A DNA stretch of 64,000 nt from Dryomyza anilis. Taxonomy: Eukaryota; Arthropoda; Insecta; Diptera; Dryomyzidae. Location: positions 106,611,737-106,675,736 of the forward strand of contig OX638132.1 of NCBI GenBank assembly GCA_951804985.1, written 5' to 3'. The first letter of the stretch is position 1; each line of letters starts with the position of its first letter. Below the pieces are notes generated by a model, which saw only the letters and a program-made list of their open reading frames with translations, was not told the origin of the DNA and made no database searches. The translations under genes and the position numbers were made by a program. This document shows positions 1-64,000 of this stretch, in pieces.

Positions 1-834
1 GAAATAATCAAAAAGTAATTTGATTCTTAGTACATTTTTTGATTATTTTCACGACTACTTTAAAATAATCAAAAACTCCGACTACTTTTTTTTGATTACT
101 TGAAAATAATCAAAAAAAAATAATCCGACTACTTTTTTATGACTACTATTTTATGATTATTTTTTGATTATCAAACAGTCGAAAAATAATCTAAAATTGG
201 TATTAATGGTAAACTGGCCGATTTCTTATAATTAAATTGGCTACCACAACTAAACAAATTGGTTGTGCCAATTGTATTCATTAGTTGTGTGAACTGATAC
301 GCAGTTTTGCAACAACTGAATCAGTCGATGTTGACAGAACTAAATAAATGTTGACAAAACTAAATAACACTGTTAAATTCGGGTGGATCTGAGTTATGAC
401 CAATCAAACCAGAGCTGTAAGGTTGGATTACGATTACTTTTGATTACGATTACTAAAGAATCGTAATAAAAAATTTTGACTACAATTAGAAATAATCAAA
501 AAGTAATTTGATTATTAGTACATTTTTTGATTATTTTCACGACTACTTTAAAATAATCAAAAACTCCGACTACTTTTTTTTGATTACTTGAAAATAATCA
601 AAAAAAATAATCCGACTACTTTTTTATGACTACTATTTTATGATTATTTTTTGATTATCAAACAGTCGAAAAATAATCTAAAATTGGTATTAATGGTAAA
701 CTGGCCGATTTCTTATAATTAAATTGGCTACCACAACTAAACAAATTGGTTGTGCCAATTGTATTCATTAGTTGTGTGAACTGATACGCAGTTTTGCAAC
801 AACTGAATCAGTCGATGTTGACAGAACTAAATAA
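1..834. repeat. Direct duplication of an AATAATC-rich repeat
   Basis: Bases 1-348 recur at 489-834 almost unchanged (offset 488), so this is a tandem duplication cut by the window edge. Each copy is packed with AATAATC/GATTATT and GACTACT motifs in both orientations, followed by a shared non-iterated part. The spacer at 420-470 carries GATTACGATTAC motifs. Dense short motifs in both orientations resemble the subterminal repeats of hAT-like DNA elements, but no terminal repeat pair or target duplication is visible. Confidence 0.75.
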
Positions 835-1990
835 ATCGGTTGGCGAAAAAAGACGGTTGTCCCAACTGATTCGTGCTTTGGGTGTAGAGGTATGTTCCAG
901 TTTTCGATCAAATCCGATTATACCTGCCAAATTCTAAACAAACGATTTTGAATTTATTATTGTCCACACGAATTGAAAACGTTGAAGTCAAAGCATGCTG
1001 TTTAAATTCATTTCAAAAATTATTAATGTGCTAAGATATCGAATCTAAAAGTAAAAACGTTTGTTTAAAAATTTTCATACGAAATTCGATCAAAAGTTGG
1101 AATATCCCCTTATATTCCAATCCTTAAAAATGTAGAAAATGTAGCAGATCATAATTTGAAATTCCCCGCCATAAGTGGACCATTCCCCGATTACCCACTA
1201 AGACTAAATTTCTCCACAAATAGGGGAATTCCCCTGCAGTTGGCATCACTGCTTGTAATGTTTAATAGGAACTCGACTTCGTTTGGCGAGATCAACAAAT
1301 TCGTTTAATGGCTGCTAGTTGATCCGTTCGAAGCATTCGATCGATTTCCTCGTCCATAAATCTAAATTTTAATGCGGTGGCGTTTGTGGATGAAGTACTT
1401 TGGTTTCTTATGAGAAATGACAAATTAAAATAAAAACCTAACACATGTTCGTAAAGTAGAACATTTCGTCCGTATGCGAATAAGAACATAGTATATATAG
1501 TATGCACGTTGTCAAAGCAACTCTTGTGCGAGACCCTTGGCGAATCACAATGCCCAGTGGAATATCCACCTAATCGAAAAACACATGGCGCAAAGTCGTC
1601 ACCAAAGCTTTCATAATCAACACACATAAGCTATTCGCTGAATTTTTTGCTCTTTCTCAAAATACAAATGAGTTGTTCATATTGTTTAAGTTTATTTGTT
1701 AAACCTTTTTTTTAGATTTTACATATACAAATGTTATAAGAAGTTGGTATAAGCAGACCGATTGATTACACAGTACAACTCAGTACAAAATATCAATATT
1801 CTAATTGTCAATAATACCATTTGGTCCTATTTTGGTAAACAAAATATTTAAAAAGTATTATAGTTTTAACAGAATAAATGTAATACTCTATTACTAGAGA
1901 ACGCCGAGCATAAATACAAGTATTAATTGAAATTTGCGTAAAATTGTTAACTATGAGTTAACGTTAATCGATGGAAATCGGTTAGTTAAA
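835..1990. other. Gene-free AT-rich stretch
   Basis: No coding exon, RNA gene or clear repeat structure is seen. The longest open frames are short and of low-complexity composition. Confidence 0.5.
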
Positions 1991-1991
1991 C

Positions 1992-2645
1992 CCGAGTGGA
2001 AATTTAGTTTATGATGCGATCATTGTCTGATCAGGCAGTCTGATTTAAAATCAGGCAATGATCAGGGGTTTTAATCAGTGTCTGATTCAAAACGTGACGC
2101 TATTCGAAGTTGCTTCGTGATCTTAGCCATATACTACCTTGTTTAATTCGATGTATATTTAAATTCTTCTTAAGCTGTGTTTACGAAATTTGAGATCTTT
2201 TAAACAAAGAATAGTTTTGTGAAAAAAGGTATCTCAAAAACTTTTGCAATGACAAAAAGTCAACATTGAGCTATTTCAAATGTTTAAAATTGTTGTTTGC
2301 ATTTGAGTTTAACGTGTATTTATTAGAATATTTTATTTTATTAGAATAATTTTGCTATCCAATTTTATTATAAAAGGATTTTAATAAAAAAATGATCGTA
2401 TTATATTAATACGATATCGAATCAGGTTTTTTTCATAAGTGACACATCAGTTTTCATCAAGTAGACTTTAGATCACTATTTTTTATGAAGGTTTGCTCCG
2501 GTTGCCTTACGTGGATTTAAAATTAGAATTACCCTAATTGACCCTGATGAGGATTATTTCAGGTGACCTTTGGTAGGGATGCCTTATCGTATTCTGATCA
2601 GGATCGGATGCGAAATAAGGCTAACCTTAACCAATTTCCACACGG
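1992..2645. mobile_element. Possible small inverted-repeat element
   Basis: Near-matching ends CCGAGTGGAAATT (1992-2004) and, inverted, AATTTCCACACGG (2633-2645) bound a 654-bp segment. No target-site duplication could be identified. Its right half (about 2460-2620) is similar to 47878-48005, sharing GGTTGCCTTACGTG and ATTCTGATCAGG, which marks it as a dispersed repeat family. Confidence 0.4.
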
Positions 2646-3799
2646 AAAGTGACAATTTTTATTTTAAACTAAAAATGTATATGTCCAATAAATGCTTGTA
2701 ATTTTTATGCCACGCCGATAGTTTAGTTTCTCGTATCTGTCTGCCACGATTCACTGTCAGAAGTCTGTTATTTTGGGAAAAGTTACTTTTTGTTGTACTG
2801 TGTTATACACATGGAAGTCATATGGAGTATCTTTGCAAGTCGTTTTAGACCGGCACATCAGTTTATTTCCTCTATGCTATGGTATTCTGTACGTGCTGTA
2901 TTGGCAACTCGGTTTAATTTCATATCTTTTAAAGCGTTCTTGTCTGCCTGCCCCTCCACTCTTACCCTTGAGTATGCATAATGCATCTATAACTTGACAA
3001 GACACACTTTATGTTCGCTTTTGTTCCCTTGTTTCTCAATTATAGTTCTGCTTTACAGGCGATCTTCCACTATAATATTACAATCTTCCTCCGCAAATAA
3101 CGAATTTTAGATTTAACTCGAAACAAACTCGATTTATCCTAAGTTTCATGACAATACGATTAATGATGATGGTCTGAGTGATTTCAGGCAGTATTTTGGG
3201 AATCATAACATTTTTTTTTTAATCGTTTTTATTAGCTCGCTTTATTGTCTGTTCGGTACAAATTTAAGATAGAAACTGGCAATTTTACACATATCCTAGA
3301 ACTGGACGACAATGCAATACTATCTTATCTGCCTGCTGAGCATGGGTATGCCAAGGTTCTATCGGCCGTTCGCAAAATCTAACTGACACAAAAAAAAAAA
3401 CATAAAAACAAAAAAATAAAAAATATTTTTAATATAAAATGTTTTTAAGGTGAACTATTAATATTTAAAACGATAAAAGGGGTTGTATGATAATATCGTC
3501 GTTGTAGAATTAAAAGTACCAACTGCATTTTCAATATGTCAATTATTCATTTACAAAAATATTTGTATATCTGTCAATTTCTGATCGATGATATTAATAT
3601 ATGTACCAAATGATAAGATAATGTCAATCTTTCAATTGGTATTTCAACTTTAAAATGTATCAATTACTTTTTATAATTATAACCAACAAACTTGAAAATC
3701 TTTGTCATTTTTCAATTTTTTTTTTCAATTGGCATACAATTTTTTAATCTAAATTTTTGACTTTGCACATTCATAACTTCATTCATAATTTTTTTACTA
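2646..3799. other. Gene-free AT-rich stretch
   Basis: No supported gene or repeat. Open frames at 2773-2997 are short and show no recognisable domain. Confidence 0.5.
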
Positions 3800-4240
3800 C
3801 AAATCAGACTTAATTCAGCTCTAACGCTTCCAGCGGCAAGATTTCGCACTATCTGGCAGTAAAATTAGGTATGGGGTGAATGTTTATTCATTCAGCTGTA
3901 AGTTCAAAGTAATTTCAGCTGAAAAACTTTTAAAGGTTTTTAGTTGTGAACGTTCGAACTCAAAAATTCAGATTTAATTCAGTTGCGATGTCTCCAGCGT
4001 CCAAGATACTCAGTATCCGGCAGTGGGTATATAGAGTATTCATTCAGCTATTAGCTACAATCAATTTCAGCATACTTAATAACTTTTTAACGTTTTTAGT
4101 TGTGAACGTTCAAAGTCAAAAATATTGGGTTAATTCAGTTATTACGCCTAGAGAGGCTAGGTTCTTTCGTATTCGGCAGCAATAGTGGGTACGTGGTAAA
4201 AAGTTATTCATTTACTTATGAACGTTCAAAATCGAAATTT
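3800..4240 (+). repeat. Diverged tandem repeat, about 160-bp unit, three copies
   Basis: Units begin near 3810, 3970 and 4131 and share AATTCAG, a CCAGCG or similar block, ATCCGGCAG or a variant, and GTGAACGTTC. Copies are diverged, so the array is old. The open frame at 3946-4185 only reflects the repeat. Confidence 0.6.
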
Positions 4241-4959
4241 TAAAAAAGCATAGCATACAAACAAAAAAGTGAAACAGTTTCTTTCGTAAAAACGCAAAGA
4301 ATATGTCCAGTACACATTGGGATAAAACTCAAATCTAATTGGACAAAATAGCAAAAAGGGAACACTTCTAAAGATCTTTAAACTAATTCCATTCGATTTG
4401 TAATATGTTATATCACAGTACTGCATATTTAGATTTTCGCAGATGGGTCTCTGTGTTGCTATGGCAATGTATAAAGTAGTGTTATATAGTAAGATCTTAT
4501 TTTTATTGTATATAAAGCTTGCATTCTAAACGTAATATAAATTGAATGAATTTATATTGGACTTAGATTATACTTGTATATCATACAACAATGAAATACC
4601 TTAATAGTAACCATTATTTTATTCAGGTAGCTCTCATACAAGAGCTTCGATAACTGTTATAAAAAGACACCAATTATGATTTTTAATTTTTTGTATTATG
4701 AGATTTTAAAATATTGTGAAAAAATGTGTAACGGCTAACACACTAATTTGCATTTATTGATGTCTTTTCTACAAGAATTATTGAATACATTTTGCATTAA
4801 CTCGCATTTTTGTGATTTATGGACATATATATCTCAGAAAACAAATTAAAAATAATTATTTTATATTTTGAATGCGATAAAAAATTTTACAAATGTTAAA
4901 TGAAGACTCAATGTTAAATGTTGAGTCTTTCGTATCGTTTTCAACAACAAAGAAACAGC

Positions 4960-5860
4960 TTTAGGTAGATTAATCATTAGATTTACCGTTTGCCTAAAAT
5001 TTTGACAATGTAGTCGATTTTACCAAAAAAAAAAAAAGAGAAATTCAAAAACAGATTTCTTTTATTTTAAGTTTTTTAAAGGAGTTATAAAAATTGTGTA
5101 ATGTATAAATTATTGTTTCTAGTAAAAAAAGGACATTTCTATTCGAATCTATCATTCTAAATTGCATACACTTGCATATTTGGAAATTATAATCGATTTT
5201 GTTCAAAAAAATACCGAAATTCGTATTATTTTGTTTTTGAAGTAGTATTAAAGGAGTTATGTAAAAATGTGTAACGCCTAACTTATATTTTCTAATATAA
5301 AAAGGACCCTTCTATACGACTCTATCATTTGAAATTGCATACACTTGTATTTTTGGATATTATAATCGATTTTGTACAAAAAAAACCCAAATTCGTATAA
5401 TTTTGTAATTGAAGTGTTATTAAAGGAGTTATGCAAAAAGTGTAACGTCTTACATTTATTTTCTAATAATAAAAGAATCCTTCTATCCGACTCTATCATT
5501 AGATTTTGCATCCACTTGCATTTTTGGAAATTATAATCGATTTTGTACAAAAATAGTAAAAATAGTACTCTCAAAACAGCAATATACACCAAATTGTTCG
5601 GAAATATGTCATATTATTAAAAAGGAATACAGGGAACCACTTAGAAGTTGACCAATCGCTATAATTTTTGGAATGGTTGTTAGTACTGCCATAATAGTGA
5701 TATACACACAATTGTATTTTTAAGTGACGCATAAGTTTGTAAATATGTCATATTCTTAAAAAGGATTATATGAGAAGTGGACTTAGAAGTTGACCGATCC
5801 GAACAATTTTTAGAATAGTTGTTCGTATTGCCAAAATAGCCATATACACCTAATTATACC
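4960..5860 (+). repeat. Two tandem-repeat blocks (about 172-bp and about 135-bp units)
   Basis: AAAGGAGTTAT recurs at 5078, 5251 and 5422 (period 171-173). It is followed each time by a TCTATCATT block and by TATAATCGATTTTGT, and a diverged unit precedes at about 4960. From 5603 a second pair of units starts with AATATGTCATATT and ends with ACACAATT or ACCTAATT (5603-5714 and 5740-5865). The apparent 104-codon minus frame at 5278-5592 is produced by the array. Confidence 0.7.
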
Positions 5861-5865
5861 CTACA

Positions 5866-6316
5866 CTAAGAGTGAAAGGGTATATTCAGTTTGGTACGCC
5901 GTTTGTAACACCCATAAGGAAGCATCTCCGGTATGGAAAAGTATCAATACAGATCAATTTTACTGTATACGTGCTTAGGATTTTTTTTTTGTCAAATATA
6001 TATTGACTCATGCTCAAATACATGAAAATAATGGTTTCCGGCGAAACGACTTGTGGTTCCAAAAATCGAAATTCGGTACATCTACCCATTTGTAAATATG
6101 GGTATCAAATGAATGGAAATTCTTCAGCGATTGAAAGTTTGTAGTTATTTTCAGGATTCGTATAGTCTGGTGACCTATATACCACTTTTAATGCTAACCA
6201 CACATATGTGTAGGGTATTTATAGTCGGCTTAGACCGACTATAATTTTGATAATCCTAAGTATCATACTAACACCTACTTTAAAATTTCCCATGTGATCT
6301 AACCTTCCCAACTGGT
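5866..6316 (+). mobile_element. DINE-1/mini-me-like element, copy 1 (internally deleted)
   Basis: Starts ATACCCTACACTAAGAG and matches 53476-54208 at both ends. The inverted subterminal signals ATACCCTAC (left) and GTAGGGTAT (right) are followed by the hairpin AGTCGG-CTTAGA-CCGACT. These fit DINE-1/mini-me, the non-autonomous Helentron-like repeat of flies. This copy lacks the core and (GTCY)n microsatellite that copy 2 has. It lies directly against the tandem array. Confidence 0.7.
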
Positions 6317-9223
6317 TTTATCTTCATATGATCCAAACGTTCGGAAATAAAACGTGTATCGTCAAAAATTTATATGGGAGGTAGGCGTGGCAGATGCAGA
6401 ACACGCCCCCTTTCATATACATCATATTGGCATTGATGTAATATATATCATGTTATTTAATTTTGTCCAGCTAGAATTGGGTTTCATCCCACTGTGCAGT
6501 ATACAAAAAAATATAACCTGAGCGCAATATCTTTAAAACTCACACAGATATTAGAACTCAAAGTGGAAAAAAAAGATTTTAAAAATTCACACTTTTGAAA
6601 CATTTTTAGAAGTTCAAAATTTCAAACAAAAAAAATAATAAAAAAAAACTAATTACAAGAAAACAAATTTGTTCTATATACTAAAATCCAAGAACAGAAA
6701 GTTCAACTTTGGCTTAGTGCAGCTAAATCTTAGTTGTCGTTTTTTTAGTATCTTAAAATCATATTTCATCAATTTTCAACCAAATAAAACCGCATTTAAA
6801 ATATTCACTACATCAAAAGATATAGAGTTATGGCCGATGAAAAACGTTTCTGAACCACTGTGCGGCGCACAGTGTGCCCAAACACTCATAAATCGGGTGA
6901 AATTCAGTATTTTCGGATCCACTCCACCGATTTTAAAAATTTTAAAAGTGTTGTACAGAGAGAACCTAAGTTTTAAAATTGGAGTTTGTATCTTTAATGG
7001 TAATGGAGATAAATATCAGTAAATTTGAGATTTTTTTCATACAAATTTTTCAAAAATTGTAAAAAATCCAAAAGTTATCCGATTTTTAAAATTCTTTATA
7101 TATTACCTATTCTACGTATAAGTAATATACGTAGAAATAACTTAAAACTGCTTACTTAAAATTTGACTTTTGACTTTGAAAACTTTTCTGCAGGGTGTCA
7201 AAGTAAAAAAAAATAAAAACTTGACCAGTGTTGCCAGATTGGTTAAATTTATTTTGGATAAGTTTTTTATCATTTAAAAGATTCTCAGTAATGTTATCCA
7301 TCGAAAAATAAAAGTACATGTTACCGAAGAAAAAATACTTACGGAGATTTGCGTAAAAGTCCAATTTTCCAAAAAAGAAAATGAAAAAATAGAAAATAAA
7401 AAAATTTAGACTTACCAATTTTATATTTACTAAACCACTTGAGATATTTAAAAAAACGGTTTTCAGTTTATGATTTATGTGTTAATTCTTCATAAAAGTT
7501 CCATACAAATATTTTGATTTCATGATAAAATGTTCAATCTATGTACAAATATGTAAAGTAAAATGTTCAAAATTAAAAAAAAAATCATGTTCCAGTCTAT
7601 ATCTTTAAAACTAATCAAGATATTTTCTCATGTAATCACATTTTCTTTAATTTCTTTAAATTCATTATATCTTATTTAAGGAAAAATAATTAAGTAATAA
7701 TATATAAATCAGTTACTATTGCAATTTAATTTCATTTGTCCATTCGTGCTTCTTCTGTGATTCCAAAATAAAAATACAAAATACTGGTGTTATATAATTC
7801 TTAGGAACTATATAGATTATCAATCTAGTTTTTATCATTATACATAGTTTTCTAGTGTTAAGATTTTTATACACTGACTAAGAAGAGTGTCTGTAATATT
7901 TATTCTACAGATTCAGAATATGAACAAAATGTATTCCGTTCTAAAGGAATCGATGAACCGAACATTTTTCCATTATCTGCGCAGTTTTCATTGTATGTAT
8001 AAGATACCTGTTACGTTGTCATGTCATCCAGTTGCCCCACCTAGAATTAGGAACAAGTTGAACGACGACGAGCCCAAGTAGCTTTGTGTTCGGGCATTAT
8101 TATCTGCATTTTCCCCGCTTTTTAACGTATTTTTAATCTTCTATCGAATGGATTCCCCTGCAGAGATTTTCATTTGTATATGGAATGCATGTGCGGAGGT
8201 CTGTGTGGCTTCGTATTTGTTGTATGCGGTGCTCAAAGAAGAGACAAACAAAACCCCATGGACTTACTTGCGAGTCCATATGATCGTCGGTTTCTTTCTT
8301 GCGTCTGCGCCTGTTCCTTCGTTCGGTCTAAAGACTCAAATCTCAGCTGATCACGTGGAAGATGTGCAAACGCAAATGACCATCAAAGCAATTGTTGGTG
8401 TGACTGCTTGCTGTGTGGCAATGGAAGGATTTTGATGAGAACCAACCAAAGAGGATCTGACGATGGTTTGGCTCAAAATGAGAACCAAATAAAGTGCCTA
8501 TGCGTCTGTCTGTCTGTCCAAATGTCCGTCTGTCTGTCGATATGTTTTGGCCCTGACTTCTTTAAAGCTAGGCTTTTATCAGCGCGTCTGCTGCCCACTT
8601 GTTTCCTCGGCGCTCTTTTTTGCTGTGGCCTTTACCTCGATGTTTTTCTCGCCGAACTAGTCAAGCAGAATACGACACAAAGCCTAAGGAAAATAGCCTT
8701 TGAAGAGAAACAATATAGCTCGTCTGCGTCTGTCTCCTTGGTGACGACATAGATACATACAAGACAGACAGACAGACGTACACACACATCCATGACTGCG
8801 TTATCGCTCGCTGTACGCCCTTTGGCAGCCTTCTAGTTATAACTTAGTTCTTGTTTTTAGTAGTACTACTAGTAGTCCCTTCACTACACACTACATGTAC
8901 TGAAAAAGTGCAGTATCTTCTTCGCTACCTACCTACATCCAAACATACATACCTCACCACATGGAAGTATCTAAAATATTTGTTCTTGGTACGCAACGCA
9001 ACAACAAACATTATTTTGACGTTCTCTTTGTGTTTCATTTTTTGTCCTATTCACTACCCTTGTTCTGCTGCTGCCACTGTCCTTCTGCTGTGCAATGATG
9101 TTTAAATTGCTTATGTCGGTCCTCTCTGTCACTCTTTCACGTCGCGTTCTCTCTGGTCTGGCGCGCAATACGCTCAATTCTGGCGGCATTCTACTCAGCA
9201 CTTTGCTGCCGCGCCGCCAATTC
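6317..9223. other. String upstream region without supported gene
   Basis: The first 1.5 kb is AT-rich with no readable gene. From about 7.9 kb the composition becomes more balanced. There are short (GTCT)n runs at 8505-8540 and their complement at 8762-8776. Given the position immediately upstream of a string-type gene, whose family has extended upstream control regions in Drosophila, this is a reasonable place for enhancers, but none is recognisable by motif alone. Confidence 0.4.
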
Positions 9224-9261
9224 TATAAAAGCCGACTGCAACATCAGTAAAGCAGTCATTC
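9224..9261 (+). promoter_or_regulatory. Core promoter of the string-like gene
   Basis: TATAAAA at 9224-9230 is followed by TCATTC at 9256-9261, an exact match to the fly initiator TCAKTY. The A at 9258 would be +1, which puts the TATA box at about -34, slightly farther than usual. A second TCAGT lies at 9244-9248. Transcription here gives a 5' leader of about 355 nt before the ATG at 9613. Confidence 0.6.
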
Positions 9262-9612
9262 GAGTTTGTCGTTCTCTGTAGTAATCTTCTCTTTTTTCTT
9301 GATTGCTCGCTTGCTTCTTTGAACAATTATTAAATTCAGCCGGATTGTGTTACATTTAAACAAACTGCAAAGTACTTAAAAAAACTATGTTGCAAATAAC
9401 AAATTAAGGCAGTCATATTTGCCATAAATACAAATCAAGTGATATTTTTATTATAATAACAATTATTATGAACTGCTGACGCACCGCCACTGGATATTAA
9501 AAAATCAAACAAAAACTGTGCAAAAAAAAACAAAAGACGACTTCGCCACAGACATTGTGTTTCAACTATTCAATCAATTTCATTCAACCTACAATTAGAA
9601 CCACACAAGAAC

Positions 9613-12084
9613 ATGTTGTGGGAATCAATCGCCGAAGAAAGCTGCGATCTAATGATGGAGTGCTCAAGGTAATTATGCGTCCAAATTCCAGAATTCAAAC
9701 ATTACAAACACTAGCAGCCATTTTTACCTCACTGTGGATTAAGCGTAAAATACTGGCTGCTGGTTGTTAGTACCTTCAGTACCTCTCTCCATCTACATTT
9801 AAAGAAACGACCGCCACTGCACTGCGTTCGCTCTGAACTTGAACAGAATTTCACGTGTCGTTGTTGAGGCACTAACCGAAAGCGAGAGTTGGCGCATGCT
9901 CCACACTCCACTCATTCGTTACTTTTTCATTCATAAATCGAAGCGCGCCAGTGCAGTTAACGACCTGGCCTAATAATAAAAGCACGGCGCAAACAATCGC
10001 GAAAGGCGAACACAAAAAGCATACAACATACAGAAAAAGCGGCAGCTGTGCTGTATTCAGAGTCCTTCCAGTCGTTTGCATCCCTCCCCGCATGGTACTC
10101 CGAGTCGAACGTCAGTGCTGTGAGGGATCTGGTCTGGTCGCGTAGTTTTCTTTCCGCCACCACCGCAGGAAAACTTGCACGGAAAATTCTTAAACGTCAC
10201 ATGTGTAGCTTCGTCGCAGCATGACCCTCGCCTTTCGTTAATTTGTCTCCTGCGCACATGACAAGTCTAAAACATAAAACATATTCGATGTCGGTTTTTC
10301 AGTAACTAATGTTGTTATTGTAACTGCTGTCTGTCGCAAGTACAGCCGCCGCCAACACCACCATCACCGGCACCATTCATTCACTGCAGCCCGATCGTGT
10401 TTGCCTTTCAACCCTCGTGTCTATCAACGCAGGGTACCGATTGCTCGGTGCAGCACTGCACGCACACTGTTTTATATTTAGCTGACTCTGGTTAATGAAC
10501 TTTGCAGCGCTCTTCAGTCGCCCATCATATAATGTGCTTTATCCAATTTAACTAATGTTTTGAATTTTTCTGTTTATTTTTAGTTTCCAAATGACACGTA
10601 GCAACCCTGTCGCCACACGTGGAGCTCGCCGCCTCAACATGGACGCCTCGCTGCACGAAATGGCTGTCGATGAGCTCTCCTTTTATGACGACGAATCAGC
10701 AGAGCAGCGTTCATTTACCGCCAGTCCGCCTCTAATGGGCCTACTGTCACCTGAAGGATCTCCTCAGCGCTTTAAAATCGTCAAAAAATCCGAAACTGCA
10801 GCCAATGCGAAATTCCTGCAACCCTCGTCGCGTCACCTGAAGCATAATGTCAACGCCGTCAGTAACACCTCCAGTTCAAACACGCCTGCAAAGAGCTTTC
10901 GCATGTTCCACAGTTTATCGTCCGGCTCCATGGAGTCATCCATGGACGACGAGTACATGGAACTCTTTGAGATGGAGTCTCTAGAATCAGAGTCGCATAC
11001 GCACTTGAATTTCCCCAGCGATTTGAACTCGCTCATCAGCGGTCAAATCAAATCCGCCTCCCCCGCATGTAGCAGTAGCAGTTTGTTGTCAAAAACACCA
11101 GAAATGCGTCGCCCATCTGTGCGTCGCTGCCTGAGCATGACTGAGAACCAACAGCAGCAGCAAAAGACTCCGGAGATCATGAAACCAACGCTCGACAACA
11201 TAACACCCTTCGCTTCCAGAATGACTGCTGAACGGACAAGCTACTGTTTCAAGCGGCCCGAGCCACCATCCACCAACTGCTCTCCTGTGCAAAGCAAGCG
11301 CTACCGTGGTGAGGAAAAGGAAAACCTCAACGGTTCCTACATTTCTGCCTCTCCAGTTTCTACCGCCGCGCCCACTACCACAACACGCATTACGCTGCGC
11401 AAATGCATGTCCATGAACGATGCCGAGATCATGACCGCACTGGCCCGATCCGATTGCACCGACCAGCCAGACCTCATCGGTGACTTCAGCAAGCCGTACG
11501 CTCTGCCGTTGATGGACGGCCGTCATCGCGATCTGAAGTCCGTCTCCAGCGACACTGTCGCTCGTCTACTAAACGGCGAGTTCGACGAGCAGGTCGCCAG
11601 CTACAGAATCATTGACTGCCGATACCCCTACGAATTCGAAGGCGGCCACATTCGTGGCGCAAAAAACCTGTACACGCAGGAGGAAATCATCGATGAGTTT
11701 CTCACACAACAAAAGACTGAGCAGCATCAGGCGCGCAACGAGGGGTCCGCCGGAAAACGCAATATCGTCATTTTCCACTGCGAGTTTTCGTCGGAACGCG
11801 GACCTAAACTGTCGCGTTTCCTCCGCAATAATGACCGCGCTCGCAACACCAACGCGTACCCGGCACTCGATTACCCCGAGGTGTATCTGCTGCACAATGG
11901 CTACAAAGAATTCTATGAGACGCACGCCGAGCTCTGCGACCCAATCGCCTACCGCCCAATGTTGGAGCCGGCATACGGCGATGCTTACCGCCACTTCCGT
12001 GCCAAGTCCAAGTCCTGGAATGGCGACGGCCTAGGTGGTGCCACCACCCGTCTAAAGAAATCGCGTTCGCGACTGCTGCTGTAA
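9613..12084 (+). CDS. stg: String-type Cdc25 dual-specificity phosphatase
   Basis: Activates mitotic Cdk1-cyclin by removing inhibitory Tyr/Thr phosphates, so it triggers entry into mitosis. Two coding exons: 9613-9668 and 10584-12084, joined across a 915-bp GT/AG intron in frame, giving 518 aa. The short first exon starts MLWESIAEESC, as string does; the ATG at 10591 is internal. The N-terminal half (about 1-310) is a Ser/Thr/Pro-rich regulatory region with LMGLLSPEGSPQRF and SMESSMDDEYMELFEMES blocks. The catalytic rhodanese-like domain runs from LIGDFSK (about 316) through RIIDCRYPYEFEGGH (about 360) to the active loop HCEFSSERGP, with Cys418 and Arg424 present. The C-terminus WNGDGLGGAT...KKSRSR is typical. 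No defects are seen. The paralogue twine is the alternative, but the N-terminus and tail favour string. Confidence 0.96.
9669..10583 (+). other. String intron 1
   Basis: Begins GTAATT and ends TTTTTAG. It is mostly balanced in composition, unlike the AT-rich intergenic DNA, and has no open coding frame continuing either exon. The surrounding short open frames are on both strands and unrelated to each other. Confidence 0.8.
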
Positions 12085-12700
12085 ACGGCGGTTGTGCCAC
12101 GCAACGTTCCCATGTAAAAAGTTTATGTTTATTTTATAGTCTAGTATTTATGCGATTAATTGTTTTTGTTGTTTGTCCATTTCAATTTTATTTTATTGAT
12201 TTTATTTTTGCGGTGGCTGCTGCTCACCCCACCGCTACGACTTTTAAACACAAGCCATCTTTTTATTGATTTTTAATTTATTTTTAATTGTTTAGTTAAT
12301 TTATATTTTATAACTTTAGTTAAATTTGTGTATAGTTTAATTTAATTTGCAAATGAACGAATGGAAATGTGTGCATTATTAATTAATATTTAAAAGAAAG
12401 ACAAAAAAATAAGAAAAACTCATCCAAAACCACCACTGCAATTTGGCAAAAAAAAACAAAAAATAAAAAACAAAATTTTAAATTTTAAAAACTAATCTAG
12501 AAGCATAAAAAAGAAGCACTTAACATGAAACTACACACATGCATTAACAAGGATAACACGTAACGTTTAAAACTGTTTACGCTCAATTACGCTTATTATT
12601 TATGTTAAATCTTTTTTATTTTAAAGCAAAGCTTTTTTGTATCAAAAATGCAATACTTAGAAAACATTGAAATAAAATCTAAATGTAAAAACACAATTTA
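12085..12700 (+). terminator. String 3' UTR and poly(A) signal
   Basis: AT-rich untranslated trailer of about 600 nt with many TTTATT and TTAATT runs. AATAAA at 12671-12676 is the most likely cleavage signal, which would end the transcript at about 12690-12700. Confidence 0.6.
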
Positions 12701-13680
12701 TTTGAATTCTTTCTTCTCGTCAAGCTGTTAATACTTCGTTAAATTCTAGTCACATCATAAAGTTTATTCTACAATACTACACAAGCTTATGAAACTTAAA
12801 AGCTTTGCTTTATGATAAAAGTGAGTACAATTATAGATTACACGATACAAAAATGAGAATAAGTAGAAACTATACAGTTATTTCATAGTTGACCAAAAAT
12901 CTTGATCATTTACTAATGTACAAAAAAATAACGGTTGCTCATTAAGTTTTATCAAAATGAATACGTGATGGGACAAGTTTATACATTTTTTTTAAATGTT
13001 ATGGGTAACAGGCAACATTTAAATAAAAATGGAAATTTTTAATTCAAATTGTGACCAAATAAAATATAGATTGCAGTAATAAAATGCATTTTGTAATACA
13101 GAACATTAAACATTTATTTTTATGCGTGTTATTTTTTCTACTTTGACCTTTTGTAATTTTGTCAGTATTTTTATTGTTACCCATAGCATTCGTGTTTTAG
13201 TTTTCTATGCCACATAGTTAGACGTTTATTATAATAGCATTTATATCTATATACACATATAATGAACTGTCCTGTGTGTGCCATAGCATCACTAAAGAAT
13301 GATCAGACGGATTTGCCTGATTATTTTTGTATTTTGTTTTCTCATACAAGAGGGGTTTGGGAAAAAAGAAAAGCCGGAAAAACGGCATTTCGCTAATTTG
13401 GCTCTCCCGACGACTCCTTCTATGATCTAAAAATGGGCGTGACAAAACACAACTTTTGATTCAAAATATCTGTATACTTAAGATAGCCACTGACATGAAA
13501 TTTGAGTGGTGTATATTGTTGTTGTTTATCTTTCAGCTATATATGGGAGGGTTTGGACAAAAAGGCGTGGCACCTTCCATATAACCATAGCATTAAATTT
13601 TGCGATAACTCTTCACCTACTAACAGCAGAGTTATAAAAATCGAAACAAGGGATCATATTGAACATTGTAATCGTCACGT
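12701..13680. other. Gene-free AT-rich stretch
   Basis: No gene is seen. Part of 13540-13640 (GGCGTGGCACCTTCCATATAAC) is similar to 25030-25110, so it belongs to a dispersed repeat. Confidence 0.5.
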
Positions 13681-13766
13681 AGCGTTGGACTGCGAGCCGA
13701 AAGATCCCCGGGCTAACAACATCTTTTCATAGAAACGTTTTTCTATACCGCGCTACCTTTCGGCAG
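13681..13766 (+). mobile_element. Fragment of tRNA-derived SINE
   Basis: Matches 49297-49386 of the full-length SINE copy: GCGTTGGACTGCGAGCCGAAAG, then a deletion through the B box, then CATCTTTTCATAGAAAC and CCGCGCTACCTTTCGGCAG. It lacks the A box and the tail. Confidence 0.7.
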
Positions 13767-13825
13767 AATTTTTGAATTTTTCAAACAAACTTTTAAAAAA
13801 ACACAACATGAAAAAATGCGCCTAA

Positions 13826-14168
13826 TATTCAAAATTTGGCGCCTTTTTAAAAGAGCGGAAACTATAGAGAAAGGCGAAAAAATTGCAAAAAATCATAAAA
13901 TTGCAAATTTTCCACCTCTACAGAAGAGCGCAAAATGTTCAAAAAAGCATAAAATTGCAAATGCGTCTAAATTAAAAAATTTGTGCGCCTCTATAAAAGG
14001 GCGCAAAATATAGAGAAAGACGCAAAATTTTCAAAAAAGCATAAAATTGCAAATGCGTCTAATTTATAAAATTTTTGCGCCTCTATAGAAGGGAGCAAAA
14101 TATATAGATAGGCGCAAAATTTGAAGAAAGCATAAAATTGAAAATGCGCTTAATTTACAAAATTTTTG
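13826..14168 (+). repeat. Tandem repeat, about 95-145-bp units
   Basis: Units begin GCGCCT near 13838, 13984 and 14077 and share AAAAGCATAAAATTGCAAATGCG, GCGCAAAAT and TATAGA blocks. The last two copies are about 93 bp apart. No known element is recognised. The open frame at 13816-14013 is a by-product. Confidence 0.7.
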
Positions 14169-15297
14169 GCAGGGTCGAGGCAGTTTAGAAACATTTTTTT
14201 TGGCATATTTTAAAAAGAAATAGGCAGAGTTTGTATTGCAAAATGTTAAACATTATAGGCGCATAACCATACACAATTTTAAGACGAAATTCAAAAGATG
14301 ATGGTCAAAAAGATTATTTTGAATTTAAATTTTACTTTAAACTGTCTATACTAATGCGCTATAGTTTTTAGAATATAAATATATTTTTTTTTGTATATCT
14401 TCGTTGTACAACTATAAGTCCAAATAGCATTTTTGAAAGTTCGATAAAAATTCGACAATTTGTAGTTTTAGATGTGTTGGTGTATTTTTCATAATTAAAA
14501 ATCAAATATTCACAAAATATAGTTTTTAAGTATGTCCAATCGGCATTGCACTATAAGGTTATGATTGTTTCAAATATAATTGAAGAAGTTATCAACAAAA
14601 AAATTGTTTGCATGAAAAAAATTAACTTTTAACCAGAAATCCTGGTTTTCCTCTTCAACAACATTTTGGTTTTCCGTACTGTTTGAGACACCCCTTGAAG
14701 ATTTGAAAAATCTGAAAATTTTATTTTTTTTGCTTTATGGATTTTTGCATATATAAATTTTGTTCAAAATATATATAGTGATTTTTAATAATTATTTTTT
14801 TTAAAACTAGTTAACTTAGAAAAAACACGATTATTCGATTGGAAAGGTAACAAATGTATATAGCTAAAAATGTAATAAAATCGATATTGAAACAAAAATT
14901 ATTTGATGACTTTTAGTTCGATAACGACGATTTATAATCCGATTTTAACGTTTTTATTATTTATGAAATTAAAAAAAAAACTGTTGTAAATTAATTTAAT
15001 AATTGGTCAAGTAACTATTACCTTTTACTTCTTGAATAAATGGTATAAAAAATTAGGTTAAATGTAAAACTTAAGTTTGGTACAAATGGTACAATTGGTA
15101 CAAATGTTATACATCAAATGTTATATATCAAATTCAAATATTCTGTATCTTTGGTTTTGAAATATGCTGACTTGAAAAGTGAAAATAATCATTAAAAATA
15201 CATTGACAAATTGAATTTTGTTTCCAAAGGTTACTGAGATATGTACACCTTCCTAAAATCTTCAAACTATCCCCTCTGTTTGGGTCCAAAACTAAAT
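14169..15297. other. Gene-free AT-rich stretch
   Basis: Nothing beyond AT-rich DNA with short A or T runs is seen. Confidence 0.5.
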
Positions 15298-15340
15298 TAG
15301 GGCGCGGTCGGATTTGTAGTACCCTAGATAAATCGAAAAC

Positions 15341-15514
15341 TATACACCTACCTATATGAACATGTAGGTACTGAAATGAAAGATATTGATCTCACGATTA
15401 TACACCTACCTATATGAACATGTAGGTACTGAAATGAAAGATATTGATCTCACGATTATACACCTACCTATATGAACATGTAGGTACTGAAATGAAAGAT
15501 ATTGATCTCACGAT
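15341..15514 (+). repeat. 58-bp minisatellite, three identical copies
   Basis: Copies start at 15341, 15399 and 15457 with TATACACCTACCTATATGAA and end CTCACGAT, with no differences seen between them. They lie inside the left arm of the outer element, and each contains the imperfect palindrome ACCTACCTATATGAACATGT. The right arm has a single related unit. Confidence 0.85.
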
Positions 15515-16220
15515 TAATATGTTATTATGTTCATGTTCCGATAACTCCAGTAACCTCAAGATCCTTTTTAGTTTTAACGACTGAGTTCATTTTATACACG
15601 AAACAAGTGTGGGTAGGCAAACGAAAAGAAATTTAATCAGGAGTCTATTATACACTAATTACACTCAAGGATTGAAACCTAAACGAATAACGGTTTCGAT
15701 TTCGGTTTTTTCCGTGTTTCGGTTTCGGTTACGGTTTCGGTTTTAAGTTTTTATAACGAAACGGTTTCGGTATACCGGTTCCAAGTTACGGTTTTGATTT
15801 CGGTTTTTGTATAAAATTTCTTTTTTCCATATTTTTCAAATAATTTAATATTGTTTATATGTATGTTATGTTCAATTTGTGATATTGGGGTAAAGTGGGA
15901 AACGAAATTTAAACAATGTTTGTTTTTATTTTAGTGAAAATATTGTGTTATATGAATTATTTAATTGATTTCGCCAAGATACAATTTCAATCGTTGCCAC
16001 AAGCCAATGAAAAGCAACATTTTGACTTCACCTGAGATATGATCTGAATTGCAAAAGTGAGCCGAGAAGCGAACCTTAAACAAGAGCAGCAAGAATACAT
16101 CGGTAATTGTCTTAAACTTCATAAAAAGAAGAATTTTGTGCAATTTCCATCCATAAAAGAAATGTTGAACTGCAATATCTGCCTATATACTTGAAATGTT
16201 CGAACTTGTCGAACTTGCAC

Positions 16221-19200
16221 TTTATTCTAAATGGAGTGTCCTAGAGGGTCGAAAGTAGGGTAATTTTGTTGGTTTTCAAATCCAAATTTTTGATTTGACT
16301 AATTTTATAGCTATTGATGGCCAAATTATTCACTGCAAATTTCATATAATTCGATCAGTAGATTCCGGAGTAATCAGGTTTTGAATTCGAGATTTCTTTA
16401 TTTGGACATAACTCCTAAACGGCGCGTCCTAGAGGGTCGAAAGTAGGCTAATTTTATAGGTATTGATGGTCTAATTATTCACTGCAAATTTCATATAATT
16501 CGATCAGTCGGTTCTGAAGAAATCAGGTTTTGACTTCTAGATTTCTTTAATTGGCTATAACTCCTAAACGGAGCGTCCTAGAGGGTCGAATGTAGGCTAA
16601 TTTTATAGGTATTTATGGCCAAATTATTCACTGCAAATTTCATATAATTCGATCAGTCGGTTCTGAAGAAATCAGGTTTTGACTTCTAGATTTCTTTAAT
16701 TGGCTATAACTCCTAAACGGAGCGTCCTAGAGGGTCGAAAGTAGGCTAATGTTGTTGGTATTCAAATCCAAATTTTTAAATTTCTTTTATTGGCTATAAC
16801 TAAACGGAGCGTACTAGAGGGTCGAATGAAGGCTAATTTTATAGCTATTGATGGCCAAATTATTCACTGCAAATTTCATATAATTAGATCAGTAGATTCC
16901 GGAGTAATCAGGTTTTGAATTCGAGATTTCTTTATTTGGCCATAACTCCTAAACGGCGCGTCCTAGAGGGTCGAAAGTAGGCTAATTTTATAGGTATTGA
17001 TGGTCTAATTATTCACTGCAAATTTCATATAATTCGATCAGTCGGTTCTGAAGAAATCAGGTTTTGACTTCTAGATTTCTTTATTTGGCTAATTTTATAG
17101 GTATTGATGGCCAAATTATTCACTGAAAATTTCATATAATTCGATCAGAACCGACTTCTGAAGAAATCAGGTTTTGACTTCTAGATTTCTTTATTTGGCT
17201 ATAACTCCTAAACGGAGCGTCCTAGAGGGTCGAAAGTAGGCTAATGTTGTTGGTATTCAATCCAAATTTTTAAATTTCTTTAATTGGCTATAACTCCTAA
17301 ACGGAGCGTCCTAGAGGGTCGAAAGTAGGCTAATTTTATAGGTATTGACGGCCTAATTATTCACTGCAAATTTCATATAATTCGATCAGTCGGTTCTGAA
17401 TAAATCATGTTTTGACTTCTAGATTTCTTTAATTGGCTATAACTCCTAAACGGAGTGTCCTAGAGGGTCGAAAGTAGGGTAATTTTGTTGGTTTTCAAAT
17501 CCAAATTTTTGAATTTCTTTTATTGGCTATAACTAAACGGAGCGTACTAGAGGGTCGAATGAAGCCTAATTTTATAGCTATTGATGGCCAAATTATTCAC
17601 TGCAAATTTCATATAATTCGATCGGTAGATTCCGGAGTAATCAGGTTTTGAATTCGAGATTTCTTTATTTGGCCATAACTCCTAAACGGAGCGTCCTAGA
17701 GGGTCGAAAGTAGACTAATTTTATAGGTATTGATGGCCTAATTATTCACTGCAAATTTCATATAATTCGATCAGTCGGTTCTGAAGAAATCAGGTTTTGA
17801 CTTCTAGATTTCTTTAATTGGCTATAACTCCTAAACGGAGCGTCCTAGAGGGTCGAATGTAGGCTAATTTTATAGGTATTTATGGCCAAATTATTCACTG
17901 CAAATTTTATATAATTCGATCAGTCGGTACTGAAGAAATCAGGTTTTGACTTCTAGATTTCTTTAATTGGCTATAACTTCTAAACGGAGCGTCCTAGAGG
18001 GTCGAAAGTAGGCTAATGTTGTTGGCATTCAAATCCAAATTTTTAAATTTCTTTAATTGGCTATAACTCCTAAACGGAGCGTCCTAGAGGTCGAAAGTAG
18101 GCTAATTTTATACGTATTTATGGCCAAATTATTCACTGCAAATTTCATATAATTCGATCAGTCGACCGACTTCTGAAGAAATCAGGTTTTGACTTCTAGA
18201 TTTCTTTATTTGGCTATAACTCCTAAACGGAGCGTCCTAGAGGGTCGAAAGTAGGCTAATGTTGTTGGTATTCAATCCAAATTTTTAAATTTCTTTAATT
18301 GGCTATAACTCCTAAACGGAGCGTCCTAGAGGGTCGAAAGTAGGTTCAATTTGTTGGTATTCAAATCCAAATTTTTGAATTTCTTTTATTGGCTAAACTA
18401 AACGGAGCGTCCTAGAGGGTCGAATGTAGGCTAATTATATAGGTATTTATGGCCAAATTATTCACTGCAAATTTCATATAATTCGATCAGTCGATTCCGG
18501 AGTAATCAGGTTTTGAATTCTAGAATTCTTTATTTGGCTATAACTCCTAAACGGAGCGTCCTAGAGGGTCGAAAGTAGGCTAATTTTATAGGTATTGACG
18601 GCCTAATTATTCACTGCAAATTTCATATAATTCGATCAGTCGGTTCTGAATAAATCATGTTTTGACTTCTAGATTTCTTTAATTGGCTATAACTCCTAAA
18701 CGGAGTGTCCTAGAGGGTCGAAAGTAGGGTAATTTTGTTGGTTTTCAAATCCAAATTTTTGAATTTCTTTTATTGGCTATAACTAAACGGAGCGTACTAG
18801 AGGGTCGAATGAAGGCTAATTTTATAGCTATTGATGGCCAAATTATTCACTGCAAATTTCATATAATTCGATCGGTAGATTCCGGAGTAATCAGGTTTTG
18901 AATTCGAGATTTCTTTATTTGGCCATAACTCCTAAACGGAGCGTCCTAGAGGGTCGAAAGTAGACTAATTTTATAGGTATTGATGGCCTAATTATTCACT
19001 GCAAATTTCATATAATTCGATCAGTCGGTTCTGAAGAAATCAGGTTTTGACTTCTAGATTTCTTTAATTGGCTATAACTCCTAAACGGAGCGTCCTAGAG
19101 GGTCGAATGTAGGCTAATTTTATAGGTATTTATGGCCAAATTATTCACTGCAAATTTCATATAATTCGATCAGTCGGTTCTGAAGAAATCAGGTTTTGAC

Positions 19201-21885
19201 TTCTAGATTTCTTTAATTGGCTATAACTCCTAAACGGAGCGTCCTAGAGGGTCGAAAGTAGGCTAATGTTGTTGGTATTCAAATCCAAATTTTTAAATTT
19301 CTTTTATTGGCTATAACTAAACGGAGCGTACTAGAGGGTCGAATGAAGGCTAATTTTATAGCTATTGATGGCCAAATTATTCACTGCAAATTTCATATAA
19401 TTCGATCAGTAGATTCCGGAGTAATCAGGTTTTGAATTCGAGATTTCTTTATTTGGCCATAACTCCTAAACGGCGCGTCCTAGAGGGTCGAAAGTAGGCT
19501 AATTTTATAGGTATTGATGGTCTAATTATTCACTGCAAATTTCATATAATTCGATCAGTCGGTTCTGAAGAAATCAGGTTTTGACTTCTAGATTTCTTTA
19601 TTTGGCTAATTTTATAGGTATTGATGGCCAAATTATTCACTGAAAATTTCATATAATTCGATCAGAACCGACTTCTGAAGAAATCAGGTTTTGACTTCTA
19701 GATTTCTTTATTTGGCTATAACTCCTAAACGGAGCGTCCTAGAGGGTCGAAAGTAGGCTAATGTTGGTATTCAATCCAAATTTTTAAATTTCTTTAATTG
19801 GCTATAACTCCTAAACGGAGCGTCCTAGAGGGTCGAAAGTAGGCTAATTTTATAGGTATTGACGGCCTAATTATTCACTGCAAATTTCATATAATTCGAT
19901 CAGTCGGTTCTGAATAAATCATGTTTTGACTTCTAGATTTCTTTAATTGGCTATAACTCCTAAACGGAGTGTCCTAGAGGGTCGAAAGTAGGGTAATTTT
20001 GTTGGTTTTCAAATCCAAATTTTTGAATTTCTTTTATTGGCTATAACTAAACGGAGCGTACTAGAGGGTCGAATGAAGCCTAATTTTATAGCTATTGATG
20101 GCCAAATTATTCACTGCAAATTTCATATAATTCGATCGGTAGATTCCGGAGTAATCAGGTTTTGAATTCGAGATTTCTTTATTTGGCCATAACTCCTAAA
20201 CGGAGCGTCCTAGAGGGTCGAAAGTAGACTAATTTTATAGGTATTGATGGCCTAATTATTCACTGCAAATTTCATATAATTCGATCAGTCGGTTCTGAAG
20301 AAATCAGGTTTTGACTTCTAGATTTCTTTAATTGGCTATAACTCCTAAACGGAGCGTCCTAGAGGGTCGAATGTAGGCTAATTTTTTAGGTATTTATGGC
20401 CAAATTATTCACTGCAAATTTTATATAATTCGATCAGTCGGTACTGAAGAAATCAGGTTTTGACTTCTAGATTTCTTTAATTGGCTATAACTCCTAAACG
20501 GAGCGTCCTAGAGGGTCGAAAGTAGGCTAATGTTGTTGGCATTCAAATCCAAATTTTTAAATTTCTTTAATTGGCTATAACTCCTAAACGGAGCGTCCTA
20601 GAGGTCGAAAGTAGGCTAATTTTATACGTATTTATGGCCAAATTATTCACTGCAAATTTCATATAATTCGATCAGTCGATTCTGGAGTAATCAGGTTTTG
20701 AATTCGAGATTTCTTTATTTGGGTATAACTCCGAAACGGAGCGTCCTAGAGGGTCGAAAGTAGGCTTATTTTATAGGTATTGATGGCCTAATTATTCACT
20801 GCAAATTTCATATAATTCGATCAGTCGGTTCTGAAGAAATCAGGTTTTGACTTCTAGATTTCTTTAATTGGCTATAACTCCTAAACGGAGCGTCCTAGAG
20901 GGTCGAAAGTAGGCTAATTTTGTTGGTATTCAAATCCAAATTTTTTAATTTCTTTAATTGGCTATAACTCCTAAACGGAGCGTCCTAGTGGGTAGGCTAA
21001 TTTTATAGCTATTGATGGCCAAATTATTCACTGCACATTTCATAGAATTCGATCAGTCGGTTCTGGAGTAATCAGATTTTGAATTCTAGATTTCTTTAAT
21101 TGGATATAACTCCTAAACGGAGCGTCCTAGAGGGTCGAATGTATGGTAATTTTGTTGGTTTTCAAATCCAAATTTTTGAATTTCTTTTATTGGCTATAAC
21201 TAAACGGAGCGTACTAGAGGGTCGAAAGTATGGTAATTTTGTTGGTTTTTAAATCCAAATTTTTGAATTTCTTTTATTGGCTATAACTAAACGGAGCGTA
21301 CTAGAGGGTCGAAAGTAGGCTAATTTTATAGCTATTGATGGCCAAATTATTCACTGCAAATTTCATATAATTCGATCAGTCGGTTCTGGAGTAATCAGGT
21401 TTTGAATTCTAGATTTCTTTATTTGGCTATAACTCCTAAACAGAGCGTCCTAGAGGGTCGAAAGTGGGCTAATTTTGTTGGTATTCAAATCCCAATTTTT
21501 GAATTTCTTGAATTGGCTATAACTCCTAAACGGAGCGTCCTAGAGGGTCGAAAGAAGTCTAATTTTATAGGTATTGATGGCCAAATTATTCACTGCAAAT
21601 TTCATATAATTCGATCAGTCGGTTCTGGAGTAATCAGGTTTTGAATTCTAGATTTCTTTATTTGGCTATAACTCCTAAACGGAGCGTCCTAGAGGGTCGA
21701 AAGAAGTCTAATTTTATAGGTATTGATGGCCAAATTATTCACTGCAAATTTCATATAATTCGATCAGTCGATTCTGGAGTAATCAGGTTTTGAATTCTAG
21801 ATTTCTTTATTTGGCTATAACTCCTAAACGGAGCGTCCTAGAGGGTCGAAAGAAGTCTAATTTTATAGGTATTGAATTTTATAGC
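16221..21885 (+). repeat. Two-monomer satellite array with higher-order repeats
   Basis: About 40 units share CTAAACGGAGCGTCCTAGAG followed by GGTCGAAAGTAGGCTAAT. The spacing alternates between about 148 bp (a long monomer with ATTATTCACTGCAAATTTCA and an ATTCGATCAGTCGGTTCTG-type segment) and about 88 bp (a short monomer with TTGTTGGTATTCAAATCC). Higher-order structure is visible: the block starting GGTATTGACGGCCTAATT recurs at 17341, 18591 and 19855, giving a unit of 1250-1264 bp. No coding function. Short open frames (for example 21402-21644) come from the repeat. Confidence 0.9.
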
Positions 21886-22417
21886 TATTGCTTTTATAGC
21901 TAGAAGTAGTTACTGAGATTTTTATAATTTTACTTTTTTTTCTATTTTTTTCTTGCATTACCATTGTTTTTTTATTATCTTATTATAATTCTGTTATCCT
22001 TAATATATATTTCCAAAATTGAGCTGGTTTGAAAAATCACAGAAAAATCAATTAAAGGACCCTTTAAATGGTATTCTATTGAATGATCCTTTAAAATAAT
22101 TCAATAATTATTCAAATTGTTAAAGTTAGCACCTTTTTATATGAACGTACTTTTTCTTGTTAACTTAAAAATGCTGTCTAAATGTATAATTTGCATCTAA
22201 ATATTTTACTTTCCAGTGCTTAGAAAAACTCCTAAATGAATAACACACAGTTAACAATGATGAATTTTAAACTAGTCTTAACAAATTAGATTTGTCAAAT
22301 ATAAACACATCTCAGAGCTTGATAAGTTGCTATTCCCTGCTAAGTTGATTTTCATACAAAAATTGTAATAGATTTTAAAAATTTGTTAAGTATAGCCAGT
22401 TAGCAGGACTTAACAAC

Positions 22418-24145
22418 CCAAGAAACAAAACGGTCCGTTAACGGTGCCGTATACGGAACAGCAATACGGAATACGATTCCGTAAACGTTCCGTTTTCTGG
22501 ATACGAAAACGGTACAGTCAACGGATAAAGAGGAACATCGAAACGGATTTCGAATCAGTTGAGAGTACATTTCGACGGTACGTTAACGGACCGTCATACT
22601 GGATGTCAAACGGAGTGAGTCCGTTGAGACTACGTTTCGACGGTACGTTTACGGACCGTCATACTGGATGAAATACGGAGTGAATCAGTTGATAATACGT
22701 TTCGATGGTCCGTTAACGGACCGTCATTCTGGACAAACTACGGAGTGAGTCCGTTGAGATTGTGTTTCGACGCTCCGTTAACGTACCGTAGGTCTGTATG
22801 AAAAACGGAATGAATAGATTAAAAACACCTTACAAAATTACCTTTTTCATAGTATTATTATTATTTTAAAGCAAATTAAAAATAATTACAAAATCAATTA
22901 AAACAATAATGATAAAATTAAGCAATAAAATATTACAATATGTTAGAATTAATTAATATATTAATATACTATTCGTTGAATTGTCTTTTTTAACATCTAT
23001 CTATTCCTTGATATGAACATCTGTAAATAAAAAAAAAAAATATTATTATTTATAACACAAATAATTAAATTTCAAGAATAAATTTAAACCCCACGTCAAT
23101 AGAATTTAAAATCCAATATAAAGAATAATATAGTAATTAAAATGCTTTGTAAAAAACCAATATTTAAATGAATGACTCACATCAATTAAAAATGGAAATA
23201 ATTGTAAAACGAATTATTTACACACCACAAATTATATTATAAAATTACCCCTTTCCCGCAACGATTAAAAATACCAAAAATAATAAATTTATAAGAGAGT
23301 TGGCAACTATGCCACAATAGTATATGTCCCACATAGTGGCAACTACGATTATTAATGTCAATTTTACTTACATTAGTTGGTATTTATTTGAAATCTAATG
23401 CGCGCACTTTGGGTAGGCGTCAGCGACTAACCATAGCAATTCCATGCTTCAGCCTCACCAAGCCACCGTTGCAACATTCCGAAGAAGTTCAAGATAATAG
23501 AAGATTTAAGACTTCACGCTGAGGCAGATTTGGATGCACAGTTCTTCGCTAATATAACGCGACATCGTCGTTGCCGCTCGCGCCACTTTCAATGGTTCAC
23601 ACTAGCGCTGAGTGTGTTCCAATTTTGCAGGTCATTGCAAATGCAAGCCCAAAGTTTTTCCGGCAATGTCTTGCACTGGACTTTGTAACCTGAAATTTCT
23701 AAAATAATTTAGTTATTCAATATTTCTATTTTTACTTACATTCTTTGTATTCCACGCACATCTGCTAAATTGCTTGTAAATAGTTTCCATTCGCAATAGT
23801 TTCCATTTTGATAAAATTTTATTTCAAAATGAATTGCAAATTAAGCAATCCAGTACTAACGGAAGAAAAACGACACCGTTGAAACGGAGTTTTTACGGAA
23901 ACATTACGGAGTACTCCGTTTCAACGGTACCGTATACGACTACAGCAAAACGGCAATCATACGGAGTTATTTAGAAATACGGAGCAAAACGGAATTCTAA
24001 CGGAGTCGTCCGATTTGACGGTACGTTAACGGACCGTAATCGTATATGCTACGACGGATACTTGCTCAATACTCCGTAAACATGCCGTCAATGACGGTAT
24101 TGTGATTCCGTGAGTGTCGTAAGCTCCGTAGAAATGTTTCTTGGG
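22418..24145. mobile_element. Nested inverted-repeat element rich in CGGTCCG palindromes
   Basis: Ends CCCAAGAAAC (22418-22427) and GTTTCTTGGG (24136-24145) are perfect inverted repeats, with AA outside both. The left arm has four tandem units of about 76 bp built on ACGTTAACGGACCGTCATACTG. The right arm (about 23860-24130) has related ACGG/CCGT motifs, including ACGTTAACGGACCGT. The central kilobase (22840-23860) is AT-rich then mixed, with no recognisable coding frame. It shares its terminal motif with the element at 27583-28610. Confidence 0.6.
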
Positions 24146-24847
24146 AAGTTATATGAATACCCATAATATCATTAAAAATGAAATCATTTTTTAACAATGA
24201 GTTGCTGGTGTTTTGTTGTTAATTCGATTTACCGCTACATAAATTAATGAAAAAAAAAACAATTTTAGGCCAAAGATCGTTGTTTTGGTAATATTGTTTC
24301 TCAAAAAACAACATGTTAATTTTTGTACAACAAAACATTTTTATTTTGGGAACTCCAAATTTTATTAATGACATTTAAACATGCGCTGTACTTAAGATCT
24401 TCTATATAAAATAAAATATGTTTTACTGTTTTTTTTTATACTTTAAAATACTTTTTAAAAACCGTTTTAAACCGGTATAAAACCGAAACCGTTTATTTCG
24501 GTTTTGGATATCGGTTTATTTATGATTTTCGTATAACGGTTTCGGTTTTGGTTTTAAAAATGAAACGGTTTTAAACGGATATCGGTTACGGTTTCATTCT
24601 TTGATTACACTATTTATTTTTAAAAAAACGACCTCAATATAACTTTCCAATGAAATATTATAATTAATTGTTGGGTTGTTTTTTTTTTTATTCTTTACAT
24701 AATTACAAATTCTAATCGCTATCATAAAAATGACCATATAATTACAAATGTTGCATTATTACCTTTCATTTGAGTACCTATATGATCAAATTTATAGGTG
24801 CACCGGATTTCGATTTTTCTAGGTTATCACAGATCCGTCCGCACCCT

Positions 24848-25958
24848 ATATTTTTTCATGTTTAAGGAAATAAAACTGTTGATTCAAAGAAAAAAAAGTT
24901 GGTTTAAAGAACTACAGTTGTGTATAATTCATTATTCACTGTATTTGATGAGAAAATATAAAAAAGGGCACAAAATAAATTTTTGGGGCGCATTTTAGAA
25001 AAAATGGAAAAAAAGCGCTATTGGACAAAGGGGCGTGGTACCTCCCATATAACTAAAACTTTAAAATTGTATAACTCCTGAAGGGTTATACAATTTTCAT
25101 AAATAAAACTCCAATCGCCACGTACAATGTAGGCGGGATTGGTAAAAGGGGTGTGGCACTACGTTCAAAGGGGGCGGGATTATAAAAAGGGACATGGCAC
25201 TAAGTTCAATGGGGGTGGACAATCACCAAATAGGGAAAAGAGGCGTAAAAGTATCCACACTTTAAAAAGAAATAGTTTTAATATTACAAAATATTGAAAT
25301 ATATAAATTAATGATACTAAATTTTTCTAATATCAAATTAATAGGACGTTTTCTTCTGAGTGTAGGTACACCGTTTACAATTCATGTTTAAAAATTGATA
25401 CCAAATATTAACTTATAAATTATGAACGTTCATATTTTTTCAAGTATTGTCTAAATCTGTAGAAAAGTGTGTAAAAGAATTTTGAAATAAAGCACAAACT
25501 CAAAATTACCCTGTAACCAGAGAGTATAGATTTTTAATAGAGATTCCTTCCGAGTTTGCTGGCGTCGCTGCCAAAACATTGGTTATGTGGAAGTGGAATT
25601 TTACAGATTGAAGTTAACAGAGGAAAACAGTTCACAAAACTGGATCTGTCTGCGGATAATTTGCAATCAAACTTACCAAGATATATTGCAATCCAACTCC
25701 TTATAAATTTCAATTATTTTTCTGGCCAAAAATGTGGCAGAAAACATCAGAATATTGATTTGAAAATGTGTCTGTTGACAAAATTTTGGTTTCAATTTCC
25801 ACATAACCAATGTTTGAATTTATTTGACAAAAGTGGCAGCGAAACCACCTGTACGGAAACTCTATATCAAATATATACTCTCTGCTGTAACGTAAAAACA
25901 ATACGTCAAAAACAAAAAAAAATCAGGGAGAGAATTTTTTTTTTTTTTAAATATAACC
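24848..25958. repeat. Dispersed repeat fragments
   Basis: 25030-25110 (GGGGCGTGGTACCTCCCATA) is like 13555-13640. 25556-25900 shares ACATTGGTTATGTGGAA and a TTTGACAAAAGTGGC block with 49000-49165 (part inverted) and 37345-37430. The 147-codon frame at 25556-25999 shows no domain and shares these non-coding repeats, so it is not called as a gene. Confidence 0.55.
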
Positions 25959-25960
25959 TA

Positions 25961-26721
25961 CACTCTAAGAAATGTGATTTAGGAGTAGTACATTTTTAAC
26001 ATTTATTACAGTTAATTTACTCATTTTTAAAAATAAAAACACTAATACGTCTGTAAAAATAAACATCTGACGTGTTTTTCATGAAAAATATGTTATTTTA
26101 TACAAATGAACTGTTTTGAGCTGAATCGCACTTTTAAAATGGTAAATTAACAGATTCTGCAATGTTTTGTATACATTCAAGTGTTTATATATAAAATTAC
26201 GTCTAGCCACACACATATTTGTGTAACAAGATCATTAGCTGACGCGAACGCTCTCGTCTGCGCCATTTTAGAAGACTCTACAGAAAAGAAAACTTGCATA
26301 TATTAAATAAAATAATTATGCAAGGGGCGGATTGTTGAAGAATGTGAAATTAATTGAAATGTAATTGAAATGACATCTCCCAAGATGTACATTCATGTTT
26401 GTGGACATTTGTGAACTTCTTCATTTTGTGTACAGATATTTTTTCACATTTGCTGAATCCGCCTCGTTGAGATGATGTAAAGTTTTCCAATAATATTTAA
26501 CCCGCTCTGTTGTGCTTTTTTTAACACGCATTAAGTGAATAAATACAGGGTTTTGTGTGTATTTTTTACACTCATAAAATTGTATTTTGACACTACAGAT
26601 GTGTACTAATTTTACATACTTTTATGAGTAAATTTTATGTTTACACATTCGTTGGAATTTACTACATTAATAAAAGGAAACCGGTTTCCTACATTTATTA
26701 TAGTAAATTTTTCTTAGAGTG
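25961..26721. mobile_element. TA-flanked MITE, CACTCTAAGAAA ends
   Basis: The left end CACTCTAAGAAA (25961-25972) is inverted at the right end TTTCTTAGAGTG (26710-26721), each bordered by TA (25959-25960 and 26722-26723). Further subterminal inverted matches exist (ACATTTATTACAGT left, ACATTTATTATAGT right). At 761 bp with no coding frame this fits a Tc1/mariner-type MITE. Confidence 0.75.
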
Positions 26722-26770
26722 TACTCGAAATAAATTATGTCAGCGCTCAAACTGAGATGAGATAAAATTT

Positions 26771-27289
26771 GCGAAAAATTGTAAATCTGAGCCCCCCTGT
26801 GAAAAGCTCTATTACAAATTCAGCGGCATAAGAGCTGCTAGCTTTTGCAGATTTACAGTTCATCGTATTTTAGTGTGGTATTCGTACCATGTAGTATATA
26901 TACGATACAATACACAGAAACATCAATTTGTTGTTGCATCCCTTATAAAAGTGAAATACCACTTGTGTTGTAATTGAGAGTAGCCCTGAGGCATGTTTTT
27001 TGGTGTCGTATTTTGTGATTGTGAAAAGTTGTAAATCTGAGCCCCTGTGAAAAGCTCTTTTGCTAATTCAGCGGCATAAGAGCTGCTAGTTTTTACAGAT
27101 TTAAATTTGCAATGAGCGTATTCACAGTTCATCGTATTTTAGTATGATATTCGTACCATGTAATATATATACGATACAATAATACAGTAACGTCAAGTTA
27201 TTGTTGTATCCCTTATAAAAGTGAAATACCACTTGTGTTGTATTTGAAACTAGTCCTGAGGCATGTTTTTTGGTGTCATATTTTGTGAA
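26771..27289 (+). repeat. Tandem duplication, about 250-270 bp
   Basis: Two diverged copies (about 26771-27019 and 27020-27289) share TTGTAAATCTGAGCCCC, GCGGCATAAGAGCTGCTAG, TTCATCGTATTTTAGT and CCTTATAAAAGTGAAATACC. Copy 2 has an extra AAATTTGCAATGAGCGTATTC segment. No function is seen. Confidence 0.8.
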
Positions 27290-27582
27290 ATGAAGAAAAA
27301 TTGAAGAGAAATAGTGCACATTAATGTTAATTTATTTGTTTTTCTTTTAAAATCGAGGAATATTAAAGATAATTTCAAAAAAATCTAATTTTTCTAAGAC
27401 TCAGCTGCATTTATTTGACGAAATATTTTAACAAGCTGAAAAGTGGTGCTCAAAGTTCAATTGCCGTACTGTTGTATTCGTACAATGTCGTACCAAAACC
27501 ATGAAACTCTGAATACACTAAATGTTTACAAAGTTGCCCAACAAGAACACAGTCGGTCATTTTATTGATCATTTTAGGGGTA

Positions 27583-28610
<1,028 letters not shown>

Positions 28611-28611
28611 T

Positions 28612-29019
28612 AGCAATGAACAAAGTTTCCATCATAATTTCGCTCACATGTAGAATACCGTCGGGAAACATACGTTTACAAGGCTTTTTCTTACATGTAT
28701 AAGTGAGTCGCAAACATTTTTGCATTTGTGTTGAAGTTTCGGTCAGCTGTGTCTTGCTAGGTTGGTTTAGACTCTGTGTAACGTGTAACGCTGATTTAAA
28801 TTGATTGATTAAATTATTTTATTATATTGATTATCATTACATAAAGAGTAGCACGAATTTGTATTGAAATGAAAGATTTGAAAATTTAGAAAATAATTTT
28901 ACTTTATTTTTTCACAATTTACTTAGTTTTTTGAATTTTTGTTTTTTAAATGGCCATTTTGTTTCTCATTTCAAAAACTGATTGTAGATAAGTAAAATTC
29001 TAATAGATTTAATCGTAAT
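28612..29019. other. Gene-free AT-rich stretch
   Basis: No gene or repeat is recognised between the MITE and the LTR element. Confidence 0.5.
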
Positions 29020-29024
29020 TAAAT

Positions 29025-29196
29025 TTTTATTTAAACTCACTTTTTATATAAAAAGAACGAATGTGTTTATTTCAATATGTGAAATTCGATTAAGTGAAAA
29101 ATATTGACATAACAATCAAATACAAATTTCATTGATTGTTATGTTAAAAGTAAAATATATATAACAAGTTATAAAACCAAAAGTACATTTTTAACA
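29025..29196 (-). repeat. 3' LTR of the Copia-class element
   Basis: 172 bp, matching 32031-32202 except at the second base (29026 T, 32032 A). Its minus-strand start is TGTTAAAAATG. It abuts the polypurine tract at 29197-29205. Confidence 0.92.
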
Positions 29197-29205
29197 CCCC
29201 CTCTC
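29197..29205 (-). other. Polypurine tract
   Basis: GAGAGGGGG on the minus strand, immediately upstream of the 3' LTR; the expected primer site for plus-strand cDNA synthesis. Confidence 0.85.
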
Positions 29206-29227
29206 AATTATAAAATTCAAAGAATTT

Positions 29228-32026
29228 CTAATTGTTCTTAAACTTGTTATTTCTAATGATTTTGTAAATATTCCTTGCTTTGTTGGAACTTCCGTGTGTT
29301 TGAAGTTTTGGCGACGGAGGCGGCCCTCGATCTACCAGCGTATATCGAGGTGGTCCATCATCAATTCTTTTCGTCTTTTCACTGCGACAAGAGATGTCTT
29401 TGCTCTTTGTCTTCATATCACTGAGGACCTGTTGCACTTGACTGTTCTTCTCTTCCGCCAGTGTCAAATGCTCGCCGCTGTTATAGGCTGGCGCTGCACT
29501 GTCTTGTTCCTTTTCGAATAGATTTCCCGCATTAAAAGTGTAGTCATCACTTTCGATTGGATTATCACGGTCGATTTCAAAAGTTTTTCCTCTGTTTCCT
29601 TTTGCTCTTATTCCACCACATGAGGTATGTTTTGAAATGACTGACTCTGTAGTGTGCTCATCATCTGTGTGTTCATCGTCTGATGTTGATGCTTCCTCAT
29701 CTGTGTCATCATGTGCCTCACTGGACGTTGCACTCTTTTTGTACAGCAACGCCAAAATATTTTTAATTGTTTCTTGCATTTCGTCCGACACTTTGTACGT
29801 CATCGAGTCCATGGCGTTTCTGATGTTGTTCGCTGCCTTTGTGAAAACATTGCACATTGCATGTTCTGCATTATTCGCTGCATCTTTTTCCCTGTTGACC
29901 ATGGCGCCCATTGCATCAACTGCATCTGTAGAGGCCTTTTTTGCTTGTACACCCACTGCATGCCCGGAACCGGCTGCCACACGCATGGCATTTACACTCA
30001 TGGCATCTACTGCGTCACGAACTCCTGTAGCCATCTTCTTGGCATTTTCTCCAGCAGCCTCAACTGCGCCACGTGCGCCTGTTGCCACACTATTCGCCAA
30101 ATTCTCGATTGGTTTCTTGTACAACGGCATGCCTTCCTCCATAACACACTTGGTCAGCTCGTGCTTTATCACCTCATCCGGCTCTGATGAAATAACCAAA
30201 TCACGATCATCCAGCGTTTGGATCACTCGCTGAAAATCGCACAAAGCCTCGATCAACTGCACCGGAATCTTCATCTTTAAATCGGGACCCACATGTACAT
30301 GCGACACATGTTCCTTCTCGTCCAACAATATAATAATATCGCCCGGTTGTGATTCAGGCTCATGATCACATTCGCCCGTGAATATAATCGTCTGTCCGCC
30401 ACGCTTGTGCACCTCGAGTAATTTACGTATGCGCACTGTCTTGCGACCGCTGCATTGCTTGCAACCAGTCTTCTCCGAAATCATCTCACAACTGCCCATA
30501 CATTTGCGACACACCTGTCCGATCTGCTGCACGACGCCGGGACCAATGTTCTGAACGCGTCTCTCGTCATCATTACCGCGACACTGCATACATTTCTCGA
30601 TGGCGCCCTTCTTGCCGCCACGTCCCTCGACGGTATCTTGCTCTGAAGGTCCCACGACGATATCTGGTGCCACGACTATATCGTTCGAAATGTCATTATC
30701 TTCATCCCCCTCTTGATCGTTTCGGTGTATGGTTTTGATTTTCGTCTCTTCCTGCACATCATCATTGTGTCCGATTCTCGTGTTCCACAAGGCGCCTTCT
30801 TTTGATGTAGTTAAGTTGGCTACAGAATAGATTGCTCGCATTTTAATCTCGAATAAATTTCCACTGCGCCTTGCAGTTGCAATAACTTGGCCATCTTTCT
30901 CCAACGTTGCATTGATTTTCTTGAACTGCACGTTGATACCAGCCTGCACCATCTTGCTAACTGAAAGCAGGTTTTCACGAAGTTGTGAGCTGTATAAGAC
31001 ATTCTTTAATAGCAATTCGGTTCCAGTATCGCTTAATCCACGGATCTCTCCAACTGCAGATACTTCAATACTCGCATCTGCTTTTGCTACGTTGATATAA
31101 CGCGGACTTGACAAATATTGCAGTTTGTAAAACAATTTATCATCATTTACAAAATGATCCGTCGCTCCAGAATCCAATGCAAACGCAACTTCATTTTTCG
31201 TTGCAATTGATTTTTTCTGATTGCCATTGTCAGCCATGAAACTTACAGCAGGTTTACTTTCTGCCGAATACCTAGCATCCTTAGACCGACAATCCTTCTT
31301 CATGTGCCCATATTTTCCGCACTTATGGCAGTTTCCATTGAAGCGATTGTTTGGGACTGAGTGTGTATTGTTGAACCGATCTCCATTTCGCTGCGTTGTA
31401 AAAGCAGTAACCTTTTCTACAGCTTCTTCTACATAACGGTTCTTCTTTTTGGACTCCTCTGCTAAGAGGCGTGGTTTCACCGCTGCCAATGTTAATTCCT
31501 CTTCATTCATATTTTCCAAAGCGGTCACTACTGCATCATATGATTCAGGCAGGGTCAAAAAGAGCTGCGACACTAAATCAGCCTCTTCTGGTTTTGCACC
31601 CGCCGTCTTTAGCTGCCGTATTAGAGAATCGAATTTAAGTAGATGTGCACTTAAATCTTCTCCATCTCTCAGTCGAAGATTTGCCAGCTCTTTTCGCACA
31701 ATTGTTTGGCATTGTGGTGATTTACGTGCGAATGTAGCGACCAATGCATTCCACATCTCTTTTGCGGTTGATTTGTCCCTTATGTATTCCAGGTAATCAT
31801 CGTGGACTAAGCTGGTTATGATGTCCTGCGCCTTCGCATCTTTCCTTTGAAAATCGTCCGGTACCGTCGTAGACACGCTGCTTCCTGATGCTGTTCCTGG
31901 AGCTGACTGCTTTACAGCTTCCAGGCAACCCGCTGAAGCCAGATGCTTCTCCACACGAAATTTCCAATTTTCAAAGTTTGCTCCTGCAAACTGTGCAATT
32001 CCCGAAGATTTTTCGTTGGTGCCCAT
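29228..32026 (-). CDS. Gag-protease fused to DnaJA-type chaperone core
   Basis: A 932-aa frame of mixed origin. Residues 1-421 are a Copia-class gag and protease: a GANFENWKFRVEKHL start, a gag helical region, a zinc knuckle CHKCGKYGHMKKDC at 233-246, the protease motif DSGATDHF at 285-292, and the start of the pre-integrase motif LWNTRIGHN at about 413-421. There the retroviral-type homology stops. Residues 422-466 are an acidic linker. Residues 467-641 resemble the cysteine-rich and first C-terminal domains of a type-I DnaJ (DNAJA1/Droj2 type), with CMQC, CRKC and CKQCSGRK repeats and GDHEPESQPGDIIILLDEKE in slightly altered form. The J domain, the first Cys repeat and the distal dimerisation part are absent. 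Residues 642-770 are Ala-rich amphipathic repeats and 771-932 are acidic and polar, both of unknown source. It cannot act as a normal Hsp70 co-chaperone without a J domain; whether it packages RNA or binds clients is unknown. The start codon lies inside the primer-binding site. Confidence 0.88.
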   Translation of the reverse strand: MGTNEKSSGIAQFAGANFENWKFRVEKHLASAGCLEAVKQSAPGTASGSSVSTTVPDDFQRKDAKAQDIITSLVHDDYLEYIRDKSTAKEMWNALVATFARKSPQCQTIVRKELANLRLRDGEDLSAHLLKFDSLIRQLKTAGAKPEEADLVSQLFLTLPESYDAVVTALENMNEEELTLAAVKPRLLAEESKKKNRYVEEAVEKVTAFTTQRNGDRFNNTHSVPNNRFNGNCHKCGKYGHMKKDCRSKDARYSAESKPAVSFMADNGNQKKSIATKNEVAFALDSGATDHFVNDDKLFYKLQYLSSPRYINVAKADASIEVSAVGEIRGLSDTGTELLLKNVLYSSQLRENLLSVSKMVQAGINVQFKKINATLEKDGQVIATARRSGNLFEIKMRAIYSVANLTTSKEGALWNTRIGHNDDVQEETKIKTIHRNDQEGDEDNDISNDIVVAPDIVVGPSEQDTVEGRGGKKGAIEKCMQCRGNDDERRVQNIGPGVVQQIGQVCRKCMGSCEMISEKTGCKQCSGRKTVRIRKLLEVHKRGGQTIIFTGECDHEPESQPGDIIILLDEKEHVSHVHVGPDLKMKIPVQLIEALCDFQRVIQTLDDRDLVISSEPDEVIKHELTKCVMEEGMPLYKKPIENLANSVATGARGAVEAAGENAKKMATGVRDAVDAMSVNAMRVAAGSGHAVGVQAKKASTDAVDAMGAMVNREKDAANNAEHAMCNVFTKAANNIRNAMDSMTYKVSDEMQETIKNILALLYKKSATSSEAHDDTDEEASTSDDEHTDDEHTTESVISKHTSCGGIRAKGNRGKTFEIDRDNPIESDDYTFNAGNLFEKEQDSAAPAYNSGEHLTLAEEKNSQVQQVLSDMKTKSKDISCRSEKTKRIDDGPPRYTLVDRGPPPSPKLQTHGSSNKARNIYKIIRNNKFKNN

Positions 32027-32030
32027 AACC
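32019..32030 (-). other. Primer-binding site, initiator-tRNA half type
   Basis: Minus strand GGTTATGGGCAC directly next to the 5' LTR. The first ten bases are complementary to the anticodon-loop region of initiator tRNA-Met, the half-tRNA primer used by Copia. The gag ATG (32026-32024) overlaps it. Confidence 0.8.
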
Positions 32031-32202
32031 TATTATTTAAACTCACTTTTTATATAAAAAGAACGAATGTGTTTATTTCAATATGTGAAATTCGATTAAG
32101 TGAAAAATATTGACATAACAATCAAATACAAATTTCATTGATTGTTATGTTAAAAGTAAAATATATATAACAAGTTATAAAACCAAAAGTACATTTTTAA
32201 CA
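32031..32202 (-). repeat. 5' LTR of the Copia-class element
   Basis: 172 bp, the promoter-bearing LTR for the minus-strand element. It ends 302 bp from the start codon of the + strand Tudor gene and points away from it. Confidence 0.92.
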
Positions 32203-32504
32203 TAAATTAATCGTAAATAATGTGAAAAATAAATCCGAAGTTGCACAAATTTTTTCCATATCAGTTTTTTTTCACAATTCCGCGGTACTTCTAACGCTTC
32301 CTTGTCTACTTTTAGAAATGCAACACTGTTGAAATTTATTTTCTGAGTACGAACTTTGGCAACTCTGCTTAATTTCGTTGTTTGCTGAATATATTCAAAT
32401 TCCCGTTAGTCCTCTGGTCGAAGCGTCTCAGCATTTTTTTTATTACAATACTTCATTCTTTTGCAGTTTAAATTGCGTTAAATTGGAAATTTGAAGCAAC
32501 TACC

Positions 32505-35500
32505 ATGAATGGTTTGGCAGATTCAAATTCAATATGCAACAAGTGTGGCAAACCTGCCACAATGATGTGTCAGCGTTGCCTGGAGCTTTACTGCAGCGCC
32601 GATTGTCAGGTGCTTGATTGGAAGGAGCACAAGAGTACATGCCACCAAATGCCGTAAGTTCTTGATTTATGTCCCAGGCTGCTTTAAACCTCGGCACTTT
32701 GCAGGAACTTGGTGCCGATGAGCAAAGTGCTACGATACTCCGCCTCGCACAACAGCATCCTAAATGATTCCACATTATCGGAAGGCATGCGTCGCCCGAA
32801 CAACATGCGCAAGGCACACAATCCACTGCCGCAAAGCAAAAGCGGTGATGATACGCTTCCCGCACCGAAGACATTCGTTAAGAGCAACGAAACGGCTGTC
32901 GCGACGCAACTTTTGGACGACAAGTACTTTACACTGAAGCCTAAGGTCCGTGAACTCAACGCCGAGGTTTCCAAGGGCGCAGTTCCCAAGGGTGGCGGGG
33001 TCTCGGACAAAAGTCAATTGGTATTGGAGAAAATACCTGCTTGGACTGCGCCCTTTTTGCCGCCAAAAGGAGTCTTCTTCGATGTCATCGTGCAGTTCAA
33101 GGACGTAGAGGAGCCCGACGTCATCTGGGTGACTGAAGCAAAGTACGACAAACCGTTGGGAAAGCTGCTCACCGAAATAAATCACCGAAACACTAGCTTG
33201 CAGCCTTGCCAGCCGGAAGAAGTGCGCCTGGGCGCCCTTGTCGCCGCGCCACTTGATGCAATATACTACCGAGCCGTCGTCCTGGAGACAAGCGCCAACG
33301 CACAGATGGCCACTGTGCGTCTTATCGACTATGGCAACAAACTGCAGGTAAAGTTCCAGCAATTACGATCGCCCATTCCAATTATGCGCAACTTAAACGC
33401 TTATTGCATACGCGTGCGCATGCCACCCGACTGCAACACCCAATCGATCGATATAGAGTCGCTGCTCACTATTCGAATGCTGGGCGCTGATAAGCAATTT
33501 GATGGTATTTACAAGGTGCAACTAAAGGCAAAGTCTTTGCCACTTCATCTCCCACATGGGCTGCTATCAAACGGTGCGGCAGTGACTCTGAAAAAAGTCT
33601 TTATCGGGGGCCAACATGCACTTGTGCAGTTGAAGCTGCACAACAGCGATGGTCTGCTGGATATGCACAACACGCTAACTAGCACAGACGCCGAAATCCC
33701 CATCCTGACCGTACCGGCCACTGAAGAAAGTTTTGTCGCTGCACGCACTGCTAAGGGATGGCGACGTGCCAGCGTGCTGGGCCACTGCGATGCAAATCGA
33801 ATGTATTTAGTGTATCTTATAGACGAAGGCATTGTCGGCATGTGCAAGCAGTTGGCCAATATTCCAGAGGGTTTTCTGGCAGCACCGATCGCTGTCATTG
33901 CCATTCAGGTGACTTCCCCAACAAACTTTCTGGATGAACGCAAGCTCGAGCATGTTGACAACCTAAATCTGCGTCTGCTGGCGGCCACCGAATTCTCTTT
34001 CAACAGCACTGCCAAGTCGCTGCCCTGCGAGTTGCTGGACAATAAGCAGAAGTTGGTTGAAGTGGTTGCCCACACTTTTACGGGCAGCTTGGACGCGCTG
34101 GGCATCAAGTGCTGGTCAGAAAGCATCATTGATGGTGCTCGGGTGTACATCACTAATGTACTTACGCAGGCTGAGGTTTTCATATCGACTACTTCGACCT
34201 TGGAGTATCCGCAAATTTTCTCCTCGCTCGCTGATAAATGCGATCCCTACAATGACGGCGAGCCAATCACCAAAGACGACATCGTACTGGCGGGTACGGG
34301 AACTAGTGGTGTATACTTCCGGGCAAAGGTGAGTATAAAAGCGAGTCCGTTCTGGTCTCTTGATATGAAAATGTCGGCGATTAAAGCCGATATGTATTTC
34401 ATACTGTTCCATTTAATAACTGCAAGTATTCCAAACTGTCGCTTCCATTTTAAAAAATTGTGTTAAAAAGATAAAGTAATTGTTTAACTATTTACGTGAA
34501 CTGAGATATGAATATACAGCAATTTGAAAAATAATAGGAAGAATTCACATTTTTTAGAAGTGTTGTTGAATAAGAACAATCAAATATTATTATTATTTAA
34601 ATGCTTTGGAATTATGCCATTGCAATGTCGTGTTATTTTTACATGTTTTTTAATCTATATCAAAGAAATGCGGTATATTTTGTAAATGAGTCTTCAATTT
34701 AGGTGTAAAAAATAAGATCAGTGATAAGACATTAGTTACAAAATGCATATATTTTCGTCAGCTATTAAATATAGAACTTATAGTTATATTAGGGTAATTT
34801 CTAGAAATTGTTGAATATTTGAAATATTTTATATTTCTCTTTTTTGACTGGTGATAACTTACTTTACACGGAAATAAATAAAAGACCCACTTAGACTAAT
34901 CTGCAACAAATATTCATATAGCATCAATAGTTTATGAGTCTTCAAAGATAGGACAACAATTACATTCCACATTTACTATAAAAAAATGATATTTCTTTGC
35001 GCTAGTTAATATTTTAGGTGACAATATCCTATAATTTTGAAAGTGCCGATACAAAATTTATATGGTTTTTCGCATTTTACTAAAATAAATACCAATTTTA
35101 AAAAATGCGTGTAGGTGCTGTCGTCCGGAGCCAACGGTTCGCTCATAGTACTGGACATCGACACCGGACTTGTTTGCGATGTTTCGCGCAGCGCTGTCCG
35201 CCGTCCAAATTTATTCGTTCGCTCATGTCCGGTGTACGCCAAGAAGGTAAAGCTAGTGAATGTGGAAAAAATTCCGATTCAACTAGTGGACAACAAAGCC
35301 GTATTGACTCTGATGCAATGTAAGGAAAACATGGCCGAGTTCATTGTTAAGCACGACAACGCTAACCCAGACGTGGTTGACCTCATGCTGGCCAAGGAAG
35401 ATCACCAGTCGCTGAGCAAACAATTACTACCTTTAATATTCGAAAAGTGTGCCGACGCTACCAGCATATCCGACTGTTCTCCGACGCTGGCAGCAGCGTT

Positions 35501-37851
35501 TAATGATTGTGTGATTGCCAGTAACACGCCGCTACCTCCATCACCTCCCGACACTCCCGTTCTTAGGGACGCTCCGCTTGTAGTCACTGACTCGGAACAT
35601 GTATCAATATCAGCTGCAGAAAAGGAGCCAACTAATGCCGCAGCAGTTTTGCCCAATTTAACGACGGAAGCTGACACAGAAATTTTTACTTTGGCTGATG
35701 TCGCAGTTATGCCGATCACAGAGGGCGAGGATGTAACCATCTATGTACTGGACCCTTCAACTATTTCCGACGGTTACATCACTGCAGCCGACATAAAATC
35801 TAGTGCCAAAATGGCCACCTACTTGTGCGCTTTGCAAAAACATGTGAAATGTCCGCACTTGGAGAGGGGCTATCAGCCAAAGTAAGTAAAAGCACACCAA
35901 ACGATATCGAACGTAATCGTTCGAATGAACATTATGATATTTTTTTCTACGATATCGTTTTCGAAAAATGTTTATCGTTAACGATATCGTTGTTCTAAGT
36001 ATTTTTGATATCCTCAAAATATCGAAAAGTAGTTCAATTTCTACATTGACTTGAAATTGAATTTAATAACGATATCGAATTGAATATATTTAATTTTGAT
36101 ATCAGAAAAAAAAATGTATGTTATCAAACTTGATATTCTGAACCAGGTCAAAAATACCTCGTTGTTTCCTTGCGGAACCACTTGGCATCCGGACTTCAAA
36201 ATTGAAAAAGTGCATTTTGTAAAAAATCGCCAAAACTTTAAATTATAGCAAACAATAATAAAAAAATAAGGGTATTCATTTCACTTCGTATCCACTACGT
36301 ATATGCGTATGTCGTAAAAATTACAAGCTTCATAGTGTACAATTCTTACGAAATACGTATATACGCAGGCGATACGAAGTGAAATGAATACCCTCAATAA
36401 TTTTTGTATTTTGTTTATTACGTTGCTTGCACATTTGTCAAAGATTTCCGAATTATGAAATAAAAGTTATATATTCTTATGGATTTCGACATTCTACAAA
36501 TAAATGTTATTTAGGATTTTTCCTAGACATGCTGTTTCAAGCATAAAAGTATGAAAAATTAGCATTTTGTTTTGATGAAACAGTTTTTTATACTACGAGA
36601 GATTTGACATTAATGCTCTCCATCACCTTTTAATTAACATATATTAGATTCTCGGGCGTTTTATTATTGAATCCCGGTGCCTGACAGTTCCGCAAAGAAC
36701 CAACCAAAAATTCGAAAATATCCACTAAAATAAAATATTAAATGTATTTCAAACACTAGCTTCTAGAATCTAGATACTACAGCGATCACGAACATAGTTT
36801 TTTCAGCTTTGATTCCGGCGAATTCACCACAATAATATTTTTTTGAAAGTATGCAATTTTACAAAAGTTAATTTTCTTGAGGTTGGTTTTTGAAAGTCCG
36901 CTCCTTAAATGAAAGATTTTCTCTTAATAGTGTCAGAAACAAAAACCGCAAAAAAAAAAACTCGTTTTTAAATGAAGACTAATAATATATATATATATTT
37001 AAATTCTGTCCTAAACTTAAAACTAACATCTAGAAAAAGTCAAAACAAAATAAAAATGATTTTTAATTCTCTAAAAACCGCTAAAATCGTTTTCACTTAA
37101 ACACTGCAGTAATATTTTTTTTGTTTATGAACCAAACCAAATGCTTTTAACGGTAGTTTTATAATTTTTGAGCGTAAATTTCTGGACTCAAAAAATTAAC
37201 ATCACTTGTGGAAGTTGACCTAGGAGGTCACATAAACCTATGGCCCAAATAAATTAACTGACTAGACCTTTACAACGATATATCAAATTTGATTATCGAA
37301 CATGACGAAAAAACGATTCTGGCAGCCTCCAAAAAATGTTTTGTTTTTTAATTTATTTGACAAAAGTGGCAAAGAAAACCACCTGTATGCAAAGTCTATG
37401 TCAAATACATACTCTACTCTCTGATACAATACAAATGACCTCTTCTTAACAGGCGCCATGAAGTTTGTCTGGCTCTCTTCGCGGAGGACGGTGATTGGTA
37501 TCGAGCGCTATGTATGGGTGAATTGAAGAATGACCTTTACCACATAATGTTCCTCGATTATGGCAATTTTTGCGATGTGACTAAGACCGATATAATGCCC
37601 ATCACGAAGGATCTAATGTATCCCTCCAACGCCAACACGTGTTACGTGGAAGGTACGTGTAACTACAATGTATCCTATGGTTTAACTATACTGTTTGCGT
37701 TTCCATAGGCTTACCTAAACCGCTTACAAAGCAGCAGATTGTTAATTTTAGCAATGCTACCAGCAATCAAAAAATCTCTTGTTCGGTGAAGCGCCAAGAG
37801 GAAGATTCCTTCACAATCACATTTAAGGACTTGGATAAATATTTGCGTTAA
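32505..37851 (+). CDS. MYND-finger, four-Tudor protein (TDRD1-like)
   Basis: Five exons: 32505-32653, 32705-34328, 35115-35881, 37453-37652, 37709-37851; all GT/AG, phases agree, 960 aa. The MYND zinc finger is at residues 11-46 (CNKC, CQRC, CSADC, HKSTC). Extended Tudor modules have cores near 223-265 (LGALVAAPLDAIYYRAVV, then RLIDYGN), 390-430 (degenerate, VYLIDEG), 575-620 (VYFRAKVLSS, LDIDTG, split by intron 2) and 849-890 (ALFAEDGDWYRALCMGE, FLDYGNF). Such proteins bind symmetrically dimethylated arginines on Piwi proteins and work in germline nuage piRNA biogenesis; Drosophila relatives with MYND plus Tudor are Vreteno, CG9684 and CG9925. Which orthologue this is cannot be settled by eye. 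Modules 2 and 3 lack full aromatic cages. The terminal exon has the same phase-1 GLP junction as the minus-strand paralogue. Confidence 0.93.
35889..36115. repeat. ACGATATCG-motif cluster in Tudor intron 3
   Basis: Repeated AACGATATCG, ATATCGTT, TATCGAA and ATCGTTCG motifs in both orientations. The iterated short palindromes resemble the subterminal clusters of the other elements in this window. No ends with target duplication are seen. Confidence 0.5.
36269..36394. mobile_element. 126-bp hairpin MITE in Tudor intron 3
   Basis: AGGGTATTCATTTCACTTCG plus TAT (36269-36291) is perfectly inverted at 36372-36394. The inner parts TACGTATATGCGTA and TACGTATATACGCA extend the symmetry, so nearly the whole element could fold on itself. 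No clear target duplication. Confidence 0.75.
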
Positions 37852-37852
37852 T

Positions 37853-38684
37853 ACAATTTCATAATTTTATTAACTGATTTGACTTAAGACCTATATCAAA
37901 TGTAATTTGTTTTTCAAGAAGTTTTTTTTTTATTTTTTCGTTGCAATACGTCGTTAATTTTTTTTAATTAAAATATTATTTTCCGTAAAATAATTTTTTT
38001 CTTTTTGACATTATTTCTTTGAATTGAAAAAAATATGTAACTTTTTAATAACTGTTGGTCTTTAATAAAACGTATGGAATTATTGTTTTTAGTTTAACTA
38101 AAGTTAACATTAATCGAACTGTTATTTGGCATTGTTACTACTGAAATAGAAAATTCGATTTATCCGTCAAAAACGTTTAACAGCTTCGCTTGTATGCAAT
38201 TAACGTCAAATACGAAAAATTTGTTCCACGAAAACTCATTTCTTACTTTTAATTTACATTTAATTTACTCATAAATTATATACATTATTATATATGTACA
38301 TTATTTTTTAATAAAGAAATATATTTTTGTTCTCAAATAAGTTGTTCACTCAAATACACATTGTGTTCACTCAAATTTAAATTTTGCATTAAAATTAAAT
38401 GTTTTAATTTTTGAATGAAATAATGCAAAAACTAAATTGTCGGGCTCTAGGTCTACCAAATGCAACATGTATTTTGCACTGGTTCAAAAAACAACAACAG
38501 TAATTGACAAAAAACTAAAAACAGCTAAACTTCCTCATCAGCGGTCTTGTATGCAGTTTATGCTTAGCTAATCCTATATCTTTACTTTGTATAATGAACA
38601 AAATGCGAATTCTGTTCTGCACAAAGCAACGAGTAGGCAAGCAGCAAAAACTGCGCCATGCTTAATTTATAACAATTAATATAA
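37853..38684. other. Tudor gene 3' flank
   Basis: AATAAA at 38064-38069, about 215 bp past the stop codon, is the likely poly(A) signal. The remainder is AT-rich with no gene. Confidence 0.5.
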
Positions 38685-39312
38685 CCCTACAACAGTGTAA
38701 GGCCTTATTGAATAAATTTTTATTCAAATAAATGATGAAATAAATACTTTTTTTATTTGTATTTTTTACTTTTCGTTCAAATATCAAATTTTTATCTTTC
38801 ATCTTTTTATTTGACGAGACAAATAAATTATTTGTTATTTGTTAATTAAAATAAATTTATTTTAAATGTAAAATGAAGCAATAAATAAAAACAAAATTTG
38901 AAAATTATGTTCCAAATGAAGTCCATGAGAATTCGTGCCATCATTATTGAAGTTAAATATATCAACAATAATAATAATAGTAATAGTTCACGCTCGGCTC
39001 AGAGCTTTTCGTGGGCAGTGTGGTTTGCCATTGTCTGCCGAGAGGTAGAGCGGTATACAAAAATGATTTTTATGAAAAGATGTTAGTCCCAGCCATTATT
39101 TAATTCACATTTTAATAAAATCTTTGAAAACAAAATCATTTGTATTTTTATTTGAACTTTTCAAATAACGAATAAAAAGATAACAAATAAATTTAATTTA
39201 TTTGTTATTTGAAATACAAATAAATCAAAAATTATTTGTCACTCAAAATAACAATGAAAGTTATTTGATATCTTTTTATTTGAAATAATTTTTTCCCTAC
39301 ACTGCCCTACAA
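38685..39312. mobile_element. hAT MITE with perfect 8-bp target duplication
   Basis: The element occupies 38693-39304 (612 bp). CCCTACAA is duplicated at 38685-38692 and 39305-39312. The ends are CAGTGTAAGG (left) and CCCTACACTG (right), the hAT-type CAGTGTARGG terminus. Both arms are filled with TTATTTG/CAAATAA motifs in opposing orientation. No transposase. A SINE fragment sits inside. Confidence 0.85.
38966..39094 (-). mobile_element. SINE 3' part inside the hAT MITE
   Basis: The complement matches the 49267-49578 SINE: CTAACATCTTTTCATA, CCGCTCTACCTCTCGGCAG, ATGGCAAACC, then an (ATT)n tail. The tRNA-like head is missing. Confidence 0.7.
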
Positions 39313-39507
39313 CATCTCACATCAAATACTGAATCCTGTACTGAAACTGCAAGTTAATTATTTTAAAATATTCCATTCGGAATATTTAAAAAAAATATTT
39401 ATGTCAATTTAATACTCGGATGGTCTGATTTGACCAAAAATTTCTTCGATTTTAAATATTTTTTTTACGCCATATCAAAAAGCTGAAACTTCTTGACTTC
39501 TTAAACT

Positions 39508-39785
39508 ACACTAAGAAAACAGAATAATTATAAAAGTGAAGCTGCAACTAAAATACTACTCGCTTTAACAATTCCAAATAAATTTGCAGCAAAAGTGTAA
39601 ATAAATTGTAAATATCGCATATTTTGTATTATTTGTGAGATGTTTCCTATAAACATCACGAAAAATGTCATAGTTGTGGTAGATTCACTGCAACTACTAG
39701 AGAAATAGGTAGTAGCATTGCTGAAAATATTCACATAGTCCATAGATATTAATGCTTTGGTAGCAAAACTATTAATATTATTAAC
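39508..39785 (+). mobile_element. Solo terminal arm of CACTAAGAAAACA element
   Basis: Starts CACTAAGAAAACA after TA and carries the GCTGCAACTA, CTTTAACAATTC and GCAGCAAAA blocks seen, diverged, in the arms of the element at 45048-46998. No matching right end was found. Confidence 0.55.
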
Positions 39786-39881
39786 CGGTACCGCGCAAGT
39801 ATTCTAAGAGAGTCATTGTAAGGATAGGGAAAACCTATTTATTTCCCTAGGGATCTTGACGCCCTAACAAGAATTGATCTC

Positions 39882-40345
39882 TTATAAGTCGAGTTTCTGA
39901 ATATAGGAATTAAAATTTGAGTACAAAGACTTGAACATGAAAAACATTTCAAATAGATATGGAGGATTCTGAGAGATAACGACTTTATAAAAAAGAATTA
40001 ACAGCCTTAATCTAATATAAGAAAGGAATGTGCAATTTAAGAACATTTGCTCGTATGCGCTAACATGATCGCGTAATCGAAGTTTATAGACATATCTAAG
40101 TATTCTGTTAAATATTAATTTTATTTGATTTTGATTAGACAAATTTGTTCCCGAGTAAACCTCTAAACCGCATGTTTTAATAGACATGAGTAGAGCTTGA
40201 TCAACTCTTTTTCGAATTGTAAGAGGTAAATAAGAATTTTAAACTATTATAACCTCCTGAGCGTAAGAGACTCTGGACGAAAGATTGGCAATATACTTAC
40301 GAAAACTAAGATCATTGTCAATAATAATCCCCAGACATCGTTATT
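39882..40345 (-). pseudogene. LINE reverse-transcriptase C-terminal relic
   Basis: Minus-strand translation begins GIIIDNDLSFRKYIANLSSR, passes an in-frame stop after AQEVIIV, and continues with LTIRKRVDQALLMSIKTCGLE and IKLIFNRILRYVYKLRLRDH. This is the usual C-terminal tail of non-LTR retrotransposon ORF2 proteins, beyond the catalytic palm. 5' truncated and broken, so not functional. Confidence 0.7.
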
Positions 40346-40896
40346 AAAATTTAAAGTCAACAATTTAGATTTAATTCAGTAAAAGTGGCAGCAATCATTT
40401 ATGAAGCAGTTTTCATCTCATAACATCTGCATTTTCTAATTTAAAAAGGGTCGCAGGAGACATAAAGTTAAGCGGTCGCAAAGTCAGAAAGCACTGGTCT
40501 AGATGAAAAAACCTGTAATTATTTCAAGAATGCATTTTCGATTATTTGATTGATAATTGTGACAAAATTAGCGTACAAATTAACGAAAAATGTATATTAA
40601 TTTAGTTCCAATCCAAAAGAAACTGTCACATAGGGCCGGAATGAGCTTACTCGTTACTTTGTCCTGTTTAGTTTGCATTCTATACTAAAAGTGTTCGCTT
40701 TTTAACGAAAAAAGTGGGTTTAACGAAAACTGCAAATGAATTAACGTTAACCTTAAACAACATATGTTCATTTATTTGTATTATGCTTTAGCAAGTAATA
40801 TAGTCAATTCTGAACACGTTACAATAAAAAATAATGCCAGTAAAAATAATCATACAGTAAACAAAACAGTTTTTTTTTATAAGACAAGTAAAATGG
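40346..40896. other. 3' flank of minus-strand Tudor gene
   Basis: AATAAA on the minus strand (TTTATT at 40771-40776) lies about 120 nt beyond the stop codon and is the probable poly(A) signal. Otherwise AT-rich without features. Confidence 0.5.
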
Positions 40897-43010
40897 TTAT
40901 TTAAACCCAGATTTCTGCAACTTTTGAATAAGAGCTGACATTTCAACTATTATAATTTGATCGTCGATGGCCTTCACTTTGTCAATTTTGATAATCTTAT
41001 TAACGGGAACATGCTTCTTTAGACAAGCAGCCAGCTGAGCATCTATGTCGGTGGGCAAACCTAAAATAAAAAGGGGTTTTAACATGAATGCAATGCAGCA
41101 GTGAACCACAATCTAATACCATCGATTAGGCACAAATTCGTGGCACAATCAATCTTGAGATCTGTCGGATAGGGGCGTATGTGCTCGCTCGTTATAGTGC
41201 CCTCATTAGTGTAGTCAATGTATACAACCGTATACTCATTAGCATTTGGAATGGATGTGACCCTTGCACGATACCAGTCACCCTCGAACTTTGCAATGCA
41301 ATATTCGTTGATGCTGTGGACGACTTCGATCAGAAAGAACTTCAAACATTGAGACATTTGAATTTACCTGGGTCTATAGGCCTCGCCCGAGTCTTGAAAT
41401 GCCGTCATGTAGTCCTGTAAATTGACCATGGTTTTTACGTCTGTACGCTCAATGCAACCAAAGTACCCCAGTTCCAAGCACGAATTGTCCACCACAAACA
41501 CTTCGACATCCATGACATTTTTTGCTAAAGTTCGCAAAACAAAGGGCTGCAAAGAAAATTGAGAAGCGTTGATAAGACATTTCGTAAAATTGTCACACTT
41601 ACAGCAGTCAAAGTCGGCCCACGAAGATTGACTTGTTTTGCTGAACGTGTAGCTGCTTCCAGCTGTTTGAAGTTGTTCTGCTTGTGGTTGCGGTTTATTT
41701 GAAGCTCATCCTTCAATCCACCGTTGTGATCTATTTCAACACAAGAAGATGGCTTGGCTGCTGCAGGCGGAGTGTCAATGCGACGCGAATCCTTCTCCAC
41801 GAACACGCTCATGTTGGCGGCAAATTGTGCTATTTGCTCATTGAGGCATTCTTCGCTCTGCCAGTGGGACAGCATTACGGCACCGCCGCGCTCATCGCTA
41901 TTGCAATATTGTATCTTAAACTCCATGTCTTCGAACTGAGATAGAAAATTGGTGAGTTGTTCGTTGAGTTCGTAGTTCTCAACGTTTTTCAATTGCAGCT
42001 GAACCGTGTGCTGCTGTAGACCGACTACATGATCAGAAATTTCGCGCAAGTCGGACAACTGTCGCACCGCCGTGGTGCCATAGTCGCAGAAGAGCACGCG
42101 AATATTCTTAGCATTCCGGACAGCGAGAACTTGCACGCGGTACATGATGCCAATTTGGTCCATGTGGCTGATGGCGTAAGAGTTGGCCACCGGAAGTTTA
42201 TTTAGAGGTGCGGCGACCTTGCCGTAGGCGTCGACCGCCTTGGCCACTTGCATGAACCGCTCGTTCTCGCTCTGTACAAGTGAACGCACATAGCAACGAT
42301 TCGGAGTGCGAAAGCCAGTCAACAGCACGCGGCTATGTTGCTTTGGCATCGGTGATGTGGGCATTTGGACTTGTTGGACCTGTGGACGGTGGCGAATCGC
42401 ATGCTGCTCCGGACCGGTTACGACATTTGCTTCAGATTTATCTTTCGACTCTGGCAATGACTGTTTCTGCTGCGTTTGTATTTTAGGCATTTGTCTAGTC
42501 TGCTGTACTGCATGCGTGGTTATCATGCTCGATGCTGCTGTGAGCACTGGAAGCACTACATCATTTTGCGTACACGCTCTGACCAGAGGCCTACAAAGTC
42601 GATATTGGTTTAATTAAATTATTAAAAAGTTTTACTATATTTACGGCATTGCAAAGCAAATGTAACGATGACATGGCCAATCCTTGCGTTGGCAATCTGG
42701 CGAGCAATAATAATCACCGCAACGCTGGCAAACACAGACAGACGTCTTCTTGCACAGAACACAGGACGCTGTCTTCACGGATTTGCCTGCAGCAACAGAT
42801 TCATTGGAGGGCTAAATAGAAGGGAGGGCATTACAAGGCATCGATCCTGCTGTATACTCAATTACCTGATGCACTGTGGATTCACAAATATTATCCGAGT
42901 TGCGGCTCACATCACATGTATTGTATAGTTTGATCGGGCGACTGTTTTAATAGACACAAAATCAATAAAAATTAGGATAATGTCTAAGTACGTTACCTTT
43001 TCAACATCAT
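40897..43010 (-). CDS. MYND-finger, two-Tudor protein (TDRD1-like paralogue)
   Basis: Seven exons, in transcription order 43010-42997, 42941-42866, 42811-42645, 42590-41603, 41546-41368, 41313-41120, 41060-40897. Introns are 54-59 bp and phases agree throughout, giving 593 aa. An apparent in-frame stop at about 41363 is removed by the 54-bp intron 41314-41367. MYND finger at 47-82 (CVLC, CVCQRC, CSPDC, HRYIC). Tudor 1 core about 223-265 (IGIMYRVQVLAVR, LFCDYGTT); Tudor 2 about 476-525 (NEYCIAKFEGDWYRARV, VYIDYTNEG). Between them is a Gln-rich stretch (about 108-150) and a Lys/Asn-rich linker. The likely role is as an adaptor for dimethyl-arginine Piwi proteins in the piRNA pathway. Convergent with the larger paralogue and sharing its exon-end layout (GLP at a phase-1 intron), which suggests an old inverted duplication. 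Confidence 0.93.
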
Positions 43011-43134
43011 ATTCACCCAGATAAAAATTACTTATAAAATAAACCACTGAAATAATGACGCCCAAACAAACGCTGAAATTGCAAATAAAAGAAGAAGAAA
43101 GCAGCGCAGTATGAAACGTCAAAAGTCCACTTGG

Positions 43135-43142
43135 TATCGATA
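43135..43142. promoter_or_regulatory. DRE box upstream of minus-strand Tudor gene
   Basis: An exact TATCGATA, the DREF-binding core-promoter element of many Drosophila growth and germline genes, 125 bp upstream of the start codon at 43010. Confidence 0.6.
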
Positions 43143-43149
43143 CCAGGAA

Positions 43150-44750
43150 CGTGCGTCCAGTTAGAAACGACGTCGGGCAACGGAACGGGTGGAACGAAAC
43201 ACAGGGTGTGCCTTTTAAATTTGGGAAATGCGTTTTTGGGGCTTTTGGAGCCTTTTTTTGGGGGTTCTTGGTATCAATTCAGTTGATTTTGACCTAATGA
43301 ATTCGTAAAAATCAATATAAACATCAATATTTGGATATTTTAGAAGATATTCGCATGAAACCTCTAGAGAATTCCGGACCCGATTTGGTACACTTAAAAA
43401 TTATCTGCAGATATGACACCTAGTCCAAAAATTTTCTAAAATTATGATCTTTTCAAAAAGGTATGTCACATATATACAGAGAATGTCTGAGTGGGTGAAA
43501 TCGTCCCTAACCTCAATTGTGTTTACAGGACAAAACATTGTGTTTGAAGGATTTTACACCTGCCGGAACTGTAATTTCAACAAATTAAATAGGAGAATAA
43601 TTTTAGAAAAATATTCATACCAAAGCAATGTTGATAACTTAAAGGTCACTCTTGGAAATCCTTGAATCCTCCAGTGGAAAATTTTAACCGCCCCAAAATG
43701 GTTAGAGACTTGATTTTGGTGTCAACATTCTTTTAAAAATCTCTTCTATCGAATGCATTGGCTGTGATGTGCAGAAAATTTTTATCCTTCCAGCAACGAT
43801 TTTTTGTCAGATTTTGGAACAGTTAGAAATCTCTAACCGAGATGAAAGTTTGTTCATTTTTTTTCCAAATTTTTGATACCACTTTCATGTCTGCAGAAAA
43901 CTCCAAAGTGCTCCAAAACGGGTTAGCAACGATTTTTAAAAATTCGTTGCTAACTGGACGCCACAGGGTGGTTGCGACAGGGTGGTTGCCTAGACGATCA
44001 GCTGTTCTTGTTTGCATATTTTTTAAACGTTTGGATTCATTTTTCACGACGGAGGATTCACCTGATTGCATGACAATGGTTCTGAAAATTTTCGAAAAAT
44101 CAGACCTTTCGACTGGTACGACTGTCACTTCACCAATATATTTCAACATCTTCCAAATCGACCATAACCTCAAATTATTGATAAAAAATTCGTTGCTGAG
44201 AATTAAAAAATTCTCTGCAGCTATGACACCTATGACGATACCAATATCAATTTCCTAGCGATTTTCCTACTACACCAAATCCTGGAATCCTCCAAATTGG
44301 CCAACACCCGTTGCTGGACACTTGAACATTTTCTGCAGCGATGCCACCTATGGAGCTTTGTAGCGGAGTGATTTAGAAAATGTTTGGCATCAAAATCAAC
44401 CCTGTAACTGTACGGCTACTCCTGGAATTCAATGAATCCTACAGTAGAGGATTCATAGAATTCCAGAAGTAGCACAGCAGTTACAGACTTGATTTTGGTG
44501 TCAAACATTTTCTAAAAATATCCTCTTCAGAAGGTATATGGTGCCATATGTGCAGAAAATGTTTATCCTTCCAGCAACGAATTTTGGACATATTTTTTTT
44601 TGATTTTGGAACAGTTGAAAATCTCTAACCGAGATGACAGTTCCTTCATTGTGTAGGAAATTTTATTTCTAATTTTTTGAGACCACTGTCATTTCTGCAG
44701 AAAACTCCTAAGTGTTCCAAAACGGGTTAGCAACGATTTTTTTTTATTAA
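43150..44750. repeat. Repeat-rich stretch with 800-bp direct duplication
   Basis: About 43745-43935 recurs at about 44525-44740: GTGCAGAAAAT, TTTATCCTTCCAGCAACGA, TTTTGGAACAGTT, AATCTCTAACCGAGATGA and CCAAAACGGGTTAGCAACG are shared in order. The intervening part has GCAGCTATGACACCTATG-type motifs in several versions. The family is unknown and has no coding potential. The second copy ends directly at the pickpocket-like exon. Confidence 0.65.
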
Positions 44751-44753
44751 AAT

Positions 44754-44957
44754 TCAATAAAATGAAAGCTGCTCGCCACAGCGCTCGCACATAGTGCAGG
44801 TGCCGCGAAAGAAAACAATTTCGCCCACGAAATCATCGATCTGCAGATCGTGATGACTGCCAAAGTGCTCCTCGCTGATTTCCCAGATCTTTTCGCCGTT
44901 GTAGATCTCACAGACGATCACCGCCGGAAAAGTCGTGTTCCAGTTGAGGCTGTCCAA
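44754..44957 (-). pseudogene. Isolated pickpocket (DEG/ENaC) exon-like fragment
   Basis: Minus-strand reading gives LNWNTTFPAVIVCEIYNGEK, then IWEISEEHFGSHHDLQIDDF and VGEIVFFRGTCTMCERC, which resembles the post-TM1 extracellular start of insect pickpocket sodium channels. The region is much more GC-rich and codon-like than its surroundings. No neighbouring channel exons, second transmembrane segment or donor site are seen; a stop follows soon after GEQLSFY. Best read as a single captured or left-behind exon between repeats. Confidence 0.6.
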
Positions 44958-45047
44958 TTTTTAGCATTATTATTTGTAAAAATTACAGAGTTGTTGTAGA
45001 ATTAAAACTAACGAAATACATTTTCTAAAAACTGTTTTTTCGGTATA

Positions 45048-46998
45048 CACTAAGAAAACAAGATGTTTATGAAAGTCTTGCTGCAACTATCCTTTAAAAT
45101 TTACGCCTTGTACCAAATATTCAAACATCCCATAACTTTCAATAAAGTTGCAGCCAAACTATTAATATTTTTTAAATATGACGTATATTCAGATAGTTAC
45201 GAGATGCTTGCCACAACAGCAATGAAAATTGAGATATTTACAGCAAAACTTTTGAGTTATTTTGACATTTGAGTACCATAAAAAAGGAAAATGGCGTACT
45301 TTTTCCTTACGCTCGATTTATCCACAACAATGAATAAATCAAATGGTGTAAAAAAGTGCCAACTCAAATATTACATTTTAATGGTAAAAGTAATAAAAAA
45401 TATTGTGATTAACATTATCAAAAAATATTTTTTTTCAGAGTTTACTTTGCTGATAGCGTCGCCGGTCGGACTTGGTTCTTCTGCAAAGAAATCTCAAGTC
45501 GTTGTACAATTTTTCCTTCGAAGGATTTAAAAAGACGATGGCGATGTATACCAGGATGTAGCATGTACCAGGATACTGTTTTAATTCTAGAATAAATAAA
45601 AATACATTTTCTTTCAATTCAATAAAAATTACTGCGCGAATTCTAATGGAGTACCTTTTCCAAATATTCATCAACTATCTTCCTATTTGTCAGATGTTAA
45701 ATTGATGGTTGCTATTGATAATCGTAAATTCGAAAGATGGTTGCTAGCAATATTTATCGTATTTGACGGATGTTTGAGTGATGGTTGTCTCAAATACGAT
45801 TTAAATAATTTGTTAATAACTTGATATTTAGGGCTGTGATATTTCTGGCAATCATCTTTGTTTTTTTTAGTGTAGGATTAAATGGAATGTTCCAGCTTTT
45901 GATCAAAATTGTATTTAAATTTCATGTTGTTTGTTTTCATGGTATTCTAATATTCGATTTCTCAATACAAAATAAACGTATTTCTATTAGTTTGTAGCGT
46001 CGGTGGCTCGTCTGGTTAGTGCGTTGGACTACGAGTCAAAAAAGTTACTGGTGCATTGGACTAGGAGCCGAAAGGTCACAGCAAAGACTTTAATGTATAT
46101 ATATATTTAATATATTTAAAGTCTTTGTCTTAGATACGGCAACGCGACACGTAATTGCGTCTGGTGGCTGGGCGGCCAAATTATGGTCAACTTTGATTCG
46201 GGAGATATCGCGTAATGGCTTGGGTGACGACGATAATGCGCGATAATAAAGATTTTTTTAAAACAAAAAATATAAAAATTTAAAAATGTAAATAATATTT
46301 TTAAACGTCAAATTTTATGTACACTGAAGAACAAAAACTTATAATATTATTTTCAAAGTTAAAAATAATATTGTCGCTTTGAGATTATAAAAAAATTGAT
46401 AATATTTATTTTCAAAAATCAACAATAATTTTCTATGTGTATCTAGGCGATTATTTGAAATGATTTAGCCGTAAATCCTTGGATTGTCTCATGGCAGACA
46501 GGCACCACGGAGTTCTTGATTTCTTTCATGTACTGAACGACCTTTCTGCAAACGATAATTAATTAGCCCACCTTCGACCATCGGAATGAGCGATATGCAA
46601 CCACCGACATATTTTTGTCCAACGGTATATAACATAATAACACGATTAAGTCTTTGCGCGACGATTTTTAATATTTAAAAATATAAGCAAATTTCAAAAT
46701 ACAAAAATTAATTTTTAACGTCAATCTATTTTTTTTTTTGTTTACTTCAAAATTAAAATTAATAATTTTATTTTCAAAGTTAAAAATAATATTGTCGTTA
46801 GTAGTTTTTAATATATTGATAATAATTATTTTCAAAAATTAACAATAATTTTCTATGTGTGTGTCATATTTAATAAATATTAATAGTTTTGCTGCAGCTT
46901 TATTGAAACTTATTGGATATTTGAATATTTGCTACAAGGCGTAAATTTAAAAGGATAGTTGCAAGCAAGACTTTCATGAACATTTTGTTTTCTTAGTG
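45048..46998. mobile_element. Element with about 150-bp terminal inverted repeats, TA flanks
   Basis: The left arm CACTAAGAAAACAAGATG... (45048-45205) is closely inverted at the right (about 46860-46998), with TA outside both. Shared inner blocks include GAAAGTCTTGCT, CAACTATCCTTT, TTTACGCCTTGTA and CAAACTATTAATATTT or a variant. The interior has a direct repeat (46320-46440 and 46740-46860, AAAGTTAAAAATAATATTGT) and a SINE-like insert. No transposase frame. Confidence 0.75.
45994..46255 (+). mobile_element. tRNA-related SINE-like insert, duplicated-arm type
   Basis: GTCGGTGGCTCGTCTGGTTA, then GTGCGTTGGACTACGAGTC and a second GTGCATTGGACTAGGAGCC, each followed by an AAAGGTC or AAAGTTA-type end. 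So the anticodon-arm-like part is doubled, as in 54406-54486. A different body follows (GGCGGCCAAATTATGGTCAA), ending in GATAATAAAG. Confidence 0.55.
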
Positions 46999-47091
46999 TA
47001 AGAAATAAAAGTAGTTATTACTATTAAAGATTTAGTTGTATTGAAATTATATTAAATTTATTCCTATTAATATTTTAATTAAAAAATGTGT

Positions 47092-47262
47092 AAATACAAT
47101 TAATTAATTAGTAAATACATTCATATTTTTAATTGGAATACGATTTTGTTTACTATTAATATAAATGGTTATATATACGTACAATATTTTTTGTAAATAC
47201 AATTAATTAATTAATTAGTAAATACATTCATATTTTTAATTGGAATACGATTTTGTTTACTT
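47092..47262 (+). repeat. Short direct repeat
   Basis: A segment of about 60 bp containing GTAAATACATTCATATTT and GGAATACGATTTTGTTTAC occurs at 47092-47153 and again 107 bp on. The rest of 46999-48130 is AT-rich without a gene. 47878-48005 matches the 2460-2620 repeat family. Confidence 0.65.
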
Positions 47263-48269
47263 TTTCTGTGTATGTTATTAAAGCATTAAATGGCTCAATT
47301 TATTTTTGCTGTCAATAATTTGAACAAACAGGTTATGATGCTCATTTTGTTGCATATTGAATCATTAAAAAGCGAATATCAAATTTTATGTTTGACTCAA
47401 TTAATTGGGCCCACCTGTAGAAGTTGTGAAAACCGACTTCGGTAAAACATTCGTTAGGTTGAAAGAATTTTACAAAGCATATCAAAAAGTATAAATACTT
47501 ATTTAATATTTATTTTATGTTATATATTGAATTAAATTATTTTTATTTTCATATGTTTCTATTCGACAAATATTTTATTTAATTTAACAAAATATTTAAT
47601 TGATCCAATTTCTATCGAATGCAATTTTTAATTTATGTTACTTATTAATTAATTAATTAATGATTTAAAAATTCCCAATACAAAATTCAATATATATAAC
47701 AAATTTAATATCAATATGACAAAAAAAATGAATTAAAGTTTCTCCAATTAACATATTCTCATTATTACGAATATGGAAATCAATGCTACTAAAAATTACA
47801 TCGACTGAGTTTCAATTAAAAATTAATTGGATTGATTAACATTTTAGTTATATTTACACACTTTTTTCTGTGTGTAGGCTTTAGATCATGATTCTTTGTA
47901 AAGTATGGATCAGGTTGCCTTACGTGAATTTGAAATAAGTATTACCCAAGTCGACCATTTCAGGTGGCCTTTGATTAATCGCATTCTGATCAGGGATCGA
48001 ATTCTAATATCCACTCGCGAAACTTTGTATGTGCTATATAGTTACCGGTTGGTACATATATGGCACGATTTGTTTATTGGGTAATATATTGAATACAAAA
48101 CTGGTAAGAAGGGTTCTATCTGCTATCTGTTAATGCTATATAATGAAAGTCAACATGTGGAATGTTTTTATTTACACAGCTTGTGAATAAAAATATTCAA
48201 ATCACACTCAGTAGCGAAGTTTTTCAGTAAGACGTCGATGTCGTATACTAACTCCCAGCTATTAGGAAA

Positions 48270-51200
48270 ATGGCATCTGGAAAAGGCAGACACTATATAC
48301 TTTATTATTATTATGTGTTATTGTTGGCTTTCAGTATACTGCCAAGACTTGTCTATGTAACACCCATCGTGGGAGGAGAATTAGTGAGGACAGTGGGTGG
48401 TAATAATTATTATTTTTTCTTACTTTGTGTTGTGTGAAAATTGACGTTTGTTTTTGCAACAATAAACCAGAAGTTCCAAAATACCCGTATATGGTGTCAT
48501 TGCAAGATCGCATTATATCAAGTAATAGAACCGTTGAATATCAGCACTTCTGCGGAGGCACTTTAATCAGCAGCAGGTGGATCTTAACAGCGGCTCATTG
48601 CATTTGGAGAAAGTGAGTTAAATTAAAAATATCCGAACATTTTATATTATTGTGGTTTTAGGCAGATCGATCAAATTGTCGCTGTAATCGGACAAGAAAA
48701 TATATCCAAATATATGCAATTCAGATATTATAACATCGATGACGTAGAGTTTATATTGTTTCAACCGTAGGTATAAAATGCATTTTCTAGAGATATTAAA
48801 TTTAACCAACATTTGCAGCACCAACTTTCAAAATGATATCGCTTTATTACGATTAGTGGAACCTTTTCAAAAGAACAATACTGCAAAATTGGAGAATTCG
48901 ATTAATAACTTTGCAAACCTACCTGGATATGGGATGAAAGCTTATAGAAAAAGTATGTTATCTACATGGTACACCAGAGTGTATGTATTTTATATATAAT
49001 AGCTCCAATACAGGTGGTTTCTCTGCCACTTATATAATTCAAACATTGGTTATGTGGAAATTGAAAGGAACATTTTATGAATTTTTCAAGACACAAATTA
49101 AGCACTAGTTCTGTAAACTGTTTTCCTCTGTTCAACCTGTAAAATTCCACTTCCACAAAACAAATGTATTTTCGGAAGAGAACACTACATAATCTCTGGG
49201 TACACTCAGATAATTACAAAAATTGTGCTATAGTGTACTGGATATAATGACAAATATGAATCGCATGTAGCCGCGGTAGCTCAGTGGTTAGTGCGTTGGA
49301 CTGCGAGCCGAAAGGTCCCCGGTTCAAGCCTGGACTGGGGCTAACAACATCTTTTCATAGAAACATTTTTCTATACCGCGCTACCTCTCGGCAGTAAATG
49401 GCAAACCTCTCGTAGGTTTGCCATTTACTGGTAGGTAAAACATTGCCTATGAAAAGCCGTTCGGATTCGGCACTAAACTGTAGGTCCCACCACTTTGAGT
49501 ACAAATATAATACGCACAGTGAGACAGCTCGGCCGAAGTTCTTATAGGACTGTAATGCCAAACTATTATTATTATTATTATGAATTGCATAGAGTCAACA
49601 GGTGGATCTGTCGTGAATTGCAAGACAAAATTTATATTATAACTACGTATATGCAAATAAAATTTGTTTGTTTACTGTAAGTACACCAATATAAGGTTAT
49701 ATGCAGATTTGTTATTGAATAATGTCAAATTTATGCATTTGCAAACTCCCAACTCTATTTACATAATGCCGTGTATACGATTAACAGCATTTATTTTACT
49801 TATATTTTTCACTTATGTGATTAGCTTTCAAACAACTATAGCTCTTTTTTCAGTATGATTTAAATTTTAAATATAATTTTTGGCATATTAAAATATTGAT
49901 TGTGTTTTGTTTAAAAACTTAAAAACGTGTTATTGCAAATTGTGTAGTTCCCAATTCTGTCGTATTTTGTTTAAAGCTTAAAGAAAATAGCAGGTGTTTT
50001 TGAAGTGAAATTTTAATTTTTAAAAAATCTATGATGCATTTTTTGATATTCATAAATTTATATTTTTTCCATATATGGGCATTTCCTGGGGTTCCGAACG
50101 GGACATTTGTACGCTTAAAACTTAAATATCTCGAAGGAAAATTAATGAATTAATATTTAAGTAAGACCAAACATCTTCAAAAAATCAGAGAATTCTATAC
50201 GGTGATTAAAAGATATAAATTAAATAGTGCTCGTTCCGGACGGGACTAAAACGGAAGTGCATGTCGAGGTTCATATGGAAATTTCAAAAAGTCTGTGAAT
50301 TTTGCGTAAAAATTATTATTTTTTTTTAGATTATTTTAAAAAATAGCTTTTTGCGCACAATATATTGTTTTGAAATATCTAAGAACAAAGCTAAGACAAT
50401 TTACTAGAAGAAATACTTATTCAAAAATCCAAATTTGTCCGTTATTTTAATTTCAATGATTATTTTTAGCTTTATATGAATGTAATCTGAAAAAAATAGA
50501 AAATAATTATTTGTATGTCAATGTTAGTTAATTTGGCTCAAAGTAGATGAAAAATTGGTATATTTACATGTTGTATAGTAACGTAACTTTATGAGTATTT
50601 TTTTTATACGTAACCGTTAACGCAATAACATTTTTTTCAGATTTTTAGATTCCAAATCCACCGTTATTTTAAAGATTTGAGTATTTTGAATTTTTCGGTC
50701 ATGCTTGACGTTTTACTGGAAAAGCCCATATGTTCTTATTTTTAAGCTTTAAAAAATACTAGGTCGGAATTATGGTGTTTTACATTAATATGACAATTTT
50801 GTCAACGTATTTTAATATACGGTCAACAAAAAAATGTGTTAGATTTTCAAAAATTAACAATTGATTTTTTATTGCTATATTAACAGATGTCTTTATTAAT
50901 TTAACAAATTGTTTTTTGTTTCATAAACAAAGACCACTTTGCTGATTTGTATATCCATGATTTGTCCTCCATAATATCGAGGATTAAATTAACAAAGAAC
51001 ACCCTGAGACTTTTATTGTTTTGTGTTTCAAATTAACAAATAAGCGGCATTTGTTAATTTGGTACATAGTATTTCATTATTATATAGAACATCGTCGATG
51101 TAGAAGTAAAACTCACCAAATAAATTTTAAAACCTCCAATAAATGGTTTTTGCAAATCGGTAAAATTTTAATGGATAAGCTTAATATTTATACCAAATGA

Positions 51201-51791
51201 TGGAAAAATGTTAATCTATCAAATGATATTAAATTTATTAATTATAGCTTATAAGCAACAAACTCAAAATTTATGGTTTTTTTAAAAATGTATTTAGTGA
51301 GTTTTACATTTACAACGATGAAATATCCTAAATTTTCTGAGTGTATCTTCTTATTTCAATATGCATATTAAATACCAACTAAAAATTAGTACCCTGCAAA
51401 ATAATTGGTTACGGTGCAACACAGCATGCTGGTGCAACACAAAACCACCTGCGTAAAGGTGAAGTTCGCGTTATTTCTAAGAAGCAGTGTCAACATTTAT
51501 TAGGACGAATTTGGGCGCCGCAAGTCGGCGATAACACTGTGTGCGCATTAGGAGAGAACGAGGATTCGTGTCAGGTAAATGGATAGTGGCTTGCCTCTGG
51601 TGTTATTTCGCAACTAATATATTTACGTACAGGGAGACTCTGGTGGGCCATTGATTTGCTCCTATGATGGACAGGACTATATATATGGAATTGTTTCACA
51701 CGGCCTTACATGTGGCGTTACAGGAGTACCTAGCATTTATACCGTAACTATACCATATATGGAGTGGATAGACTTGGTAATAAATAATTAA
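48270..51791 (+). CDS. Secreted trypsin-like serine protease (S1A)
   Basis: Six exons: 48270-48399, 48471-48612, 48662-48766, 48819-48952, 51390-51574, 51633-51791; 284 aa. The exon 1 donor (GTAATA at 48400) is the least certain; a donor three bases upstream gives the same frame. A signal peptide of about 24-30 residues precedes IVGG at 33-36. Catalytic residues are all present: His86 (TAAHC), Asp132 (NDIALLRL), Ser235 (GDSGGP). Asp229, six before the serine, predicts cleavage after Lys/Arg. The residue before IVGG is Pro (VTP-IVGG), not the usual Lys/Arg, so activation is unusual. Substrate and tissue are unknown. Intron 4 (2437 bp) holds a SINE. Converges on the SLC22 gene, 264 bp between stops. 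Confidence 0.9.
49267..49578 (+). mobile_element. Full-length tRNA-derived SINE with target duplication
   Basis: 312 bp in protease intron 4. The head resembles a tRNA: A-box-like TAGCTCAGTGG and B-box-like GGTTCAAGCC about 45 bp apart. A non-tRNA body and a (TAT)n tail follow. The flanking direct repeat TATGAATCGCAT (49255-49266) and TATGAATTGCAT (49579-49590) differ at one base. Related pieces lie at 13681, 38966 (minus), 55142 and, as a distinct type, 45994 and 54406. It is not a functional tRNA, since the acceptor stem does not close. Confidence 0.8.
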
Positions 51792-51857
51792 AACAGTATA
51801 ATGAAAAACATTTTTTTATGAAATTGTAATGAAATAGTAGGTAGGATCAGAACTATA

Positions 51858-51863
51858 TTTATT
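51858..51863 (-). terminator. Poly(A) signal of SLC22-type gene
   Basis: AATAAA on the minus strand, about 195 nt beyond the stop codon at 52056. Confidence 0.45.
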
Positions 51864-52055
51864 TATAACAAACTGCCTAAACTATAGGTACTTGAAGAAC
51901 TTCGTACCAAAAGGTATAATTCGAATAGAAAATGTTACATTCAACATTATACAAATGCTCTTCTGTGGCTACATGTATTAAATGTACTTTTAATTATTAA
52001 GAATGTAATTACTACTTTATATTAACCTCATTGAAACTAAGCTACTACTCTATTA

Positions 52056-55000
52056 TCACTGCTTGGAGTTTTTACTTTCTGTCTTCTTTCCATCATTTTC
52101 CAAAGATGTTTCCGATGGCACTTCTTCGATGCGATCGGACAACTTTCCTGTGCCAGTTTCGGGCAATGTTAGGGTCAGAAGTCCTGCTACTAAAACGCAG
52201 CATCCGCATATTGTAGTTGGAATGTACCATCCTAGGACCCCCTGTAATTGAAAGAACGGTTAAATATACTTTGTACATACTATGATATACACCTAGTTTT
52301 AAATACCAGAACGTCCACCACATAGGGTGCTGAAATCGAACCCACATGCGCCCACGTTGAGCATGTCCCCAATGCAGAATTTCGTATCTCCGTGGGATAC
52401 AATTCGGCAGTGTATAAGGTCACAATGGAGTATGTTGCACTTATTCCAAAGCGTCCCAGCATTGCAAAAGTCACGATCCAAGTGATAGATTCTGCAATAT
52501 AAAGTGAGGAGTTGTAATGTGAAAATGTTATGCAGTAGAGGTTATATAAATGCACCTGAGGGTACAACTAATACCAAGAGCAGAGCAACACCTGTCAGCA
52601 AAAATAATGTCATCGTGGTGATACGACGTCCGGTATATCTTAACATTATAACCGGTACCAAGTACGATGGAATATCGACTATTCCAGTTATCGCAACATA
52701 AAGAAAACGGCTGACCGACAAATTGGCTGCATTAAGTGCTATCATGGGGAGATAGTTATGATAAATCAATTGTTAAATCGTATAGTAATAATAAGCTTAC
52801 CAGTTACGTAATAACTTAGTGATGTTACACAAAACATGAAATACGACGTAAAAATTAATTTACGTACTTTTCTAGTGCCAAACAACTCGATAATTTGTTT
52901 AAGAGGTCCTTCTCGTAGTTTCACACAAAGCGAAACGGATCTATCATCAGTGCTCTGAAAGTAACAATTTAAATATTATTAGATATATTATAAGAAATAA
53001 AAGCTTTGTTGATGATAAATGTTATCTAATACATTATTCAAGGTTCATTTTACTTGGACTACTGAAAATTATATACTTTTGGTTTCATTTTTTAATATTA
53101 TCTATTTTAAATTTACGTATGGCCGATTGCATACAAAAATATTTGACCGTTAAGTTAGATTCAAATTTAATATTTAGGAGGATGTGTACGAGAACATAAT
53201 TTAGTATTAATAATCATTGTAGCTATATATAGTAACTAAAAGCCCTATTTAGATTATACAATTTAGATTAAATAAGACTTTTTTTAATAAACAACTGTGA
53301 ACTTATTAGAAAGATTTAAAAAGAAAAACTTAAGCATAAGATAATATTTTCTATAGGATGCGTCCCAACGATTTTCCTTTTAAATCTTACTAAAAACGTT
53401 CACCACAGAAACGTTGATTTTTTCTGAAAGTGGAGACCTTCGGATTACTTTTCATGGAAAGAACGCTTCATTTTTATACCCTACACTAAGAGTGAAAGGG
53501 TATATTCAGTTTGGTACGCCGTTTGTAACACCCAGAAGAAAGCATCTCCGGTATGGAAAAGTATATATATTCTTGATCAGCATGACCTCCTGAGTCGATT
53601 TAGCGATGTCCGTCTGTCCGTCTGTCTGTCCGTCTGTCCGTCTGTCTGTCCGTCTGTCTGTCTGTTGAAATCCCTAAGACTTTTAAAATTGAAGAGCTAG
53701 ATAAATGAAACTTATAACTTAGATTACTAATATACCTACGCTGTATGTGCGAAAAAATTGGCGAGATCGGTCCATGGTGACCTATGATCCGACCACTTAT
53801 GTTCAAATACCACATATAAAATGTACATATAAAGATCAATTTTTATGTATACGTGCTTAGGTAAACTTTGTTGGTCAAATATATATTGACATCATGCTCA
53901 AATACATGATAATAATGTTTTCCGGCGAAAAGACTTGTGGTTCACAAAAAAAAAAAATCGAAATTCGGTACACCTACCCATTTGTAAATATGGGTATCAA
54001 ATGAATGGAAATTCTTCAGCGATTGAATGTTTGTAGTTATTTTCAGGATTCGTATACCCTGGTGACCTATATATCACTTTGAATGGTAACCACACATATG
54101 TGTAGGGTATTTATAGTCGGCTTAGACCGACTATAATTTTGATAATCCTAACTATCATAATTACACCTACTTTAAAATTTCCCATGTGATCTAACCTTCC
54201 CAACTGGTCACATATCGATATAGTCGGCTTAGACCGGCTATAACTCTTATAATTCTAACTAGTACTCAAACTGTCCACACTTCTTATTCCCCATGCAACC
54301 AGTACTCAAACGAAACAATATTTTACCACGATTACATAATACCTTTTTTTTAATTCGTAAAAATCATTAGCGAATGAAAACGTTAAAAAAAACGCACTAA
54401 CCAGTCGTCGGTAGCTCGCCTGGTTAGTGCGTTCGACTATGAGCGAAAAGTCGCTGGTGCTTTCGACTACGAGCCAAAAGGTCCCTTACTTTTTTTATTT
54501 TAGGCATTTTAGCAATTTTTTATAAGATTTTTATTTGCGAATATTCAAAAATACACAATTCATACTTAGTTAAAAACTTAATTAAAACCTCATTAAAATA
54601 TATATTTTTAGTTAAACGAAAAAAATAGCAATATCGATTATTAACATAACAAATATTGAAAAAAGACTGGTTCGGAGTATGTAAAAGTACAAAGTAAAAA
54701 ATCGCTGTTAAAAGGTATTTTTTGTGAGTATTAAAATCCATTAATAAAAGAAACTTTGTTTTACACTAATTAGACAAAATGACTTAATTTTTTCAGTAGA
54801 ATAAACGGTGCCCTTTTTCAAACAAATGTCCCTTTTTTTATTAAATCAAAACGTTTATACTGCAAATGCATAAAAAGATCAACATTTTAAGGTTTCGAAA
54901 TGGATCCCAAATAGATATTTGCATTAAAATGGTTAACGAATGAATATTAAAGTACTTCAGGAAACTTAAACGGGATTATTTAAGTGCTCAATCCGCAAAA

Positions 55001-58000
55001 TTATTCTAAAAATGAGGCACTTAATAGAAGAGTTTCTAATCTGGTGTTTTTTTATTAGATAAAATAAAATTTAGACATTTTAGCAATTTTTTGAGAAAAT
55101 TTATTTTATATTTTTGGCCTTTGGGTAATGGCAACACTGCTGCCAACTTCTTTTTCATAGAAAACACTTATGCTACGCTTCCTTTCGGCATATATTATAT
55201 TATATTATATTATATTATATTATATTATATTATATTATATTATATTATATTATATTATATTATATTATATTATATTATATTATATTATATTATATTATAT
55301 TATATTATATTATATTATATTATATTATATTATATTATATTATATTATATTATATTATATTATATTATATTATATTATATTATATTATATTATATTATAT
55401 TATATTATATTATATTATATTATATTATATTATATTATATTATATTATATTATATTATATTATATTATATTATATTATATTATATTATATTATATTATAT
55501 TATATTATATTATATTATATTATATTATATTATATTATATTATATTATATTATATTATATTATATTATATTATATTATATTATATTATATTATATTATAT
55601 TATATTATATTATATTATATTATATTATATTATATTATATTATATTATATTATATTATATTATATTATATTATATTATATTATATTATATTATATTATAT
55701 TATATTATATTATATTATATTATATTATATTATATTATATTATATTATATTATATTATATTATATTATATTATATTATATTATATTATATTATATTATAT
55801 TATATTATATTATATTATATTATATTATATTATATTATATTATATTATATTATATTATATTATATTATATTATATTATATTATATTATATTATATTATAT
55901 TATATTATATTATATTATATTATATTATATTATATTATATTATATTATATTATATTATATTATATTATATTATATTATATTATATTATATTATATTATAT
56001 TATATTATATTATATTATATTATATTATATTATATTATATTATATTATATTATATTATATTATATTATATTATATTATATTATATTATATTATATTATAT
56101 TATATTATATTATATTATATTATATTATATTATATTATATTATATTATATTATATTATATTATATTATATTATATTATATTATATTATATTATATTATAT
56201 TATATTATATTATATTATATTATATTATATTATATTATATTATATTATATTATATTATATTATATTATATTATATTATATTATATTATATTATATTATAT
56301 TATATTATATTATATTATATTATATTATATTATATTATATTATATTATATTATATTATATTATATTATATTATATTATATTATATTATATTATATTATAT
56401 TATATTATATTATATTATATTATATTATATTATATTATATTATATTATATTATATTATATTATATTATATTATATTATATTATATTATATTATATTATAT
56501 TATATTATATTATATTATATTATATTATATTATATTATATTATATTATATTATATTATATTATATTATATTATATTATATTATATTATATTATATTATAT
56601 TATATTATATTATATTATATTATATTATATTATATTATATTATATTATATTATATTATATTATATTATATTATATTATATTATATTATATTATATTATAT
56701 TATATTATATTATATTATATTATATTATATTATATTATATTATATTATATTATATTATATTATATTATATTATATTATATTATATTATATTATATTATAT
56801 TATATTATATTATATTATATTATATTATATTATATTATATTATATTATATTATATTATATTATATTATATTATATTATATTATATTATATTATATTATAT
56901 TATATTATATTATATTATATTATATTATATTATATTATATTATATTATATTATATTATATTATATTATATTATATTATATTATATTATATTATATTATAT
57001 TATATTATATTATATTATATTATATTATATTATATTATATTATATTATATTATATTATATTATATTATATTATATTATATTATATTATATTATATTATAT
57101 TATATTATATTATATTATATTATATTATATTATATTATATTATATTATATTATATTATATTATATTATATTATATTATATTATATTATATTATATTATAT
57201 TATATTATATTATATTATATTATATTATATTATATTATATTATATTATATTATATTATATTATATTATATTATATTATATTATATTATATTATATTATAT
57301 TATATTATATTATATTATATTATATTATATTATATTATATTATATTATATTATATTATATTATATTATATTATATTATATTATATTATATTATATTATAT
57401 TATATTATATTATATTATATTATATTATATTATATTATATTATATTATATTATATTATATTATATTATATTATATTATATTATATTATATTATATTATAT
57501 TATATTATATTATATTATATTATATTATATTATATTATATTATATTATATTATATTATATTATATTATATTATATTATATTATATTATATTATATTATAT
57601 TATATTATATTATATTATATTATATTATATTATATTATATTATATTATATTATATTATATTATATTATATTATATTATATTATATTATATTATATTATAT
57701 TATATTATATTATATTATATTATATTATATTATATTATATTATATTATATTATATTATATTATATTATATTATATTATATTATATTATATTATATTATAT
57801 TATATTATATTATATTATATTATATTATATTATATTATATTATATTATATTATATTATATTATATTATATTATATTATATTATATTATATTATATTATAT
57901 TATATTATATTATATTATATTATATTATATTATATTATATTATATTATATTATATTATATTATATTATATTATATTATATTATATTATATTATATTATAT

Positions 58001-59667
58001 TATATTATATTATATTATATTATATTATATTATATTATATTATATTATATTATATTATATTATATTATATTATATTATATTATATTATATTATATTATAT
58101 TATATTATATTATATTATATTATATTATATTATATTATATTATATTATATTATATTATATTATATTATATTATATTATATTATATTATATTATATTATAT
58201 TATATTATATTATATTATATTATATTATATTATATTATATTATATTATATTATATTATATTATATTATATTATATTATATTATATTATATTATATTATAT
58301 TATATTATATTATATTATATTATATTATATTATATTATATTATATTATATTATATTATATTATATTATATTATATTATATTATATTATATTATATTATAT
58401 TATATTATATTATATTATATTATATTATATTATATTATATTATATTATATTATATTATATTATATTATATTATATTATATTATATTATATTATATTATAT
58501 TATATTATATTATATTATATTATATTATATTATATTATATTATATTATATTATATTATATTATATTATATTATATTATATTATATTATATTATATTATAT
58601 TATATTATATTATATTATATTATATTATATTATATTATATTATATTATATTATATTATATTATATTATATTATATTATATTATATTATATTATATTATAT
58701 TATATTATATTATATTATATTATATTATATTATATTATATTATATTATATTATATTATATTATATTATATTATATTATATTATATTATATTATATTATAT
58801 TATATTATATTATATTATATTATATTATATTATATTATATTATATTATATTATATTATATTATATTATATTATATTATATTATATTATATTATATTATAT
58901 TATATTATATTATATTATATTATATTATATTATATTATATTATATTATATTATATTATATTATATTATATTATATTATATTATATTATATTATATTATAT
59001 TATATTATATTATATTATATTATATTATATTATATTATATTATATTATATTATATTATATTATATTATATTATATTATATTATATTATATTATATTATAT
59101 TATATTATATTATATTATATTATATTATATTATATTATATTATATTATATTATATTATATTATATTATATTATATTATATTATATTATATTATATTATAT
59201 TATATTATATTATATTATATTATATTATATTATATTATATTATATTATATTATATTATATTATATTATATTATATTATATTATATTATATTATATTATAT
59301 TATATTATATTATATTATATTATATTATATTATATTATATTATATTATATTATATTATATTATATTATATTATATTATATTATATTATATTATATTATAT
59401 TATATTATATTATATTATATTATATTATATTATATTATATTATATTATATTATATTATATTATATTATATTATATTATATTATATTATATTATATTATAT
59501 TATATTATATTATATTATATTATATTATATTATATTATATTATATTATATTATATTATATTATATTATATTATATTATATTATATTATATTATATTATAT
59601 TATATTATATTATATTATATTATATTATATTATATTATATTATATTATATTATATTATATTATATAT

Positions 59668-59717
<50 letters not shown>

Positions 59718-62336
59718 GCTATGAACTGTGCAGCATTTGTGAGGATAATTTTCCTTTTCCATAAGCTTTTCTTCTAAAATATACCCAAAATCTAGTTTTT
59801 CGTTTTTTGAATTATATTTGTTTTACTATTAAAAAATTATTTTTTTTCGTATTTTGTTATCGCTCATTCTCTGATAGTTTTTCCAAAGAAATGTAAATTT
59901 TAGTTCAGTTCATCTGACTATATAAAGAGAACATAACGTTGAATTTAATACGCAACATTTTATTTAAGGTACCGCTTTTTTAATAAAAACCTTTTTTTCT
60001 AATTTTGAGAAATGTCTCAAGTGCGTTTTTAATGCTGAAGAAGACTCAAAAATTTAAATCAAAGCTACAATGATCTCCAATAGTTATAAATAAATCTTAA
60101 TGATAAAATTAAAAATACAATGGTGTTATTTTCTTCCTCTTTTCTTTTTTCATACTTAAAGTAGGTATATAACCAAAATTAAATTTCATAATAATGTAAT
60201 GCCTTAGCGTTATTCCGTAGCGCATTTAAAATCGCCACAGATTATAACTGCATGCACCAACTAAGGCTATGAACTGTGCAGCATTTGTGAGGATAATTTT
60301 CCTTTTCCATAAGCTTTTCTTCTAAAATATACCCAAAATCTAGTTTTTCGTTTTTTGAATTATATTTGTTTTACTATTAAAAAATTATTTTTTTTCGTAT
60401 TTTGTTATCGCTCATTCTCTGATAGTTTTTCCAAAGAAATGTAAATTTTAGTTCAGTTCATCTGACTATATAAAGAGAACATAACGTTGAATTTAATACG
60501 CAACATTTTATTTAAGGTACCGCTTTTTTAATAAAAACCTTTTTTTCTAATTTTGAGAAATGTCTCAAGTGCGTTTTTAATGCTGAAGAAGACTCAAAAA
60601 TTTAAATCAAAGCTACAATGATCTCCAATAGTTATAAATAAATCTTAATGATAAAATTAAAAATACAATGGTGTTATTTTCTTCCTCTTTTCTTTTTTCA
60701 TACTTAAAGTAGGTATATAACCAAAATTAAATTTCATAATAATGTAATGCCTTAGCGTTATTCCGTAGCGTATTTAAAATCGCCACAGATTATAACTGCA
60801 TGCACCAACTAACAAAAATCTATTAAATTAAATATCCCACGTGACTAAACTTTCCATATTGGTTATTTATAAAAAAACTGAACAAAATAGAATAGATTTT
60901 CAGTTCAAAGTTCCATTTTAGTAAAGAATGAATAAACACGCCATTTGTAGAACATCTGTACTTATAATGCATATACTAAAGAATGAACAACAAATCTTAC
61001 GATTTTCTTATCAACGATCGGCTCCGTTGCGGTGCTCTGTATTTGATAGTGACACGGTTTTTTGAACAGGATTTTATATGCCTGGGCATAACGTTTCTTA
61101 GCGATGAGCCAACGTGGTGATTCATTTAGCAGACTGTTAAGAAAATATCAAAATTTTATTGAATAAAAACTCTGCAAATAGGTACAGCAATCCACAAAAA
61201 TAGATTTCTAATCAAAAACAAAACCGAACTCACTAGCAATTTAATATCAACAACAGAGCGGGCACTGTTAGTGTCAACTGCAGATAACGCCATGGGGCCA
61301 CCAAATACGCGGCCAACGCTAAGAGTACCAATCCAATCGGATATGAGGCCGAGAAGGCTATCGACATCCACGAACGATGTTTAAGGCACACATTCTCAAC
61401 AACTATAAAATCAACAAGTATAAAAATAAAAAATTGTAAAACGGTAATAAGTACTCGTAAAATGCATACTCATGGTGAATGCTGGGTAAAACAACCCCGA
61501 CGAAGCTGAGCCCAGTCCAAAACGTCCCACTAGAAACAGGCTGTACCATGGAGAGAATGTGCAAAAGAAGCTCGAAACAATGAAGAACACAGAACCCAAT
61601 GTGAATGCGGATTTTCGTCCAAATCTAAAATGGTATCGTGTAAACAATGAATAGATATTGTCATTATGGAACTAAATGTAACCAAATACGAATTTTATAA
61701 TTAGTAAAAATAACCCGTTTTCTGATTTCAATATCTGAAATCCATTTGTAAGTTTACGGTGGCCTTGGTGTATGAGACCATCGATCAATAATTGTCGGAA
61801 ATATACTGTTCGGAACTTATTCACCAAACTATTATTATATATAAACTATTATTATAAAAAAATATTTGAAAAAAATATATATTACTTACTTGTCTGCAAA
61901 TATACCAAAAGAAAAAGAACCGAAAAATTTTCCTAATGAAAGAAAAACTTGGGCGGATGTACGCTGAATGGCACGATCGCATATCAGCTCCCAGTCTGCT
62001 ACAAATGTACTCTCGGGATCTGTGAAAGCGTAATCACCCCTGATCTTACATGCGATCTCGGCAGGCGGATTGATCTCCCCATTGTGCGTGGTGTAATTAA
62101 GCGCATCAGCGTAGGACATTTTACTCAAATGTTTGTAGTTCCAGTCCCAAATTGTGCAGCCTTGTGTCCCCAGGCCACTTTGAGTAATTTCACGTTGCTC
62201 TTCCATTGTCCAATTAGTCAACTTTAGATCGTCAATATTACACCATTGGTCGTCAGGTAAGTGTCCCAGTAAAGTGTACGAAGATACATGGAATCCATTT
62301 AGAATATTTGGCGTAACGCATAGAAAAAAAAGTGAC
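52056..62336 (-). CDS. SLC22-type organic-ion transporter (5' partial)
   Basis: Eight exons in order: 62336-61890, 61624-61470, 61402-61234, 61133-61001, 52954-52801, 52738-52556, 52491-52307, 52241-52056. All have GT/AG and matching phases, giving 536 aa. The first exon (start and the short cytoplasmic N-terminus) was not found and is probably beyond the window. A major-facilitator membrane protein of the insect Orct/carnitine-transporter family, moving organic ions across the plasma membrane. The first TM (FFLCVTPNILNGFHVSSYTL) is followed by a long, Asn-glycosylatable, Cys-containing extracellular loop. Then come the FADKFGRKSAF loop between TM2 and TM3, the family mark ESPRWLIAKKRY after TM6, TGRRITT, and YTAELYPTEIRNSALG before the last helices. 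Acidic C-terminal tail. The substrate is unknown. Intron 4 (61000-52955, 8046 bp) carries satellite, DINE-1 and SINE pieces. Confidence 0.93.
53476..54208 (+). mobile_element. DINE-1/mini-me-like element, copy 2 (full core)
   Basis: Same ends as 5866-6316. It includes a short TA run, the core TTCTTGATCAGCATGACCTC with CTGAGTCGATTTAGC, and a (GTCY)n run at 53609-53662. This layout (TA proto-microsatellite, conserved core, GTCY proto-microsatellite) is the published mini-me structure. The 3' hairpin AGTCGG-CTTAGA-CCGACT recurs once more just beyond (about 54222-54240). Confidence 0.75.
54406..54486 (+). mobile_element. SINE-like fragment, duplicated-arm type
   Basis: GTCGGTAGCTCGCCTGGTTA, GTGCGTTCGACTATGAGCG and, doubled, GTGCTTTCGACTACGAGCC followed by AAAAGGTCCC. 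Same doubled arrangement as 45994-46090. No body follows. Confidence 0.55.
55142..55190 (+). mobile_element. SINE body fragment at satellite edge
   Basis: GCCAACTTCTTTTTCATAGA through GCTACGCTTCCTTTCGGCA matches 49341-49392 of the SINE. The AATAT satellite begins at the next base. Confidence 0.6.
55191..59665. repeat. Perfect AATAT satellite, about 895 units
   Basis: 4475 bp of uninterrupted 5-bp repeat (TATAT on +, equal to the AATAT class) without one variant base by eye, followed by ATTAT and a (TA)n run to about 59714. AATAT is a known Drosophila satellite normally found in heterochromatin. All + strand frames are stop-free (a pentapeptide repeat of Tyr, Ile and Leu), so the long open frames here are artefacts. 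Confidence 0.97.
59715..60810 (+). repeat. 548-bp tandem duplication
   Basis: Copy 1 is 59715-60262 and copy 2 is 60263-60810. Only one difference was noticed (GTAGCGCATTT against GTAGCGTATTT). Starts AAGGCTATGAACTGTGCAGC. Non-coding. A recent event next to the satellite. Confidence 0.9.
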
Positions 62337-62348
62337 CTGGAATACAAT

Positions 62349-64000
62349 AAAAAAATATTCTTAACCTTATAGTAGTCAAATATTTGATGTTTGCCTACGA
62401 AATTAATGGTCTAATAACTATTTTAAAAGACTGACCATGCGACTGTCAGATGGTTCCTTTGGAGTCACTTCGTCTATAAATTGTTATAACGTAACTTATA
62501 TGTTTCGTTTCATCTGACCTCGAATTCAATTTATGAACAATATTAATATTAAAAATGTGCCGCATAACCATACTATAAAAATCGAATAAATTATTTAATG
62601 TAATTATTAAATGACTAAAATTCACCTTTAAAATTTGGTATACAAATAAACTAAAAATATTATAATAACCAGTTGATAAATTTTCAAAGTTGAAATGCTT
62701 TTCGGAAGATAAACATGTTCTTATCAATTGGTACCACTCATTTATCAGTCGGAAATAAAAAGATGTTTGTAAAGATGTTTTTTTAAATGTGGTTAGAGAC
62801 TTTAATTTCTACAGCGAAGATATATCCAGTTGGTAATACATAAAATATTTTTGTTATTTTTATTTTTGGATTTTATTTTAAGAACACATACGGTAATTGT
62901 CAATAACATTTATAACAATTATAACTTATTCAAAAAACGTATAACCCAATGACAATATGTACATTTTTAGGCTTCAAATAATTAATATTCCAAACGTTAA
63001 TTCGGGTATAATATACAGCCAAATTTAATGTCATACCTGTCATTTTAATGGTTTAAGGAAATAAAAAATGCACTTGAAACTAACTTTGTTGAACTTTTCT
63101 TAATTCTTACGACATGACTTACACTGACGGAAAAAAAGAATAAAATAAATCGGAAAGTAAAAAAAATAATTTTACGTAGGTCGTAAGATTTGAAAAAAAA
63201 ATATTCACTTTTAATTACGTATGTAATATAATATATATTAAAAACTTTATAAATAAATGTATTACTTTTTTTTTATTTGTATTTGCAATAAAAAAAAAAC
63301 AGTTCCTTATATTATGGAAAATTTACTCAATTTAATTTCAAATGATCAGTAGTATTTTCCTCAAATAAATGTAGTGTTTCCCACAAACAAGAAAAGTGTT
63401 ATCCACAAATAAGAAAAGTTTTTCCCACAAATATTCCCAGTGTTTCCCACAAATATTTAAAAATTTGGTAGTGTTTGCCAAAAATACTTGAAGTGTTTAC
63501 GGCAAATGTTTGTAGTGTTTGCGAATTCAGTCAAAGAAAAAGGTTTTTTTTTATTGCGGCAGCCACTCATTTACACGACATGTTGAATAATGCATAATTC
63601 CAGGGTAGATTATTCCAACAGTCCCGTAAACGAGCGACTGCCGAAAATAAACTTTTTATTTCGAAACTAAAGAAAGGATTGATAGATACTAAGGAAACAC
63701 ATCGATGCATTATGACTGGGACAGGTGCGAATATGTATTTACCCGAAGTAACCGATAGCTTCCCACAAGTATTTTATAAACATTCCTTTTTTTAGAGTGT
63801 AGTACAAATATTTCATCTCATCATCTTCAAATCGCCAAATTAGTTGAAAAGCGATATGATTTTGAATTTGGGGTCTATTTGGGTTTAAAATCTCAATTGT
63901 GGTTTAATTATACACACACATCGGTAGTTTAATAATGTTCGATATAGTAATAATTATTTTGTAAAAATTAGTAATTTGTATTTATATTTGAGTAACAAAG
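62349..64000. repeat. AT-rich end region with AGTGTTTCCCACAAATA minisatellite
   Basis: From about 63370 to 63525 the motif GTGTTTCCCACAAAT recurs about six times with 28-38 bp spacing and variation. The rest is AT-rich and was searched on the minus strand for the missing first transporter exon without success. Confidence 0.5.

Follow-up and report, generated by a model that had tools for sequence, protein, structure and literature searches.

A Copia-type element of Dryomyza anilis with fragments of two host genes fused in frame to its gag-protease

How does part of a host chaperone come to lie in the reading frame of a retrotransposon, and does the element still make use of it? The question is raised by a Copia-type element in a window of 64,000 nucleotides from the fly Dryomyza anilis (contig OX638132.1, positions 106,611,737 to 106,675,736). 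We consider it very probable that the locus belongs to a multi-copy Copia lineage now devoid of integrase and reverse transcriptase (RT), carries an in-frame cargo from two genes, at least one acquired via spliced RNA and likely by template switching, and would be moved by a helper.

Structure of the window copy

The limits predicted for the element are borne out. Its retroviral parts, in window coordinates, are:

29025-32202, minus strand: Copia-type element
32203..32207, direct sequence: target-site duplication (TSD) TAAAT, 5′ side of the element
32031..32202, minus strand: 5′ LTR, 172 bp
32021..32030, minus strand: PBS-like GGTTATGGGC, adjoining the 5′ LTR
29228..32026, minus strand: single open frame of 932 codons, gag-protease-linker-DnaJ-second host gene
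31436..31945, minus strand: Retrotran_gag_2 domain, residues 28-197 (Pfam)
31289..31330, minus strand: CCHC zinc knuckle, residues 233-246 (Pfam, under cut-off)
30938..31180, minus strand: protease region, Pol_BBD residues 283-363, DSG motif at 285 (Pfam)
29203..29285, minus strand: Copia pol 3′ end, lying outside the frame of the fusion
29197..29205, minus strand: polypurine tract GAGAGGGGG, just before the 3′ LTR
29025..29196, minus strand: 3′ LTR, 172 bp, with a single mismatch to the 5′ LTR
29020..29024, direct sequence: target-site duplication TAAAT, 3′ side of the element

The LTRs, TAAAT duplication, PBS and polypurine tract named in the original prediction are thus all present, the 172-bp LTRs and 5-bp duplication being as expected of Ty1/copia. 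GGTTATGGGC is presumably a match to the initiator tRNA-Met primer. Its first eight bases lie directly 3′ of the 5′ LTR in all nine fused copies with both ends, as well as in L030 and L031; they were not found directly after the 5′ LTR of L032.

As predicted, the frame runs without interruption from gag-protease into Droj2 (DNAJA-type) sequence. Retrotran_gag_2 (PF14223, E=1.2e-33), Pol_BBD (PF22936, 5.4e-14) and DnaJ_C (7.3e-9) exceed their Pfam cut-offs; DnaJ_CXXCXGXG (2.4e-6) and the zinc knuckle (PF00098, 0.0015) fall under theirs, the latter just so. Gag, DSG protease and this just sub-threshold knuckle form the Ty1/copia set, and gag matches the PDB entry for the Copia VLP protein (E=4.6e-35), which we take to be that of Drosophila Copia. 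Integrase and reverse transcriptase were absent from the window copy in the Pfam search; it is therefore a non-autonomous Ty1/copia derivative and no complete member. With residues 430-932 as query, the search for protein homologues gave a single match, a distant and uninformative multi-DnaJ metagenome protein.

Full-length Copia copies with integrase and RT are present in the same genome. One autonomous relative, L030, has a single open frame, identical LTRs and a TSD; rve, SH3_retrovirus and RVT_2 were detected in it when its pieces were searched apart, integrase before RT. Judging by their common LTR, PBS and polypurine tract, the fused element probably moves with enzymes borrowed from L030-type elements.

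Host fragments and their junctions

Between protease and pol 3′ end, the window copy contains:

30766..30768, minus strand: junction 1, integrase deletion, ACA common to both sides
30630..30766, minus strand: Copia integrase-RT linker, kept (alignment to L030 2295-2441)
30622..30629, minus strand: junction 2, linker to Droj2; Droj2 has CGAGGGAC, Copia CGTGGGAC
30104..30628, minus strand: Droj2 fragment, comprising zinc-finger repeats 2-4 and the greater part of the C-terminal client-binding region
30102..30111, minus strand: junction 3, Droj2 to second host gene; ATGGAGAA in both parents
29359..30101, minus strand: second host gene, exon A, Ala-rich repeats (80% identity to the parent, L023)
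29286..29358, minus strand: second host gene, next exon, fused directly to exon A

Residues 467-641 match DNAJA2 (E=1.6e-41), which agrees with the DNAJA/Droj2-type identity proposed from the sequence. Apart from the element, strong DnaJ similarity in the protein search was confined to the Droj2 parent (C3:96663503-96664036), the next non-element matches being 36% and 30% identical. The J domain expected of a DNAJA (class A Hsp40) co-chaperone is present in the parent and absent from the element, as is the last part of the C-terminal domain; only CXXCXGXG repeats 2-4 of the expected four are included, with repeat 1 upstream of junction 2.

Residues from about 642 to 914 derive from a second host gene, whose parent is L023 (C5:57032160-57032966). 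The proposed capture of a host gene by Copia therefore stands and its single DnaJ source does not. Exon A of this parent ends at a GTAAGA donor, and the element resumes in the parent's next exon, 63 bp on. Since this 63-bp GT...AG intron is exactly missing, spliced RNA must have been copied; the splice join is intact in all 15 copies whose sequence covers both of its sides. The evidence comes from the second gene because the captured Droj2 stretch lies within a single open exon of its parent, so that the idea of a spliced host transcript is upheld by one part of the cargo and the other is uninformative. As expected of a Bs1-like, host-gene-transducing LTR element, it has exonic host sequence internal to its LTRs, with the second gene's intron absent and both parents found.

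The DnaJ part had been placed directly after the pre-integrase motif, which is incorrect, since 46 codons of Copia integrase-RT linker (421-466) intervene. Nor did a spliced transcript simply replace pol, although spliced RNA was involved: relative to L030, integrase was deleted separately, RT-RNase H was replaced by the cargo and the pol 3′ end was kept. Microsimilarity at the three junctions amounts to 3-8 bp, with Copia and Droj2 identical at 7 of 8 bases at junction 2 and 8 bases common to both parent genes at junction 3. We propose that reverse transcriptase, having begun on Copia RNA, would have changed template to the mRNA of the second gene, from there to Droj2 mRNA and finally back to Copia RNA, and that integrase would have been lost by separate deletions.

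Droj2 and the second gene may instead have been captured in separate rounds, which we regard as unlikely, if the most serious of the alternatives. Integrase loss looks stepwise, L017 and L028 keeping 39 bp more at junction 1, and so the history comprised more than one event. However, the copies with a single host gene (L016, L021 and L028, second gene only; L029, DnaJ only) are all explained by truncation or deletion, and none other was seen.

Copies, mobility and selection

The family is multi-copy, with old and young members. The cargo lies within Copia context at 20 of 26 examined loci and both host parts occur at 16 of the 26; junction 3 is intact in 13 of the 14 copies for which there are data. 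The check for the same junctions elsewhere, asked for in the original prediction, was positive: they recur at other loci, dispersed and with differing TSDs and divergence. Nine fused copies retain both ends. Perfect 5-bp TSDs flank eight of them, and in seven the two LTRs differ by at most one substitution (none in L010, L011 and L019; one in the window copy, L009, L013a and L021), in accordance with the recent mobility suggested before; L015 and L022 have three each. The sole mismatch of the window copy is the second-last base of U5 (29026/32032). We rejected it as a measure of age: it is a weak clock because it sits in the U5 tip, where the LTRs of L015 also differ. Near-identical LTRs do not always go with an intact frame: the second part of L010 and of L019 is frameshifted, and in L013a 8 bp are deleted close to the start of gag and a stop codon lies close to the end. 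Losses of 50 bp occur at different places in L010, L018 and L020. L033 matches at 71% over 158 bp, and the match of L035 is confined to gag.

Copies recombine, which weakens the tree-based estimates that follow. On internal branches, gag-protease has a dN/dS of 0.31 (2ΔlnL 33.6 against 1), indicating purifying selection. The DnaJ cargo, barely constrained, gives 0.72 on element branches (2ΔlnL 4.9 against 1) and, on internal branches alone, 0.69 with no difference from 1 (2ΔlnL 2.35); the second host part, at 1.0-1.4, is under no purifying selection. Both parents are constrained (0.02 for Droj2, 0.29 for the second gene). With a dN/dS slightly below neutral, the DnaJ part may retain a weak function; the cargo probably performs the chaperone's work no longer.

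The reading frame itself was assessed from indels counted by hand in q177-2845, a shared indel being one found in two or more loci. Seven of eight shared indels are in frame (linker +39 and +27; DnaJ -6 and +12; second part +27, +15 and -9), compared with 10 of 48 in the control, which consisted of private indels from old copies (Fisher p=5.5e-4). The exception is a -1 shift at q182 in L017 and L022, at codon 3 just behind the PBS. If a +1 shift is added that L014 and L022 share at q2893, close to the cargo end and outside the counted range, the count becomes 7 of 9 (p about 0.002). The count leaves out -45 and +6 of L013 (one locus), +6 of L017 (maybe the same as in L013), +27 near q1566 in L022 and L027 (maybe a different alignment placement of the linker +27), a +1/-1 pair in the linker that cancels out and the +22 of the L020 linker; private indels of young copies, six in frame and six shifted, were excluded from the control. 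Nonsense depletion was rejected as proof of frame selection, none being seen in the second part of young copies (4 observed, 4.6 expected).

Judging from sequence, the host-derived tail is probably translated. The element would then encode its own Gag-protease with the cargo as C-terminal tail, and would borrow RT and integrase inside the particle from the autonomous relative. The cargo would contribute no selected chaperone activity, and an open frame would tend to be preserved through the benefit of a translated tail or a long frame to the Gag product or its packaging.

A bolder version, which we hold improbable, would make the lineage an endogenous counterpart of a two-oncogene retrovirus: a Gag-protease-chaperone-repeat fusion propagated over millions of years, in which the frame of the tail is selected and not its sequence, so that the translated tail itself would be required for spread. 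Taken furthest, the idea is that the J-less Droj2 tail, placed in the Argonaute-loading chaperone path, would blunt silencing of the element.

Still less probable, in our judgement, is retention of the Droj2 fragment for its function, as a J-less DnaJ piece on Gag acting as a decoy or particle-assembly chaperone. According to PMC7067378, Droj2 is a component of the chaperone mix that reconstitutes small-RNA loading of Ago2 in vitro, which would suit such a role, as would the mostly frame-keeping shared indels, the DnaJ dN/dS just under 1 and the retention of zinc-ligand cysteines in young copies (47 of the 48 positions for which there are data). Cysteine retention was rejected as proof of function and shows little, because overall density predicts about two amino-acid changes at the six codons and one was seen. 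The drop in constraint from the parent to the element, the near-neutral N/S of older copies (0.93) and the missing J domain, repeat 1 and last C-terminal part all speak against it.

Origin of the fusion and known systems

Chimeric retrocopies occur in many genomes, and the two host genes could have come together at the DNA level, in the genome itself or in a processed chimeric pseudogene, before Copia came to flank them. We disfavour this reading strongly: a single Copia element with its TSD encloses 8 of the 9 copies that retain both ends, at the 26 examined loci the two host parts never occur together without Copia sequence beside them (L026 keeps about half of the linker as its only Copia part), and junctions 2 and 3 show the sequence similarity given above. 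An assembly chimera, for which no supporting evidence was found, is as good as ruled out because the same junctions recur at independent loci with differing TSDs and divergence.

The preferred reading, a helper-moved Copia lineage formed by template switching, has several parallels. Acute transforming retroviruses carry gag-oncogene fusions, have lost pol and need a helper; E26 is a two-gene case, Gag-Myb-Ets. Pol loss, host cDNA in frame behind gag and the need for a helper are all shared with our element, which is instead genomic and multi-copy over a long time, its cargo without strong selection. With Drosophila Copia the lineage is linked through L030, whose gag, protease, integrase and RT follow the copia order, whereas the window copy is without integrase and RT and carries host cargo.

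Bs1 of maize is likewise non-autonomous, its pol functions lost. PMC13317346 and PMC5408686 describe it as an LTR element with several host-gene segments in one hybrid frame; as described there, segments of several host genes (three in Bs1) in one frame are common to both, while ours is of Copia type in an insect, unlike Bs1 with its plant host, keeps protease and linker, and has the fusion at 20 loci. Also unlike Bs1, the contrast between conserved gag and drifting cargo is measured here, an internal comparison in which selection keeps gag-protease and lets the cargo sequence drift. LTR-mediated retroposition in metazoans (Tan et al. 2016, as described in PMC5408686) likewise involves template switches at microsimilarities between the RNA of an element and an mRNA; in contrast to the retrocopies described there, the chimera here has become a family of propagating elements in which two host genes are joined. 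The present case shows an animal LTR retrotransposon transducing host genes as a replicating lineage, beyond a single retrocopy. Since one genome holds both parents, the evidence of the missing intron, the microhomologies, the integrase-deletion variant and the autonomous relative, the steps from template switch to stable parasite become open to dating and testing.

Structure and host sources of the element

The element in the window carries a single ORF of 932 codons.

29025-32202, minus strand: LTR retrotransposon, with a 172-bp LTR pair (one mismatch)
Immediately after the 5' LTR: PBS-like GGTTATGGGC
Upstream of the 3' LTR: PPT
TSD of the element: TAAAT

The ORF contains copia gag, a zinc knuckle, the protease region and DnaJ C-terminal and zinc-finger sequence. 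Its residues 9-247 match a Copia VLP protein (E = 4.6e-35) and residues 467-641 match DNAJA2 (E = 1.6e-41). We aligned the element to L030, a full-length Copia copy with an open frame of 1344 codons from stop to stop, whose separately searched pieces gave the integrase core, an SH3-like domain and RVT_2. In element positions (q, 32203 minus the window position), q1-1437 correspond to LTR-gag-protease, q1435-1581 to the linker between integrase and RT, and q2918-3178 to the pol end, PPT and LTR; the element lacks about 840 bp of integrase. Two other copies, L017 and L028, keep 39 bp more at the integrase joint, suggesting that the loss of integrase took two steps or more, of which the later would have been in frame.

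The cargo derives from two host genes. The Droj2 parent (L025), with its J domain, zinc finger and C-terminal domain within one 379-codon open stretch, matches q1574-2101 at 87% identity; the second parent (L023), which is open over 453 codons and resembles Apolipoprotein weakly, below the cut-off, matches q2092-2844 at 80% identity. Behind gag-protease and linker, each host part is read in its native frame, and the pol end alone is out of frame. The L023 exon terminates at a GTAAGA donor, and beyond this point the element aligns to the next exon, which follows an AG 63 bp further on. Taken alone, this short alignment has E = 0.27, yet its position is the expected one and it reaches the cargo end. 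The absence of the 63-bp intron from the element indicates that the RNA was copied after splicing. After this intron, the second host gene (L023/L034, C5 near 57.032 Mb) appears to end in CSIL, which we take to be a CaaX-like tail and which the element does not carry. In DnaJ, dS from parent to window copy is 0.31, presumably of the order of ten million years at fly rates.

From 32505 onwards the window holds a gene with a Cys-rich start (MYND-like, by eye) and Tudor domains; the end of the insertion lies about 300 bp upstream of this gene's first ATG. A further Tudor ORF occupies 41525-42556 (minus strand). A satellite of about 5.6 kb (16299-21875) has nested periods of 149, 87 and 236 bp in a higher-order arrangement, and a TATAT-repeat array of 4.5 kb (55191-59711) consists of about 451 ten-base units with 99% matches.

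Capture, spread and recombination

The genome from which the window comes (69 contigs, 656.6 Mb) gave, when queried with the cargo DNA, at least 38 matching pieces at 66-100% identity. The protein search gave at least 24 pieces, with Droj2 as the one other strong DnaJ gene, and the gag search at least 47, among them additional gag fragments as well as LTR matches; one locus, L035, matches the element in gag alone. Among 26 compared loci (25 retrieved places and the window), cargo lies in a Copia context at 20: both host parts at 16, the second part without DnaJ at three (L016, L021, L028) and DnaJ without the second part at one (L029). The remaining six are the two host parents, three full-length Copia copies (L030, L031, L032) and a short match, L033. 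Locus L013 contains two cargo copies with private changes in common, apparently a local duplication. A metagenome protein, P0001, combines repeated DnaJ C-terminal units with a further domain, PF01129.

Where Droj2 joins the second gene (junction 3), ATGGAGAA is present in both parents; at junction 2, Copia CGTGGGAC meets Droj2 CGAGGGAC; ACA is common to both sides of the integrase joint (junction 1), and the exit from the second gene to pol has a weak match. Short matches of this kind are left by template switching, a mechanism described in PMC5408686. Counting the two L013 copies separately, 10 of the 14 fused copies with data have an unbroken junction 1 (at this point the three Copia copies carry 805-840 bp); junction 2 is unbroken in 10/13, junction 3 in 13/14, the splice join in 15/15 and junction 4 in 12/15. 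Most simply, the cargo was captured once and then spread; capture in two rounds is a less likely alternative.

Nine fused copies have both ends, and eight of them a perfect 5-bp TSD (window, L009, L010, L011, L013a, L015, L019, L022; L021 is ambiguous). Their LTR pairs differ by no substitution in L010, L011 and L019, by one in the window, L009, L013a and L021, and by three in L022 and L015; the L015 differences lie at one tip and come with a gap. Measured between stops, the open stretch is 943 codons long in L009, 932 in L011, 888 in L013a (where 8 bp are deleted close to the start of gag, so that its frame is not intact from the usual ATG) and 847 in L015. The frame shifts in the second part of L010 and L019, and L022 is broken in both gag and cargo.

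The window copy and L009 differ at 18 of 137 linker positions, whereas gag-protease and DnaJ together show 24 differences in 1770 (Fisher 7e-11); hence the copies recombine, as expected of co-packaged RNAs. In the linker block 30630-30766 of the window, relationships to L009-L011 conflict with those of the flanking gag and DnaJ, a recombination trace. The PBS of L017 and L022 is GGCCCAGC, and that of the other 11 copies compared GGCACCA(A/G)CG behind GGTTAT(G/T); the former presumably resembles initiator tRNA-Met more closely, as though a copy of the primer had become part of the element.

Selection on gag-protease and cargo

Purpose-written codon models on IQ-TREE topologies, from one genome and with tree-based estimates affected by recombination and decay of old copies, gave a gag-protease dN/dS of 0.31 on internal branches (2ΔlnL 33.6 against 1) and 0.38-0.57 at tips (14 copies, three Copia copies included, L029 left out). 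For DnaJ (17 sequences) it is 0.72 on element branches (2ΔlnL 4.9 against 1; 6.4 against 0.5) and 0.02 in the Droj2 parent; split by class, internal branches (0.69), old tips (0.70) and young tips (0.90) are none individually different from 1. The second part (19 sequences) gave 1.41, 1.2 and 1.0 for the same classes and 0.29 in its parent. Observed/expected N/S of single-base variants in young copies (L009-L016, L019, L021, L022, with L012, L014 and L016 so classed by identity, without an LTR pair) is 0.45 in gag-protease, 0.84 in DnaJ and 1.17 in the second part. Gag-protease is thus maintained and the cargo is drifting.

Of the 8 indels within q177-2845 that are common to at least two loci, 7 preserve the frame; among private indels of old copies, 10 of 48 do so (Fisher 5.5e-4, tallied by hand). 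The exception is a -1 shift at q182 in L017 and L022, in codon 3 just behind the PBS; including a second shared shift, +1 at q2893 near the cargo end (L014 and L022), 7/9 are in frame (p ~0.002). No stop occurs among 81 cargo codon variants common to at least two young loci. Private stops and frameshifts do occur in young copies, and nonsense depletion, looked for in the second part, was not found there. Taken together, these counts moderately support selection that keeps the frame of source copies open across the main part of the cargo.

Probable function and closest known case

The element is most likely a non-autonomous Copia that makes its own Gag-protease, extended by a host-derived tail, and borrows RT and integrase, which would be supplied in trans, judging from the LTRs, PBS and PPT that it shares with Copia copies. 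The cargo is unlikely to work as a chaperone, since the J domain is absent, one zinc-finger repeat is missing and there is little constraint. Among the matches listed on LTR host-gene capture, template switching and chimeric retrogenes, no title or abstract opening names a comparable animal family; subscription papers are thinly covered, and absence is not proven. Bs1, described in PMC13317346 and PMC5408686 as carrying segments of three host genes and a hybrid ORF, is the closest known case to this fusion of Copia with host genes.
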